This document shows positions 1 to 64,000 of a stretch of 64,000 nt of DNA, in pieces. The DNA lies in assembly GCA_937128505.1 (NCBI GenBank), contig CAKZMM010000162.1, positions 1 through 64,000 on the forward strand, given 5' to 3'. The notes beneath the pieces are model-generated. The model was given only the letters and a program-made list of their open reading frames with translations, was not told the DNA's origin and did not search any database. Within the stretch, counting starts at the first letter, position 1. Every line of letters starts with the position of its first letter. The translations under genes and the position numbers were made by a program. The stretch is from an uncultured Thermogutta sp. (GTDB lineage: Bacteria; Planctomycetota; Planctomycetia; Pirellulales; Thermoguttaceae).

Positions 1-298
1 CTATGTACCGAGCGATTTTTTGGTTCTTGGGAAGTAACCAGGCGGAACGCCTTTCGCCAGGTCAAAAGTCAAAAAATTCCGTCAGCTCAAAAGTCAAAAA
101 ATGTGCTTCAGCGAACCGGCGCTCCGCCGATCTTTCCGAAGTTAAGACCGCGATTTGCCGCGAAGGGTTCCGGTGATTTGCTCTCCCTTCGTGTTTCGTG
201 TTTTACAACCCGCTAATGATCACAGAACACACCTCTGGGCTTAAACTCCACCTAAAAACGGTACGATCTTCTGCCGAGTTACCCGGTGCTTGCCGCCG
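1..298. other. Intergenic stretch at window edge
   Basis: No gene is recognised here. The stretch lies downstream of the leftward ABC ATPase gene, and any partner permease gene would lie beyond the window edge. It contains one tandem duplication, listed separately. No clear stem followed by a T-run is seen. Confidence 0.6.
62..112. repeat. 25-bp tandem duplication (2 units)
   Basis: The 16-base string TCAAAAGTCAAAAAAT occurs at 62-77 and again at 87-102. Each copy is followed by a related tail ending in TCAGC, giving two units of about 25 bp. It is non-coding and of unknown function. Confidence 0.75.
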
Positions 299-994
299 TC
301 AATCGTGCGATTGTCCGGCGGATTGATCGAGCGGGGTCAACCTGCCGTTATCCAAAGCAAGGATTCGCTGCATTTTCCGGGCCAATCGCCCACTATGGGT
401 AACCAGAACCAACATCATGCCGTAGTCGCGCTGCAATTCCAGGAGTAATTCGACGACCCGGATCGCAGTGTTTTGATCCAGGTTTCCCGTCGGCTCATCA
501 GCCAAAAGCAAGATGGGCCGATTAATGAGGGCCCGAGCAATGGCTGCCCGCTGCCGTTCCCCACCGGAAAGTTCGGCAGGCCGATGATCGCTTCGCTCTG
601 CCAGGCCAACCCGCTGGAGCAATTCCCAGCAGCGGCGTTTTTCCTCCGGACCGGCACCGCCCAGCGGGAGGGTCGGAAGAAGAACATTTTCCCACACCGA
701 ACACTGCGGTAGCAGATGATGTTCCTGAAAGACAAATCCGATTTTTCGATTTCGCAACGCGGCCAATTCGCCTTCGCTTAAGCTGCCGATCTCTTTTCCT
801 TCGATAAGGACGCGACCGGATGTCGGCCGGTCCAACGCCCCAATAATATTCAGGAGCGTGCTCTTGCCGGAGCCACTCGGGCCCACAACGGCCACGTTCT
901 CCCCGCCCTCCAATTGAAGATCGACCCCATCGAGGACAACCAAGGGACCGCTTCGGGTCGGATAATGCTTGACCAATTGTTCGACAATCAGCAT
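299..994 (-). CDS. LolD-like ABC transporter ATP-binding protein
   Basis: This is an ATPase subunit of the LolD/MacB class of ABC systems, which drive lipoprotein release or efflux together with FtsX-like permeases. From the ATG at 994 the protein is 231 residues. It shows Walker [10 protein letters not shown] (residues 38-46), a Q-loop in FVFQEH, signature [15 protein letters not shown], Walker [14 protein letters not shown] and an H-loop in VLVTHS. The frame stays open upstream to about 1189, but those extra residues look like translated non-coding DNA and the family normally begins with the sequence found at 994. No permease gene follows inside the window; one may lie beyond the left edge. 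Class is secure, exact substrate is not. Confidence 0.88.
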
Positions 995-1748
995 CGCCGC
1001 AATCAACCCACAGTGAGAGTGCGTGTAAACCCCGGCGGAGTGACCCCCACAGGCAAAATCCACCGTGGAAGGCTGCAACCAACCAGGTTCGAGGCAACCG
1101 ACTTCTTGTGCTCGGAAAGCCAACCGCCTTCGCTGCGTGCCACATGCGCCTGACAAACGGCAAGGGCTGGGAAGGCGAAGTGCAAACATTTTCGCCCAGT
1201 CGAGCCCGCTTGAGAATCCTATGGACCGCGTTTATTCCGCGCCAATGCGCCGGGAGCCACCAACCCATCCCCTCCCTCCCACCCGAAGCTCCGCGACCTT
1301 TTACCATCCAAACCCACCTTAAAGCGTTCCGCCACAAGGGGCTGATCTTCGTCTATCAGGGATGGGTCCCCTTCAATTGTGGCAATTGAGCACGGGTGGA
1401 AATGATGCCGAACTGCCTCGGCTTTTCGGCACTCCGACGAAGTCATTCTTTAATTGATTCGGGAATCCCTCTTCGATTCGGCAAGGACCAATGCGGTGGT
1501 GAGGTTTACCACCGCCTCGATCTTGACCGGCTTGCTCGGAGCATCTCCAACCTGTTACGGCGTGGGTGAGCGGGGATGAGCTCGTGGGTTTAGCCCTAAT
1601 TGACCGGGCCGGCAGGGACGATTAGACTGAAGTTGGAGTTTGAATGCTATGCAGCGAAGCGGGGCAGTTGGCGGCGCTAGCGACAGGTCAAAATCTGGCG
1701 GCGTACTCTTTGACCGAGCTTTTCAGCGCAAACGGAGGGCAGACGGCG
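995..1748. other. Intergenic region between divergent genes
   Basis: About 750 bp lie between the leftward ABC ATPase gene and the rightward GYF/protease gene. Open frames exist on both strands but none resembles a known protein. The region should hold the promoters of both neighbours; I could not assign them by eye. Confidence 0.5.
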
Positions 1749-3580
1749 ATGTCGGAGCCGAGATTTTTTGTCAAGGTCGCCGGCCGGGTTGTCGGTCCCA
1801 TTCCGAAAAGTCAACTGCTGACATGGCTTCGAGAGGGGCGGATCTCCGAACAAATCAGCGTCTCAACGGACTGCGAACAGTGGGTCCCCCTCAGGTTAGC
1901 ACTGGTGCAGATCAGCTCTTCGAGGACAACCCAGCCCCCGCCCCGAGCCGCGGCGGCGCCCAACTTTCCGCCGGCTCTCAAGCCGAGAGGCGCCCCCCAA
2001 ATCCGGCTCCCCCAACCGGCCCCCTAAGCCCGCACTTAGGTCCTCCGATTCCGCCGCTCCCTGTAACTGCTCAGCCACTTCGTGATTCGCCGCCGATTGT
2101 GCTTTCCCCGCCCACAAGGCCCGGGCCCCCCATACAACCTTCGGAGGTCGAAAGTCCAAAATACTCCCCGGGAATAATGGCAATTTTGTTGGGAAGCATT
2201 CTAGCGGCGATCGCTATCTTTATTTTTATGATCGCTTTGATCGTGGGACCAGTAGACTCCGGCCGGAGAGCGGATCCCCACACCATATCTTATCCAGAAG
2301 ATAGCACCGCGGCAGATGACTCTTGGGGTTCTACCGATAGTATTGGTGGCTCCGACTCCTTCCATGGGTCAGAGCCGCAGGAAAGCGGTGACGAAACCGA
2401 AGATGAGGGTTCTTCCCCACCTCCACGCTCGCGTCAAACTGGTTCCCACAAATCGGAAGTACTCGATTGGATCGAACAAGTAAAGCAGGCAACGGTGGTG
2501 GTAGTTACAGACAGAGGCCAGGGAAGCGGCTTTTTCATCCGCTCGCAAGGCTCGCCCATTGTTCTGACGAATTTTCACGTGGTGGAAAGCGCCAGTTCCG
2601 TGATCGTCAAAACCCGGAGCAACACGATGTATCGGGTCCGCCGCGGCTACTTCCGGCCGGAGTATGACTTGGCGCTGTTGGCCGTCGAGCAATTGAATAC
2701 TCCCCCTGCGGTACTCGAATTGCGGACCGGCCTGCCACAATTGGGCGAAAAGGTCTTCGCCTACGGGGCCCCTTTCAAGCTAGAAGGAACCTTGACCTCC
2801 GGGATCGTCAGTTCCATCCGCACGACGAGCGAGTTAAAAGAGTTAACAGGTGGATTTCATCTACTGCGCTATGGGGATGATGCCTGTTGGATTCAAACCG
2901 ACGCGGCCATATCGCCCGGCAATAGCGGCGGACCTCTTTTGGATGCCGCCGGCAGAGTCCTCGGGGGGAACACCTGGGGCCAGCCTGAGGGCGAGAACCT
3001 GAATTTTGCCGTCTCTGCGACCACCGTGAGACAGATTTTGCAGCAAACTCACTTTGAGGAAATAGGTCCCCGATATTTGGGGTCTGGCTTCGCTCGACCA
3101 CCCTCGGCAGGCGATGACCCGGCCGAAGCCAACCTGCGTCTAACACTGATCAAAACCGCGGAATTTTGGAGCGTACTGGCCGCCATTATGCAGGAACATG
3201 CGCGGCGAATAGAGATTCTTGCCGAATTATTGCAATCGCCCAATCCGTTTTTGCAATTGGCGGCTTTGGCGCAGCTGAGGGCCGAGCTGGCGGCTGCGAG
3301 TACAGTCATTTCCCATCTCGATCGTTCCCACGTCGCGGAGCAAGTGGCTGCGGCGGGGAATGCAGTAGCAGACCATCTCGATGAGTTCGGAGCTGCACTC
3401 GATCAACTCATTGCTGACTTACAGCGCGGCGTGGCCCCTCCGCTCGCGGCCCGGCGGTTTCAAATGGCTATGATGCAGGTGGAAATCAATTCCACCGCTT
3501 TGAATTTCGGTTTGGAGCAGACCCGCCAGGCTTTGTCGCAGATTTATGGCGTCGAATTTCCTCAAATCACCGTGCCTTAA
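1749..3580 (+). CDS. GYF_2-domain / trypsin-like serine protease, apparently frameshifted
   Basis: The coding signal is split over two frames. From the ATG at 1749 (GGAGGG 9 bases upstream) the first frame encodes a GYF_2-type domain of about 50 residues (VGPIPKSQLLTWLREGRIS, then W45) followed by a Pro-rich linker, and stops at 2027. The second frame continues the Pro-rich linker from about 1900, then a transmembrane segment (AILLGSILAAIAIFIFMIAL) and a trypsin/DegP-like domain with His in LTNFHVVE, Asp in YDLALL and Ser in GNSGGPL, then a helical C-terminal region to 3580. GYF_2 plus membrane segment plus enzymatic domain is a familiar planctomycete layout, so the two frames probably form one membrane-anchored protease. 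Joining them needs a -1 shift between about 1900 and 2027. Confidence 0.72.
1900..2027 (+). other. Inferred -1 frame transition zone
   Basis: Both frames read Pro-rich linker sequence here. The run of six C at 1993-1998 is a natural candidate for an indel. The bases around it do not make a good X-XXY-YYZ slippery heptamer in the first frame, so a mutation or sequencing error is more likely than programmed frameshifting. Confidence 0.5.
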
Positions 3581-3917
3581 CCGCCTGAAAGACTTCTTTC
3601 TGCGTGGGCCTGCCTCGCATGGTATTGCCGGAGTTTGGGCATCGGAGGATCCTTCCAAGGGACAATCGTGACAGCCGGGGGGCTCAGTTGGGAGGAAACC
3701 CGCGGTAAAGCCCTGGGGATGCATCCTCGACGAAAACTACGAATCTCCTTTCGTGCCGCTTCGTCCCCACTCGCTTTTGTGATAAGCTGAAGAGCAACTC
3801 TCCTTGCACGGCAGGTGGATACGTGGCACTTTGAGCAGCTCACTATGGTACGGCATTAACCGGAGTATTTTCGGATCGATTCGGCACCATTGATTCCTCG
3901 GGTATGATTCTCCGCGC
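3581..3917. other. Intergenic, nothing recognised
   Basis: A stretch of 337 bp between the protease gene and the glutamine amidotransferase gene. The small leftward open frame here has no recognisable domain. It presumably holds the promoter of the downstream gene. Confidence 0.5.
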
Positions 3918-4547
3918 ATGATCCTAGTTGTCGATAATTACGATAGCTTCGTGTACAACCTAGGCCGGTACTTTCGGCGGCTGGGACAAGCGGTGGAGGT
4001 AGTGCGGCACTCGGTACTCGACCTGGCGGCAATCGAGCAGTCGCCCCCCGAAGCGATCGTTTTATCGCCGGGGCCCGGGAGGCCGGAGGACATGCCGCGG
4101 TCGCTTCAGCTCATCGAGCGGCTTTATCCCCGCGTCCCCATCCTCGGGGTTTGCCTGGGACATCAAATGATTGGAGCGGTTTTTGGAGCCAGGATCATCC
4201 GCGCTCCAGCTCCGGTGCATGGCCAGGCTTCCGCCGTTTTCCATAGCGGGCGAGGAATCTTCGCGGGTCTTTCCAGTCCCTTCGAGGCGGGACGATATCA
4301 TTCGCTAGTGATCGATCGTAGCAGCCTGCCGGATTGCTTTGAAGTGACCGCCGAGACTGAAGATGGCCTCGTCATGGCCATCGAGCACCGAGTCCTGCCA
4401 CTCGTGGGTCTTCAGTTTCACCCGGAATCCATTCTGACCGAATTGGGCTATCCGATCCTAGCCTCTTTCTTACGCCGGGCGGGGTTGAAAGTCCGCGAAA
4501 CGATTCCTAGTTTTGCGGAGGAGGCTCCCCCGACTGGCTCGGCGTAA
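3918..4547 (+). CDS. pabA: Anthranilate/aminodeoxychorismate synthase glutamine amidotransferase subunit
   Basis: This is the class I glutamine amidotransferase that supplies ammonia to chorismate-using synthases in tryptophan or folate biosynthesis. The 209-residue protein starts with the family-typical MILVVDNYDSFVYNLGRYF, carries the oxyanion-loop PGPGRPED, the nucleophile Cys79 in GVCLGHQMIG, and the His168/Glu170 pair in QFHPESIL. Length fits stand-alone TrpG/PabA. No trpE or pabB gene is adjacent, so the choice between the two pathways cannot be made from context, and many bacteria use one subunit for both. Its 3' end overlaps the convergent zinc-ribbon gene by 41 bp. Confidence 0.88.
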   Translation: MILVVDNYDSFVYNLGRYFRRLGQAVEVVRHSVLDLAAIEQSPPEAIVLSPGPGRPEDMPRSLQLIERLYPRVPILGVCLGHQMIGAVFGARIIRAPAPVHGQASAVFHSGRGIFAGLSSPFEAGRYHSLVIDRSSLPDCFEVTAETEDGLVMAIEHRVLPLVGLQFHPESILTELGYPILASFLRRAGLKVRETIPSFAEEAPPTGSA

Positions 4548-5205
4548 CCCCCGGCGAGGTGTAATCCGCACTGGACAGAAAGTCCAGCACGTCCCGCGCG
4601 TCTTGCCAGACAGAGTGCATGAACTTATTGAGGATAAAAAGTTTGACCGCCCCTTTTTGGTCCCGGGTCAAGCGACCGGGACCTGTGATTTTTTTGAAGA
4701 TCTCGTTATCGCCCCGGGCCAGCACCGGCAAAGCGTACCGTTTGGCCAACTGATAAGTCATCAATCCGACAAGCCGGATCCCTCCGGGCACTTGAACCAT
4801 CTGCAATTCTAAGAGCTGAAAATCCCCCTCGTTGGGCAATTGATCCTCGTTGCGACGGGCACCGACATAGCCCATCCCACTTTTCAGCATCCACCCTTGC
4901 CCGTTGTTTTCCCAGTTCGCCACCACTTTCGTTCGATCGCAAATCAAATAGTAATTCGTGCGAATCAGGCGGTCGGGTACCTCTGGAGCCAGTAACCCTT
5001 CCTGCTCGGCAGAGGGTGGGGCAACCGACTCGGCCGGAGCGGCCTCCGGGGCTACGGCCTGTGCCTCCACGTATTCATCGCCGGTTTCCGTGGGACTGGG
5101 CACCCGCAGCAGCGTCTTGCACTGGGGACACGGGCGGAGTTGGCCGGCCAATTCATCTTTGGCATGAATCCGGCTCCGACAGCTCGGGCATATCAAGCGA
5201 ATCAT
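4507..5205 (-). CDS. Zinc-ribbon protein of unknown function
   Basis: The 232-residue protein opens with a zinc ribbon (CPSCRSRI, then CPQCKTLL, two CxxC pairs), followed by an acidic Ala/Glu/Pro-rich linker and a C-terminal domain of about 140 residues that I do not recognise (contains LIRTNYYLICDRTKVVANWE). The ribbon followed by RVPSP resembles MJ0042-type ribbons common in planctomycetes. The ATG at 5205 is chosen because the ribbon begins there and AAAGGAAA lies just upstream; an upstream ATG would add 15 residues. It lies downstream of the solute-binding protein gene on the same strand (about 165 bp), so co-transcription is possible. Its 3' end overlaps the convergent amidotransferase gene. 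Confidence 0.7.
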   Translation of the reverse strand: MIRLICPSCRSRIHAKDELAGQLRPCPQCKTLLRVPSPTETGDEYVEAQAVAPEAAPAESVAPPSAEQEGLLAPEVPDRLIRTNYYLICDRTKVVANWENNGQGWMLKSGMGYVGARRNEDQLPNEGDFQLLELQMVQVPGGIRLVGLMTYQLAKRYALPVLARGDNEIFKKITGPGRLTRDQKGAVKLFILNKFMHSVWQDARDVLDFLSSADYTSPGVTPSQSGEPPPQN

Positions 5206-5371
5206 CGAAGTTTCCTTTCGATGCAACCATGGTTCGCACCCATCGTTCAAAGCACAGCTTGCGCAGGCTAAGCCTGGCTGAAGCTAAAGCCATCTTATTC
5301 CATCTTTGGTCGCGATCCTAGGGGTAATCGACCTTCCGGCCCAAGCCGCCGGCAGATTCGCCCCTCGGAAT

Positions 5372-6952
5372 CTACTCCAGCCCCAAGCTTTGCCAGTACG
5401 CCTGCCGCTGACGATCGCGGCCCGACCGCTCCGTCAGCTCATTCCAACCCTCTGCGGCTTCGCGAAGTGCCGCTTCTGCAGACAATTCACCTTTCACCGC
5501 CCTGCGGACCGCATCATCCAAAATAGACAAATACTCGTTATGACCAGGCAACGGCACGGCGACAATCGCAACCGTTTTGTCCAGCGTTTCCCGCGTCAAC
5601 TCGGCATATTGCAGGGCGGCTTGCGGCGACAGCAGCGGCTCTACCCATCGCAGCGGATCTTGAAGATGATCATCGCGATAAAGCGTTGTGGTCCGGCTCT
5701 TGGAGGAAACTTCCCAAGAACGGTCTGCCGAAAGCCAAAAAAGAAGTTGGAAAACTGCGGCAGGCCACCTAGTCGATTGGCTCACCACCCCCAATCGCCC
5801 CGAAACCCCCAAAAGCGGCACCTGAATGGGTTCATCCGCTCGGCGCTTTTGCCACTGAGCCTTCCGCGGGTCGAAGACATCACGCGAGCCGGGCAGCTCC
5901 GCAAAGACCACCTCCGGTGGCGTTTCTTGCAGTTGGATTTCCGCTGAGGCAGTGGGCCAAGTGATGGCTAATGCACACCGGCCCTCCCAAAAAGCTTTAC
6001 GCACCCCGTCTGGGTCGAGGGTCAAAACCGTGCTTTCCGCACCTCGCACGGCCGCACACAACTCCTGCAAAGCCCGAACAAAAGGCGGCCGATCCACCAA
6101 TGCCTCCATCGTCTCGATATCGAAAAAGGTGGAGAAATGCTCGCGATGCGCCACATAAGCAGCTGTCCGCGCCAGGAGGAGCCGTCCCGCCCAACCCGCT
6201 GCCAAAGGTTCCAGCGCTGGTACCCAGTCGGAAGCTGCCCCACCAGCCGAAAGATTAGTCTCCGCTTGCTGCCTTGCCGCCGCCAACCGCTGGACCAATC
6301 GCTGATAAGCGTCCCAAGTTTGCGGGGGTTTTTCTCCCAGTTTCTCCAACCAATCTTCTCGACAATAAAGTACGAACACCGGGGATCCAAAAGGTACAGC
6401 AACCGCCCGATTACCCCACGTGAGTTCTCGGACCCGCAAGGTACCAAAAATACGCCCCCAGGGGCCCCCCTCCGCTTCCCGGAGATTCGCGGGCACCTCG
6501 GCAAGGGGCGGAGCTTCGGGATCACCGGTCGCCACACTCGGCAGCCATCCCACGGGCAGCACTGCGGCGTCGGCCAGAGTCCAAATCGCCTCCAGAGTTT
6601 TCGGCTCCGCCGATTCATCCAAGGTCTTCACCGAAAAATCCCATCCGCTTTGGGCATTCCATTCTCCCCGCAGCACCTCGATGGCACTGGCTAACTCGGG
6701 ATCGCCCACGACCACCAGACGGAACTGCGTGCCCGGCGGCGGTACATCGGGAGCCGGTGCTTTCACAGGACTTGCCGGCTTGCACCCCCCCCAGTACACT
6801 GCACCGACAACCGCCAGCCCAAGAAAAACTTCATAGATGGTTTTGCAAGCTGACCCCACGCTCGCCTTACGCGCATCATTGCGTCGGTCGCACCCACCGC
6901 TTGCCATCGCTCGATCTTGCCCGGGCCTAAGCTGCCCCCAAAGTATGCTCAT
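5372..6952 (-). CDS. Extracellular solute-binding protein-like (family 1)
   Basis: A 526-residue protein that looks like a periplasmic binding protein of the family 1 type. A hydrophobic segment (IYEVFLGLAVVGAVYWGGC) is followed by Cys and a Pro/Ala-rich spacer, consistent with a lipoprotein although the residues before the Cys do not form a classical lipobox. The mature part starts with FRLVVVGDPELASAIEVL and has the binding-protein motif TWDAYQRLVQRLAA. No ABC permease or ATPase genes flank it, so it may serve a distant transporter or have another role. The start at 6952 has GGAG a few bases upstream; ATGs at 7033 and 6907 are alternatives. Confidence 0.62.
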   Translation of the reverse strand: MSILWGQLRPGQDRAMASGGCDRRNDARKASVGSACKTIYEVFLGLAVVGAVYWGGCKPASPVKAPAPDVPPPGTQFRLVVVGDPELASAIEVLRGEWNAQSGWDFSVKTLDESAEPKTLEAIWTLADAAVLPVGWLPSVATGDPEAPPLAEVPANLREAEGGPWGRIFGTLRVRELTWGNRAVAVPFGSPVFVLYCREDWLEKLGEKPPQTWDAYQRLVQRLAAARQQAETNLSAGGAASDWVPALEPLAAGWAGRLLLARTAAYVAHREHFSTFFDIETMEALVDRPPFVRALQELCAAVRGAESTVLTLDPDGVRKAFWEGRCALAITWPTASAEIQLQETPPEVVFAELPGSRDVFDPRKAQWQKRRADEPIQVPLLGVSGRLGVVSQSTRWPAAVFQLLFWLSADRSWEVSSKSRTTTLYRDDHLQDPLRWVEPLLSPQAALQYAELTRETLDKTVAIVAVPLPGHNEYLSILDDAVRRAVKGELSAEAALREAAEGWNELTERSGRDRQRQAYWQSLGLE

Positions 6953-7717
6953 TGATCTCCGCCCTATCCGGTTACGTCTCTGCTCATAAGTCCTGAGGAT
7001 TTCTACAACTTGTTCCGCAGAACCGACTTTCACCTGCCGTCAGGGATCTATCGAGGGCTCAAACCCAAAACGTGCAAACGCAAAGGAGCCCCTTCAAAAC
7101 AGCGTCAACCCAAAATACCCCTATCCTCAATGGGGGCACCGACCGTGGGGAAAACTTGTCATTTTCGATCCCACTCGCCGGGCCGAAGAACCGTGGCTTG
7201 GTGACACCATCGTACAAGATACCCACGGAACTGAAAACCGTTCGCTCGCTTACGGGGATTCATTCGTATTTGCCGTCAGCTTTTCCACCTAGGTCTAGGC
7301 CTCTTTCCGTGCCTTCACGCCTAAAGGTGGACGCCGCCGTGATCTTAACACCTGGCGAAAGGCCGCGTGTAAGTTAGCCGTTTTGTGGCGGAATGACCCT
7401 CGCATTCTGCGCCGGAATCCTTTGTATACGCCAGTATCCTTTGCGAATTCAGGAGGTCGCTTGTGTAGCTATGGCCATGCAAAATGAACAACTCGTTCGC
7501 GAAGCCAAAAGTCTCAAAAATTTAAAACGAAGATCGCTGCTTTGCCGGCGGAAGACCGCCTCCACTACCGGTATCCTACGATCGCCGATAATTCTCGGTT
7601 TTCGCCCCGCGGCATCCGAATTAGACTAGGTTCTTGCTCAGTTTAATCTACTTTGCTGAAATCGGTTCAATTACGCTGCCCTTCCAAATGTAACCAAGGT
7701 TTCCGAGGAGGAAAGTC
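6953..7717. other. Intergenic region between divergent genes
   Basis: About 760 bp with no recognisable gene, separating the leftward solute-binding protein gene from the rightward PmoA-like gene. The only repeat I see is a weak pair of similar strings containing TATCCTTTG/AATCCTTTG near 7410-7445. Confidence 0.45.
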
Positions 7718-8836
7718 ATGCATGTGCATCTTGGGGTTGGTGCTTTGGAGGATTGTCGGTTCGTTTGTCTCCCCCGTCCTGCAATCACGGCAAGGGGCAT
7801 TGCCCGCGGAGGCGGCCCCCATTCATCTCGTTCATCGCAGCGAAAGTTTTTTCGCACAGGAGGCGCACTTCTTGCCGGATTTCTGCTGTGCCTTTTGGCA
7901 GGGGAAAGCAATCGGATTTGCGGCCAAACTGCGGGCGAGCTTCCCCTCAGTATTCAAAGTGATAACCACACGGTGATCCTGCGCCACGGTGCTGGAGTAG
8001 TCTTCGAGTATCAACGCACTCCCAACCCCCGCAAACCGTATCTTCGCACCCTGACCACGCCGGCGGGGATAAATATCCTGCGCGATGCACCCGTCGACCA
8101 CCTGCACCACCACGGCCTGATGTTTGCCGTCGCTGTGGACGGAGTCACTTTCTGGGCCGAATCCCCCGAGGCGGGCTATCAGTTGGATGCAGGAACCGTT
8201 CATGCCGTCCTCACCGCCAACCGCGAGAACGGAAAATTTCGCGCCGAAGCCCGGCTCCAACAGCGGCTCGAGTGGCGAAATGCGGATCGTTCCCAAATCT
8301 TAATTCTCGAAGACCGCGAGCTTTCCTGGCATGCCTTGACGAGCGAAGACCTGCCCAGCGATGTGGGCGATTTTCGGCTTGTTCTTTGGAAGTCACAGCT
8401 CGAGCTTCCGGCCGGCAAATCGCAGGCGGTGCTGAGTGGATCGCCCTACTATGGTCTGGGAATCCGCTTCATTGAACAGATGGATAAGACTGGCCAATTC
8501 TTCAATGCCGAGGGTCAAACCGGCGTCGAAGGGACCAACGGCAAACGCTCCGCCTGGTGTGCTTATCGGGTCGAAATGGCGGGCAAAACGATCACGGTCG
8601 CCATGCTTTCGCATCCCGACAATCTGCGGCATCCTGCCACATGGTTCACCATGGTGCAACCGTTCGCGTATTTGTCGGCCACTTTGGGGCTTGCCTCCGA
8701 ACCATTCACGCTGGAATCCGGCAAGCCGGTTTCGCTCTCTTACGGGCTGGTCCTTTGGGACACAAGCCCCTCGGCGGCAGCCATTCAGGCGGTTTACGAA
8801 AAAGTGTTTTGTCCACTTGCCCCAGCAAAACGCTAA
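7718..8836 (+). CDS. PmoA-like secreted protein (DUF6807-type)
   Basis: The 372-residue protein matches my recollection of the planctomycete family annotated as PmoA (DUF6807): HLHHHGLMFAVAVDGVTFWAE, then a beta-rich body ending with FTLESGKPVSLSYGLVLW. The His cluster near residue 130 suggests metal or sugar binding; the family name is historical and does not imply methane oxidation. A hydrophobic export-type segment (GGALLAGFLLCLLAGE) lies at about residues 48-63, so some 45 residues precede it. The ATG at 7718 has the strongest ribosome binding site in the region (GAGGAGGAAAG), which argues that the long leader is real. The gene is convergent with the cytochrome gene. Confidence 0.68.
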   Translation: MHVHLGVGALEDCRFVCLPRPAITARGIARGGGPHSSRSSQRKFFRTGGALLAGFLLCLLAGESNRICGQTAGELPLSIQSDNHTVILRHGAGVVFEYQRTPNPRKPYLRTLTTPAGINILRDAPVDHLHHHGLMFAVAVDGVTFWAESPEAGYQLDAGTVHAVLTANRENGKFRAEARLQQRLEWRNADRSQILILEDRELSWHALTSEDLPSDVGDFRLVLWKSQLELPAGKSQAVLSGSPYYGLGIRFIEQMDKTGQFFNAEGQTGVEGTNGKRSAWCAYRVEMAGKTITVAMLSHPDNLRHPATWFTMVQPFAYLSATLGLASEPFTLESGKPVSLSYGLVLWDTSPSAAAIQAVYEKVFCPLAPAKR

Positions 8837-9060
8837 AAGCCCTTGGGCAAGTGTTGAAATCTTGACGCATTGGACGCGCGCTACGACCTCGGGCAAGCGT
8901 CGCTTTGACGAATCGATTGAACTTCGTTGCTACCGGCGGCACCGCAGTCCGGAACCGAAGCCGTGGTTTATCCAGCAAACAGGGGTTCACCTGGAAGCGG
9001 CCGACAACGATTCAGCTTCAAACCATCATGGGTGGCTTATGCATGCCGGGCCGCGGCGCT

Positions 9061-9840
9061 TTACAGTTCTTTGCCCAAGGCCTCGGGATGAAAGACAATG
9101 TGGCAATCGTCGCAGCTTTTCGCCAGTGCCTTAAGCGCCTCGTTGGCCGCGTTCAAGTCCTTAGCCCGGGCAGCTTTGTTCAGCGCCGCTGCCGCATCAC
9201 GCATTTGGATGCACGCATCGTACCACTTTTGAACCTCGTCCGCCTTCTCGGTCTCATCCACGTTATAAAGACTTCCTTGGCTGATGATGGCGATCGCCGC
9301 CGCATCGCCGGCGATGGTCGCCGATTCCCGCTCGAAACGTCGCATGTAGCGCTTAATGCGGCTATTGATTAGCGGCACTTGCTCCATCAGCGCTTTGAGC
9401 GATGCTACCTTATCCCACTTGAGACTGCCCGAGGCTCCTGAACCCTTAGCGGCACTTGCCAAGGCATCGACCGCCGCTTTGGTGCTCGCATAATCGGTCG
9501 CCGCCACCAGCTTTCGGGCCGCAGCCACCATGGCAGGGGCTTGAGCCTTGTATTTATTGGGCGAATCGTGCAGTCCTAATCCCAGAGCAATGAGGACGAT
9601 TGTACTGGCATCTTTGACGACCCGATCGGTCACGTCCTTATATTCGGCCTCAGTCGCTACGGCGCTTTGAAGCCGCTCCAGGTAGTAATCAAACTGAGCC
9701 ACTAAATCCTCTGCTGGGGCATAAGTCGAAATGGCGGGGGATTCCGGCGGGGTTGCGTAAATCGGGCCCGCCATCATGCTCAACCCCAAGAAAGTCAACA
9801 CACTTAACCCTAAGAAGGTACGTCCGCCAAGATGGTACAT
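9061..9840 (-). CDS. Secreted class II-type cytochrome c
   Basis: The 259-residue protein has a signal peptide (FLGLSVLTFLGLSMMAGPIYA) and ends in a single haem-binding CxxCH (Cys243, Cys246, His247 in SCDDCHIVFHP), the C-terminal placement typical of cytochrome c' and c556. Most of the protein is predicted helical and Ala-rich, as expected for a helical bundle, but it is longer than a standard 130-residue cytochrome c', so it may contain two bundles with only one haem site. The start at 9840 has AAGGAG seven bases upstream. A role in periplasmic electron transfer or gas binding is inferred from family only. Confidence 0.7.
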   Translation of the reverse strand: MYHLGGRTFLGLSVLTFLGLSMMAGPIYATPPESPAISTYAPAEDLVAQFDYYLERLQSAVATEAEYKDVTDRVVKDASTIVLIALGLGLHDSPNKYKAQAPAMVAAARKLVAATDYASTKAAVDALASAAKGSGASGSLKWDKVASLKALMEQVPLINSRIKRYMRRFERESATIAGDAAAIAIISQGSLYNVDETEKADEVQKWYDACIQMRDAAAALNKAARAKDLNAANEALKALAKSCDDCHIVFHPEALGKEL

Positions 9841-10514
9841 CCGAAGGCTCCTTTTCCCCAAAGCTAGATCTCAAAAGTTTAAAACTTCGAGCCTAAATAC
9901 AGCGTAAATACAGAGAACAAAAATTTGCCGGGGCCATTCCAAGGCCCCATCCTGCCGGCTCCAAACACGCCGTAGACTCACGCGATTTGCAAAGGCATTG
10001 ACCGTTAACCTGAGTTCATCCATTAAATTTGCAAAACGGTTGTATGCCGGTCAAGTCAAATAATTAAAATAGGAAAAATAGTGATTTTTGAGCAAATCGC
10101 GAAAGTACCAATCAAATGCTGCAATTGCCGGGCAATCCGGTAATGCTTTGCCCCGGGTATGTCGTCTCCCGAAGGCTTGCTTAGCCCGATGAAACAACCG
10201 GGGCAAAGGGGCGGCAATTTTTCGCGATTTCTCCTCTTTTCATACGGGTACTAGGCTACTTTTCACGGCGGCAACAACCCCCGGATGCCGCGAACGCTAC
10301 CTCTCCACCCCGCAACATAAGCCAACTTTCCTTTAAGACGCGATATCCTTATTCGTTAGGATAGTGCTTAATTCGTAGGAGAGCGAAGCCGCCTTGCCAC
10401 CCCACAATATGACCCAACCTTTCTTTAGCGAAGGACGTTTTTCGCCGGAATCCCTCCGCCATTGCAGACACACTATCAGCCTCCCGCTGGAGAAAGGGAG
10501 AGCCATTCCCATTC

Positions 10515-10560
10515 TTGGCATATATGTAATCTAAGTATTGGCATATTTGTAATCTAAGTA
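10515..10560. repeat. 23-bp tandem duplication (2 units)
   Basis: Two directly adjacent 23-bp units, 10515-10537 and 10538-10560, differ by a single base (TTGGCATAT A/T TGTAATC...). The unit is AT-rich, unlike the surrounding DNA. Function unknown. Confidence 0.88.
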
Positions 10561-10928
10561 ACCGTGGTGTGCTGTAATCCTGGTGTGCAACGCCGGACAA
10601 CCCTCCGTCGAAGGCGAGAGTTTCCCGGCAGATTGATTTAAGCCCGAAATTTGCCCTTTGCGCATTTTTCGCACGATACTCGCCGGAAAGGGGACTTTCG
10701 CCGAACTTCTTCTCGGGGTAAAAGGAAGCTCCATGGGGAAGAAGCCCTGATGCGACCAGACCGCGGATTATCAGCCATTTGTCTTGAAAACTCAAAAGCC
10801 GTGTGCCCATGGGCGAAAAGGCGTCGGAGATTTTTTCAAAAAGAATCGGAAATAAAGCCCCGCACCCAACGCGGAGCAACAAGGAATACCCTGTCGGCTT
10901 CCTTCCCGATTGTGCCCTGCCATTTGGC

Positions 10929-11078
10929 GGGGGAACCGACGCGGGCGGGGTAGATGTGTGCACCGCGTAATACTTTATCCGCTTGAGGGGGGAACCGACG
11001 CAGACCGGGCAGATGTCTGTTGCCATCGACATGCAGGTCACAGTACTGAGGGGGAACCAACACAAGCGGGGCAGATCT
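10929..11078. repeat. Three interspersed 29-bp repeats upstream of purM
   Basis: Copies begin at 10929, 10988 and 11050. Copies 1 and 2 share GGGGGAACCGACGC and all three share GGGGGAACC at the left and a G-rich stretch plus AGAT at the right. The intervening segments of about 30 and 33 bp are unlike each other. The spacing resembles a CRISPR array, but the copies are too diverged and no cas gene is present. The last copy ends about 57 bp before the purM start. Confidence 0.78.
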
Positions 11079-11134
11079 TTCAAGGTTGCGGCAGGTTTGA
11101 GCGATCGATCACGATTTCAGCACGTCGAAAAATC

Positions 11135-12196
11135 ATGGGGAAATTAACTTACCGAAATGCGGGAGTAGATTTGGACCTCTATCGTCAGGCAATGGAGCGA
11201 CTCCCCCGTCTGCTCGGACGCACCTTTACTCCCCGGGTCATTCCCTGGGCACACGGGTTCGCCGGACTATTCCAACTGGATTTCGAAAGTCCCCTTTTCG
11301 CACGCCGCTACCGTCAACCGGTGCTCGTCGGCTGTTCAGACGGGGTGGGCACCAAGCTTAAAGTGGCCAGCATGGCGAGGATCCATAACACCGTCGGCAT
11401 CGATTTGGTGGCGATGAACGTCAACGATGCCCTTTGCTGTGGGGCAGAGCCCCTGTTTTTCCTCGATTACGTGGCCCTGCCGAAAGATGATCCCGTGCTT
11501 TTGGAGCAGATCTTAACAGGGATTGTCGCGGGCTGCCAAATGGCCGACTGTGTGCTTTTAGGGGGCGAAACCGCCATTTTGCCCGATACCTATGGCCCCA
11601 ATGATTACGACTTGGCGGGCTTTTGCGTCGGCGTGGTGGAGAAAGACGCCATCATCGACGGTCGGTCCATCGTGCCGGGCGACCTGGTCATCGGATTGGC
11701 CTCCTCCGGCCTACATTCCAACGGTTATAGCCTGGTTCGCAAGGTGGTCTTCGAACACGCGGGACTGAAGGTGGATGACTACGTCCCGGAGCTTCAAGGC
11801 ACCGTGGCCGAGGTCCTCTTGCGGCCCACGCGGATCTATACCCAAGCCGTCCGCAGCGTCCTCCGACATTATCGCGTAAAGAACGTAGTGCACGGCATCG
11901 CTCATATCACCGGCGGGGGCATTCTGGAGAATTTGGCTCGGGTCGTTCCCGACGGTGTGGAGCTTGTACTCGATCGCCAAGCCTGGCCGGTGCCACCGGT
12001 TTTTTCCTGGGTCCAGAAGCTCGGCGGCATCGAAGATGCGGAAATGGAGCGGGTGTTCAACCTGGGAATCGGCATGATCTTCGTCGTCAGCTCTTATTAC
12101 GCAGAAAGCATTCGCCATCAATTGGCCGATTGCGGCATCGAGAGTTGGATCATCGGCCGGGCCCAAGAAGGAACGCAAAAAACCCGATGGGGTTAG
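11135..12196 (+). CDS. purM: Phosphoribosylformylglycinamidine cyclo-ligase (AIR synthetase)
   Basis: PurM closes the imidazole ring in purine biosynthesis, converting formylglycinamidine ribonucleotide to aminoimidazole ribonucleotide with ATP. The 353-residue protein starts at [19 protein letters not shown] and shows the PurM-family motifs [42 protein letters not shown], the Gly-rich [18 protein letters not shown] and [14 protein letters not shown]. Length is normal for the family. The frame is open further upstream to 10910, but that part encodes the interspersed repeats and is not family-like. No Shine-Dalgarno sequence is evident before 11135. No other pur genes are adjacent. Confidence 0.95.
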
Positions 12197-12556
12197 GACG
12201 CTTTGCGGGAAGTTGCCTCGTCGATCCGCCACGTTTCGCTGCGGGGAGGCATTGATTCTCGCCGAACCGGGCAGGGCTTGCCACCTATGCTTCCTTTCCG
12301 CGATGCATTGTCGTGGCGCACGTTAACGCAGGGCACGCTTCTTTGACGTCACTGTCTGTCTTCAACGGCATTGATATTTCTTCTGAACCGTTCCCCGGAG
12401 AAGTCGTAAAAGCAAGTTCGTTTCCTCATTTTTTAATCATGGATTCAGCCCTTGGAACAACCTTTGGTTCGACCTTCGAAAGCCTTGTTACGCTAAAAAA
12501 AGGGCGTAAAATGCCCTAATGAACATTTGTTCCTAAAGTACCGGGGTAAACGAAGC
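12197..12556. other. Intergenic region with a short hairpin
   Basis: No gene recognised. A small hairpin, AGGGC at 12501-12505 pairing with GCCCT at 12513-12517, follows an A-run; it is short and lacks a clear T-run, so I do not call it a terminator. The region presumably holds the promoter of the radical SAM gene. Confidence 0.45.
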
Positions 12557-13525
12557 ATGGACAAGCAGTGCGGCTGGCTTTTCCAGCCAACAGATTTCCG
12601 CCTCCCTGAGGCCGCCAAGCCCGCGGAGCTCGCGGGTGTCGGGGCCGGCGGGGCCGCGGAGCATGATGGTCGAGGCAAGCTGCCCTCAGACAGCAACTCG
12701 TTTCCGATCGCGCTGCGAACGATCACCTGCAAAACCATCCTCAATTGCAGTTCGATTTGTGACTACACGCTCAACTGCTATGTCGGCTGTACCCACGGAT
12801 GCGGATACTGCTATGCCCGGTTTATGCAGCGGTTCCGCCCCCACGAGGAACCGTGGGGGAAGTTTGTGGATATCAAAGCGAATGCGGTCGAGGCCCTTTA
12901 CCGGCAACTGCGCCGTGTGCCCCCGGGAAAAGTCTTCGTGAGCAGTGCCTGCGATGGTTGGCAACCCGTGGAAAACGAATTTCGATTGACCCGGGAATGT
13001 TGCCGCTTGCTTCTGGAGCGCGATTTCCAACTCCGAATTCTCACGAAAAGCAGCCTGGTTTCCCGAGATTTTGATTTGTTCGTGGGCAAACCTGTCCAGC
13101 TCGGCGTGACAATCACCACATTAGATGAGCGTTTGGCTCGGATCTGGGAACCCGGTGCTGCCAGCCCCCGCGAGCGCCTCGACGTGCTTCGGCATGCCAG
13201 GGAGCTTGGGCTGAATACCGTGGTGATGTTCGGCCCGCTACTTCCGTATCTTGCCGATGATGTCCCCAGCTTGCGGGAACTGTTTGAAACGGCCGCGCAG
13301 TTGAAGGTTAAGCGAATCTGGGTGGACGCGCTGAATCGCCGCCCGAAGGTCTGGCCGGCTGTCGCCCGAACCTTGGCGATTCATTTCCCCGAACTTCAAA
13401 CCCGCTACCGATCTATACTTTTCGAGGCCTCATCCCGCCAGGCTTACCTTGCTCAACTTGCCCGAAATGTCGAGCTAGCGGCGAAGCTTGCCGGCACGAA
13501 GTCACGGGTGGAAATCTGCTTTTGA
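12557..13525 (+). CDS. SPL-like radical SAM protein
   Basis: The 322-residue protein belongs to the radical SAM superfamily, in the group annotated SPL family or Rv2578c-like. The cluster-binding motif C-x3-C-x2-C is at Cys78, Cys82 and Cys85 (GCTHGCGYCYARF), preceded by the family-typical DYTLNCYVG. Further conserved-looking segments are VFVSSACDGWQPVE, LRILTKSSLVSRD and LGVTITTLDERLARIWEPGA. True spore photoproduct lyase repairs a DNA lesion in spores; planctomycetes do not form endospores, so the substrate is unknown and may be another repair or maturation target. The ATG at 12557 is preferred to one at 12527 because the region between is not family-like. Confidence 0.8.
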   Translation: MDKQCGWLFQPTDFRLPEAAKPAELAGVGAGGAAEHDGRGKLPSDSNSFPIALRTITCKTILNCSSICDYTLNCYVGCTHGCGYCYARFMQRFRPHEEPWGKFVDIKANAVEALYRQLRRVPPGKVFVSSACDGWQPVENEFRLTRECCRLLLERDFQLRILTKSSLVSRDFDLFVGKPVQLGVTITTLDERLARIWEPGAASPRERLDVLRHARELGLNTVVMFGPLLPYLADDVPSLRELFETAAQLKVKRIWVDALNRRPKVWPAVARTLAIHFPELQTRYRSILFEASSRQAYLAQLARNVELAAKLAGTKSRVEICF

Positions 13526-13783
13526 GCTACCGGCGAATCCCCGGGCCTTGGGAGATCGGTCCCAGGTCCTTTGAAAAGCGAACTTTTCGTTCCGCTTTTA
13601 CGATCCCCGCTCTGATTATGAGCTCCCCTCTAACCAAGATCTCCCCTCGCATTAAGCTCGCCGGTCTTAGAAAATCTATGCTTTTAAACGATCAAGAGAA
13701 GGCTGTCCGCCTCCAAACGGATAGGCACCACGGATGATCGATGCTTATCGGCGACCGGGCTACGCCGCGTGCTAATGAGGCAG

Positions 13784-14392
13784 TTAGTCAAGCATCGGGG
13801 CACCGTTATCGCGGCCAGGATCAGCGCCGATGGCTTGCGTGTTCCCTGATGGTAACGGCGCTGCAAATGCGGTTTTTCGACGCTGCCGCTTTCCCTCCAA
13901 GATATCGGCCTCGATGATTTGCAAGAGCTTGGCGATACACAGCTTATTGATGCTGACATTCAATTGCATGGCTTCTTCGGCAATGGCGTCATGGACGCTT
14001 TCCGGAACCCGCACGGTGATCACTTTGACCGGCTCCCACCGCCGGGCCCGGGGTCGGCTTCCCCGAAGTTGCGTGAGCATCCGCTGGATTCTGAGGTACG
14101 TTTCCGTCCGGCGAAACTGGGCCAACGCCTCGGGCGAAGGGAAATACTTTCGCACCACTCCTTCAGGCCCCACGATTTGTCGGTAGAACGTCGCCCAATT
14201 CGGGTTTTGGCTGAAGAGGTTTTCCGCCTCGGCCAAGATCTTTTGATGAATTGGGTCATCATACTCGGCGGATGCCAGCTCAGAGGTGAAACGGGGCAGA
14301 CCCCCTTGGAACGATTCGGTAGATTCCTGACTTAGTCCCGCCGAATCGGCCGAGGTTTCCGGAACTTGCAATCGCTTGATCTCCTCCATCAT
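13784..14392 (-). CDS. Ribbon-helix-helix DNA-binding protein, orphan antitoxin-like
   Basis: The 202-residue protein has a C-terminal ribbon-helix-helix segment (about residues 122-160: VKVITVRVPESVHDAIAEEA, then a Leu-rich helix), similar to HicB or Arc-type repressors. The N-terminal half (about residues 40-110) is a separate helical domain with NPNWATFYRQIVGPEGVVRK that I recall only vaguely from planctomycete proteins. Strong AAGGAGGG lies seven bases before the ATG at 14392. HicB antitoxins usually pair with a small HicA toxin encoded alongside; none is visible on either side, so it may be a stand-alone repressor. Confidence 0.68.
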   Translation of the reverse strand: MMEEIKRLQVPETSADSAGLSQESTESFQGGLPRFTSELASAEYDDPIHQKILAEAENLFSQNPNWATFYRQIVGPEGVVRKYFPSPEALAQFRRTETYLRIQRMLTQLRGSRPRARRWEPVKVITVRVPESVHDAIAEEAMQLNVSINKLCIAKLLQIIEADILEGKRQRRKTAFAAPLPSGNTQAIGADPGRDNGAPMLD

Positions 14393-15518
14393 CCCGCGAC
14401 CCTCCTTCAGTTGGCGATTTCCTCGATTTCAGACCATCGGTTCATTCCGGGGATTGAATAGCCTCCTTGTGCCCCGGGATCCTGTCGCCCTCATTTTGCT
14501 AGCGCAAGCAAGACTGGTTTTGCGGGTGGCGGGGCCGAAGCAAACTCCCACGAGCGATGTCGGGCCCCATGAGCCGGAAAGCCGCTGCACACGCCCGGCG
14601 CAAACCCCTCGAATGGGGTGTGTGCGCCGAAACATCCCCCTTTTTAGGTGGTGTGCATCGAGGCTGGCTAGCGGAGACAAAAATTCAGCTTCATGTTGCG
14701 CCAAGACGGGGGAACGGCGGGTTTTGTCTTACCGGGAAGGCTGAAAAAGCTGGCAAGAACTTTAGCCATAAGTTACGAAATGAAAAATACTTGCGTCTAT
14801 TTCTTATTTACCAAGTGTCCTTTCAAACGGATTTAAGACGCTATTTTTAAGGCTTGCGGATAACGTAACCTTTTATAATGGGGCAACTTATAACGCTTCT
14901 GATTCGCAGATCTCGTATTTCCGGCCCTTCCTCGATTCAGCAGATCCGGTTTTTCGTGTTCAAGGTGCAAACGGCGATAGGTACTCCCAAGGGGGTCGCT
15001 CAAAAACTTCCATTTGGGCGGAGACAGTCAATCTTCTCGCGGCAGTTCGGATGCCCACTCTCAACCCCTAAGGAGGCGACGGAGGCGGTCGCGAGACTTT
15101 GCTCTCGTCTGGGGCGCGTAAAGGCGGAAGTACATGAGCATGACATTTCGCAGGGGCCTGATACCTCGTTCGCTGCTACCTCGTTCGGGGCAGGTGAGGA
15201 AGGAGGCTGAGGAGCGATCTCGCCGAAACCGTGCTCGGCTCTTCCTCCGCTTGTAGAGTCTTTCCCCACCCAGCGACAAGCTACCTGAAGACATTTTCCC
15301 CCGAAAAGCGACATGCTAATACCTGTGAGCGCACCAAGTACTTACGATCGCTACAAGCTATTGGTCCTGATGGCAAAATGATTGACACCGTCACGGCAAA
15401 ATGACGGTGGGGAGTACGCCGGGGAAAAGACGCATCCGATTAAAGACCTTCGGACAAAAGGCAAAAGACGAGTAGGTAAGAGATTGTACTTACCCAGGAG
15501 CGAGAAAGCGGATTCTTC

Positions 15519-15546
15519 GAAGCAATAACAAAGAAGCAATAAGAAA
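15519..15546. repeat. 14-bp tandem duplication (2 units)
   Basis: GAAGCAATAACAAA at 15519-15532 is followed directly by GAAGCAATAAGAAA at 15533-15546. It lies next to the terminator-like hairpin. Confidence 0.8.
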
Positions 15547-15548
15547 TG

Positions 15549-15610
15549 AGAAAAAGGGCGGCTCGGGTGGATCGAGCATAAAGTCGATCTCCTCCCCGAG
15601 CACAAGCCGC
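15549..15610 (-). terminator. Rho-independent terminator-like hairpin
   Basis: Three paired blocks stack into one long stem: GCGG with CCGC, CTCGGG (15562-15567) with CCCGAG (15595-15600), and GATCGA (15570-15575) with TCGATC (15584-15589), with an 8-base loop. On the minus strand it is followed by CCCTTTTTCTC. It lies about 90 bp downstream of the leftward isomerase gene, the right place for its terminator. Confidence 0.6.
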
Positions 15611-15698
15611 TTATAAGGGCAGAAATTTGTGGCAAATCGTGTTGTCAGAATTCGGCAAGAAACCGCGGGAAGTCAGAGCGAAACCAGCTATCCTGTCT

Positions 15699-16598
15699 TC
15701 AAACCCCCGCAATTTCCCGGGCGACCTTTTCGAAGAAGCGAACACACTCCGCTAGTTCAGGCACGTTATTTTCCCAATTGTGCTCGTATTCGGCCGCAAA
15801 GAATGCCTGAAGTTTCTGGCGATATACTTCGCGCAGAATCGCCGGTACATCGGCCTGACCGGTCCCCCAAGGTACGTCGTGGGCTCCCTGCCTGCCGTAT
15901 TTGTTTAGGTCCTTGAAATGGAACGAGATAATCCGCCCCTCCAATTTGCGGATCGCCTCCACGGGGTTGATCCCCGAACGCATCCAGTGTCCTGTATCGG
16001 CACATGCACCGATCCGTTTGCTGCGGCCCTTACACGCTGCCAAGACCGTATCGGGATTCCAATATCGTGAAGGTTCCGGATGGTTGTGGAGGGCAACATT
16101 GATTTGATACTCCTCGACCAGCTTTTCGATCAAATCAAACGACTCGGGGGGCGGCTCGGAAACGATCGTTTCAATCCCCATGTCCTTCGCATATTCGAAA
16201 GTCCGGCGACAGACCTCCTCATTATTCGGCAGCCCCGTGACCCCGTACGCCACCAGCTTGATCCCCAAATCCGCCAAGCGGCTCTTGACTTCGCGACGGA
16301 TCTCTGCCGGCATGCCATCATTGGTGCGAACATCCCGCCGATCCGGGCTGAGCGATTGGCCGGGATACATCTCCACATATCGAAGCCCCAACAAAGCAAT
16401 CTTGTCCAGGGCCTCGAAAAACGTGAATCGGTTGAACGTATAAGCCTGGCATCCCAACCGCCAGCCGAGCTTTTCGGCTGTTGGCGCCCCATCGGTAAGC
16501 GGCGCCGCCATGGTCCACGTGTTTGCGGCCACTGCGGAAAGCGCCACTGAACTACCCGCCATTTGCACAAAACGCCGTCGGGAAATCTGCCGTCTCAT
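15699..16598 (-). CDS. Tat-exported sugar phosphate isomerase/epimerase-like protein
   Basis: The 299-residue protein belongs to the xylose isomerase-like TIM-barrel family. It starts with a twin-arginine signal (SRRRFVQMAGSSVALSAVAA). The barrel begins at LGWRLGCQAYTFNRFTFFEA and carries likely metal ligands in LRYVEMYPG, ETIVSEPP, VALHNHPEP, GACADTGHW, IISFHFKDL and AAEYEHNWEN, matching the Glu/His/Asp pattern of the family. Planctomycetes encode many secreted members, thought to act on sugars in the periplasm; the substrate here is unknown. AAGGAG lies upstream of the ATG at 16598. Confidence 0.85.
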   Translation of the reverse strand: MRRQISRRRFVQMAGSSVALSAVAANTWTMAAPLTDGAPTAEKLGWRLGCQAYTFNRFTFFEALDKIALLGLRYVEMYPGQSLSPDRRDVRTNDGMPAEIRREVKSRLADLGIKLVAYGVTGLPNNEEVCRRTFEYAKDMGIETIVSEPPPESFDLIEKLVEEYQINVALHNHPEPSRYWNPDTVLAACKGRSKRIGACADTGHWMRSGINPVEAIRKLEGRIISFHFKDLNKYGRQGAHDVPWGTGQADVPAILREVYRQKLQAFFAAEYEHNWENNVPELAECVRFFEKVAREIAGV

Positions 16599-16750
16599 CG
16601 CGCGACTCCTTCCAAGTCAATGGTTAACTACCCGCAGCGGATTGCACACGGCAATCCCACCACTACGCCAAGCAGTTGATTCGATCAGTATTTAGCCTAA
16701 CGCAATTATGCACAGGGCGAAAACCGTAGCCGACCCCCATCTCTCTACCA

Positions 16751-16784
16751 TATGTCATGAGGTGGATTATGTCATGAGCTGGAT
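16751..16784. repeat. 17-bp tandem duplication (2 units)
   Basis: TATGTCATGAGGTGGAT at 16751-16767 is followed directly by the same string with one change (GCTGG for GGTGG) at 16768-16784. Confidence 0.85.
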
Positions 16785-17306
16785 TATAAAGGCCCATCGA
16801 TGGGTCAAACAACGCCCGGGCTTGAGATGCCCCTTTTTCCGGCAAGATTCCGTCTCCTGTTGCCGGCGGATGAGATCGGCATGGGTAAACGGCCATTCGA
16901 TTTTTTCCGGTTAAGATCTTTTCGGGTTGCGCAAGTTACGCGGTCGGCACCACGCCCATCGGGGGCGATGCCTCATCGAAATCTCTCCAGGCGATATAAA
17001 ACTCAGTCAGACTTGTGCGCCAAAAAAGCATAAAAATCGGTCGCGGCGATACGTCACAAAAGTTCGTCACCCCAGTACGAATACCACCTAAGCAAACGAA
17101 CCCAATGCATCATTCGAAATCGGGAATGAGATTGCAAATTCGGCCGCGAATTATCGGGCACAAGAATTTCGGATTTGATGCCAACATCACGGATCCGACC
17201 TTACAGATTCGCTGCAAGGCTTCAATTCCGCGGGAACCGATGCCGGGTAACTGGAACAATCGCTAGGGGGAAGCTTCTCAGGTTTTTCCGCTCACGACGA
17301 AGACAA

Positions 17307-17339
17307 AAAAGGGGAGCAATTGCGCTAATAGCCCCTTTT
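17307..17339. other. Inverted repeat upstream of kinase gene
   Basis: AAAAGGGG at 17307-17314 pairs perfectly with CCCCTTTT at 17332-17339 around a 17-base loop. It has the look of a bidirectional terminator stem, but no gene ends here on either strand, so it may instead be a leader structure or operator for the kinase gene starting at 17466. Confidence 0.4.
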
Positions 17340-17465
17340 CACCTCTTGCTCTGAAGTGCAGGTTTGACCCAGAAAGTGCGGACGGTTAGAATCCAGTTAG
17401 GGCGATCAACTTCTTTTGAATTCTTTTTGAGCAAGATTCTCTCAAGTCGGACAAGGTTTCGAAAG

Positions 17466-19382
17466 ATGAGCGAACGGCTGAGCCTAGGGCAAACTCCGAG
17501 CGCTATTCCGAAAGGCTCACAAGCGGGGAGTTCTCGGCCCGATGGCTCCGGGCCACGATTGGCACCGCCGGGCGACAATCAGCCGACGGTGATCAGTCAA
17601 CGGCCCCCAAGTGCCCCCAAAAGTCTCTCGGATAGTTTTGCCGGCTCCGTCGAATTTTTTGCCGAGGGGGATCTGGTGGGGCACTTTCGGATTTTACGGT
17701 TTATCGGCGGCGGGGGGATGGGTCGCGTCTATCGGGCTTGGGATACTCAACTGGAGCGTGCCGTCGCTCTGAAAGTGTTGCCGCCCCAGCAAGCAGCAGA
17801 TACCGAAATCCGGTTGCGCTTTCAAAACGAGGCCCGGTCCGCCGCCAAGCTCACCCACGAAGGATTCGCTCAGGTCTATTACTTAGGAGAAGAGCGCGGG
17901 GCGCCCTATATCGCTTTCGAGTTCATCGAGGGGACAAACCTGCGGGACTTGGTTCAGGAGCAAGGCCCCCTCCCGGTGCCGACGGCGATTTCCTACACCA
18001 TTCAGGTTGCGGAGGCTTTGGGGCATGCGGCCAGCCGCGGCGTCGTGCATCGGGATATCAAGCCCTCGAATATCCTGGTTACGCGGGAAGGACGCGTGAA
18101 ACTGATCGACTTGGGGCTGGCGCGAATCCAAGTACCCGATCCAAATCGTGCTGATTTGACGGCCACAGGAGTTACCCTGGGGACTTTCGACTATATCGCG
18201 CCGGAGCAAGCGCGCGACCCTCGCTCCGCCGACCAGCGAAGCGACATCTACTCCCTCGGTTGCACCCTTTACTTCCTTCTGACCGGTCAACCGCCCTTCC
18301 CGGAGGGCAATGCCCTGCAAAAACTGCTGCAACATCAGGGGGAAGAACCGCCGGATGTGCGAAAGTTGCGCCCGGATGTGCCGCCGGCTTTAGCCCGGGT
18401 TCTACGCCGGATGATGGCCAAGGAACCGCGCGACCGCTTTCAGACGGCAGCCGCGGTGGTGGCGGCGCTTTCGGCAGTGGCGGCTGAATGGACCGAGGAC
18501 GGGGCGGAGTCGGGCCAAATCACCCGGCCCCTCAATCCTGCGCTGGGACCATGGTCGAAAGTAGCTCGGCACATCCCATGGCTGGTTCCCGTGGCCATCC
18601 TGATTCTTGCTGTGTGGCTGCTGAATTCCTACTGGGGTACCGGGGCGACGGAGCCGAGTTTACTCGAACCGACCCTTAAGCCCCGAAATCTTCGCTACGA
18701 GGTCGAAGGCCCTCTCGGTCCGCAACGGACACCATCCGACAACATATCACTGGGAAGAAAGGCCGAAAATCCGCCTTCGCTGCCGAGTGACAATTTGGGC
18801 GACTCGTATCTTCCGGGCCGGGAGAATTTATTTGATTCGGGGAGAATACCGCCGCTCCTGGAGGGGTCTCGGGGTTATCCGGAAGGTTTTCACCGGGCTT
18901 TTAGACCCGCGATAGGAAACCCCGGCCAATCAACCGAAATCCCGCAGGTTGAACCGTCTGCCCTCCCCGGGAGCGCCCCTTCGCGATCTGAGGTTGCGCC
19001 GGCTCCCGCCACTTTCGTTTCCCCCGGAGCTGGAGCTGCGCCGGCTCCCGGGGTTTCTCCCCCATCCGGGGCAAGTGCCACGCCTGCCGTTCCTTTGCCG
19101 CCTGGGGCTACAGGTTCCTCCGGTGTCGGTGGTGCGACGGCGGCAGGGCGCGAGGTTCCCGCGGGAGAATCGGAGAAGAGTCCCGGGTCGAATGCGTCGT
19201 CCGCTTCAGCCGGAGAATCAACCGCGGAAGAAGCCGCTGCTCCTCTTTTCTTAGATTCCGACTTGCAGGGGTCGAGTTGGTACTGGGACGAACCCATGTC
19301 AGAACTAGCCGGTGAATCCCCCAGGGAGTTGGGTAACGAAACGGAGTTGACCCCGGGGAGTGATCCGCCACCGGCCCCGTAA
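17466..19382 (+). CDS. Hanks-type serine/threonine protein kinase with membrane segment
   Basis: The 638-residue protein is a eukaryote-like kinase. Kinase landmarks: Gly-loop GGGGMGRVYRAW, catalytic Lys103 in VALKVL, HRDIKPSN with Asp197, a DLG motif (215-217) in place of DFG, and activation-segment GTFDYIAPEQ. Subdomain XI ends near residue 330. A single membrane segment (WLVPVAILILAVWLLNSYW) follows, then about 230 residues of low-complexity Pro/Ala/Gly/Ser-rich sequence, predicted to be extracytoplasmic. DLG is common in planctomycete kinases and does not imply inactivity. The ATG at 17466 is preferred; the frame is open upstream to a TTG. No partner phosphatase or FHA gene is adjacent. 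Confidence 0.92.
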   Translation: MSERLSLGQTPSAIPKGSQAGSSRPDGSGPRLAPPGDNQPTVISQRPPSAPKSLSDSFAGSVEFFAEGDLVGHFRILRFIGGGGMGRVYRAWDTQLERAVALKVLPPQQAADTEIRLRFQNEARSAAKLTHEGFAQVYYLGEERGAPYIAFEFIEGTNLRDLVQEQGPLPVPTAISYTIQVAEALGHAASRGVVHRDIKPSNILVTREGRVKLIDLGLARIQVPDPNRADLTATGVTLGTFDYIAPEQARDPRSADQRSDIYSLGCTLYFLLTGQPPFPEGNALQKLLQHQGEEPPDVRKLRPDVPPALARVLRRMMAKEPRDRFQTAAAVVAALSAVAAEWTEDGAESGQITRPLNPALGPWSKVARHIPWLVPVAILILAVWLLNSYWGTGATEPSLLEPTLKPRNLRYEVEGPLGPQRTPSDNISLGRKAENPPSLPSDNLGDSYLPGRENLFDSGRIPPLLEGSRGYPEGFHRAFRPAIGNPGQSTEIPQVEPSALPGSAPSRSEVAPAPATFVSPGAGAAPAPGVSPPSGASATPAVPLPPGATGSSGVGGATAAGREVPAGESEKSPGSNASSASAGESTAEEAAAPLFLDSDLQGSSWYWDEPMSELAGESPRELGNETELTPGSDPPPAP

Positions 19383-20543
19383 ATGCCGACAGCTTAAATG
19401 GCAGTATCGCCGGTGTAATTTCAAGAGGCAGCTTGGCGGGTAAGATTCCGGGCTCATCGGGGCTAATTGTCCCTGAGTGGTCATCGCGAGGTTGAGGCGA
19501 AATCGCACCCAGTTGTCGGTCTGATTGTACTGCGGCTCAAAGTGGGGTATAAGGCCGCCGAAAGCCCTTTCGCGAAGCGTAGCTACTGAGTTTCCGGCGA
19601 ATAAGTCGCCGGCTCTGAAGCACTGTACAACCCAATCCCAACTCCTTCGGTGATCGAAGGGTCGCTCGTCATTTCTCCTCCGCCTTCGCGTTTTTGCATA
19701 CCGTTTCATCCGACTTTATGCCAACGTCATCCTCGAACTATTCCTATCAGAACCGAGTAGCTCCGGTAAAAATCTGAAGCCCTCTCCGTTTTTTCCCTCG
19801 GTAAGAATCTTCGGAGCCCTTTTCATTTTTGCCCAAAAAATCGCTGATTCTGCCGCCGAGAACGCTTGGAATCTGGGGTTGGAGCTGGAATATATCGTGC
19901 AAGCTGGTTGTCAAAAACTTGGCCAGATCGGTCCCGAGGATAGAATAAAGCCTGAGGGGACTAGTAGCACGAAAAGAGCTTTCCAAAATTTTGTGCGGCC
20001 CCTTATTGACCAAAGCAGCACTTGCGTAACTGGCGCCCCTTCTCAAGTCGCGGGCTCTCGGGAAGGTGGCAAAAAGTAGCGAAGTGGTTCCGGACTTCAA
20101 TTGACTTGTATTTGACTTGCATTGATCCGAAACAATTGAATTCATTATCAAATTCATTTGCAAACCTCGACGAAAGTTTCCACGGCAAGGATTGAAAGTT
20201 TATTAGCGTGGGAAGTGTCTCTTTTTTTAAACGTCGCTGTTATCGAGACTTGTTAACGAGATATCGAAGTGGTTCTCAAATTAATCGAAGTGGTTCTCAA
20301 ATTATTTTTGTGGTTCTAGTGGTTCTAGTGGTTTTCGAATGATCGGAGTGGTTCTCGAAATTCTCAACGAAGGATTGCCTTGCTGCCGGAGCCTGCGAAG
20401 GATTGTGGGCGGCTTCCACGGAGAAATTCGGCGTGTTCGTTTTCGAATGCACTAATCGATTCGAACATTAGTTTTGAGCATTTTGTTTAGCATTAGTCGT
20501 TATTCATTCTTGCTACAGCTTGGGAAGGAGCACAGAAGTACCT
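19383..20543. other. Intergenic region with repeat cluster
   Basis: About 1.2 kb without a recognisable gene. The right half is AT-rich and holds an 11-bp duplication TTGACTTGTAT/TTGACTTGCAT near 20102 and the GTGGTT repeat cluster listed next. It presumably contains the promoter for the AAA+/vWA pair. Confidence 0.5.
20263..20372. repeat. 21-bp duplication with further GTGGTTCT copies
   Basis: Two identical 21-bp units lie at 20263-20283 and 20284-20304 (core GAAGTGGTTCTCAAATTA). They are followed by further copies of the core GTGGTTCT or GTGGTTTTC at irregular short spacing to about 20372, giving about six copies in all. Function unknown; the cluster ends about 170 bp before the AAA+ gene. 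Confidence 0.85.
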
Positions 20544-21980
20544 ATGACCCGTCAGCCCGTGCTGAGCACAGCAACTAAGCCCAGCAATCTCCGAGAGCTT
20601 CGCGAAAGTGGGTGGGTTTCCAAATCCGTTAAGCGCGAGATTTACGACAACTTCATGCAGATGTTGGCTCGGGGGGAAGATTTGTTCCCTGGTATTGTGG
20701 GTTACGATGATACAGTAATCCCGGAAATTACCATCGCCATCATCGCCGGTCATGACATGCTTTTTTTGGGGGAAAAAGGCCAGGCCAAAAGCCGGCTGAT
20801 GCGGATGCTGGCCCGCTTCCTGGACGAGGAAGTTCCCTTTATCGATTGTCCGGGAATAGCGGTCCACGAGGATCCCTACCGGCCGATCACCCGGTTGGGT
20901 AAGCAAATCGTGGCGGAGCGTCCTGAGGAAGAAATCCCCATCGCTTGGTGGCCCCGAAGTGAACGGTATGCGGAGCGATTGGCCCCCGGCACGAAATTCG
21001 CGGATATCATCGGCGAGATCGATCCGGCAAAGCTCGCCGGCGGCGTAAGCATGTCGGCCGAAGAGGCGCTCCACTTCGGGTTAATCCCCCGAATGCACCG
21101 CGGAATTTTCGCGATCAACGAACTGCCGGAGTTGGACGAGCTGGTACAGGTCGGCCTTTTCAACATCCTGGAAGAACGCGACGTGCAAATCCGCGGATAT
21201 CCCGTGCGATTCGATATCGACGTGCTCATGCTTTTCTCGGCTAACCCGGCTACTTACAACCGAAGCGGAAAAGTCATCCCGCAGTTAAAGGACCGCATTG
21301 GGTCCGTCGTTCACACCCATTACCCCCGCGAGCGGCAATTAGGGATTGAAATTATGCACCAAGAGGCCGGGATCGACCTGGGGGGTGAATTCCCGGTAGT
21401 GGTGCCGTACTTTATGAGCGAAATCATCGAGCAAATTAGCATCGTTGCTCGACGGTCAAAGTACATCGATCATCAATCCGGGGTCAGTGCTCGGCTCAGT
21501 ATTGCCAATTATCGCGTGATGGTGGCCAGTGCTCGGCGCCGGGCGGCAGTGCTGGGGGAGCGGCCGGCGGTACCGCGGATCAGCGACTTGGGGCACTTGT
21601 ACGCCTCTTCGCTCGGAAAACTCGAATTGGACATGATGTCCAGCCACCAGCTATCGGAACGGCAAGTTTTGGAGGCGATTGTGGCCGAGGCGATTCGAGA
21701 TGTTTTCCGCGAGTATGTGGACCGACACGGCTTGGAGGAAATCACCGAGATCTTTGCCCGTGGCTTAAAGATCGAAGTGGGCGACATGCTTCCGTCGCAG
21801 TATTACGCCGAGCGATTGAAGCGCGTGCCCCCGGCTTGGGAGAAAGCCTTCGAGGTCAATGCCTCCAGCCACCCGGCAATCCGCGCTTCGTGCGTCGAGT
21901 TCGTGCTGGCGGGCCTGTATGCCGAGGATCGCATTTCCCGAACGCAGCATCATGGGAGGATCGTCTATGAAATCCCCTAG
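20544..21980 (+). CDS. AAA+ ATPase, magnesium-chelatase/MoxR-like
   Basis: The 478-residue protein is an AAA+ ATPase of the helix-2-insert clade (MoxR/ChlI relatives). Walker A is the variant GEKGQAKS (76-83), Walker B lies in [16 protein letters not shown], and sensor 1 is in [31 protein letters not shown] and [20 protein letters not shown] fit the arginine-finger/sensor 2 region. Such ATPases act with a von Willebrand partner to remodel or metal-load client proteins, and exactly such a partner is encoded next with a 14-bp overlap. The ATG at 20544 is chosen; GGAAGGAG lies about 13 bases upstream, a wide spacing. The client is unknown. Confidence 0.82.
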
Positions 21981-23667
21981 GCATGCAGGGGGAATCATCC
22001 ACGTTTACCAGCGGTATGATCCGAAAAATATCCCGAGCCCCACGCAGCCGATGCCCGATCTGGTATCCGGGGCCATGGAACACCTGTTGGCGTTTGGCCA
22101 TTTACGGGAGTTTTCGGAAGAGGATCTAGCTCGGGCCATTAAGTTGGACCCAAGCCAAATCGCAGGGTTGGGCCCCAGTCTTGAGTCCCTTCGCGAAATG
22201 CTCCTCCAGCGGAAGCGGAAAATCCTTGAGACCTACGAAACCGACTCGGTCCTGGCGGAAGCGGCCGAGGCATTCCGGAAACAAGTCGCGCGGATGCAAC
22301 CTCCCAAACCCTTGTCGGGTTGGTTTTACAAAGCCGTAGCCGAGGAGCAGCTCTACGATTTGGAGCGACTCTGGTACCACGTGGAACGGGAAAGTCCGCA
22401 GTTTGCCCGGCAACTCCTCCAGCTTAACGCACGCTTAGGGGAAAAGTACCAAATCGAGGAGTTGGCCGCGAAGTACGTGTTTACGGGACGAACCCGGATG
22501 TCGGTCCCCAAAGCCCTCGAGATCAAGGAGGAATTGGAAACGATCGATCGGTTGCTCAAGCAATTGGAAGAGGCTGCGAAAACCGCTCGAATCGCCATGA
22601 TCGATCTCAATGAGCTGGCCGAATTCGTCGAACAGGAGCAAATCGATAATCTTCGGCAACTCGCCGAGCAAATCAGCGAATATTTGCGCCGCTTGGCAGA
22701 GCTGCAAGGATTGGAGCGCACGCGCGACGGCTACCGCTTGAGCCCGAAGGCTTATCGGATTTTTCAGGGGCACTTGTTGCAGCGGATCTTCGCTCAGCTT
22801 CAGGAAGCTCGCTCCGGACGGCATCAAGGAGCGATAGTGGGCGATGGGGCGGTGGAACTTCAGCAGACGAAACCGTACGAATTCGGCGACTCTTTGGCGA
22901 ACATGGATTTAGCCGGCTCACTCATTAACGCGATGATTCGGGAGGGGCCAGGACTTCCCATCCGCGTCAAAGCGGAGGATATCGTCATCCACCGCACCCG
23001 CAATTCGCCGAAGTGCGCTACCGTAGTGCTGCTGGATATGAGTGGCTCGATGCGGTATGCCGATCTTTATATCCACGTTAAGCGAATGGGTTTAGCATTA
23101 GACGGGCTCATCCGCCGCGAATTCCCCGGCGACTACTTGCAATTCGTGGAGATTGCCACCTTCGCTAAACTCCGCCATGTGAGCGAGATTCCCATGCTCA
23201 TGCCGCGGAATCCGACGATGTTCGACCCCATCATTCGGCTGCGTGCCGACATGAGCGACGAGCGGATTACCGAGCTGGATATTCCACCCCACTTTACGAA
23301 TATTCAACATGGTTTGCAGCTATCGCGGCGACTTTTAGCCAATCAGGATACGCCCAACCGCCAAATCATTCTGATCACCGACGGCATGCCCACCGCCCAT
23401 TTCGAGGGTACGTACTTGTATCTGCTTTACCCCCCTCATCAGGAAACAGAATGGGCCACATTACGCGAAGGGCATTTGTGCCGCCGCGAAGGAATTACGA
23501 TTAATATCTTCCTCCTTCCCACTTGGGGTCAAAGCCGCGAGGATGTGCAGTTCGCTTACCGCCTGGCCCGCCAGGCCCAAGGACGAGTCTTCTTTACGGC
23601 CGGAAAAGACCTCGACCGCTACGTGATTTGGGATTACTTGAGCCGGCGTCGAGAAATCTTGGGGTAG
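21967..23667 (+). CDS. Von Willebrand factor A domain protein, partner of AAA+ ATPase
   Basis: The 566-residue protein has a long charged helical N-terminal half, probably coiled coil (about residues 60-270), then a C-terminal vWA domain. The metal-ion-dependent adhesion site is visible as [10 protein letters not shown] near residue 355, with [10 protein letters not shown] later in the domain. The ATG at 21967 has GGGAGG six bases upstream and overlaps the end of the AAA+ gene by 14 bp, so translation is likely coupled. The arrangement parallels MoxR/CoxE, CbbQ/CbbO and RavA/ViaA pairs, but the sequence does not let me assign it to one of these. Confidence 0.82.
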
Positions 23668-24758
23668 TACCGTTCAGAGTGATTTCCCGCCGCGAGCAGC
23701 CTAAACGGGGCAAAACCGCCTGAAGCGTGGGAAAATCCTTATTTTCTGAGCTTTTGCGTGCACTGCCTCGATCGGTAAAAGGATCAAAGCTTGCTCGATG
23801 CCATGAGTGCGCAGAATAATGAAGCGACGAAGCTTCCTCGGCTGCAAAATCCCTACCGCTTCACCTTGGGAGCGCGACCATCGACTCGGCTATCTTTATG
23901 GGGTGGTGGCGAAGCGGAGCAATACTCGTATCGTGTGGAATGCTCACTCCTCGCGACGGTAATCGCCAAAAAATCGCGTATGGAAACAAGAGCGGTTGCC
24001 GCCGACACGCGTGGCCAGTGCTCACCGAGCTTGCCGGTATCTTCCACAAACGCCGGCATGAGACGCATCGACTACCTGGCCCGGCAAAACTCGCTCCCCC
24101 TGTGCCCAGGATTGGGCTAGACCATTCCTTGCGGGAAGGAACCGGGGCTCTGCTCTATTGCTTCTTGCGGAACCACCGCCGGCCTAAAGCCGAGGGGCCG
24201 GAGCATACCGGGCGAATCGGCTCTGAATCCCTGGCAACCCGCCGCCCGATGGGCGGCTGCCTGCCGATGCCCTTAATCGAAAAAGCCCTGCCCATCTTCA
24301 ATCGGGGGAAAGCGAAGCCGTGGCAACCCGCTTGGGTGAGCCGCACTTTGTTACCTGATCGGCTATGCAGAGTTTTTTCCCATTTGATTTGGCAAGTCTT
24401 TACTTTCTTGCGAACGGTCAGGTCAACTGCGGGAATTTCCCGCAAAAAAGATTTGCGGCTTGCCGAACTCCACCCTAAAGTACTCTCCGAATGAGAGTCG
24501 GCAGATCGTTTAGTTGGCACTTCCGCTAGCCGAACACACGTTACTTTCGTAGGCAAGAGGCACGCTCGGTCGGCAAGATCGAAATCGAGGTAGCTTCGGG
24601 ACTTTTGCTCCTAGAAACCCGCTTCGCAAGGTGGGGGATAAGCCGGCAGGGGCGGGTGAGGCCGCCAGTGTGAGCCGAATCTGGTTTCAGGGTGAATCAC
24701 TGGTTAAATTGGCGGCAAGATTTGAGGCAACTGTGAATTCATTTATACATACGTTCAG
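23668..24758. other. Long intergenic region with a perfect GC hairpin
   Basis: About 1.1 kb without a recognisable gene. A perfect hairpin, GCCGCCC at 24241-24247 and GGGCGGC at 24251-24257 with a 3-base loop, is present but not followed by a T-run. A rightward open frame (23898-24494) has no family features. Confidence 0.5.
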
Positions 24759-26276
24759 ATGATCGACTTTTTGGTCTTAATCGGTTATCTGGCGATCACG
24801 CTGGGCTTGGGCTTGTGGTGGGGCCGGGGACAGCGGTCGATGCAGACTTTTCTCCTCGGCGACCGCAACATGCCTTGGTTGGCCCTATTGGCTTCGATCG
24901 TGGCTACGGAAACCAGTAGCGTTACCTTTCTCAGTATCCCCGGCTTAAGTTATGCCGAAGGTGGCGCCGGCTTTCGATTTCTGCAATTGACCCTGGGTTA
25001 TATCCTAGGACGGATCGTCGTTACTTTCGTTTTCTTACCGCTGTATATGCGCGGGAAATTATTCACGGCTTATCAGGTGCTGGACCAACGCTTCGGGGGT
25101 CGGACCAAGCAAGCGGCCTCGCTTCTGTTTCTCGTGATGAGGAATCTTGCTGACGGATTGCGGCTTTATTTGACGGCACTCATCCTGGAGCAATTACTGG
25201 AAGTGAACCTGGTCTGGGCCATCCTCATTTTGGCAGCGGTGACCACAGCCTATACCTTGTATGGCGGATTGAGGTCCGTGGTATGGAATGATTGTCTTCA
25301 ACTGGCGATTTACCTCCTAGGGGCTGCAGCAGCTTTGGGGGTGATCTTGGTGAAATTGTCGCCGGCCTCGTCCGGGGGGCTTATGGCCATCGGACAGGGG
25401 TGGGAAGCACTCTACGATTTCGCCAAGACGACGGGTAAACTCCAGTTCTTCGACTTAACATTTAGTCTGACTCGCCCCTACACGCTTTGGTCCGGTTTGG
25501 CAGGGGGAGTGTTTGTCGCCTTGGCCACTCATGGTACCGATCAACTGATGGTCCAACGGTATTTGGGGGCCCGTAGTTTCCGCGATGCCGCCAAGGCGCT
25601 TTGTTGGAGCGGGCCTGTGGTCGCCGCTCAATTCGGCTTTTTCCTTTGGCTGGGGGCGGCCCTTGCCGCCTTCTACAGCCGCTATCCTGCGGAACCGCCG
25701 ATAGCTCGCCCGGACGCCGCACTAGCCCGATTTATCATCGAAGAGCTTCCGCCCGGATTATCCGGACTGGTGGTGGCCGCCGTGATCGCGGCAGCAATGT
25801 CCACCCTATCAAGCTCGTTAAATGCATCGGCTTCGGCGGCAATGAGCGATTTTTACCTGGCCCGACGAGCTCGCCCCAGCGAAGCGGCCGACCCAAACCG
25901 CGAACGACAATTGCTCGGCTTAAGCCGAGCCTTCACGGGGGCGTTTGCCGCCTGTCAAATCGCCGTTGCCCTCAGTGGGCCGAGTTGGGCCCGGGCGGTC
26001 GTCGAAAATGTGATGGCCATCGCCACTTTCACCAGCGGGGTTATCCTGGGGGTTTTCTTCCTGGGGGTGCTGACCACGAGAGTTTCGGAGAAGGCGGCCC
26101 TCGTCGGGTTGCTCGCGGGTTTGGGGGTCAATGGGGCGATCGTTTGGGGCACGACGATCAGTTGGCCCTGGTATGCGGTCATCGGCTCCGTGGTTACTTT
26201 TGCGCTCGGCTATGCAGCCAGCTTTGTACCAGGCATCTCTTGGCCGCGGAGGAGAAAACAAGCTGATGAGAAATAG
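24759..26276 (+). CDS. Sodium:solute symporter family protein
   Basis: The 505-residue inner-membrane protein belongs to the SSS (SLC5-like) family, which couples solute uptake to sodium. About 13 hydrophobic segments are visible. Diagnostic stretches are MQTFLLGDRNMPWLALLASI, VATETSSVTFLSIPGLSYAE and AAAMSTLSSSLNASASAAMSDFY, the last matching the conserved sodium-site helix. The substrate cannot be read from sequence. It lies about 390 bp upstream of the serine hydrolase-NamZ fusion gene on the same strand, which raises the possibility that it imports a cell-wall sugar or muropeptide product. No clear ribosome binding site precedes the ATG. Confidence 0.9.
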   Translation: MIDFLVLIGYLAITLGLGLWWGRGQRSMQTFLLGDRNMPWLALLASIVATETSSVTFLSIPGLSYAEGGAGFRFLQLTLGYILGRIVVTFVFLPLYMRGKLFTAYQVLDQRFGGRTKQAASLLFLVMRNLADGLRLYLTALILEQLLEVNLVWAILILAAVTTAYTLYGGLRSVVWNDCLQLAIYLLGAAAALGVILVKLSPASSGGLMAIGQGWEALYDFAKTTGKLQFFDLTFSLTRPYTLWSGLAGGVFVALATHGTDQLMVQRYLGARSFRDAAKALCWSGPVVAAQFGFFLWLGAALAAFYSRYPAEPPIARPDAALARFIIEELPPGLSGLVVAAVIAAAMSTLSSSLNASASAAMSDFYLARRARPSEAADPNRERQLLGLSRAFTGAFAACQIAVALSGPSWARAVVENVMAIATFTSGVILGVFFLGVLTTRVSEKAALVGLLAGLGVNGAIVWGTTISWPWYAVIGSVVTFALGYAASFVPGISWPRRRKQADEK

Positions 26277-26668
26277 TCCTCGGTGTTTCGCGGTGAGCTG
26301 CGCGGAATTTAAACACCCGGTCGATGGGCCGAGGACAAAGCAAGCAAAAAACAAGAAGCGATTTTTTAACCGCAAGGAGCGATCGAATGAACCCAACTGG
26401 TTTTGATAATAGCCGACTAGGACTTTTCCCGGCAAGCACCGAACGGATTCGCCTTCGCCGAAAAACAATCACCCTTACCCGCGGGGCCCGAACAACGCTA
26501 AAAAACGCTTCATGCAGGGTGAAAAAATCTTTGCTCTGGGAAAAAAACCTTTATGCAGGGCGAAAGATCTTCGTGCAGGGCAATAAGAAACGCTTCTTGC
26601 AGGGCAAAAAACTTTTCGCAGGGTAATAACAAGACACTTTCCGCAGCGCATTGGGGAGGAGGCGACAA
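26277..26668. other. Intergenic region filled largely by a repeat array
   Basis: About 390 bp between the symporter and the hydrolase-NamZ gene. The right part is a degenerate array (listed next) that runs almost to the ribosome binding site of the downstream gene. No gene recognised. Confidence 0.55.
26507..26634. repeat. Degenerate ~20-bp array (about 6 units)
   Basis: Six units begin near 26507, 26528, 26548, 26568, 26592 and 26611. Each has a CTT-rich start, then TGCAGGG or a close variant, then an A-rich tail. Unit length is 19-24 bp. The array ends about 35 bp before the start codon of the fusion gene, so it lies in that gene's leader or promoter. Confidence 0.8.
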
Positions 26669-29287
26669 ATGCGTGTTAACCATACGGAGTCGGAAGGCTT
26701 TGGGGGCGTTTCCGCGGTCAAGAGCACCTGGCGGAATAACTCCGGCTGCGTCGGAGGAAATCGCGGCGATTTATCTCTGTCGGCTTCCAAAACCGACGGC
26801 GTGGCCAAACCCTCCGCAGATAACCGGGGAGCCCATCCCCATGGCCGAAGGGATTGCGAGCCATTCAACAGTGCTCGCGGGCCCTTGCGGAGCGATTCCT
26901 GGTGCCGCCGGGCTTTATTGGCGGGGCGGAATCTCCTCACTTTGATCGTCCCACTTGCGTTCTTTTGCGGAGGGGTAGCCGCGCTTTGTGAGGAGGGCCC
27001 TGAGGTGCGGGAGGCCCGGCTGGCTGGGCCGCTGGCTTCCCCTATCCCCCGAATTCTCCCTGAAGCGGCGGGGATGGACCGGGGCGTTTTAGCCGAGATC
27101 GATTCCCTGGTTCAAACGGCGATCGAAAACAAGAAAATGCCCGGCTGCGTGGTACTGATCGGTCGCAAAGCGGGGATCGTCTTCTTGAAAGCCTACGGGA
27201 TGCGACAAATCGAGCCTCAGCCTCAACTGATGACCGAGGATACGATTTTTGATCTAGCTTCGCTCACCAAACCCGTGGCGACGGCAACTAGCGTGATGAT
27301 TTTGGCGGATCGCGGGATGCTTCGGCTCGAAGATCCGGTGGGAAAGTATCTGTCGGAGTTTGCCACCAAAGGTAAAGAAGCGATCACGGTCTGGCACCTG
27401 TTAACCCATCAAAGCGGGTTGACCCCGGCTAATCCGCTCAAGGATTACGCCGGCGGATCGGAAGCCGCGTGGCAGCGGATATGCGAGCTTTCTCTCCGGG
27501 CAACACCAGGCGAAACATTTGCCTATAGCGATGTGGGTTATATCGTCTTGGGGGAGCTTGTGCGCCGGATTACTGGCCGATCGCTCGCGGAGTTTGCCCG
27601 GCAGGAGATCTTCGAGCCTTTGGAAATGTACGAGACCGGGTTTAAGCCGGATCCTGCACTGCGAGGTCGCATCGCGCCGACAGAACAGCGGGATGGGGAG
27701 ATGATTCGCGGCGAGGTCCACGATCCAAGGGCCTACCTTTTAGGGGGAATAGCCGGTCATGCCGGCCTTTTTTCCACGGCGGAAGATCTGTGGCGGTATG
27801 CCCGAATGATGCTCGAGGGGGGCCCCAGCGGTGATCGGCAGATCCTCTCCGAGAAAGCCTTTTACACGATGACCCAGCCGGTGGGCCTGGCCGACTGCGC
27901 CGGATTTCGTGCCCTGGGTTGGGACGTGCGAAGCCGATATTCTTCAAATCGTCCACGGGGGTTATCTCCGGCTGCATTCGGGCATGGAGGCTTCACCGGG
28001 ACGGTGATCTGGATTGATCCTTTGCTCGATTGGGGGATGATTTTCTTGAGTAATCGTCTTCATCCCGATGGTTCCGGATCGGTCAACCAGCTTGCGGCGG
28101 AAATCGGCTCGGCGGCCATTCGCGCACTAGTCCACCCCCCAAAGGTGGAGGTCCTTCCCGGCGTGGAGGTCCTGAAGGCTCGTCGCTTCGCCCCGTTGGC
28201 GGGACGTCGCGTGGGACTGATTACCAATCACACGGGGGTGGATCGCCAGGGAAAGCCGACGGCGGTCCTCTTGGCCCAGGCACCGGAGGTGGAGTTGGTG
28301 TGCCTTTTTAGTCCGGAACATGGGCTGCAAGGGACGCTCGATGTCAATGAAATCCCCCACAGCCGTCACCCGGTTTTGGGAATCCCGGTTTACAGCTTGT
28401 ACGGGCAAACGCGGCGACCGACCGCCGAGATGCTGGCGGGAATCGACACCTTGGTCTTTGATATCCAAGACATCGGTACGCGATTCTATACTTACATCTC
28501 CACCATGGGCTATGCGATGGAAGAAGCGGCCAAGCACGGCTTGCGGTTTGTGGTGCTCGATCGGCCCAATCCCGTCGGGGGTCAGGTGGTGGCAGGACCG
28601 ATGTTGGACCCAGGCCGGGAGTCATTCGTGGCCTATCATTGTTTGCCGGTACGACACGGGATGACGGTGGGAGAGCTGGCACGGCTTTTTTGCGCCGAGC
28701 GAGGCCTGAAGTTGGAATTGGAGGTGGTTCCCCTGCAAGGGTGGTCTCGCGACATGCTGTTCGATCAGACGGGCCTACCGTGGGTCAATCCTTCACCGAA
28801 TATGCGCAGCCTGCGTGCGGCACTGCTTTATCCGGGAATCGGGCTTCTGGAAACGACCAATCTCTCGGTGGGTCGCGGAACGGAAACACCTTTCGAGCTA
28901 TTCGGGGCCCCCTGGATCGACTCGGAAAAACTGATCGCTGCCTTGCGTAATGCGCAGATCGCCGGGGTGGAACTGGAACCGGTCAGTTTCACGCCGCAAA
29001 ATAGCGTCTTTGCCCATCGGCTTTGTCACGGCGTGCGGATGCGGATTACGGACTTCAGGAAGCTGGACTCCCTCCGACTAGGATTCGAAATTGCCCGGCA
29101 ATTACGGCTGCTTTTCCCCGAGGAGTGGGACGCCAAACGCTACGATCGGCTGCTGGGGAATCATGCCGTGTTCGAAGCGGTTTTGGCGGGCAAGAGCCTG
29201 GGAGAAATTGAAAACCTTTACCAGCCGGACTTACAGGCCTTCCAAAACAGACGATGTCGCTACCTGCTTTATCCCCCGGGCGATTAA
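26669..29287 (+). CDS. Serine hydrolase (beta-lactamase family) fused to NamZ-type exo-N-acetylmuramidase
   Basis: This 872-residue protein joins two enzymes. Residues about 130-490 form a class C beta-lactamase-like serine hydrolase with Ser198-x-x-Lys201 (SLTKPVATATS), the YSDVGY equivalent of the Tyr motif and HGGFTGT. Residues about 497-872 match DUF1343/NamZ (GH171 type): GRRVGLITNHTGVD, CLFSPEHGLQGTLD, LVFDIQDIGTRFYTYISTMG, VLDRPNPVGG and WVNPSPNMRSL. In Bacillus subtilis the two activities are separate genes (ybbE/amiE and ybbC/namZ) of one muropeptide-recycling cluster. A hydrophobic export segment (LLTLIVPLAFFCGGVAALC) sits at about residues 87-105, after an unusually long leader. 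GGAGGAGG lies seven bases before the ATG at 26669. Confidence 0.9.
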   Translation: MRVNHTESEGFGGVSAVKSTWRNNSGCVGGNRGDLSLSASKTDGVAKPSADNRGAHPHGRRDCEPFNSARGPLRSDSWCRRALLAGRNLLTLIVPLAFFCGGVAALCEEGPEVREARLAGPLASPIPRILPEAAGMDRGVLAEIDSLVQTAIENKKMPGCVVLIGRKAGIVFLKAYGMRQIEPQPQLMTEDTIFDLASLTKPVATATSVMILADRGMLRLEDPVGKYLSEFATKGKEAITVWHLLTHQSGLTPANPLKDYAGGSEAAWQRICELSLRATPGETFAYSDVGYIVLGELVRRITGRSLAEFARQEIFEPLEMYETGFKPDPALRGRIAPTEQRDGEMIRGEVHDPRAYLLGGIAGHAGLFSTAEDLWRYARMMLEGGPSGDRQILSEKAFYTMTQPVGLADCAGFRALGWDVRSRYSSNRPRGLSPAAFGHGGFTGTVIWIDPLLDWGMIFLSNRLHPDGSGSVNQLAAEIGSAAIRALVHPPKVEVLPGVEVLKARRFAPLAGRRVGLITNHTGVDRQGKPTAVLLAQAPEVELVCLFSPEHGLQGTLDVNEIPHSRHPVLGIPVYSLYGQTRRPTAEMLAGIDTLVFDIQDIGTRFYTYISTMGYAMEEAAKHGLRFVVLDRPNPVGGQVVAGPMLDPGRESFVAYHCLPVRHGMTVGELARLFCAERGLKLELEVVPLQGWSRDMLFDQTGLPWVNPSPNMRSLRAALLYPGIGLLETTNLSVGRGTETPFELFGAPWIDSEKLIAALRNAQIAGVELEPVSFTPQNSVFAHRLCHGVRMRITDFRKLDSLRLGFEIARQLRLLFPEEWDAKRYDRLLGNHAVFEAVLAGKSLGEIENLYQPDLQAFQNRRCRYLLYPPGD

Positions 29288-29721
29288 GGCAGAGCAAGTA
29301 CTCTGCAAATTCTCGCTCGCAGGAGCTTTGCGTAGCGAGGTGTTTCAAATGTGCAACCCCATTCCGACTAGACCCCATCCGCCCGAGAATGGAATTGGCG
29401 GAATCAGCTTTTAAATCGAGATTGATCCGACGTTTTTCGGCGTTTCAACGCGAGCTTGCCAGCGTCCACCGTAGCTTGCCGCGAGTCACGTAGCATTTCC
29501 CAATCAGCGCATGCCATCGATGATGCTGTGGAGGGCGATCGGTTCCTTGTCGAAAGTTAGATATCGTTCCCTGCTCACAGAATGCGGCTTATCGCGAATG
29601 CAAAAAGCTAAATGGGGATTACCGCGCGGCCTACCGAACTAGCCCGTGTATCTGAACCCAAGCGAGGCGCAGCCGAGAAATAAAATGACAAATATGATCA
29701 TAAACCCGAAGGAATCCGCCC
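29288..29721. other. Intergenic region between convergent genes
   Basis: About 430 bp, no gene recognised. A weak pair of strings around AGCTTGCC (near 29453 and 29475) suggests another ~20-bp duplication. No clear terminator hairpin seen. Confidence 0.45.
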
Positions 29722-30402
29722 TCAAAGGTCACCGGTTCCTGCGAGCCCGATATCATCCAGATGGCCTATCCAGTTGTACAGTAGAAGGCGAAATGTGCTA
29801 TTGCGGCAATCGGCCAGCAGAGAGATGGACCCATTTTCCAAGGGCTCCAAGGGATTCCCGATCGATCCCCCGAGAAGTTCGGCGAACGCAAGCCGCAGCA
29901 AGGCGCCGTGCGAGACGACCACCGTGTGACCGGTACCTTGGCGGGCAATATCGCGAAGGGCCGCACTGCCGCGAAGGGCCACCTCACGTCGCGATTGACC
30001 GCCGGGAATACGGTAATCGGGATCACCGGAAAGCCACGCGGCGTATTCCGTCGGGAAAAGCACCGGCAAATCGCGGCGAAGCTGATCTTGGAAAATGCCG
30101 GCATGCAGTTCCATAAGCCGCGGGTCAAACCGGATCTCCAGCAACAGCGAAGCTGCGAGGATTTCGGCGGTCTCTCTTGCCCGGGCCAAAGGACTTGAAT
30201 AGATCGCCTCCACCGGCAGCCGACTTAAGGCCTCCGCCACAGCGTGGCTTTGTCGGCGACCCAAGTCCGACAGCGGCACATCCGATTGCCCTTGGACGCG
30301 ACCCTCCAAATTGTACAGGCTTTGCCCGTGGCGAACGCAGAAAAGCAAGCGGTTAGCGTCGGCCGGGATTACAACGGTATCAGGAAACAAAACCGGTTCC
30401 AT
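29722..30402 (-). CDS. Histidine phosphatase family protein (phosphoglycerate mutase-like)
   Basis: The 226-residue protein is a branch 1 histidine phosphatase. The catalytic RHG is in LLFCVRHGQSLYNLEGRVQG, followed by DVPLSDLGRRQSHAVAEAL, the IYSSPLARARETAEIL motif, Glu in LMELHAGIFQ and the second catalytic His in HTVVVSHGALLRL. Members include CobC, GpmB and broad phosphatases, and sequence alone does not separate them. The ATG at 30402 has no evident ribosome binding site. It lies about 80 bp downstream of the Tat-exported protein gene on the same strand, so the two may be co-transcribed. Confidence 0.88.
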   Translation of the reverse strand: MEPVLFPDTVVIPADANRLLFCVRHGQSLYNLEGRVQGQSDVPLSDLGRRQSHAVAEALSRLPVEAIYSSPLARARETAEILAASLLLEIRFDPRLMELHAGIFQDQLRRDLPVLFPTEYAAWLSGDPDYRIPGGQSRREVALRGSAALRDIARQGTGHTVVVSHGALLRLAFAELLGGSIGNPLEPLENGSISLLADCRNSTFRLLLYNWIGHLDDIGLAGTGDL

Positions 30403-30480
30403 CCGAACTAAGACGCGTGCGTTTCAAATTCCGATCTCTGAATACGTTTTAACGGCGAATACTTTTTAACAGCGAGGGAA

Positions 30481-32067
30481 TTAACCGAGGAAATCCCATT
30501 CTATGCCGACGCGACGCAAGGCATAACCCACCTCGCGATGATAAGTGCCGTAAACCGTCGCCCAGTGGAAGCCGCGCATCCGCTGCATCACCAGCTCGTC
30601 AGGCACCTGATAGCGCAGCTCCATCTGCGAACGGCAAATGGGTAGGAACGGGGTGCCGACAATCTCGCCTAAAAGTCCCATCCATCGTTCGGCGGCAAAA
30701 TCCGGGGCGATGTTGGTGACTTGTTGGCCGATTCGCATTTCGACCTTGGGCGCCGCACCGTAGTCGGACTCCATATGGGTAACCAACCGCACCGGTTCTG
30801 CGTTTTTCCCATCCAGCCGCCGTGGACCCGTGCAATGGGCAAGGGTAATGATCCCCCCGTGCGGATAAGTCGGGTTGTGGAAGATCGGCGGTTTGCCGGA
30901 GATATTCGCCAGGAGGACGCAAGCCGGAATCACGACGAAGTCCGATTCGCAAAAGGCCAACCAACCCTCGTCATTCAGCGTGCTGAGCGGCAAGCAAGCC
31001 GTGGTTTCCGAAACCGGCATGATCGTCCCCATGCAGGCATTAATGGTTATTGCACGGCAGCCAGCCTCGACCATCAAACGTCGGAAAATCTGTTCCAACA
31101 GAAAAGCGCGTTCGACGAAGCCACGGTCGGTTTCCAGCGTGGTGCCCGGAACTTGCAGGTATTCCTGTGTTCGGCGGCGGGCCAAAGCGACCTCGGCGTC
31201 GTTTTTCCGGGCTTCCTGAATGAGGGCACTTAGCTGGTCATAAGTGACGGTTTGAATATCGAAATTCCACTTTTCCTGCACCAACTTAGTGATTATTCCC
31301 GGCGGTTGAGCCCAACCGCCCGGCCCCCCGACCGCGATGATCTTCAGCCCCCGAGTGTTCTTTAGGCCGCCCAAGCTCCGCAGCCGCCACAGAAGCTCCT
31401 CCGGGCGGTCAACGACCACATCCGAGTAGTCCATCCCCGGGACCTGAAGCGTATCGGTGTGCTGGCGGAGAAACCGCGGGTGAATGATTTCGTAATGCAG
31501 ATATAAAGGTCCGGACACATGCCGCACGAAAAAGATCGTGTCCTTCTTTAGAGATGCGATCGCGTTCAGGTTCCCGTCGGCCGCATAAACCAGCAGCACG
31601 TCCGCCCGTGCTACTTCTGGATCATTCCCCAAAACGCTTTCGTCATTGCACACGGCCAGCGAAAGGATCTCCATGGGGAAATCGGCCTGGGAGGCCAGTT
31701 GAGAAAGTTCCTGCCGGATACGAGCGGCTTCGTCTTGGACATCTTGTTCCGTCTGCACACCCCCCCAAGCCCGCCAACTCCATTGAGGTCTCGGCTTATA
31801 GAGGCGATATAGGAAGATGGGTTTGACGATCAAGGTCTGCCTGGGTGGAGCGGAGGGAAGTTCGGCCTGTGTGGCCCGCAGGGATGCCCAGCTCAGTCCG
31901 CTCAGGCTTGCCCCCAGTAAGGTCGCCCCACCCAAGCCGCCGAGGAATCCCCGCCGTGAGAGCTCGGGAGTGGTGTCCTCGGGTCGGGCCGGCGCGCAAC
32001 ATCCGCCCCGAAATGCAAAACCATCCTGATGGTGGCAAGGGTGCTGGTGGTTGTGATGGTCACACAT
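30481..32067 (-). CDS. Tat-exported L-fucose isomerase-like protein with His/Cys-rich leader
   Basis: The 528-residue protein resembles the fucose/arabinose isomerase C-terminal fold found in many planctomycete secreted proteins, though I am unsure of the exact family. Its first 24 residues contain six His and four Cys (MCDHHNHQHPCHHQDGFAFR, then GGCC). They precede a twin-arginine motif (SRRGFLGGLGGATLLGASLS). Later segments include VPGMDYSDVVVDRPEELLW, ITINACMGTIMPVSETTAC and TLAHCTGPRRLDG. The ATG at 32067 has AGGAG eight bases upstream; an open frame extends further up through a 21-bp duplication. The role is unknown; metal-dependent sugar chemistry is a guess from the fold. Confidence 0.68.
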   Translation of the reverse strand: MCDHHNHQHPCHHQDGFAFRGGCCAPARPEDTTPELSRRGFLGGLGGATLLGASLSGLSWASLRATQAELPSAPPRQTLIVKPIFLYRLYKPRPQWSWRAWGGVQTEQDVQDEAARIRQELSQLASQADFPMEILSLAVCNDESVLGNDPEVARADVLLVYAADGNLNAIASLKKDTIFFVRHVSGPLYLHYEIIHPRFLRQHTDTLQVPGMDYSDVVVDRPEELLWRLRSLGGLKNTRGLKIIAVGGPGGWAQPPGIITKLVQEKWNFDIQTVTYDQLSALIQEARKNDAEVALARRRTQEYLQVPGTTLETDRGFVERAFLLEQIFRRLMVEAGCRAITINACMGTIMPVSETTACLPLSTLNDEGWLAFCESDFVVIPACVLLANISGKPPIFHNPTYPHGGIITLAHCTGPRRLDGKNAEPVRLVTHMESDYGAAPKVEMRIGQQVTNIAPDFAAERWMGLLGEIVGTPFLPICRSQMELRYQVPDELVMQRMRGFHWATVYGTYHREVGYALRRVGIEWDFLG

Positions 32068-33171
32068 AATTCCGGCTCCTGAAATTTTGTAAAAATCCCC
32101 GACACCTCCGGACATTCCGTAGACACCTGCCGACATTCGGTATTCAAAGCGGCCGCGCTTCAGCTTTGGCCCCCTGGCGTCCGCAAACTTCACCGAACTC
32201 CCGCGCAGTTGTCGCGACCGATTTCTCAAGGTCTTGTGAGTAGTCTAACACCAAGCTTTTCAATTACAAGTATGGGAGTGAATTTAACCAATTTTCGTAG
32301 ACAGTATTTCGCGTTTCACGATCTTACGATCTGTCGCTTTCCACCGGCTCAGTTGGCACCGGTGGAAATCGCGGGAAGGAAATCGGGGGCTCTTGCAGGG
32401 ACAATCGCTCCAGCGGCAGCCGGGGCTAAACGGGTGTGCAGGCCTGCCGGCGGCAAAGAGCCTTTTGCTTCCGGAAAACTTGCCCGGTTCCGCCTCACGC
32501 CGCATTGTGTGCGTCTTGAGCGGTACGTTTTGCCGCATCAAGATCAAGATAATATTGGACTTGGGGGAAGACATTTGGACTTGCGGCAAAAATCTGGTCC
32601 GGAAAGCGAGCTTAAAGGAAAATGATTAGTTTTTACAGCCTCTTATCCCCGGCGAAATCGCGACGCATTGCCCCGCGACCAAAACTTCGGTCCACAACCG
32701 TGGCAAAATGCCGTTCTATAGGATTGAAGATTAATGACGTAATTCTGCAATACGGAAAGGCAGAAGTCGGAAAGGTGCCGCCTTTTAGTTGGGTCGCGCG
32801 GTCGAAGCTGGGGGCCGGGCACACACCGCGGATTGGCTATCGGGAGGAAGCTTGTTTCGATAAGGCCGCTGAGGAGTGGACTTGCGTGCAATTTTCGGGC
32901 AGCGCACGATGGCTAAGGACGTGCTTGCTGCGGAATGCTTCTCCAAGCGCACAAGGAATGCGGCATCCTGACCTGTTATCACGTTGAGACGATTTACGGC
33001 GGAACAAGTCGTTCAAGTGAGCAAAACCGTATGCAGTCGGGGCGAAACGTTTCAGAGGATGCATCTATTGAATCCCAGCTTCGAATGACCCCCAACTTCG
33101 AATCCACGCACCTTGGAAATTCCGGCGTCGGCGGCCCCGATCGATGCGTGGTTTAGACGAGGCAACCGGCC
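32068..33171. other. Intergenic region with several duplications
   Basis: About 1.1 kb between divergent genes. It holds a 21-bp duplication at 32101-32142, a 20-bp spaced pair of TTGGACTTG near 32555 and 32575, and an 18-bp pair around CTTCGAAT near 33080. No gene recognised. Confidence 0.5.
32101..32142. repeat. 21-bp tandem duplication (2 units)
   Basis: Units 32101-32121 and 32122-32142 share GACACCT, GACATTC and GTA at the same positions, with four substitutions. They lie about 35 bp upstream of the start of the leftward Tat-exported protein gene, in its leader region. Confidence 0.8.
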
Positions 33172-34212
33172 ATGCTTAGTCCGCGCGAACGTGTCTTGGC
33201 GGCGGCCCGGCGGGAAAAGCCGGATCGCGTCCCCTGTGATTTCTGGGCAGAGCCGCCCACTTGGGAACGCCTATTCCAATGGATGGGCTACCGGGAGCGT
33301 GATCGGCTTTTGAAGGAGTTGGAGGTCGATATCCGCCATTTGGACGTTCCCACTTTACCGGATCACGAGGTAGCGCCAGGGCTTTTCCAGAATATGTGGG
33401 GCGAGCGATATGTCTACCAATCCACTCCCTGGGGACCCATCCGCCATGACACGCGGGGTGCCCTGGCCGATGCCCAAAGTTTCGACGAGTTAGAAAGTTT
33501 CTCTTGGCCCAGCCCCGATGATCTGGATTATTCCGGATTGGCCGAGCAGGCACGCCGTTGGTCTGAGTACGCACTTCTATACGGATTTGCCGATGTTTGG
33601 CAGCGGCCGGCCCTTGTCCGCGGCTGGGAACAAATGTTTGTCGACATGGTGGAGCGGCCGGATTGGGCCCACTACCTCTCGCGGAAATTCACCGATTTTT
33701 ACAAGGAGGACTACGCCCGGGCTGCGGAGGCAACCCGGGGGCGAATCGACTTGTATTTGCTGATTAGCGACTTGGGAAGTCAGACGGGACCATTGATCTC
33801 GCGGGCGATTTTTCAAGAGTTTGTGGCCCCTTATCTGCGGGAAATGATCGATTGGATTCACGCTTTAGGGGGGCTTGTCCTTTTCCATAGTTGCGGGTCG
33901 ATTTATCCGCTGATCGAGGACCTCATTGCTTTGGGAGTCGATGTGTTAGATCCGATTCAACCTGTGGGGCCTTTCATGGCGCCGGAATCCTTGAAAACTC
34001 AGTTCGGCGATCGGCTGGCATTCCACGGCGGTATCGACATGCAACGGTTACTGCCCTTCGGAGAGCCGAGCCAGGTCGCCGCGGAGGTCCGCCGCTATTG
34101 CACCGTGCTAGGCGAGGGAGGTGGGTATATACTCGCTCCGGCCCATCTATTTCAGCCGGATGTACCGCCGGAGAACATCTTCGCCATGTACCGAACAGAT
34201 CGGCACGGCTAA
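33172..34212 (+). CDS. Uroporphyrinogen decarboxylase-family protein
   Basis: The 346-residue protein has the URO-D/MtaA fold signature: SPRERVLAAARREKPDRVPC at the start, GLVLFHSCGSIYPLIEDL in the middle (His and Cys typical of zinc-binding methyltransferase-like members rather than haem-pathway HemE), VDVLDPIQPVG, and DRLAFHGGIDMQRLLPFG near the end. Such paralogues are numerous in planctomycetes and are thought to act in methyl transfer or unknown catabolism, so I do not call it hemE. No corrinoid protein gene is adjacent. The ATG at 33172 has no strong ribosome binding site. Confidence 0.82.
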   Translation: MLSPRERVLAAARREKPDRVPCDFWAEPPTWERLFQWMGYRERDRLLKELEVDIRHLDVPTLPDHEVAPGLFQNMWGERYVYQSTPWGPIRHDTRGALADAQSFDELESFSWPSPDDLDYSGLAEQARRWSEYALLYGFADVWQRPALVRGWEQMFVDMVERPDWAHYLSRKFTDFYKEDYARAAEATRGRIDLYLLISDLGSQTGPLISRAIFQEFVAPYLREMIDWIHALGGLVLFHSCGSIYPLIEDLIALGVDVLDPIQPVGPFMAPESLKTQFGDRLAFHGGIDMQRLLPFGEPSQVAAEVRRYCTVLGEGGGYILAPAHLFQPDVPPENIFAMYRTDRHG

Positions 34213-34405
34213 ACCGGCTTTCCTGATGGAATAGACTCCGCTGGAAGAGATCCAACGCTCGTACCGTCCGCAACGGGACGCACGGCCTTCAGCCCGGGCC
34301 CCCAGAGAAAAACCTTGCCAGCGGATCTCCAGCAATCGTATCGCCCCCGGTGGGGAAGTAGCCGCCTTACCCCGGTAGAACCCCCGGGGCAGCTGATCGC
34401 AGAGG

Positions 34406-34478
34406 GTTTTTCCTCGGCAGGGTCCACCTTGATTGAGGAGCGTTTTTCCTCGGCAGCTTGCCCCCTCGATTAGTTCGC
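34406..34478. repeat. 36-bp tandem duplication overlapping a stop codon
   Basis: GTTTTTCCTCGGCAG occurs at 34406-34420 and 34442-34456, each followed by a related tail (TTGATTGAGGAG / CTCGATTAGTTCG). The second unit contains the stop codon of the leftward SPOR-like gene (34470-34472). Confidence 0.8.
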
Positions 34479-35615
34479 GCTAACGGAAGGGGTGCGAGGC
34501 CGGCTCAACATGGCGTTGACCGACGGCCTGGGAACCAGAACCGGAATCGGGCTGATATCGAAAGGAATACCCACGAGTGTCTGCGGTACCACCGCGCCGG
34601 GCATACCCCCATCTTCGGCGAGTTTGCCCGCGAAACGTTCGATGGTGGCCTTCACTTCCGGGTTCACTTCCACCGCACCATCGGGCGATTTTCGGGTCAC
34701 CCAAGAGAAGCTGCCCACCGTCACAATACTGGCGTAGCGATCGTGGAACACGTAGGCCTCGTAGCCTTTAAGCCGCAAGGCCTCCGTCAAGCGATGAGCT
34801 TGCTGAGCGGCGGCAACGAGTTGGCTTTCTTCAGGATCGAATTTCTCGGACTTCAACCGCTCAATTTCTTGAGGCTTGATGGCGATTTTGCCCGTGAAAG
34901 TTGCCACCTGCACCGTGTAGGGACCGGGACAATTCAGGAGGCTGTACTGCACTCCCTCGTTAGCTTTTAGAAGGAGTTCGTCGATTCCGGAGGGGGCGAA
35001 AAATTCTCGCGGCAAAAGCGGGTTGGTCGTGAGAAACGCGTATCGCATCGGACCTTTCTTTTGCTTATCGGAATCTACGAAGCTCCAGAACAGCCGCCAC
35101 GAAGCGAGATTTCGCGCCGTGGGTTGAGATCGATCGATCTCCAGGCACTTGGGGCGGCAGTGTTTAATCTTTTGAAGGGTCGCGGCAGCCTCGGGATCCT
35201 CCGCCGACGGAAAATCGCCCACTAGCACGGCGATTTCTTCGATCTCATCAGCACGTTGATACCGCATTCGCTTGGGGCGGCCGTATCGATCCACTCCCAG
35301 GCCGTAGACTTCTTCCTCCAAGTCGAATTGTTTGCGGTAGATGTAGGCGGGCAGCTTGTAGCGGCCACGCAGCTCCTGCACCAGCGCTTGCGCCTGTTGC
35401 TGAGCGAATTGCCCGGAGAAACTACAGGCCATGATCATCCACGGTCCATTCTCCGGAGTGACCGAATAGTCCTTGTTCGGATCAGCCTCTACCTTTTGAA
35501 GGGTGAGCAAGCGATCCCACGGGGCTGCCCAGCATTCCCGTAGCATAGACCCTAATGCCAGGACGAGGAGCAGTGCGAAAAGAAATCGGATGCGTCCCGC
35601 GGCTTCCGTGCCCAT
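34470..35615 (-). CDS. Secreted protein with duplicated SPOR-like domains
   Basis: The 381-residue protein starts with a signal peptide (FLFALLLVLALGSMLRECWA). Two segments resemble SPOR-type folds: GPWMIMACSFSGQFAQQQAQ (about residues 54-95) and GPYTVQVATFTGKIAIKPQE with SIVTVGSFSW (about residues 225-305). SPOR domains bind denuded peptidoglycan at division sites; binding here is inferred from weak similarity only. The C-terminal tail is Pro/Val-rich. The ATG at 35615 has GGAG nine bases upstream. An upstream extension of the open frame reads through a 21-bp array and is rejected. The stop codon lies in a tandem duplication. Confidence 0.65.
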   Translation of the reverse strand: MGTEAAGRIRFLFALLLVLALGSMLRECWAAPWDRLLTLQKVEADPNKDYSVTPENGPWMIMACSFSGQFAQQQAQALVQELRGRYKLPAYIYRKQFDLEEEVYGLGVDRYGRPKRMRYQRADEIEEIAVLVGDFPSAEDPEAAATLQKIKHCRPKCLEIDRSQPTARNLASWRLFWSFVDSDKQKKGPMRYAFLTTNPLLPREFFAPSGIDELLLKANEGVQYSLLNCPGPYTVQVATFTGKIAIKPQEIERLKSEKFDPEESQLVAAAQQAHRLTEALRLKGYEAYVFHDRYASIVTVGSFSWVTRKSPDGAVEVNPEVKATIERFAGKLAEDGGMPGAVVPQTLVGIPFDISPIPVLVPRPSVNAMLSRPRTPSVSAN

Positions 35616-36615
35616 ATTGCGCTCCTTCCATTCGACGTTTGAAAAGACGCCCGATGGCCATGCAGAATTTCGCCCTCGGACAACTTTAGAGGAAAGTGAC
35701 GAGTGCTCCACCATTTTGCCGGTCTGATTCGTGCATTTTCGCCAAATCCTCGTGCAGTTTCGCCAAATCCTTTCGTAGGTTCGCCAAGTGCGTCTACATG
35801 TATATGCGGCAGGTATATGCGGCTTCGGAGGGTTTGATTCCAGCACGGGGTAGAAAAACCGGGCGATTACGCGGCAAAACAAGGTTTATGTGTTTTGCTC
35901 ATATTTCTCAGATTTTCTGTCAAACCCATTTTCTCGAGGTTGTTGCCCCCATAAACCGCTTGATTTTCTCAGTAATTTTGTTGGAACATTTTTCTCCGCC
36001 AAAACCTTTCGCTCGGCGGAATCTTTTTGTGGCGGAGACTTGCCGTAGCTATACCGACGGAAATTTAACGATTACAGTGCCGAGCTGCCAGATCGTTTGC
36101 CGCAAGACAGGTGAAACGTGCTGTCAGCCGGCATGTGGCCCTTCCGCCGGAACGTGAACCAGCTTCAGGTCCAAACCACCCTGGGGATATTGGGGGGAGG
36201 CGGACAAAAGGCGCTGACTTATCGCCTTTCGCAGGACCCATCGATTGAAAATTAACGGGCGGCAAACCGTGGCCTAACCCGGGCGAACTAGCATCGCCTG
36301 ACCGGTTCTTTTGTTCAGTCTGGCAGATAAAGCACACAACCTGGGGAAAATGGGAAGACTTGAAATAGCAACCCGCAGGCAAAACCCCAAAGCCCATAGA
36401 TCCCGAAAAGTTGCCAAACGATGGAACGTTTATCTTTTCACTGGCAGCTCGGCTTGGCACAATGCTGCAAGCCCCATGTATTTCCGGTGCCTGCTTCGCT
36501 AAGGAAGGGGTACGGCGAATCTCGCGTTATACCTGTCGGACCTATGGCGGTCTAAAGTCCACAAAGGATTTTTGGGGCTTCGGGATTCCTGACCCAGACC
36601 CTCATTAATTTAGGA
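35616..36615. other. Intergenic region with 21-bp array
   Basis: One kilobase without a recognisable gene. Besides the 21-bp array it contains two copies of GTATATGCGGC near 35805 and 35814, and the right end carries half of a 30-bp duplication of the FG-GAP gene end. Confidence 0.5.
35730..35792. repeat. 21-bp tandem array (3 units)
   Basis: Units at 35730-35750, 35751-35771 and 35772-35792 share TTCGCCAA. Units 1 and 2 differ by two bases, unit 3 is more diverged. The array lies about 115 bp upstream of the start of the leftward SPOR-like gene. Confidence 0.85.
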
Positions 36616-36642
36616 TTACCGAGCCGGACCCTCATTGAACAG
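36583..36642. repeat. 30-bp tandem duplication across a gene end
   Basis: Units 36583-36612 and 36613-36642 share GGATT at the start and GACCCTCATT near the end. The second unit encodes the last residues (NEGPAR) and the stop codon of the leftward FG-GAP gene; the first unit lies just beyond the stop. Confidence 0.85.
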
Positions 36643-37806
36643 GATATAGGTGCCCGATTTGCCGGCCACGGCCACGTCAGGGCGACCGTCCTGATTCAGG
36701 TCCGCCACACAGATCTGCATTCCCGAGCCCACGCCGCCGCCGAAATCGCTGATCGGATACCGGGTGAACTGTAATCGCTCGCGGTCCCACTTGTAATAGA
36801 AGAGGCACTCGGGATCTTCGCCACCAGGGTCACCCGTGGCGTGGGCACGTACTCGCTTGCCCGTGATCAACTCGCCCTGACCGTCGCCATCCAAATCCGC
36901 CCAAACCAGGCAGTGCACTTGCGACCAGGAGGTATCGATCACGTGTTGGGTCCAGGTGGTGGTACCGTCGGCTTTAGGCGGACCTTGCTCCCACCAGAAA
37001 AGCCCATAATCGTGGGCCTTGCCCCAGATCAGATCGTTGCGACCATCCCCATTGAGGTCCACGACCAGGAAGGGGACACTCGGGTGGGGCAAAGCCGTTT
37101 CCGGCCGAAATTTCCACGGTTTGGCCAGCGGGTTACCCGCCGGACGTTCGTACCAACCGGTCTCCACGCAAAGATCTTCCAAGCTATCGCCGTTGATGTC
37201 GCCCCAAGCATAACCGTGTCCGCCCCCTTGTTCGCCGATGACTACTTGCTCCAAATCCGGCGTGCCATCGGGTTTTTTCATCAGCCGCCACACAACCACG
37301 GGGGCCTTCTTGTCCCAGCAATTTACGTACAATTCCGGGACACCGTCCCCGTCGATGTCGCGGAGTTCAAACTTCTCGTTTTGACCCCGCGTCGTTTTCA
37401 GCAACTTCTGTTCCCATTTGTATGCGCGGCGCAACCCGAGCTCCCCAGGATTCTTGTACCAATAGATGTTCGGGTCCATCCAACCGCCACTAATCACATC
37501 AAGCCAACCGTCGCCATCCACGTCGTACAGGTGATCGCCATTGGAGGAATAATAGTCGCCGGAAAACACGGGGATATCGCGAACGGGCCGCGGGACGAAA
37601 TTCGGTGCGGCATACCAGTGGGTGCCCGCGACAACGTCCGGCTTCCCGTCGCGATTGATATCGCCGATCGCGCAACCCTCATTAAGGTCGTGCATCAACG
37701 TCCGCCTCGTGAAACGCAGACCTTCCGGTTGCTGACCCCAGGAGGCTTGCCACACAACAGCCAAGACAAGGCAAAATATCGTAGTGATGAAAATCAATTG
37801 CCGCAT
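36616..37806 (-). CDS. Secreted FG-GAP/VCBS repeat protein
   Basis: The 396-residue protein has a signal peptide (LIFITTIFCLVLAVVWQASW) and at least seven calcium-binding-type loops spaced along its length: DINRDGKPD, DVDGDGWLD, DIDGDGVPE, DINGDSLED, DLNGDGRND, DLDGDGQGE and DLNQDGRPD. This is the FG-GAP beta-propeller pattern, and Trp/Tyr-rich strands (GTHWYAAPN, IYWYKNPG, CVETGWYERP) fit the propeller blades. Such proteins are very common in planctomycetes, with mostly unknown roles in surface binding or polysaccharide interaction. The ATG at 37806 has GGAGG eight bases upstream. Confidence 0.88.
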   Translation of the reverse strand: MRQLIFITTIFCLVLAVVWQASWGQQPEGLRFTRRTLMHDLNEGCAIGDINRDGKPDVVAGTHWYAAPNFVPRPVRDIPVFSGDYYSSNGDHLYDVDGDGWLDVISGGWMDPNIYWYKNPGELGLRRAYKWEQKLLKTTRGQNEKFELRDIDGDGVPELYVNCWDKKAPVVVWRLMKKPDGTPDLEQVVIGEQGGGHGYAWGDINGDSLEDLCVETGWYERPAGNPLAKPWKFRPETALPHPSVPFLVVDLNGDGRNDLIWGKAHDYGLFWWEQGPPKADGTTTWTQHVIDTSWSQVHCLVWADLDGDGQGELITGKRVRAHATGDPGGEDPECLFYYKWDRERLQFTRYPISDFGGGVGSGMQICVADLNQDGRPDVAVAGKSGTYILFNEGPAR

Positions 37807-39316
37807 ACGGAGTTCCTCCTTTTCGAATGATGGTTCTGGAAAGTCTTCGGCCGCTACCCGTCGTCTCAGTAGATGCGATTGAGCCCGATTAGGTCTGTGT
37901 GAGTGCATTCGTAATGCCCACGCCTTGGCGTATGCTCTCTCTTCGGCATTACGGGAGATTTGGTCCGCCGACGTCGTTGAATCCTGAGCAAACGTTCTCC
38001 GGTGCGTAGCTTGGGGCCTCTCGGGAAGGGTGGGGGCGCCTTCAGTTGTTAGGCCGCCACCATATAGTGCGATTTACCGCGTTCGGCGGGGCGTTTCCTG
38101 GCCTTTCGATCACGCCCCTTTGGCCGAGACCTTTGGCCGCCGTCGCTTGTCCTTTTCAGCTTGTGCTTTTTCGCTTCGACTTTTTTTCCACGCCCACTTC
38201 CGGCCGAAGAATCGCAGGGCGCTTAATCCTGCCGATACTGGCGGAAACTCTCTAGATCTTTCAGCCGGCTGACGTGGGGAATTCCTGCTCAAATTCGAAC
38301 CGGCGACAGAAAACTTTACTTTGGTTATCCCGTGACGGCAACCAGTGGCTGGCCTCCCGTACCCCACTTTTTGGCTCGGTCGGAACTACCCGCGGGAAAG
38401 CCCGAAATCAGTTTCCACCCCGACTTTACCCCTTTCAGGACGGGAGAGCGAAGCGGTTGGCGAACTTTGACGCGTTTTCAAGATCGCAAGAACCGGGCAA
38501 CGAAGCGTCATTCTTTAGGACACAGGTTGCGTTTCGTGCCCCGGATCCAGGAAAGAGCTTCTTGGATATCTCTGCGTGCCGGTTTTGGCCGGGCGAGGTC
38601 GGCCGGTAGCATCCGAGAGTTTTTAACCGATGAACCGGGCCCACTTTAGCACGGCTTGAGATTCGGATATACTTCTTTGGGTTGGCAGAGGCGACTCAGA
38701 CAAGCTTGGTATTAGCAATACAAGATACGTGATATTAGCAAAGGAGATACAAAGGAAAAGCTTCGCTAATTAAAGGGCATCGTGGGGTGATCCAGAGACC
38801 TTTGTCGAGGCAGAAAGCCGATTCGTCTTCGGAATCGATGTGTCCTGGAGAACGATGTGTCATTCAGAAATATCACCGTTGGACGTAAGCCCTCCTTTGC
38901 AATTTGCTGACCGAATTAGTTTTTCGCCTTGACACTTAAGCTGCTTACCCCTCTTAAAGAAAGCAGGCAGCAGATTAGAAAAGCTTATCAAGAGAATTAC
39001 AGATTTTTTGGTGAGAAGCGGACTTACGAGAAGCTGACTTAACGGTGCACCGGCGTCCCGCAGGTGGGCTATTCAGTTACGAACGTGTTAAAACGGGCGT
39101 CGAAAAATTTAAACGGAGTGCTTTGCTTGCCTTATAGTGGCTTTATTTGCCCTGTTCAAGCAGCTTTGAAGGGAAGGAACATCGCAAGGAGCGGGCTAAA
39201 ATCTCGTTTTAGTGCGGACCGAGGGAAGAGCACTTCGAAGCAAACCGAGGGAAGGGTACTGCGGAACTGTGTCCTAGGTACCGAACAGTAGCGAGCGACG
39301 GTGGTTGGCGTCTTTT
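37807..39316. other. Long intergenic region with many small duplications
   Basis: About 1.5 kb between the FG-GAP gene and the tRNA. No protein gene recognised. Spaced or tandem pairs seen: TATTAGCAA near 38710 and 38733, CGATGTGTC at 38836 and 38853, GAGAAGC-GACTTA at 39013 and 39028, and ACCGAGGGAAG at 39218 and 39244. Confidence 0.5.
39218..39269. repeat. 26-bp tandem duplication (2 units)
   Basis: ACCGAGGGAAG at 39218 recurs at 39244; the rest of each unit (AGCACT / GGTACT) is also related. It lies about 50 bp upstream of the tRNA gene. Confidence 0.7.
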
Positions 39317-39390
39317 GCGCCCGTAGCTCAACCGGATAGAGCATCGGTCTTCGGAACCGAGGGTTGGGGGTTCGACTCCCTCCGGGCGCG
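39317..39390 (+). tRNA. tRNA-Arg (anticodon TCG)
   Basis: A complete cloverleaf can be drawn: acceptor GCGCCCG (39317-39323) with CGGGCGC (39383-39389), D-stem GCTC/GAGC, anticodon stem TCGGT/ACCGA around the loop CTTCGGA giving anticodon TCG, variable loop GGGTT, and T-arm GGGGG-TTCGACT-CCCTC. G39390 is the discriminator base. The CCA end is not encoded. It would decode CGA and related Arg codons. Confidence 0.95.
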
Positions 39391-39445
39391 TTTACCGCCG
39401 TGTGCTGCCTCTGGACGGCAATTCCTCTCTAGTTAAATTTTCTCT

Positions 39446-39564
39446 CTGGTTACGGGGGTCCCCTGGTTGACCCGGTCCTCTGGTTAAGCCGGTCCTCTGG
39501 TTAGCGCGGTCCGTTGGCTAACCTGGTCGTGTGGTCAAGCCGGCCCTCTGGTCAATCCGATTAA
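39446..39564. repeat. 17-bp tandem array (7 units)
   Basis: Seven contiguous units begin at 39446, 39463, 39480, 39497, 39514, 39531 and 39548. The consensus is about CTGGTTAAGCCGGTCCT, with one to several substitutions per unit and no length change. The array starts 55 bp after the tRNA-Arg gene. Confidence 0.92.
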
Positions 39565-39786
39565 GATCGATTTGATTGATCGCGGCTTTAGGGGCGGGGT
39601 ATCAGGGTGGGTTAAATTTGGGGAAAAGGCGGATTATGCTGCGAGCTTTTGCGAGAGGAGGACCAAAGCCGGCTGCCCTTAAACTGGCCGAAAAACCGAA
39701 GAATGCTCGGCGGTTTCGGATGCAGAAGGAATGGCGGACCGAGCCGGTCCCCAGCAGCAAGCGGTTTCGAAATTTGCCGGATGCAC

Positions 39787-39830
39787 TTTTCGGAGGTTCG
39801 GCAATGAATTTTCCGAGGTTCGGCAATGAA
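39787..39830. repeat. 22-bp tandem duplication (2 units)
   Basis: Units 39787-39808 and 39809-39830 differ at one position (core GAGGTTCGGCAATGAA). Confidence 0.88.
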
Positions 39831-39863
39831 AAAGCTCCTCTGGCTTGCGAAGGTCAGAGGGGC

Positions 39864-39901
39864 TTTACGATTGCAAAAGTTCTTTCCGATTGCAAAAGTT
39901 G
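39864..39901. repeat. 19-bp tandem duplication (2 units)
   Basis: Units 39864-39882 and 39883-39901 share CGATTGCAAAAGTT and differ in two bases. Confidence 0.85.
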
Positions 39902-40120
39902 TGTTATCTCGCAGCACGGGATGCTCGCTTAAGAGAAAAGCGGCGGGCTGCGGAGGGTAGTGTCCCCCTATCATGCAGGCCGGCCAAAAAGCCGCCTTAG
40001 TCACGGATCAAGTTTGATTTTCCCGATTAAGCTTGATCCACCCGCAAGTTGACATCTGATTTGCCCGCAGATTGGCATGCAGTTGAACCACCCCACTGGG
40101 CCAGATCGGCTAGGGCCCTC

Positions 40121-41575
40121 TCATGGCCGACGCAACAGGAATTGCGTGTTGTCGGCCACAGGTAGGACGGGATAAAAGGGATCGCAAAAGATCATGTTGG
40201 CGGCCCGGCCTGGGTACCAAACTAGGTTAATGGTCACGCTCCAAGTTTCGTCGCGGTGGCCTTCTATTGTATTGCCGTGTTTTGGTACCAGGTAAATAAA
40301 AGAGTTTTGCAGGGCCCAATTCGTTCCCAGTGGGACGGTGCCGTCGGCCCCGATCAGGCCATCGCCCTGGCCGCTAAATCCTGCCCAAATCCTCCCTTGG
40401 CCCCCGCCCGAAAAGTGTCGCCGATAAAAGAAGGCGTAGATATCGTTTGGTTCGATATCGAGGAAACTTTCTTGCCCCTGCCGGTCGAAATTGAAGGAGA
40501 ATCGATCATCAGCCAAGGCATAGGCGCCCCAAAAACCAAGCTCGTGGATGCAATTGAGAACCAGCGAGGTTTCGCTGCGGAGCTGCCGAAGATCCGCGGA
40601 GCCGTGGTAGCTATCGTGTAAGTAGTCGAAGGCCACGGCCCATTGAAAACCATTACTGAGCTGGCGGCGGAAAAGACCGGTGGTGAGGAAAATCTGGGTG
40701 CGATCCGAGGCGCGGAAGGGCCCGAAAGTTTGCGAGCCCGAAAAATTGCTATGCACCGCCTGGAAACCTATTTGATAGCCGATTCCCCAGGGATCCCCGA
40801 GGGGGCCGCCGAAATTGCAACCTTCGTGGAAACCGAAGTTGCCATTACGCCCCAGATCAGCCGGCCCCTTGAAACCGTGAACCCCGAGGAAAATTTCAAA
40901 TCTTGAAAGCAGGCATCCCAAGGTATCGCGCCACCACCACGGGGAGCAGTAACCGGGTCCCCACCATTCTGGGCCGGGTCCGGGGTAACAACCGTGGATG
41001 TCGCACGGCCCCGGGTGAGGCTCACCGCATTCGTGGCAATAACCGCCATTTTCGAAGACGATCGAGCCGTCGGCGGGCATGCCGTCTTCGAACGGGTCCA
41101 TCATCGCGGTGGCAGACTCTGCCCCGACAATGGGCTCTTCCTCCGCGGGAATTACCTCCGGTTGGCTCACCACATAACGCGATTGCGCCGGCGAGGTATA
41201 AGTTCTCACCCCAGGACGCAACGACGGGGGTGCGGCGGCAATTCGGGGGGAAACAAGGGCTGGAGATCCCGGGTTACTACTCTCTTGTTGCACTCGAATA
41301 CGGCTGCCGGCGGCTGAACCGGTGGTAGGGGATCGCACTTGCGATTCATCGGCACTTACGGCCGATTGGGCGGGTGGTTGAGCGGAAGGAGGTGAAGCCG
41401 ATGAGCTCCTCGAAACCACCCGGGTCTGCCACTGCTGGACCTGCGGGGTTCTGGCACCGGGTGCGGCTGCGGAGGTCTGAGCCCGCGCGGTCGCTGACAT
41501 GAAACTCGATGCAAGCAGGGCAAAGATTAAACTGACGATTAAGAGGTAGCCCAAGCTTCTTTCAGTGCGTGTCAT
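40121..41575 (-). CDS. DUF6666-like planctomycete outer membrane protein
   Basis: The 484-residue protein has a signal peptide (LLIVSLIFALLASSFMSATA), a Ser/Ala/Pro/Gln-rich low-complexity region to about residue 155, a Cys/Pro/Gly cluster (YCHECGEPHPGPCDIHGCYP), then a C-terminal half of alternating beta strands rich in aromatic residues (EIFLGVHGFKGPADLGRNGN, NFGFHEGC, WGIGYQIGF), ending near LPVADNTQFLLRRP. I recall this pattern from the DUF6666/BBP7-like families of planctomycetes, presumed outer-membrane barrels; the name is from memory. The ATG at 41575 has AGAGG upstream; an in-frame TTG precedes it. Confidence 0.65.
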   Translation of the reverse strand: MTRTERSLGYLLIVSLIFALLASSFMSATARAQTSAAAPGARTPQVQQWQTRVVSRSSSASPPSAQPPAQSAVSADESQVRSPTTGSAAGSRIRVQQESSNPGSPALVSPRIAAAPPSLRPGVRTYTSPAQSRYVVSQPEVIPAEEEPIVGAESATAMMDPFEDGMPADGSIVFENGGYCHECGEPHPGPCDIHGCYPGPGPEWWGPGYCSPWWWRDTLGCLLSRFEIFLGVHGFKGPADLGRNGNFGFHEGCNFGGPLGDPWGIGYQIGFQAVHSNFSGSQTFGPFRASDRTQIFLTTGLFRRQLSNGFQWAVAFDYLHDSYHGSADLRQLRSETSLVLNCIHELGFWGAYALADDRFSFNFDRQGQESFLDIEPNDIYAFFYRRHFSGGGQGRIWAGFSGQGDGLIGADGTVPLGTNWALQNSFIYLVPKHGNTIEGHRDETWSVTINLVWYPGRAANMIFCDPFYPVLPVADNTQFLLRRP

Positions 41576-42910
41576 AGTCAACCTCTGCCGTTTCAGCGTA
41601 TTGAGAAGTGAGTTTCTGAGGGGAAGACGCCCACCGTTGGTTAGGAAAAATTAGGTAACCGAGTTTTTACCTACCCAGGATCGCCCAAAGTAATCGGCGA
41701 ATTGGAGTCGGAACTTTCGACAAAATCAGAAAACTTGCTGTGACCGACAAGATTTCATCAACCGGCATGCTTTCCCAAGTCGATTGATCTTACGCAACAC
41801 ACTTAATCGAAACCTAAGAATACCGTTTTACATCGACCGGTGGATTTGGGTAATTTGTGCGGAGTTGAGCTGAGGCGTAAGAATACGTTCTTTAGAAATA
41901 GAAAAAAGAATTGCGCTGGTTCATCTGAGCAATTTAGGAAATCTGAGAAAGATCGGATGACCGTAGCGCATTGTTGCTTCAGGCCGGAAGAGAGCGGCGA
42001 TCATTCCGAGTTTTGCAAAGACACGGGGGAGCCTACCGAAAAGCGGGACTGGTAAATCTCTTTTTTTGTTGGGGGAGAATTCTCTTTATTTGTCGGGAAA
42101 GAAATTTTCTGGGAGAACACTCAACAAGGGATTGGTCAGTGGGATGAGAGGTAGCCCTCACATCTTCAAGGAATTCATGCCTTTGCGTCCAAACTTGGCT
42201 CGCCGAATTTTGGACTTAGTTTGGTAGACTGCTTTCAAAAAGCTCGCTAATTATTTGAAAAATCTGCCGCATTTTCTCCAAAATCTGTTACCGAAAACTG
42301 TTGCCGAGGAGCTCAAGATTCGGCCTAAGTTAATCTTCGGTTGATCGACGTTGCTTTGGGAATAGCGGTAAGAAGAGCCGAACTCTGTTGATTTTGCGGT
42401 TCTGTCGGGATTTCGGATTGTTCCGGCCTAAAGCCGAAGTACTATTTCCTGAACTTTCCCTAAAATTTAGCTGAATGTGCCGTCTTTAAAGGCTCGCAAA
42501 AACTACCGTTTTCCATCAAAAAAGAAAAACACGGTTACGCCGCAAGCAAACCACCCTAAGCAAACCACCTTAGAGACTAGTAACACTTTTGGAACTGATA
42601 AGAGGCACGATTTGGGGGAATGGCGAAAATCCGCGGACTTGCAAATTGGTGCGTGCCAGATCACCGCACCCATGACGCTGTGTACACCACTTTAGCGACA
42701 ATAATAGGAAAGATAATAGCAGACTAGATTTATTAAGTCAGTTTTGATTTGGCCAGATTCCAAAGGATCCGTCTAACAAAATGGCCCCCATAACCATTGA
42801 GAAATCAACCCGGGGCAACCCGCAAACCTTCTAAAAACCGCTGAGGTTTTTTCGATCGATCCAGATAACCAAACTTGTGACCTGCCCAAACGAGTAGTTG
42901 AAACTCCCTG
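41576..42910. other. Long intergenic region between divergent genes
   Basis: About 1.3 kb, AT-richer than the genes. It contains a 14-bp duplication at 42544-42571 and a looser 23-24 bp pair near 42055-42101 (CTCTTT-TTTGT-GGG). No gene recognised. Confidence 0.5.
42544..42571. repeat. 14-bp tandem duplication (2 units)
   Basis: AAGCAAACCACCCT at 42544-42557 is followed by AAGCAAACCACCTT at 42558-42571. Confidence 0.82.
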
Positions 42911-45022
42911 ATGCTAGCCCGACCTACCACGCCTGAGTTTTCATATTCTTTGCCGTATGGAGCTATCATCCACGACGAAGGGGTGCAGTTTTCAGTATTC
43001 AGCCGATCTGCCACGGCAATGCGGCTTTTGATCTACGAGAAGGTGGAGGACCCGGATCCGGTCGAGGTCATCCACTTAGATCGCGAAGATCACCGTTTTG
43101 GCGATGTTTGGAGCATCTTTCTGCCCGGGGCCAAGCCGGGGCTACTGTATCACTTTCAGGCCCATGGGCCCTTCGACCCCGACCGCGGGCACCGCTTTAA
43201 TGGCCGCGCTCGGCTTATTGACCCGTATGCAAAGGCTTTGGCGGGGGATTTTCTACCGGCACCCGATGGGATCATCCGACCCCCGAAATGTGTGGTGGTG
43301 GAAGATACGTTCGATTGGCAAGGGGATCGCCATCCTCGGCGGCCTCTAAACGAGACGATTATTTATGAGATGCATGTCGGCGGCTTTACGAAATCGCCAA
43401 CAAGCCAAGTGCGTCATCCGGGAACTTACTTGGGGCTCATCGAAAAGATCCCTTATCTTCAGAGTCTTGGTATCACCGCCGTGGAATTGATGCCGGTGCA
43501 CGAGTTCCCCATCCGCGACTGCCTGGGCCAAATGCCCGCACTCCCGAACTACTGGGGATATGACCCGATGGCTTTCTTTTCACCGCATCGGGGTTATGCC
43601 GTCAGCCGTGAACCGGGGGCCCAGGTCCGCGAGCTCAAAACCCTCATCCGTGCATTGCATCAGGCGGGTATCGAAGTGATCCTCGATGTGGTTTTCAACC
43701 ACACGTGTGAAGGGAATGAGTTGGGGCCGACCATCTCATTCAAAGGTTTGGAAAACCGCGTCTATTACATGTTGGGGGATGGGGGGCGATACTACCGCAA
43801 CTATTCCGGCTGCGGGAACACGATTAATGGCAACCATCCCATTGTGCGCGAATTGATTTTCCATTGCTTGCGATATTGGGTCCACAATTTTCACGTAGAT
43901 GGGTTCCGCTTCGATTTGGCATCGATCCTCAGTCGCGATCGCAACGGCAATCTGGTGCCCAATCCTCCGCTTTTGGAAATTATTGCGGAGGATCCCCTCC
44001 TGGCCGATACGAAAATCATTGCCGAGGCATGGGATGCCGCCGGGGCTTATCAGGTGGGTACATTCGCGAGTTTGCGGTGGCCGGATGCCGTCGTCGGGCC
44101 GCGATGGGCGGAATGGAATGGCCGATTCCGCGACGATGTCCGCCGGTTTTGGCGGGGAGATCCGGGGTTGGTCGGCAGTTTGGCCACCCGGCTGGCAGGT
44201 TCCAGCGATTTATATCAACCCGGCGGGCGGCGACCGTATCACAGCATCAATTTCGTGACCAGTCACGACGGGTTCACGCTGAACGATTTGGTCAGCTATT
44301 CGCGGAAACATAACGAGGCCAACGGCGAAGACAATCGCGATGGCGAAAACGCCAATTACAGTTGCAATTACGGAGTCGAAGGGCCCACGCGAAAGGCAAC
44401 TGTAGAGGCCGTGCGGGCCCGGCAAATCCGTAACATGCTGGCGACACTCCTTCTCAGCCAAGGGGTCCCGATGCTTTTGGCGGGGGATGAATGCCGCCGG
44501 ACGCAGCGGGGCAACAACAATGCTTATTGTCAGGATAATGAGATCTCCTGGTTCGACTGGCGGTTGGTGAAGAAACATCAGTGTTTATGGCGGTTTTGTC
44601 GCACGCTGATCCAATTCAGACGCCAGGAGCCCACCGTTCGGCAGCGTAATTTTCTTACGGGTTTGCCGCGACAACCGGGCGGGCTTCCCGATGTGGCTTG
44701 GTTCGACGCGGATGGCCAGCCGATGGACTGGCGGCCGGAACGGCGATCACTGGTGTGCTTTTTAGCGGCCTTTCCACGGGACCCCACTCAGGAGCGGCCG
44801 AATCACCACTTGTTAATGATGTTTCATCCCGGCACAGAGCCGCGGCAGTTTAAGATTCCTCCGCTAGTGCTCAAATTTCCGTGGCGGCTTTTCGTGGATA
44901 CGGCGGGCGAACCACCAGCGGATATCTACCCCCATTTAGATGGCCCTTCACCGCTGGCATCGGGTCAATTGGAGCTGGTTGCCCGGAGTTTTCGGTGCTA
45001 TGTCGCCCCGGCTATGGCCTAG
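42911..45022 (+). CDS. glgX: Glycogen debranching enzyme GlgX
   Basis: GlgX hydrolyses the alpha-1,6 branch points of limit dextrins during glycogen breakdown in the cytoplasm. The 703-residue protein has an N-terminal CBM48-like domain and a GH13 catalytic domain with the four conserved regions: DVVFNHT (I), GFRFDLASIL with the catalytic Asp (II), IIAEAWDAAG with the acid Glu (III) and FVTSHDGFTLNDLV (IV). The isoamylase-type stretches NYWGYDPMAFFSPHRGYA and NGEDNRDGENANYSCNYGVEG are present. Length matches the family (650-720). The chosen ATG at 42911 lacks an obvious ribosome binding site. No other glycogen genes are adjacent. Confidence 0.93.
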   Translation: MLARPTTPEFSYSLPYGAIIHDEGVQFSVFSRSATAMRLLIYEKVEDPDPVEVIHLDREDHRFGDVWSIFLPGAKPGLLYHFQAHGPFDPDRGHRFNGRARLIDPYAKALAGDFLPAPDGIIRPPKCVVVEDTFDWQGDRHPRRPLNETIIYEMHVGGFTKSPTSQVRHPGTYLGLIEKIPYLQSLGITAVELMPVHEFPIRDCLGQMPALPNYWGYDPMAFFSPHRGYAVSREPGAQVRELKTLIRALHQAGIEVILDVVFNHTCEGNELGPTISFKGLENRVYYMLGDGGRYYRNYSGCGNTINGNHPIVRELIFHCLRYWVHNFHVDGFRFDLASILSRDRNGNLVPNPPLLEIIAEDPLLADTKIIAEAWDAAGAYQVGTFASLRWPDAVVGPRWAEWNGRFRDDVRRFWRGDPGLVGSLATRLAGSSDLYQPGGRRPYHSINFVTSHDGFTLNDLVSYSRKHNEANGEDNRDGENANYSCNYGVEGPTRKATVEAVRARQIRNMLATLLLSQGVPMLLAGDECRRTQRGNNNAYCQDNEISWFDWRLVKKHQCLWRFCRTLIQFRRQEPTVRQRNFLTGLPRQPGGLPDVAWFDADGQPMDWRPERRSLVCFLAAFPRDPTQERPNHHLLMMFHPGTEPRQFKIPPLVLKFPWRLFVDTAGEPPADIYPHLDGPSPLASGQLELVARSFRCYVAPAMA

Positions 45023-45041
45023 CGCCGAAAAGCTCTTCTTT

Positions 45042-45086
45042 GGAATTTGCACCGTTCCTTGGCTATCGGAATTTGCACCGTTCCTT
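45042..45086. repeat. Duplication of a 19-bp string after glgX
   Basis: GGAATTTGCACCGTTCCTT occurs identically at 45042-45060 and 45068-45086, a 26-bp period. It begins 20 bp after the glgX stop codon. Confidence 0.9.
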
Positions 45087-45234
45087 AGGAATTCGAAGTA
45101 ATTCTCGCTTTCCGGCTTTTTCTCGGGTCGAGGTTTTTCATCGCCTTTTCGGCCGTTAGAATAGGGCTGGTAGGGGCCATCCGCGGGCGGTAGGAGGCGG
45201 ATGGCATCGGGGGTAGCGGCTCGGGAGACCTGTC

Positions 45235-47277
45235 ATGAATGCTCTGCTCGTTACGCTGATTTGTATGGCGGCCCTTTTAGCCGGGTATTTCATCTATGGG
45301 CGGTTTTTGGCACGCCGGGTATTTGGTTTGGACCCGAATCGCTCCACCCCGGCCCATCAATTCACAGATGGGATCGATTTTGTGCCAGCTCGGACGCCGG
45401 TTTTATTTGGGCATCATTTCGCCTCCATCGCCGGTTTGGGGCCGATTCTTGGTCCGGCAATCGCGCTGATTTGGGGGTGGGTTCCCGCCGTTCTTTGGGT
45501 CATTTTAGGAGCGATCTTCATTGGGGCGGTACATGATCTGAGCGCGTTGGTGGTCAGCCTTCGGCATCAGGGGCGGTCGATCGGCGATATTTGCCGCGAG
45601 CTGATCAGCCCTCGGGCGCGAGCACTGGCTCTGACCATCACATTCTTTTTGCTCGCCTTGGCGATGGGTTCGTTTGTGTTGGCTATCTCCGATCTTTTGG
45701 TCAATTATAATCCCGACGCGATCATCCCTTCGGTCGGCTTGATGTTGGTGGCGATGGTAATCGGGGTGGCAGTGTATCGCTATCGGGCAGGGTTGACCGG
45801 GGCTACGATCCTCGGTTTGGGCCTGTTTGCCGGACTTATCGTTTGGGGGATGTTTCAGCCGGTCTGTACGTATTGGCTATTCTTCTCACCGGAACAACGC
45901 GAGCAATTGGTGCAGTTGGCCCAGGAACCGATCGCGGACTCGCAAGGCCGGGAAATCGCACCGGCCTTTCAGTGGCGAGCCCCGTATGGAGCTGCGCAGA
46001 TACTCCAGCATTTTGCTATGGTGGAACGGGCATCTCATGAGCGCATGGCTATCGCGGGACCGCAGGAAGCCGCGGGAATCGAGCGAGCCGTTCAGCCCGT
46101 CTTGGCCCAGTGGTCTGGGTTTCGCACCTCCCTGAGTGAGACACAGAATGCGTGGATTGTGGCCTTGCTGATCTACGGGTTTCTTGCCTCGGTGCTTCCG
46201 GTTTGGTTACTGCTTCAGCCACGCGATTACATCAATAGCTTTCAGCTTTACTTCGCACTTCTGACCCTATTTTTAGGATTGGTCGTCGCGGCAGCCGTCG
46301 GCTCGCCGCTGGCCACGATCCATGCGGCGGCTTTTCGGCCGGTGGTCCCCTTGGAACCGCTAAAGCCAGGACAATCTCTAGCAGAGGTCCCGCACGCGCC
46401 TTCGTGGTTTCCGCTACTTTTTGTGACGATTGCCTGTGGGGCAGTCAGTGGGTTCCACTCGTTGGTCTCCAGCGGTACCACCGTGAGGCAACTGGATCGA
46501 GAAACCGCCGCTTTGCCCGTGGGATACGGGGCGATGCTGACGGAAGCGGCGTTAGCGGTTCTGGTAATTGCTGCGTGTGCTGCCGGGCTAGGGGCGGCTG
46601 CATGGCAGGCAGGAGGCGAATATGCGAGTTGGAAGGGATTAGGGGGGGCTGGCCTAGCGGTGCAACTAAGTGCCGTAGTCCGGGGCGGGGCGAATTACTT
46701 GGCATTCCTCGGAATTCCCCCACGATTGGGTTCGGCCATCTTGGCGGTGACGATCGTCGCTTTCGCCCTGACTACCCTGGATACGGCGACCAGGCTGCTG
46801 CGATTCAACGTCGAGGAATTGTGCCGCACCGTTGGGCTCCGGGCTTTGGCCAATCGGTATTTTGCGTCCCTTGTGGCTGTGCTGTCCATCGGGGGATTCG
46901 CGTTTTTGCTCTCCACCGGTGGAAAGACCCTTTGGACGCTCTTCGGCACAAGCAACCAGCTTTTGGCGGGGTTGACCCTTTTGGCAGTATCGGTGTTTTT
47001 ATATAAGTTGGGGCGACCGGTTCTGTACACGCTGGTGCCGATGCTGTTGATGCTGGCGATCTCCATCTACGCCTTATCGCAGCAACTTTTGGGATTCATT
47101 CGGGGAGCGAACGGGCCCTTAGTCGTCGTGACGGTGACGATCTTGGGGATTGCCGGGTGGCTGATCGTCGAGGCTTCCGCGGCACTACTCCGCGAAAAAA
47201 GCAGGCGGCGGCAGCCTCCGCAAGAACTGGCTCCACCGAGCGAAGTTGGCCGGGTGGCCGAGCTTGCCTCGCGATAG
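45235..47277 (+). CDS. cstA: Carbon starvation protein CstA-type transporter
   Basis: CstA-family proteins are inner-membrane transporters; Escherichia coli members take up peptides or pyruvate. The 680-residue protein has about 16 hydrophobic segments and the family landmarks GYFIYGRFLARRVFGLDPNR, GIDFVPARTPVLFGHHFASI, AGLGPILGPAIALIWGWVPA, GAVHDLSALVVSLRHQGRSI, GFHSLVSSGTTVRQLDRETA and FGTSNQLLAGLTLL. The ATG at 45235 has GGGAG about eight bases upstream. The substrate is not readable from sequence. It is about 210 bp downstream of glgX on the same strand, separated by a duplication, so co-transcription is uncertain. Three 19-bp repeats begin three bases after the stop codon. Confidence 0.92.
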   Translation: MNALLVTLICMAALLAGYFIYGRFLARRVFGLDPNRSTPAHQFTDGIDFVPARTPVLFGHHFASIAGLGPILGPAIALIWGWVPAVLWVILGAIFIGAVHDLSALVVSLRHQGRSIGDICRELISPRARALALTITFFLLALAMGSFVLAISDLLVNYNPDAIIPSVGLMLVAMVIGVAVYRYRAGLTGATILGLGLFAGLIVWGMFQPVCTYWLFFSPEQREQLVQLAQEPIADSQGREIAPAFQWRAPYGAAQILQHFAMVERASHERMAIAGPQEAAGIERAVQPVLAQWSGFRTSLSETQNAWIVALLIYGFLASVLPVWLLLQPRDYINSFQLYFALLTLFLGLVVAAAVGSPLATIHAAAFRPVVPLEPLKPGQSLAEVPHAPSWFPLLFVTIACGAVSGFHSLVSSGTTVRQLDRETAALPVGYGAMLTEAALAVLVIAACAAGLGAAAWQAGGEYASWKGLGGAGLAVQLSAVVRGGANYLAFLGIPPRLGSAILAVTIVAFALTTLDTATRLLRFNVEELCRTVGLRALANRYFASLVAVLSIGGFAFLLSTGGKTLWTLFGTSNQLLAGLTLLAVSVFLYKLGRPVLYTLVPMLLMLAISIYALSQQLLGFIRGANGPLVVVTVTILGIAGWLIVEASAALLREKSRRRQPPQELAPPSEVGRVAELASR

Positions 47278-47722
47278 TCGACCGCCGACTCCCCAACCTG
47301 CCGCCAACTCCTCAATCTATCGCCGACTCCTCGCATGCAATCACCGGGAGAAAAGCTGACCTCACGATGCCCAATACCGGGGGAAATGGAGAACGATTGT
47401 GGGCAGAACCAGGGGCGGCAAAGAGAACTGGCAAATCGCACGCGGTTGGCTCCGATTCTGGTTTGTAATGCCCCTGCAAATTATCTTCTGATTCTGAGTG
47501 AGGATTTCCTCGAAGGCGCGGTCAGGTTTTTTGATTCTCAAACTGTAAACGGAAACGCCGGTTGTCTGCCGTAAGGCCGTAAAGGGTAGTGGGTTACATG
47601 TGATCTAAGAGTGTGTCGATTCCGTGCCGTCACCGACGCCCGGCGGGTCGTTTTCTCACCGTTTTCCGCCCGTTCTAACCGACGTCGTTTACAGTTTGAG
47701 TTGATTCCGGCTTTGATCCCGG
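47278..47722. other. Intergenic region between convergent genes
   Basis: About 445 bp between cstA and the sugar transferase gene, beginning with the 19-bp array. No gene and no clear terminator stem recognised. Confidence 0.5.
47281..47337. repeat. 19-bp tandem array (3 units) after cstA
   Basis: Units 47281-47299, 47300-47318 and 47319-47337 share CGCC-ACTCC. The array starts three bases after the cstA stop codon. Confidence 0.85.
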
Positions 47723-48793
47723 CTAGTAGGCACCGCGCTGGCTGAGGACGCTCAGCGGGGTTTTCCACAGGAGCCACAGGTCGGTCCAAAGACTCTGATT
47801 CTGCACGTACCAAAGGTCCATTTTCACCCATTCGCTGAAGCCGATTTGGGATCGGCCACTGATCTGCCACAAACAAGTCAGCCCTGGTTTTACGGCAAGC
47901 CGGCGCAGTTGCCAGGGATGGTAGCGGATAACCTCTTGGGGCACGGGCGGCCGTGGTCCCACCAGCGACATTTCGCCACGCAAAACATTGATCAGTTGCG
48001 GCAGCTCGTCGATGCTCGTTCGGCGAAGGAAGCGGCCGATCGGCGTTACCCGCGGGTCGCGGCGGTTCTTGAAAACGGGACCTTCTTGCTCGTTGGAGAC
48101 TTCGTGCTGACGAAGGTGTGCGTCCGGGTACATCGTTCGGAACTTGTACATGGTAAAGAGCTTGCCGCATTCGCCCACGCGGGTTTGAGCGAAGATCGGG
48201 CGTCCTTTGGTGGTGATCCAAAGCACGATGTAGGTGATCAACAGGAGGGGGGATAACAGAACCAAAAGTCCTAGGGCACCCACGATATCGAGGGTCCGCT
48301 TGATGATTCGGTATCCGGGATGACGGTTGCCTTCCGGGGGGACGATCTTCAAACCCAAGGCTAACCGGGCGGCAATCCGGGCCGAAAACTCGTTATAAAT
48401 TGGGGGATCGGAGTGTGGGGCGGAACTCGGGCTTGCCAAATTCTGGGTTTTGAGGAGAGTGGGCCCGGCCAGCAGGCGGGATTCCTTTACAGACGATGCT
48501 CGCCCTGCCTCTTGCGTAGTAAGCTTCCCGGAGATACGTGCTCCCGCATTATGAGTAGTGTTTTCCCGGGGGGAGATTTGCCGAGGTCCACAAAAAGTTT
48601 CTGAATGATCTTGAGCCGGTCGCGCTAGGTTACCGTCCTCTTCAGTGATTTCGGCTCGATCTGGACTCCGCTGAGAAGCCGCGTTCACGAAGTTTCCGGG
48701 CGCGGAGATTGGGGGGCTTTCCGGCAGAACGCCCTCCGGCAGGAGGTTTTTCGGCACGAACATAATAGTGATTTCCGCCCTCTTCGTCATCAC
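47723..48793 (-). CDS. Exopolysaccharide initiating sugar transferase
   Basis: This polyprenyl-phosphate sugar-1-phosphate transferase (bacterial sugar transferase family) would start polysaccharide synthesis by loading the lipid carrier on the inner membrane. The C-terminal half carries one membrane helix ([20 protein letters not shown]), the KFRTM motif, [30 protein letters not shown] and [14 protein letters not shown]. The N-terminal 160 residues are low-complexity and probably disordered; the four-helix domain of WcaJ/WbaP-type enzymes is absent, so it resembles the short PglC/EpsL type with an added tail. Start is one of two adjacent ATGs at 48793/48790. It is the last gene of the leftward arm of the locus. 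Confidence 0.9.
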
Positions 48794-49517
48794 TTTTCAC
48801 CTCTTTAAGCGAGCTGACCGGGAGAAGCGAGGTTGATGAGCTTTCGGGACCATTCGACCTGCCGAGTCGGTCAGCAACTCTTCCGATGTCACACGGGCGA
48901 TTCGGCCCCTGAGCACGGGCAACGCACTCGGAATTAGCCTTTCACTCAGGTTGAGTGACTTGGGTGGCAAAGCATGGGCCAATCCGCAGGCGGATAGACA
49001 AAGACGGGAGCTAAAACGTAACTAACTACAGCTAAGAGACTTACGTGTTTGGAAATTCTTGCCAACCGACCTCGATGTTGCCTTTTTGCCAAGCCATGTT
49101 GCCGAAAAGCTTTCTTGGCAAACCGGCGCTGATTTCGCCCCTGGTCGCTGTGGGGCGGGGACCATGCGCCCAAGAGCACCAACGCACGAAGCTGGGGGTA
49201 TTCCCACTACGTAGGCGCAAAAGCGGCGTGAGGAGGTTAGGGACTTTGCGGCCCGCCGGGCCCCAGCAAGAGTTCGCCGAACAAACGCAAGGCGGGTGCG
49301 CGTGTCGGGGGCATGATGCCTGAGGAGAAAATCTTCTTTGAAAACAGGGGGAAACTCAGCGTTATTTTCGGGCCGGGGAATCCGGGGGGTGCGGCAGCAC
49401 TCGCTTCAAAAGATCATACCTCCCATGGGAGGAATTCCGTGCCCGCTGTTCTAGACGCCTGTATAGTATAAGGATCATAACTCCCATGCGTGGAATTCCG
49501 TGCGTAGTCTGGCATCC
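48794..49517. other. Intergenic region within the leftward polysaccharide arm
   Basis: About 720 bp, no gene recognised. The right end holds two units of the 60-bp array that continues into the O-antigen ligase-like gene. The large gap means the sugar transferase may have its own promoter. Confidence 0.5.
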
Positions 49518-49680
49518 TTAACCGCTTTTGCCAGATCGTACCTCCCGTGCGAGGAGTTCCGCATCGGTCACTGCGGGGGCGGGAAGATTTAAGCATCCCA
49601 CTTTTGCCGCGGGGAGTTCCGATAAGGGCCTTAACTGAGGGGATGCGTTATGAGATCCTACCTCTGCTGCGAGGAGTTCG
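49412..49680. repeat. 60-61 bp periodic array with palindromic cores (5 units)
   Basis: Related 28-bp cores start at 49412, 49473, 49534, 49593 and 49653 (typical strings GATCATACCTCCC and GAGGAGTTCCG). The middle is self-complementary, perfectly so in the first unit (CTCCCATGGGAG). The intervening ~32-bp segments differ from each other. Three units encode the C-terminus of the leftward O-antigen ligase-like protein and two lie beyond its stop codon. The pattern recalls a CRISPR array but degenerates too much and has no cas genes. Confidence 0.82.
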
Positions 49681-51101
49681 GCGGTATGGGACCGCTGGGC
49701 AAGAGAGTTTTTGGCCGCACTTTTGTGGGCGTGTTGCTCGGCGGGTTGAGAGGGTGGCTCATGCGGCCCGGGGAGACGAAGACCGGCGAAAAAGAAGACG
49801 ACCATGTTGAGCATCGGTATTAGCGCTACATCGTGGAATAGACCATTGACGAGATAACTTACGGCGGCTGCCCCCTGAAGCAGAGCAATCTGCTGAACCC
49901 AACTCGGCTGCCGGTAGCGCAATTGATCAATGGTGCGCTTAAGCCATCCGACAAGCACCGCCAGCCAAAGCAGGCTTCCCACGAGTCCCAATTCGGCTAA
50001 AAACCGTAAGAAGAGGTTGTGTTGCGTCAGGCCTTTGGTTCGCTCCAGCGGCAGACCATGCGAACGATCCGCAAGATATGGGGTTTTGACATGATCGTAA
50101 CGACCGAACCCACAGCCAAGAAGGGGATGATCTTTGAAGATCAGCCATGCAGACGCGGCAAGCAGCGGCCGTAGGGCGATGGAATCTTCCGCCGCTCCTG
50201 CCGTCAGATCGCGGTCGCGTTTGAGTCGCACAAGTCGCTCCCGGTAAAACCAGCCACCCACGATCGTCAAGGCTAAAAGAAAGGTCACTGCGGGCCATCG
50301 CCATCGCCGCGGCAACGCCCAGCCGAAAATAGCGAGGGTATTGACTGCCGTACTTAGCCAGACGCTGCGCGTGAGGGTCAGCACATTACCAATCCCAATG
50401 GTCGCAGCAGCCAGCAGGGCTCCCCACCGCAACCTAGGCCATTGGCGCAGACCCAGGATAAGGGCGGCCACCATTCCAAGACCGCTTAGAAGGCCAGAAC
50501 CGATTGGATTAAGCAAAGGTCCTCGCGCACGGCCTAAAAACTCGGTGTATTCCGATTCCATAATATAGCGGGGGAAAACAAGCGTTTTGGCCGCGAATAC
50601 CTCGGCAACAGCGGTCAGACTCAAGTAGAGCCCAAAGGCAATCATAGCCCCCAGGAGCCAGCCTCCGGAGGTCGGGTCAAGCTTCACATCTCGTGCCACC
50701 AGATAGATTCCCAGCGGCATGAGCCAAAAAAAGAGCAGTTGGGAAAGCGGCTCCGGAGCACCCACCACGGGCCGGGCTGCCGGATCGATTAACCGGTAAT
50801 AACCCACGCTTAAGGCAATGAAAACCACAAAGCCGATGAGGAGTCGGTCGGTCCAATCCCAGGAACGGCTCCCGCGGCTGCGGAGCCCTCGCTGCCAGAG
50901 CCAATAGGCAAGAAGAATTCCCCAGAGCACCCGATCGATTGTAATGGGGACCATCCCGGTCTGGATCCGGAAGAAAGGATGTCCGAAACAACAGCCGGCC
51001 AAAAGCACAAGGAGACAGCCGGCAAGCAAGCCCCCCCAACGCAAGACAAGAGCAAGCCAGACTACTCCGGTAATGATCCCTATAACGAGAAAAAATTCCA
51101 T
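49518..51101 (-). CDS. O-antigen ligase/polymerase-like membrane protein
   Basis: The 527-residue protein has about 11-12 hydrophobic segments and the O-antigen ligase/Wzy features: a large periplasmic loop with SAWLIFKDHPLLGCGFGRYD, then LTQHNLFLRFLAELGLVGSL. It would polymerise or ligate polysaccharide repeat units at the periplasmic face. The C-terminal about 60 residues are not membrane-like and consist of a 20-residue repeat (ELLAAEVGS / ELPAAKVGC / ELLAREVRS) encoded by the 60-bp array, a tail I have not seen in the family. No ribosome binding site is apparent at the ATG (51101). It lies about 300 bp downstream of the Wzz-like gene. Confidence 0.85.
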   Translation of the reverse strand: MEFFLVIGIITGVVWLALVLRWGGLLAGCLLVLLAGCCFGHPFFRIQTGMVPITIDRVLWGILLAYWLWQRGLRSRGSRSWDWTDRLLIGFVVFIALSVGYYRLIDPAARPVVGAPEPLSQLLFFWLMPLGIYLVARDVKLDPTSGGWLLGAMIAFGLYLSLTAVAEVFAAKTLVFPRYIMESEYTEFLGRARGPLLNPIGSGLLSGLGMVAALILGLRQWPRLRWGALLAAATIGIGNVLTLTRSVWLSTAVNTLAIFGWALPRRWRWPAVTFLLALTIVGGWFYRERLVRLKRDRDLTAGAAEDSIALRPLLAASAWLIFKDHPLLGCGFGRYDHVKTPYLADRSHGLPLERTKGLTQHNLFLRFLAELGLVGSLLWLAVLVGWLKRTIDQLRYRQPSWVQQIALLQGAAAVSYLVNGLFHDVALIPMLNMVVFFFAGLRLPGPHEPPSQPAEQHAHKSAAKNSLAQRSHTAELLAAEVGSHNASPQLRPLSELPAAKVGCLNLPAPAVTDAELLAREVRSGKSG

Positions 51102-51400
51102 GGGGTTTTTCGAGGATCCGGTAAAATCGGTCTTGGCAAAATATCCCGCTTTTTGCGTACAGGCGTAACTCCTCCTATGATCCTTCTCGGCTGCACCGGG
51201 CTGGAAAGATTTCTTCTCACCGCGGGGGACTCACCCGTACGCCGACTGGGCGATGCCCCTCCGTAGCCCGAGACCTACCGCAGACTATGTGGCGGGAGCC
51301 GTTATACCTTTAACGAAAGTTCAGTCGGATTACGCCACAGCCGTCCGCGTTTTGACTGGGATTTGTTTAGGGGCCTCGGCCGGATTCTCGGCACTCCGCG

Positions 51401-53074
51401 CTAGTTTCCTTTGCGGTTCCGATTGCCATCGTTAGCTTTCGCATACGCTCTTTCGAACCATAGCCCACCGGCAATGGTGGTGGGGCCGGTAGGTAGGGGA
51501 TCGGCAGAAGCGATGGCTACCGGCTTTGGGTCAGCGGTGCCGGTATCAGGCGTAGCAAGGTGCTTGCCGTCCGCTGCCTCCGGGATGGAAATCGTTCGCC
51601 CGTTTGACGCCACCGCCCGGAGGTTTGAACGGCCGGATAATTCGGGAAATTCCACCCCGTCTCGCCGCTCAGAGCTATCCTCGGTTTCGGCGGGCGCTGG
51701 TCCGCCGGTGGATTGGACATTCCACAGGACGATCCCCAAGCCGGTCAGCAGCCCGAGGAGCGTACCCCCGAAAAGTATGCTGAGGCTATCGGGGCCCGCC
51801 GGATCGATGGGGATTTCCGGCTCGTCAACCCGGGCAATCACACTGGTAGCCCGGGCGGTCGCTTGAGCGATGCGGGCTTCGGCGAGCTTTTGTTCGGCCC
51901 GTCGCAAAAGCTCGCTTCGGGTAGCCACCTCCTGCAATTGATGGTCATACTGAGTGCGGAGCGTTGCGAGCCGAGCCAAGCGACTTTGAATGGCCGAAAG
52001 CTCCTTTTCCAGGGTGGTTAGCTTCTTTTGGATAAGGCCCTTTTCTGCCGCCAGAGCTGCGGAAGCACGCTCGAGTTCCGTGCTCAATTGGGTTTCGATC
52101 GATTGCTCGGCCTCAAGCGCGACACGAACCGCCGGATGTTCGGCGGACATGTGGCCTAGAAGCTCGGCCCGGCGAAGCTGGGCTTCTGCCAACCCCTCAC
52201 GGAACCGACGTAGGGGGCTGTAATAGTCCAAAAGAGCCGCCGGAATCGCTCCCGGTTCCGGGGCGCGAGTACCGTTTCCATCAAGCCAGCGAAGCAAGTT
52301 TTGAATCTCTTCGTGCTTTGTTCTCAGGCGATGGATTTCGGCCTGGGTATCGGCGGCCAATCGCCGCAACGAGGTTTCACCGGCGGACCATTGTTGGAGG
52401 CTTCGCAATTCGCCGAGGTCCTCGGCAACTTGGTTTTCGATTTCATGAAGTTCTTCGATCGCGGTACTGAGCTGGCTTTCCGCCAATTGCACGGCCTTTT
52501 GCATTTCCTCCACCATGCTTTGCCCCTGTTGATCGCGAAGTTGCTGATGCCGCGATTCAAGCTGGCGGCAGACGGCATCCAGCAGGCGGATGGCACGATC
52601 CCGATAGCTATCGCGCACCGAGACATAGAAGATTTCGGTAGAGCCGAAATCGGCACCTTTCGGCGGGAGTAATTTCACCTGCCGACGCAAATCGCGGATG
52701 GCCCGTTCATCCGGCCACGATGTGCGGTTGTAGGCGGGCGGAGGACCGACCTCTTCCAATGCCGCCCGAAGTACCGAACGGCTGCGAAGGATTTCGAGGA
52801 TGGTCTCTTGCACCTCTTTGAGTTGTTCGGCGTGGTCGAATTTTCCCGGCGCTCCTTGGCTCAAAGCGGCGTCGTTACGAACGATCAAGCCTTGCGAAAC
52901 TTCCCATTTTTGCGGGCTAAAAAGGGCATAGCCCACTGCGGCCCCGACGATTAAAAGGGCAGGAACTGCACCTTCCCAAGGTCTGCTTTTAAGCCGTTTC
53001 CAGATCATCACGGGGGTCAAGCCGCCGGAGCGATTCTCGGGGCTGTCCGCGCGCCTAAAGAGATCTGTCACCAT
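51401..53074 (-). CDS. Wzz/GumC-type chain-length determinant protein
   Basis: The 557-residue protein controls polysaccharide chain length or export in the inner membrane. It has an N-terminal membrane helix (AVPALLIVGAAVGYALF), a Wzz domain, a long periplasmic coiled-coil region (about residues 175-420, rich in Leu/Glu/Arg/Gln heptads), a second helix (SLSILFGGTLLGLLTGLGIV) and a Ser/Pro-rich cytoplasmic tail of about 110 residues. No Walker motifs are present, so the tyrosine kinase domain of fused forms is missing. An ATG at 53086 is possible, but 53074 has AGAGG upstream. It is the first gene of the leftward arm. No Wza-type export porin is encoded in the window. Confidence 0.87.
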   Translation of the reverse strand: MVTDLFRRADSPENRSGGLTPVMIWKRLKSRPWEGAVPALLIVGAAVGYALFSPQKWEVSQGLIVRNDAALSQGAPGKFDHAEQLKEVQETILEILRSRSVLRAALEEVGPPPAYNRTSWPDERAIRDLRRQVKLLPPKGADFGSTEIFYVSVRDSYRDRAIRLLDAVCRQLESRHQQLRDQQGQSMVEEMQKAVQLAESQLSTAIEELHEIENQVAEDLGELRSLQQWSAGETSLRRLAADTQAEIHRLRTKHEEIQNLLRWLDGNGTRAPEPGAIPAALLDYYSPLRRFREGLAEAQLRRAELLGHMSAEHPAVRVALEAEQSIETQLSTELERASAALAAEKGLIQKKLTTLEKELSAIQSRLARLATLRTQYDHQLQEVATRSELLRRAEQKLAEARIAQATARATSVIARVDEPEIPIDPAGPDSLSILFGGTLLGLLTGLGIVLWNVQSTGGPAPAETEDSSERRDGVEFPELSGRSNLRAVASNGRTISIPEAADGKHLATPDTGTADPKPVAIASADPLPTGPTTIAGGLWFERAYAKANDGNRNRKGN

Positions 53075-54177
53075 AAGGCCTCTCATTGGGTTTGACCATG
53101 CTTGGGTGATTTCCGCTGATTTCGCCGTAACGATCAGGACATGCAGGTCGGCTCGGCTAAGGCGACTTCGTGCTTCGCTTTAAGCGTCCCAGCTTTGACC
53201 GCTAGACGCCTGTTCCGGACCCGCTTGACGAATGAGGGGGAGCAAACCGAATGCCGCGATCCGGCCGCCAGCATGCTCCGCGATCTTTTTCCCAGGAAAT
53301 GACGGAAAAAAGTGGGCATTTTTATCCCGGATGATCCCGGGCAAGGCCGCCGCATGCTTCACCGGTGTTCGAAGATGACGGCCGAGTGTTGCCGAAAGTC
53401 AACGTGCTGTTGAACTGTGAGGACGAGGGGCGTCGGGTTGAGGAAATGATACGCGTTGATGTGAATGATCAACGCATCTTTGTGGTTGGTGCCTGCGGCG
53501 GCAAAAGGGTGTCGTTTCCGCGAAATGCCCGGTGGAATTGCTTGGTGGGTCCAGCAAACGTGTTGCGTTTAACAAGACGGACGATGCGTGCTCGGTTCAA
53601 CTGAGAAGAGAGCTTGGTTTGCTTAGCGGCAAAATTAACTTTTGTCAGGGAAACAAGCGAAAAATCGTCAATTTCGCTTGGCAGAGGGCTTTATATGACG
53701 CAAAGTTTCAAGGAAAGAACCAACGTTCGCCAAGTTTGCGCGATGCGAGTTTCCTTAAGGGTTCGAGTTTGTTTCGGTGCCATTGGGGGACTGCCCCACG
53801 GTGGATCGCACGGGCTTCGGAAATTTTCCGGCAGCCTGTTGGCGAAAATTAAGAAGGCAGCCGGCAGCGTACTCCAGAAGCCGGGCGTATCCCTTGTGTT
53901 TGAAGCATTGTACTGAGTGGTTGAAGCATCGTACCCAGTGGTCGAAGCATCCTCTTGAGTGGTTGAAGCGTCGTACCGAGTGGTTGATGGGTTTTTACCG
54001 TCGGCGCGAAAGGGCGTTGGCAACCTCACGCGATGGGAAACGTTTTTTGGGCATTAAGACCCAGCCTCTGAGTCACATGAGCTACAACCTCAAAGGCTTC
54101 GGCATCAAGTGCTGAGAAAGAAGCAAGATTTAACGCGTGAACTGCCCTTTTGGTCGAGGGAGGGAGATTGAATTTGC
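53075..54177. other. Divergent control region of the polysaccharide locus
   Basis: About 1.1 kb separating the leftward wzz-like and rightward acetyltransferase genes; it should hold both promoters. It contains the 21-bp array listed next. No gene recognised. Confidence 0.5.
53900..54004. repeat. 21-bp tandem array (4 full units plus a decayed fifth)
   Basis: Units begin at 53900, 53921, 53942, 53963 and 53984. The common core is TTGAAGCATCGTAC followed by GAGTGG. Unit length is constant. The array sits about 170 bp upstream of the rightward acetyltransferase gene. Confidence 0.92.
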
Positions 54178-55932
54178 ATGACTCCCGTGCAGATCGAAAA
54201 TCCTGCCGAGGTGCCAGATACCGCAAGCCGAACCTCTCACGAGGGGGCGGATTCTGTCTCCCTTGAGGTGCGTTGCTTTACCCGGTGGGAGGACCTTTAT
54301 CCTTACGCCAAGATTTGGGATGAACTTGCGGGGGACAATCCGTTCCGGCGGTGGTTTTGGATGGAGCGCTGGTGGGCGTATTATGGGGAGCGAACTTTCT
54401 CTGAAATACGGCACAGAAATTCTTCGAGTACCACGCTTCATGCGTCTTCAGGTACCACGCTTCGAGTTTCTTCGGGCACCAATCTCCAAACTTCTGGTGA
54501 GAGAATCCAAACCTCTCAAACACCCTTGAGGCAAGTGCCGACGCCCGATCGCTGCCCCACTTCCCGGGATGCAATCGCCGGTCATTCGCTTTCTTCTCTC
54601 CCGGCTGGTGGTGAGGGGTCCAAATCATACGCTTCGCAGGGCCGACCAATTTATTGCGGTTCGCCTTGTACGTTATCTCTCCCGGAGGAGCCGGCATCTT
54701 ACCTTCCAGGCCAACAAGGAGGGGTAGAGTTTCACAGTTTGCCTGCGGAGAACTCACGGTTTTCGCTTGAGCCACTTTCCCTTAACCTAACGAAGGAGCT
54801 CGGCTTAGCCCCATCGGGCAAGCGGCTTAAGCACGCCGCGTTTGGCCGGCTACCTGATCGGGGCCTTTTTGTACTGGGGGTCTTTTCACGGGGGGAGCTT
54901 GTCGGAATTCTTCCTTGGTATTGGGAGCGCTCGGCAATTTGGGGGCGCGTGATTCGCTTTCTGGGAAGCGGCGAGGTGTGCTCGGACTATCTCGGCCTTA
55001 TGTGCCGACCCGGTTGGGAGCAGCCGATCGTCGACCGACTCGTTCGTTGGCTGGACGAAGTCGCTTGTGCGGGAAAACGGGGCCTTTACGGCGGAACGAC
55101 CTCGTGGGACGATGCGGCTTGCCGGTGGGATCTCATCGATCTGGAGCAACTCGCCGTGGAAGACGCGTATACCTGGGCTTTGATTCGGGGTCTTGCCGAC
55201 GCGGGGCACTTGGTCCACCAGCGAGCGGCCGACGCCTGTTGGAGGTTATATCTGCCCGACTGTTGGGAGGATTATCTCAAAAGTCTTTCGAAGAATACGC
55301 GGCGTCAACTGCGAAAATTGGAGCGGTTTGCCGAGTCGGGACGCTTCCGGTGCTGGGGGGTCAGGATGCCGGAAGAAACCCATCGCTATTTCGATCTGCT
55401 GATGGAACTTCACCAGCGCCGCCAGCATTCGCTCGGTAACCCGGGCTCGTTCGCCTCGGCTCGTTTTACGCAGTTTCATCGGGATATCGCATCGCGATGG
55501 GTCGCGGAGCGACGCGCATACCTTTGCTTCGTAGATATCGACGGAGTACCCGTGGCCGCCGAGTACGGCTTTCGTGTTGGCAAAGCCTGTTTTCTCTACC
55601 TCGCAGGAATGGAGCCGAGTTACCTGGAATATTCCCCGGGAAAGTTGAAGCATGTCGTTTTGCTCAAGGAAGCCATTAAGAGTGGAATCGCTGTGTTCGA
55701 TTTCTTGCGAGGGGACGAAACATACAAGGCGCAACTCGGCGGCCAAGCCGTGCCAATGAGGAAGGTGCGGATTGCCGCCAAGCGATTCTGGCCGCGGCTA
55801 AAACACGTGGTTTGGGTTTCGTGTTGGAATCTGAAGCAACATCTGAAACCAAGGCGATTGCCACCTGCGAACCAGCATGGAAGACACCCGGTTCCGAAAT
55901 CCGACTTTCCACCGCTTGCGGAGGAGCCTTAA
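54178..55932 (+). CDS. CelD/FemAB-like acetyltransferase with low-complexity insert
   Basis: The 584-residue protein is a GNAT-fold acetyltransferase of the CelD/FemAB-like type found in exopolysaccharide loci. The start (WDELAGDNPFRRWFWMERWW) and the continuation from about residue 222 (LFVLGVFSRGELVGILPWYW, RVIRFLGSGEVCSDYLGLMC, then KNTRRQLRKLERFAESG and VPVAAEYGFRVGKACFLYLA) match the family. Between them, about residues 70-220 form a Ser/Thr/Pro-rich insert with no family counterpart, which includes three in-frame 24-bp repeats. GGGAGGGAG lies upstream of the ATG. It is the first gene of the rightward arm and ends two bases before the deacetylase start. Confidence 0.85.
   Translation: MTPVQIENPAEVPDTASRTSHEGADSVSLEVRCFTRWEDLYPYAKIWDELAGDNPFRRWFWMERWWAYYGERTFSEIRHRNSSSTTLHASSGTTLRVSSGTNLQTSGERIQTSQTPLRQVPTPDRCPTSRDAIAGHSLSSLPAGGEGSKSYASQGRPIYCGSPCTLSLPEEPASYLPGQQGGVEFHSLPAENSRFSLEPLSLNLTKELGLAPSGKRLKHAAFGRLPDRGLFVLGVFSRGELVGILPWYWERSAIWGRVIRFLGSGEVCSDYLGLMCRPGWEQPIVDRLVRWLDEVACAGKRGLYGGTTSWDDAACRWDLIDLEQLAVEDAYTWALIRGLADAGHLVHQRAADACWRLYLPDCWEDYLKSLSKNTRRQLRKLERFAESGRFRCWGVRMPEETHRYFDLLMELHQRRQHSLGNPGSFASARFTQFHRDIASRWVAERRAYLCFVDIDGVPVAAEYGFRVGKACFLYLAGMEPSYLEYSPGKLKHVVLLKEAIKSGIAVFDFLRGDETYKAQLGGQAVPMRKVRIAAKRFWPRLKHVVWVSCWNLKQHLKPRRLPPANQHGRHPVPKSDFPPLAEEP
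54421..54492 (+). repeat. In-frame 24-bp tandem array (3 units) inside the acetyltransferase gene
   Basis: Units 54421-54444, 54445-54468 and 54469-54492 each start with TCTTC and contain ACCACGCTTC or ACCAATCTCC. They encode repeats of the type Ser-Ser-x-Thr-Thr/Asn-Leu-x-x at residues 82-105, inside the non-family insert. Confidence 0.85.
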
Positions 55933-55933
55933 T

Positions 55934-57025
55934 ATGTGTTGGTGGACTTACCTGCTGTTGGGTGTGTACTACCGGATTTCTTTGCCGCTTCGGTGGTGGT
56001 TTTTTCGTAAGGCCGTGCGTTCGGGGCGCGTTCCGGCCATCATTCTTTTCTATCATCGCGTGGCGGACGATTGTGCTACCCCCTGGACGATCTCCAACCG
56101 CATGTTCCGCCGGCAGGTCCAGGGCCTTTGTCGCCGTGTCGAACTGGTTTCGCTGAATGAATTGCAGCGGCAATTATCTGAACGGAATAATCGGCGGCTT
56201 CTATGTGCCATCACTTTCGACGACGGTTACGCCGAGAATTGTCAGCAAGCCATCCCCTTGCTATTGGAACGCCGGATCCCATTCACCTATTTCGTTACGG
56301 TTGGAAACATCTTGAGCGGTAAACCATTTGAGCACGATTTGAAGTGCGGGTTGTCGCCCCGGCCGAATTCGCTGGAGGAAATCCGCTGGATGGCCGCGGC
56401 AGGCGCACAAATCGGCCCGCATGGCTGGAATCATGTGGATTTAGGCTCGCTTCGCTGCTCGAAGGCGCTTCACCGAGAGGTGGTGGCCTCGAAGGAGGCG
56501 TTGGCTTCTTTAGTCGGACAGCCGATTGATTATTTTGCCTTTCCCTATGGCTATCCGCGGAATATACCACCGGAGGCCATTCGCCTGGCGAAATCGGCTG
56601 GCTACCGGGGCATTTGCTCTGCCTATGGCGGATACAACTTTCCGGGAGACGACCCATTTCATCTGAAGCGATACCACGGGGATCATTCCTTCCTGTTGTA
56701 TCGGCACCGTTTGCGGCCGGATTGGTTGAAGCTCTGTCGTTCGAATCGCTCCAGTGTCGAAGAGACGAAGGAGCTTGCCGGGCTGGTGGGGGAGTGTGCC
56801 AGGACAAATGCTCTCATCTCAATTCCAGCAACGGAAGCCCTCGCTTCAAGGCCGGCAACGGAAGCTTTTGCTGCGACCACCGTATTAGACAAAGAGTTCT
56901 CGGATCCAGAGACGGCGGAAGCGGCCGCTGCGACTCCGCAGAAAGGAAACATCAATGCGGCTTGCGACTCGCTCGTGCTGGAAGAGACCGCACCCTCCCT
57001 AGCGGGATTTGCTTCGAGGGGCTGA
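55934..57025 (+). CDS. Polysaccharide deacetylase (NodB homology domain)
   Basis: The 363-residue protein is a carbohydrate esterase family 4-type deacetylase that removes N- or O-acetyl groups from a polysaccharide. NodB motifs are visible: LFYHRVADD, TFDDGYAEN (catalytic and metal Asp pair), IGPHGWNHVDLG (metal His pair) and YFAFPYGYPRN. An N-terminal hydrophobic stretch (WTYLLLGVYYRISLPLRWWF) may anchor it. The C-terminal about 80 residues are low-complexity and include a 27-bp duplication (PATEALASR/PATEAFAAT). The ATG at 55934 has GGAGGAG upstream and begins one base after the acetyltransferase stop, so the two are co-transcribed. Confidence 0.9.
   Translation: MCWWTYLLLGVYYRISLPLRWWFFRKAVRSGRVPAIILFYHRVADDCATPWTISNRMFRRQVQGLCRRVELVSLNELQRQLSERNNRRLLCAITFDDGYAENCQQAIPLLLERRIPFTYFVTVGNILSGKPFEHDLKCGLSPRPNSLEEIRWMAAAGAQIGPHGWNHVDLGSLRCSKALHREVVASKEALASLVGQPIDYFAFPYGYPRNIPPEAIRLAKSAGYRGICSAYGGYNFPGDDPFHLKRYHGDHSFLLYRHRLRPDWLKLCRSNRSSVEETKELAGLVGECARTNALISIPATEALASRPATEAFAATTVLDKEFSDPETAEAAAATPQKGNINAACDSLVLEETAPSLAGFASRG
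56825..56878 (+). repeat. In-frame 27-bp tandem duplication in deacetylase gene
   Basis: Units 56825-56851 and 56852-56878 share CGGCAACGGAAGC-like starts (CCAGCAACGGAAGC / CCGGCAACGGAAGC) and encode PATEALASR and PATEAFAAT. Confidence 0.8.
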
Positions 57026-57037
57026 GGGGCACACCCG

Positions 57038-58624
57038 ATGCAGCGATCCGAGCGAATCCTTGATGCCCCACCAAGCCCGCGCGACAATCGGCCGGTGATC
57101 GGGCGGGAAACCCTCGTCGGAGGGTTGCTAATCCTCGCTTTGCTTTCGGTCGTGCAACGCCTGGTGGGACTAGTGCGATCGATTCTATTTTGCCGGTGGT
57201 TAGAGCCGGAGCCCTTGGGTCTATGGGACCTGGCCTACAGTTTTGTGCTTCTTGCGGCCCCTTTGGCGGTGCTAGCCATACCATCGGCTTTTCGCCGTTA
57301 TGTGGAGCACTATCGGATTCGGGGCCAACTCCGCTCGATGATTTGCCAGGCGACGATGGTCAGCATGGCACTGGCGATTCTCGGGGCCGCCTGCATCTGG
57401 GTCGCACGATCGTATTTTGCGTCGCTCATTTTCGGGTCGCCAGAGTATCAACCTATCGTCCTTTGGATTTCCCTGACCCTCATCGGCGTTATTGCCTTTC
57501 ACTATTTGGGAGATTTGCTCGTTGCCTTGCGGAGTGTCCGAGTAGCGGCTTACCTCCAGCTTGTGTGCAGTGTGAGTTTCGCGCTGGGAAGCCTCGTGCT
57601 TATCCGGCTTTGGGAGGCCTCTGCATCCGTGGTTGTGGTCTCGTACGGACTTTCCTGCGTGGCCGCCAGCGCGCTGGGGACTTTTTGGCTTTGGCGGCAT
57701 TGGCAGGAATTGCCGGAAACTAGCGCACCGTTACGACCGAAAGAGCTTTGGGGAAAAGTTCTTCCGTTTGCCGGTTGGGTGTGGGTCGGAAGTGCCTTGG
57801 CGAACTTGCTCCTGGCTGTAGATCGGTATCTTTTGGTGCATCTTGCGCCGCTTCACCCCGAGGAGGTACTGCAACTAGTGGGTCAGTATCATGCGGCGAG
57901 AATTTTCCCCATGCTTTTGGTGGGACTAGCGGAGTTGGCCTCGCCGGTTTTGACCCCGTATCTTGCCCAGGATTGGGAGGCCGGTCATCGGCGGTGGGTT
58001 TCCGAACGCCTCAACCGTTGGTTACGGGTCCTCGGTCTGCTTCAGTGGCTTATGGCGGTGCTTCTATTGGGCGTTGGCCCCTTGATATTCGAAGGGATTT
58101 TGGACGGCAAATTCGCCGGTGGCTATCACGTGCTCCCCGGGACGCTTGCGGCTGCCCTTTGGTTTGCCTGGTTTAGTTTGGCACAGAATTACTGCTATTG
58201 CTCAGAGCAAGGGCACTGGGCCGTATTGGCCCGGGTGGCGGGCCTTGTCACCAGTATCGTCCTTTGTGTGATATTCATCCCATGGTTCATGCTTCATGGG
58301 GCCGTTTGGGCTGCCGCAAGCGGGGCATTCGTGGCGGCACTTGCCCTCCATTTGTTTTCGATGCCCTCGGGTTTGATATTTGAGAAGCGGACGATTCTTG
58401 TGCTACTTTTGCCGGCAAGCCTTCCCATGGGAATGACAGCCCATTTGATGCTGTTGCCTGTGGCAGTCTGGATCGTTTGGCACAGCGATATTCGCGATTG
58501 GCTAAATCGTCCTCAGCGCTCAGGAGAGCTGCTCCACCGCCCCCCGGGCGATCGACCGGTTAGCAAAGATCTCGCGGTACAGCAGGTCCTGGAACGCGAA
58601 TTTGTCGAGCTCGGCTCGAACTGA
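57038..58624 (+). CDS. Polysaccharide flippase (Wzx-like, MATE/MOP superfamily)
   Basis: The 528-residue membrane protein has about 12-14 hydrophobic segments and the Wzx/RfbX layout, starting with LVGGLLILALLSVVQRLVGL, then VRSILFCRWLEPEPLGLWDL and a second-half repeat (AGWVWVGSALANLLLAVDRY). It would flip lipid-linked repeat units across the inner membrane. GAGGGG lies about eight bases before the ATG at 57038, which is 12 bp after the deacetylase stop, so the acetyltransferase, deacetylase and flippase genes form one unit. The C-terminal tail after the last helix is about 45 residues and polar. The stop codon is followed 36 bp later by a 20-bp array. Confidence 0.88.
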   Translation: MQRSERILDAPPSPRDNRPVIGRETLVGGLLILALLSVVQRLVGLVRSILFCRWLEPEPLGLWDLAYSFVLLAAPLAVLAIPSAFRRYVEHYRIRGQLRSMICQATMVSMALAILGAACIWVARSYFASLIFGSPEYQPIVLWISLTLIGVIAFHYLGDLLVALRSVRVAAYLQLVCSVSFALGSLVLIRLWEASASVVVVSYGLSCVAASALGTFWLWRHWQELPETSAPLRPKELWGKVLPFAGWVWVGSALANLLLAVDRYLLVHLAPLHPEEVLQLVGQYHAARIFPMLLVGLAELASPVLTPYLAQDWEAGHRRWVSERLNRWLRVLGLLQWLMAVLLLGVGPLIFEGILDGKFAGGYHVLPGTLAAALWFAWFSLAQNYCYCSEQGHWAVLARVAGLVTSIVLCVIFIPWFMLHGAVWAAASGAFVAALALHLFSMPSGLIFEKRTILVLLLPASLPMGMTAHLMLLPVAVWIVWHSDIRDWLNRPQRSGELLHRPPGDRPVSKDLAVQQVLEREFVELGSN

Positions 58625-58660
58625 GAATCCCTCCGCGGATGGAATTGCGGCACAACGGTT

Positions 58661-58900
58661 CAGAAGCGGCGCGATAGATTCAGAGGCGGCGGGACAGATT
58701 CAGAAGCATCGCAATAGATTTGGAAGTAACCGAATAGATTCAAAAGCCACGGGACAGATTTAGACGTAGCAGGATAACTCCGCAAGCAGCGGGACAAATT
58801 CAGGAGGAGCGGGATAAATTCAAAAGCACGAGGATAAATTTAGGACTAAGAGCATGAATTTAGGACCAAGAGGATAAGTTCAGAAGCAGCGGGATCAATA
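58661..58900. repeat. 20-bp tandem array (12 units)
   Basis: Twelve contiguous units start at 58661 and every 20 bp to 58881, with no length change. The consensus is about CAGAAGCAGCGGGATAGATT. Units differ by a few to about eight substitutions. The array fills most of the 332-bp gap between the flippase and glycosyltransferase genes, beginning 36 bp after a stop codon and ending 56 bp before a start codon. There are no spacers, so it is not a CRISPR. Confidence 0.97.
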
Positions 58901-58956
58901 GCAGGAAAAACACCACGGCAATAGCGAGCAATTGGAAAGGTAAAAAGGAAAATCTT

Positions 58957-60285
58957 ATGCCCCGTGATGCGGAACCAATCGAGGATCTGTCGGCCGGCAA
59001 CAGCGGGATTTTCGCGCCGAAAAATTCCCCTGCAAATTCCGCGATTTCCGACCCTGGATGCCTTGATCCCGAAACCTTGCTTTCGGTCGATACCGCTTTG
59101 GCGGGCGGAGGCTTGACGTCATCGGCAGATGGGGCCTTGTGCGGATGCCGGAAGGCGCGGGCTTTGCGGACGCTGTTCATCATCACGTCAATGCCGGTCG
59201 GAGGCGCCGAGACGCTGCTTTGCGAGTTAGCGAAGCGGTTTGATCCGGCGAAAATCGTGCCGGAGATTTGCTGCTTGAAAGAACCGGGCCCACTCGGCGA
59301 ACATTTGGGCGCCGAGATCCCCGTGCATAGCCGGCTGCTGGCTCACAAATACGACATTTGGGTATTGGGCCGGTTGAGGCGGCTTATGCGACGCCGCCGG
59401 ATTGATTGCGTCGTTACGGTCGGCTGTGGGGATAAACTGTTTTGGGGGCGATTAGCTGCATTCTTGGCCCGGGTAAAGGTGATTTGCTCGGCCCTGCATT
59501 CGGCCGGAATGCCGGAGCGGATCGAGGGCGTCAATCGGCTGCTTTCGCCCTTGACCGACGCCTTCATTGCCCTATCGCCGTGGCATGCACGGTACCTCGC
59601 CCTACACGAGGGTTGCCCCCCTGAGCGAATCCACGTGATTCCCAATGGAGTTGATACGGTCCGATTTGCCCCGCGACCTCGCTGTGCTAAATTGCGGCGG
59701 GCTTTGGAGCTTCCTCCCGAAGCGCGGACTGCGGGGATAGTGGCGGCCCTTCGCCCGGAAAAAAACCATCGACTTTTTCTGGAAGCAGCAGCGCGGATTC
59801 GTGCAGAAGAGCCCGGCACCTATTTCTTGATTGTCGGCGACGGGCCCATGCGCTCTTCGTTGGAATCTTATTGCGGGGAGCTTCGGCTTAACGGCTGTGT
59901 GCGTTTTTTGGGGACTCGGTCGGATATCCCGGATCTTTGGTCACAGATGGAGGTGGGGCTTTTAACGTCGACCCACGAGGCTTATCCGGTAACCCTTTTA
60001 GAAGCGATGGCCTGCGGAAAACCGGTCGTAGCTACCCAGGTAGGAGCCGTGGAAGAAATTGTTCAGGATAGCCGAACGGGATTTCTCGTACCGTCAGGGG
60101 ATGCAGCCGCCATCGCCGATTGGACGGTGCAGCTTTTGCGACAGCCGGCATTAGCCCGATCGCTGGGTAGCGCTGCGCGAGCTTGGGTGGTGGAACATGC
60201 CTCCGTGGAGCGAATGGTTCGGGGCTACGAGGAGCTGCTTTGGGAGCTATACGAGCGAAAAAGCGTTCGCCGCGGCGAATCGTGA
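58957..60285 (+). CDS. Glycosyltransferase family 4 protein
   Basis: The 442-residue enzyme would add a sugar to the growing polysaccharide unit in the cytoplasm. GT4 landmarks: MPVGGAETLLCELAKRFDP near residue 75, ERIHVIPNGVDTVRFAPRP, AALRPEKNHRLFLEAAARI, and the donor-binding ExxxxxxxE in EAYPVTLLEAMACGKPVVAT followed by GAVEEIVQDSRTGFLVPSGD. The first about 70 residues are a Ser/Ala-rich extension not typical of the family. AAGGAAAA lies upstream of the ATG. It is separated from the flippase gene by the 20-bp array and ends 18 bp from the convergent phosphoesterase gene. Confidence 0.9.
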   Translation: MPRDAEPIEDLSAGNSGIFAPKNSPANSAISDPGCLDPETLLSVDTALAGGGLTSSADGALCGCRKARALRTLFIITSMPVGGAETLLCELAKRFDPAKIVPEICCLKEPGPLGEHLGAEIPVHSRLLAHKYDIWVLGRLRRLMRRRRIDCVVTVGCGDKLFWGRLAAFLARVKVICSALHSAGMPERIEGVNRLLSPLTDAFIALSPWHARYLALHEGCPPERIHVIPNGVDTVRFAPRPRCAKLRRALELPPEARTAGIVAALRPEKNHRLFLEAAARIRAEEPGTYFLIVGDGPMRSSLESYCGELRLNGCVRFLGTRSDIPDLWSQMEVGLLTSTHEAYPVTLLEAMACGKPVVATQVGAVEEIVQDSRTGFLVPSGDAAAIADWTVQLLRQPALARSLGSAARAWVVEHASVERMVRGYEELLWELYERKSVRRGES

Positions 60286-60303
60286 ATTTCCGCCGGGCCT
60301 TAG

Positions 60304-61053
60304 CTACCGGCCTTCGCGAAGCCGATCGCCCAGGAATCGATCGAGGTCCGGCACCTGGTAGATTTTGCGGATCGTCTCCTCGAAATCGTAGCTTATCCGG
60401 CGAAATCGCACGATGCCATCATCTAAAACCACATAACATGCCCGAGGATCCCCATCGCGGGGCTGACCCACAGAGCCCACATTGATCATCACTTTTTCGT
60501 CGCCGAGAACAAGCTCATGGTTGATTTCCTCGGGACTAAGAAAGCGCATATCTTCGGTAAAGACCCCGGGTACATGAGTGTGTCCCTGGAACGCGTAGCG
60601 CTCGATCAAGCTAAAGAGGCGTTCCATTTTCCGCCGATTGAAAACATCCTCCGGGAAGACATATTCATTCAAGGGGTTGCGGGGCGAGCCGTGGACGAAG
60701 AGCATGGGTCCTTCCTTGTGTACCCGCGGCAGCTCCCCGAGGAAATCCCACCGGCGATGAGCTTCACTAGGATTGAGACTGTAATGTTCGAGTTGCTTTC
60801 GGGTCCAAAAGATCGCACGTTCTGCACCGGTGTTGAAACCTTCTGGGTCGAAGAGGGCACCTTGATCGTGGTTGCCCAAAAGGCACACCTTACATTCCAT
60901 GATTAGATCGAGGCACTCGCGCGGATTGGGTCCGTAGCCGACGATGTCCCCCAAGCAATAAATCTCCTCGATACCTTGCTGCTGAATGTCGGTCAAAACT
61001 GCATTAAGTGCCTCGAGATTGCTGTGGATGTCGCTAATTAGAGCCCGTTTCAC
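60304..61053 (-). CDS. Metallophosphoesterase (YfcE/MJ0936-like)
   Basis: The 249-residue protein has the complete calcineurin-like phosphoesterase set: DIHSN, GDIVGYG, GNHD, LFVHGSP and GHTHVPG, binding two metals. The length and the [13 protein letters not shown] stretch match the diadenosine tetraphosphatase/phosphodiesterase-like group often annotated as YfcE family. Substrate is unknown. I choose the GTG at 61053 because GGGAG lies about ten bases upstream and the family begins with (M)[11 protein letters not shown]; a TTG at 61074 would add seven residues. It is convergent with the glycosyltransferase gene. Confidence 0.88.
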
Positions 61054-62403
61054 CTTCTTTTCAGCTCCCGCCAACGTTTGGCTACTCCCCTAGCATTTCC
61101 CCGGTGCTATGCCCGGGTAGATTGACGAGCATTTTGATGCTTCCCGTCCCCGAGAAACCACCTCTTTTATTCTACTTCCGAATGAGCCTGAACATACAGG
61201 GGGGATGTCTCTACTTTGTTTAAAACAACGCTTGGTTTAAGGCAACGCTTGTGCTTAAGGGAACGCCCTTAAAAACATCACTTCCAAGGGGAGAAAGTGG
61301 ATCAAATGTGCCGTGGGCAGACCGGGGAAGGCCAACACGGGCGATTGGCGAGGGGAAGCGTGCAAATAAGTGTGTCAAGGTTTTCCGCATTTTCCCCGCA
61401 ATTTTTATGCGTCTCCTGAAAGGGCCCAAATTCCACGCATTCCCTGAAAAGCCCGACTTCCAGCAAATAGGTCGCTCGGGGGAGCCAGCCTTGGGGTGCC
61501 GCTAAGTTCCTCGCCCCTTTTTGGGTTAAAAATAGTAAAAATAAAATACAGGACAAGGTTTCTATCGGGAACGGTTTTTTTCCTACTTAAAACAACGCCG
61601 GGATACTCCAACTTACAACGCGGTGAGCGCCCGCTGAAGGCCCTGCCTCGGGGGGCGGCTGAAGCTTCTAGGGGTCCTTGCCCGATGCGAATCGCCCGAA
61701 GCGGTGGCGGCGTGAAGTGATCATGCATTCGATCGCTCTTGGGCCAAGCGGCAAATACCCTGCTTTTTAAGGGGCGATGGCGACGCGGGCCAGGGGGAGT
61801 TACGGGTAACTCTCTTTTGCTCTCGAGGCAATGATCCGTTAGCATATAAGCTGGCTGATGGCCGACGAGGGGTGCGCGTCATGGGGGGATTAATTCAGGT
61901 CCCTTGCAAGTTGCGTGCTTCGCGGTGGGCTAGTACCCGCCAGCCGGAGTTAGATCATCGGTACGTCTTGGCCACAGCCAACTGCTAACGTATACCGATC
62001 AGGTTGGGGGGAAAATCTCTGGTACAGCATGAATATCGCGTGGAGACGGCGTAGCACTCGTTATGCAGGGCTAAATCGCCGTATAGCGGCAAGATTCGAC
62101 CGAGCGTCGCTTAGTATCCGTCACGTTGCGAGCAAATCATGAGTAGACTGCGGTTTTCAGGAATCCTGGCTGGAATGCCGGGAATTCGTGTGGATCCCTT
62201 CGAAAGCCGGCGACTAGCTTTATGGCTACGGTTACAACAGTACGAAACAGCATCCTTCCCCCGGAACCTCGCCATTCACAGGTTTACGACGAAATGGTGT
62301 ACCGGCAACGGGGAAAATCGTGGCGTAATTTCGTTTGGGAGTTTTTCGGTTTTTACGAGGTGACCTTACTGAAAATTCTGACCTTTTTAGGTGCACTACC
62401 AGT
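61054..62403. other. Long intergenic region between divergent genes
   Basis: About 1.35 kb without a recognisable gene. A hairpin GGTGGG-ctagta-CCCGCC lies near 61924-61941. Two copies of the ACAACGCTTG-like string near 61223 and 61242 suggest a short duplication. I looked for riboswitch or structured-RNA signatures near 61860-62150 and could not establish one. Confidence 0.45.
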
Positions 62404-63123
62404 ATGCGGATTTTAGCGCTTGAGACCACGGAGACGCCCGGGAGCGTTGCAGTCTTGGAAAAAGATCGGGTACTCGGTGAATTATTTTTGCCCACGACCC
62501 GGCGGACGACCGAGGCTTTGCATCCTGCCATCCAAGAATTGCTGCAAACGGTGGGGTGGAAACCGCGCGATGTGCAGTTAGTAGCCACTTGTGTTGGTCC
62601 GGGGTCATTCACGGGTTTGCGCCTAGGGGTAACCACGGCGAAGAGCTTCGCCTATTGCACGGGGGCAGAAGTTCAGGGCTTGGATACTTTAGAAGTGATC
62701 GCGGCACAGGTGCCGGAGACTGCCGCAACCCAGGTGATCTGGGCGGTCGTGGATGCCCTCCGCGGGGACGTGGTAGCGGGGGCATTCCGCCGGGAGGCAT
62801 CGGGGGTGCTTGTCCCCGTAGAGGCGGCCAAATTGGTGCCGTTTAGCCGTTGGATTGCCGGTTTGAAGGATGACTCGTTCATCACCGGGCCGGCACTGGA
62901 ACGTTACGAACGGCCACCGGAGCTCCGCAGCAGGGTGGTCCCCAAGGAATTCTGGGCCCCGCGAGCAGCGACCGTCGGACGGTTGGCCTGGGAGCATTAT
63001 CGGGCAGGTCGCCGTGACGATCTTTGGACACTGGTGCCGCGTTATGCGCGGCTCAGTTACGCTGAGGAAAAGTTCGGCCCCTTACCCGGGTCCAGTGCTT
63101 ATGGTGCCTCATCGCAAGCATAA
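62404..63123 (+). CDS. tsaB: tRNA threonylcarbamoyladenosine biosynthesis protein TsaB
   Basis: TsaB is the dimerisation partner of TsaD in making the t6A modification of ANN-decoding tRNAs. The 239-residue protein starts at MRILALETTETPGSVAVLEK and has the characteristic ALHPAIQELLQTVGW and VGPGSFTGLRLGVTTAKSFA stretches. The C-terminal half is less conserved, as usual for TsaB. The ATG at 62404 fits the family start; AGGTG lies about 11 bases upstream and the open frame further upstream is not family-like. No tsaD, tsaE or rimI gene is adjacent in the window. Confidence 0.9.
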   Translation: MRILALETTETPGSVAVLEKDRVLGELFLPTTRRTTEALHPAIQELLQTVGWKPRDVQLVATCVGPGSFTGLRLGVTTAKSFAYCTGAEVQGLDTLEVIAAQVPETAATQVIWAVVDALRGDVVAGAFRREASGVLVPVEAAKLVPFSRWIAGLKDDSFITGPALERYERPPELRSRVVPKEFWAPRAATVGRLAWEHYRAGRRDDLWTLVPRYARLSYAEEKFGPLPGSSAYGASSQA

Positions 63124-64000
63124 CGGGTTTGCTTTCTTTCCTGGTTGCAGCCCTTACCACGGGCATCGTCAAGCGTAAACTTTGACCGTATGTTTTGTTG
63201 GCGAGTGTCATGAGGCAAGTTCACCTTGCCCGGCGGATTAGACGCAAATTAATTTTTCAGTGCTCCTCCCGTATTTACACCAGTCGCTGGTCGCACGGTG
63301 GTTAAATCCGTAACATCGCTTGCAGCAAGATCGCCCTTTCCGCGCCGAGGCCAAAAGGGGGTTGCGATGATTAAAGTACAAGCATCCGCAAGCTTCTTGA
63401 GACCTCGAGCTAGATCGGTTAATATTTGGGTCTAAGCGTGTCTTGAGTCTGAGTGAACCACTTGCTTCTTCATTTTGTTTACATACTGATTTCGTCTACT
63501 TATTGGTTCGAGGGCCGCTGTTTTGGCTTCGCTTTTTGTCTCGAGCAATTTTTGCTTCCGATGACTAGGGGTGGTTCTGAAAGCGAATGCCGCGAAATAT
63601 CACGGTGCAAGCTCCTCGCGAAGCGCGGGAAGATTTCCGCTAGGGCATGGACGATGGTGGCAAAGGTGGGCGATTATCGCCCGTTCCTTTTCTTTTTCCT
63701 TTTGCTTTTCCGGTCGTTTTTCCGGGCTACCGCAGTAGGAGATCCCAAAGCTGCGGTTTTTCTAACTTCCCCAAATACACTAGATTGCTAATTTCGGTAA
63801 GCATCGAAACTTTTCGGGCTGCCGGGTGATAGTCGGAACGGATCGGTTCGGTTAAAACAGATTAGGACAAGGTCAAGACGGGAAAAGATTTTGCTTAGAC
63901 TTCCCAATTTTCCCAAATAGCTAGCTTTTTTAGGCTTTGGATCTCCCAGCTCTGAAGGCCGGGGATTTTACGACTCACTGTAAATGAACCACAAACCCAC
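63124..64000. other. Terminal stretch without recognised genes
   Basis: About 880 bp. A pyrimidine-rich run (about 63679-63725, dominated by CTTTT) is the only obvious feature. Open frames here have no family features. Confidence 0.45.

Follow-up and report, generated by a model that had tools for sequence, protein, structure and literature searches.

Scattered arrays of type I-E dimensions, each with its own degenerate repeat, in the genome of an uncultured Thermogutta sp.

Introduction

The DNA under study is a stretch of 64,000 nt (the window) of contig C162 (CAKZMM010000162.1), which belongs to the genome of an uncultured Thermogutta sp. assembled in 198 contigs and 5.58 Mb. At the 3' end of a gene for an O-antigen ligase-like protein in this window, five related blocks of sequence recur about every 60 bp, and part of the series is read as protein. 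A first-pass annotation of the sequence called the pattern CRISPR-like. The locus raises the question of whether such a series is a repeat of the protein, a CRISPR array or something else, and how it came to lie at the end of a gene. By itself the window locus tells little; it became interpretable through a survey of the wider genome.

Results

Layout of the array in the window

Five related cores of 28 nt were confirmed, starting at 49412, 49473, 49534, 49594 and 49654. Their spacing, given as 60-61 bp in the first-pass annotation, measured 61, 61, 60 and 60 bp, which leaves spacers of 33, 33, 32 and 32 nt.

49412..49439, minus strand, unit 1, 28-nt repeat, beyond the ligase stop
49440..49472, no strand, spacer, 33 nt
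49473..49500, minus strand, unit 2, repeat, beyond the ligase stop
49501..49533, no strand, spacer, 33 nt, contains the ligase stop codon
49534..49561, minus strand, unit 3, repeat, within the ligase ORF
49562..49593, no strand, spacer, 32 nt
49594..49621, minus strand, unit 4, repeat, the most diverged, within the ligase ORF
49622..49653, no strand, spacer, 32 nt
49654..49681, minus strand, unit 5, repeat, within the ligase ORF

A block search without a preset size also returned a conserved block of 28 nt, and pairwise identity was 0.74 inside this block versus 0.25 outside. The intervening segments had been described as unlike each other, and the spacers were indeed mutually no more similar than random segments. 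Chained 28-nt similarity reached 66 of 84 in the array versus 45-46 in simulations, where the best of each of six first-order Markov simulations of the window was taken.

Other proposed properties of the cores fared less well. Self-complementarity was found in unit 1, but the palindrome was not well kept in the other units. When the array was folded as RNA, neither strand did better than its shuffles (z -0.96 and +0.03), and the sole Rfam match in the window was a tRNA. A search for copies of the array elsewhere, in the own genome and 59 relatives, returned only matches of chance size. No cas genes were found beside the array, where the neighbours were the ligase, a sugar transferase and a Wzz-like protein.

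The coding tail of the ligase

The gene that the array enters is the following.

49518..51101, minus strand, Wzy_C O-antigen ligase-like gene, 527 aa (Pfam PF04932, E 1.5e-18)

As first described, units 3, 4 and 5 are read within this ORF and units 1 and 2 lie past its stop, which falls between units 3 and 2. The spacing of 60 bp had been offered as the reason for in-frame read-through. This holds for the two spacings inside the ORF, which keep the reading frame across units 3-5 because both equal 60, but the other two are 61.

Three units in frame, in a genome that abounds in short-period arrays, could be taken for an ordinary protein repeat or a minisatellite at the C-terminus of the ligase. 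Two units lie beyond the stop, however, and the spacers are unrelated, with the low identity outside the 28-nt block given above. Similarity of the ligase to most homologues ceases near residues 441-450, and the array makes up the last residues. We looked for the tail in orthologues, as had been proposed, at 21 ligase homologue loci (19 of the 28 non-own matches of one search, and two from another), and it was present in none of them. The protein-repeat reading of the tail was rejected on this result. The two named ligase homologue records came from Pirellulales and Planctomycetaceae metagenome assemblies, and no ligase match was found in the congeners G001 or G002. Together with the excess of 61-bp arrays across the sampled genome and the behaviour of other arrays toward open frames, both described below, these observations make a protein repeat or minisatellite scarcely credible. 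The coding tail looks like a by-product, most plausibly the accidental result of an array lying at a gene end.

Census of 61-bp arrays in the genome

In 1,603,300 bases of the own genome (29%; 1.60 of 5.58 Mb), we searched for core and spacer arrays with three or more units, taking each period between 40 and 110 bp in turn (±1). The number of rows peaked only at 60-62, where periods 60, 61 and 62 gave overlapping sets of 22, 22 and 18 rows; the 68 other periods gave 0-2 rows each. The 22 rows at 61 consisted of 20 distinct non-canonical arrays, one of which was counted twice, and the canonical array of the genome. Counting of 28-mer pairs by lag gave the same picture: 29 pairs at 60 and 87 at 61, with 6, 5, 8 and 6 pairs at 58, 59, 62 and 63.

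A search with slightly wider limits yielded 30 candidates. Six of these, short-period repeats with like spacers, were discarded, as were a duplicate that overlapped another candidate and the canonical array itself. Twenty-two non-canonical arrays of the same design with at least three units were kept, the window array included. The period census used narrower limits (60-62, higher threshold), and its rows are not the same set as these 22 arrays.

The 22 arrays contain 90 units in all, 3-7 each. Their spacings were 61 bp in 49 cases, 60 in 10, 62 in 6 and 59 in 3, and 49 of the 68 spacers were 33 nt long, with all of them within 31-34 nt. Block length and hairpins were analyzed in 13 arrays. 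The conserved block, searched without a preset size, had a median length of 28 nt (range 24-33) with background identity outside it. Repeat hairpins were mostly no better than those of shuffles, with only one of the 13 arrays below 0.05.

Twelve of the 22 arrays lie clear of any open frame of 100 codons, and one reaches 7 bp into such a frame. Another seven overlap unrecognised frames of 114-185 codons, none of which carries a Pfam domain, again contrary to what a protein repeat would lead one to expect. None of the 22 arrays was seen to enter a recognised protein other than the ligase. The window holds a second array, with spacings of 59 and 62, which also overlaps an unrecognised opposite-strand frame of 244 codons:

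10929..10956, plus strand, unit 1
10988..11015, plus strand, unit 2
11050..11077, plus strand, unit 3, just before purM (coding from about 11135)

The number of such arrays in the whole genome is uncertain. The long contiguous sample, which includes the window, held three arrays in 464 kb, corresponding to about 36 per genome, and the whole sample, which is enriched in contig starts, corresponds to about 77. Three arrays were found inside 5 kb of one contig. Nine of the 22 lie within 600 bp of a contig end, versus 4.2% of the scanned bases (P 1.2e-7). Strain variation would explain this enrichment, and assembly trouble at repeats equally would. The repeat of the most homogeneous array (L104:16780, at the end of G000:C6) is also found as bases 1-28 of contig C169, indicating that the assembly broke at that array.

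The type I-E system of the genome

A complete type I-E operon was found on contig C102, in which Cas3, Cse1, Cse2, Cas6e, Cas7, Cas5e, Cas1e and Cas2e were recognised with NCBIfam (E 3.7e-44 for Cse1 and 1.1e-92 for Cas1e). The canonical array beside it has the repeat GTTCTCCCTGCACACGCAGGGATGATCC and spacings of 61 and 61. At up to three mismatches this repeat occurred in only three copies genome-wide, all beside cas.

The scattered arrays agree with type I-E arrays such as that on C102 in a 28-nt repeat, mostly 33-nt unlike spacers, a period of 61 and occasionally 60 or 62, and a repeat motif that is I-E-like. On these figures they match the resident I-E system in period and in the lengths of repeat and spacer, and their type I-E dimensions are well supported. 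Unlike type I-E arrays, they are short (3-7 units), showed no leader, and have repeats that agree to 57-96% inside an array and change from one array to another. Only one of the 22 was seen close to cas genes: a diverged 61-bp array at L137:10250-10399, about 0.8 kb upstream of cas3, at the operon end opposite the canonical array.

The CRISPR-like reading of the window array was thus strengthened by its type I-E dimensions, by the complete I-E system and by 21 further non-canonical arrays in the 29% of the genome examined. Near-identical repeats, a trait of type I-E arrays, are not seen in the window array, whose repeats average 74% identity. The two marks of a decayed CRISPR named in the first-pass annotation, spacers matching phages and nearby cas genes, were both lacking, the cas operon being on another contig.

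Some further features of the CRISPR loci were observed. In the own genome (L137:234-1055) cas2 is separated from the array by a gene of about 275 aa, and G002 has one in the same position (L140:10822-11655). The gene looks exonuclease (DnaQ)-like by eye, and the own copy matched no NCBIfam family. At L138:12991-13770 (G000:C122) is a second Cas1, closest to the Cas4g/Cas1g, general Cas1 and I-D models, and at L138:16102-16287 of the same contig are three copies of a 40-nt repeat spaced by 74 and 72 bp. For this second CRISPR system, whose period is about 73 bp, the census gave no stray arrays, the one row at that period being its own array.

Relations among the repeats

The consensus differs from array to array. 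In global alignment its identity to the canonical repeat was 54-75%, where random genomic 28-mers had a mean of 53% and a 99th percentile of 68%. Individually, 7 of the 22 arrays resembled the canonical repeat at p<0.05, and jointly the resemblance was clear (Fisher P 1e-9). In an earlier local-alignment test of 13 arrays, six were below p 0.004. The p value of the window repeat was 0.003 in local and 0.016 in global alignment.

A motif common to the 22 consensus repeats reached 13.9 bits when orientation was free, small shifts were allowed and equal numbers of starts were used, and the nulls reached at most 8.55 bits in 60 GC-matched genomic sets and 8.56 bits in 60 shuffled sets. The first run had given 14.0 bits, with nulls of fewer starts. 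The motif consensus is similar to I-E repeats, the comparison being with the E. coli repeat. In dimension and motif, then, the scattered arrays are very probably CRISPR arrays.

A DNA- or RNA-binding protein with binding sites at regular intervals might also account for GC-rich, partly palindromic cores at a fixed spacing, and the location of 12 of the 22 arrays outside any open frame of 100 codons would suit such sites. A single protein, however, would be expected to have the same consensus at every locus, and the consensus is array-specific; coincidence would have to explain both the 28/33 dimensions and why the repeats resemble the canonical one, and RNA folding was unremarkable. We regard this explanation as very improbable.

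The within-array identity over the 22 arrays ranged from 57% to 96%. In two homogeneous cases, the units of L104:16780 had an identity of 0.96 with each other and 0.68 with the canonical repeat, and those of L092 had 0.93 and 0.57. Units closer to each other than to the canonical repeat argue against the independent decay of one repeat. This bears on a real rival among the possible origins: that many I-E arrays, once canonical, were scattered by rearrangement and decayed, their repeats diverging at every location, and that the present arrays are what is left of them. Such remains would explain the same dimensions and the common I-E motif, the divergence of most repeats, and flanks without leaders. 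In a large survey (PMC12814883), arrays far from cas also had more diverse repeats and tended to differ in repeat from those near cas. Dispersal and decay of old arrays would nevertheless leave units nearer to the canonical repeat than to each other, and the opposite was seen in L104:16780 and L092; it also has to accommodate the presence of the canonical repeat in no more than three copies, all beside cas. We consider it unlikely, while giving it more weight than any other rival.

In the 12 arrays with at least four units, adjacent units were more alike than distant ones by 0.08, a difference reached in 0 of 2000 shuffles. This fits stepwise addition of units, as supporting evidence only, because detection favours arrays with similar neighbours.

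Relatives

Cas1e was over the family cut-off in both congeners, G001 and G002, and the operon of G002 was seen in its ORF listing. Across the taxonomic family, 16 of 119 genomes had Cas1e above the cut-off. No non-canonical array of at least four units was found in the congener DNA sampled. In 213,043 bases of G001, we found a canonical 15-unit array (L194) with 98% identical repeats and two non-canonical arrays of three units, both with their own cores:

L188:16182-16329, spacings 60 and 60, within-array identity 0.81, several open frames overlap
L190:17204-17353, spacings 61 and 61, within-array identity 0.69

Two arrays were found versus 1.4 to 2.9 expected, a range whose two ends use the own-genome rates, one from the long contiguous sample and the other from all the bases scanned; G001 is therefore not different from the own genome. 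In 424,521 bases of G002 no such array of at least three units was found, versus 2.7 to 5.8 expected by the same rates. G041, a family member without Cas1e over the cut-off, had no such array in 200,000 bases. The gene beside the L157 array has a homologue in the sampled G002 DNA, with no array there; only one flank was matched, so this locus is not a proven empty site.

The own repeat of each array, and the freshly homogeneous look of the youngest one, would also be seen if orphan arrays had been acquired horizontally from other I-E systems with different repeats. The repeats of the two most homogeneous arrays were, however, found in the own genome only (396 and 119 genomes searched), and no cas gene was seen by eye among the ORFs where three arrays lie within 5 kb. 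Horizontal acquisition is therefore an improbable source of the arrays.

Spacers and leaders

The proposed search of spacers against phages and plasmids covered the window array, the L104:16780 array and the canonical array. In the collections searched, no match to phages was found, and one to plasmids was at chance level; even the canonical array spacers gave only weak matches to phages. Exact 18-base pieces of three spacers matched two viral contigs, the better of which agreed in 22 of 33 bases. Against the sampled DNA of the own genome and its relatives, spacers gave 32 matches versus 28 for reversed spacers. The best was that of the second window spacer, with 20 of 21 bases in G002 (E 0.002), which was slightly better than the best control (0.01) and unconvincing.

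A leader-like flank was nominally significant in one of 43 testable flanks (60 shuffles each). The flanks of the window array compared with the canonical leader at p 0.90 and 0.82.

Other repeats and rearrangements

Degenerate short-period arrays were also noticed in the window, at 39427-39562 (17 bp), 53896-54000 (21 bp), 54421-54492 (24 bp) and 58658-58899 (20 bp). With limits of at least 2.9 copies and a period of 10 or more, TRF reported 17 short-period arrays in 464 kb of the own genome, some of them coding-looking, and none in the samples of G002 and G041 (200 kb each). This abundance is a separate matter. A long array of a 48-bp repeat at L048:10325-11751 (G000:C84) looked coding by eye. 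The window frames 15702-16616 and 43415-45019 are 27 kb apart, and their homologues in G002 are about 0.6 kb apart (C11:78799-81758), which suggests an insertion or rearrangement.

Discussion

Of the origins considered, we favour the founding of arrays at non-canonical sites, because the repeat differs from one array to the next and the homogeneity of some arrays marks them as recent. The two arrays of G001, a second genome with Cas1e, also speak for this origin and roughly make up for the lost contrast with that congener. It is rather likely that Cas1e-Cas2e founded the arrays at such sites, and that they were later extended and then decayed. The own Cas1e-Cas2e integrase would insert a spacer at a chromosomal site resembling the canonical repeat, and the insertion would duplicate 28 bp there. 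If the new site was then used again, a short array with a repeat of its own locus would result. One such array would have been founded at the 3' end of the O-antigen ligase gene and would have decayed since, and its two 60-bp periods would let the ligase frame run through three units before the stop. The window array is probably inert now, and so, probably, are the others. Both the role of Cas1e-Cas2e as the maker and an ectopic start, rather than dispersed canonical arrays, are what we infer from these patterns.

Several observations speak against founding by the integrase. G002 has the operon and no such array was found in its sampled DNA, a contrast that is weakened by the arrays of G001. 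Flanks are not leader-like, there is no convincing spacer match, individual resemblance to the canonical repeat is weak, and repeat hairpins mostly do not exceed those of shuffles. Since this genome is rich in short-period arrays, a general tendency to keep repeats may contribute as well.

Nivala, Shipman and Church reportedly described in 2018 how neo-CRISPR loci arise in E. coli from non-canonical spacer integration. The arrays here are similar to those loci in lying outside the canonical array and in being attributed to the I-E integrase, and the window array shares with them a locus-specific repeat that resembles the canonical one. In E. coli it was reportedly overexpressed Cas1-Cas2 that integrated outside the array (Nivala 2018, via PMC11788318), whereas it is a natural genome that holds the scattered arrays described here, which are numerous, have several spacers each and are decayed.

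Orphan or isolated CRISPR arrays are well known (Shmakov et al. 2020, via PMC8891609 and PMC8616872). The scattered arrays are similar to them in being CRISPR-like and away from cas genes; they differ from orphan arrays in number, 22 having been found in 29% of a single genome, and in that every one carries a degenerate repeat of its own. Among the titles and abstract openings returned by literature searches, which covered open-access papers, we found no description of genome-wide sets of such arrays. What appears to be new here, with no precedent among those papers, is the presence of many array-specific, degenerate I-E arrays in one natural genome.

Whether off-target integration leaves lasting and growing arrays in nature bears on the origin of orphan arrays and on repeat diversity. 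A genome in which dozens of loci have decayed to differing degrees, together with a congener that has a few, makes this question testable. The ligase tail also illustrates that degenerate arrays can pose as coding repeats.

More generally, the type I-E integrase of the genus may habitually found arrays at repeat-like sites, which would keep acquiring spacers with drifting repeats; we put this forward tentatively, as a possibility we would not yet count on. If true, several dozen self-started CRISPR arrays would be recorded in scattered form across the genome. Some of them would still be growing and variable between strains, many would have decayed, and occasionally one would have been annexed into coding sequence, as in the ligase.
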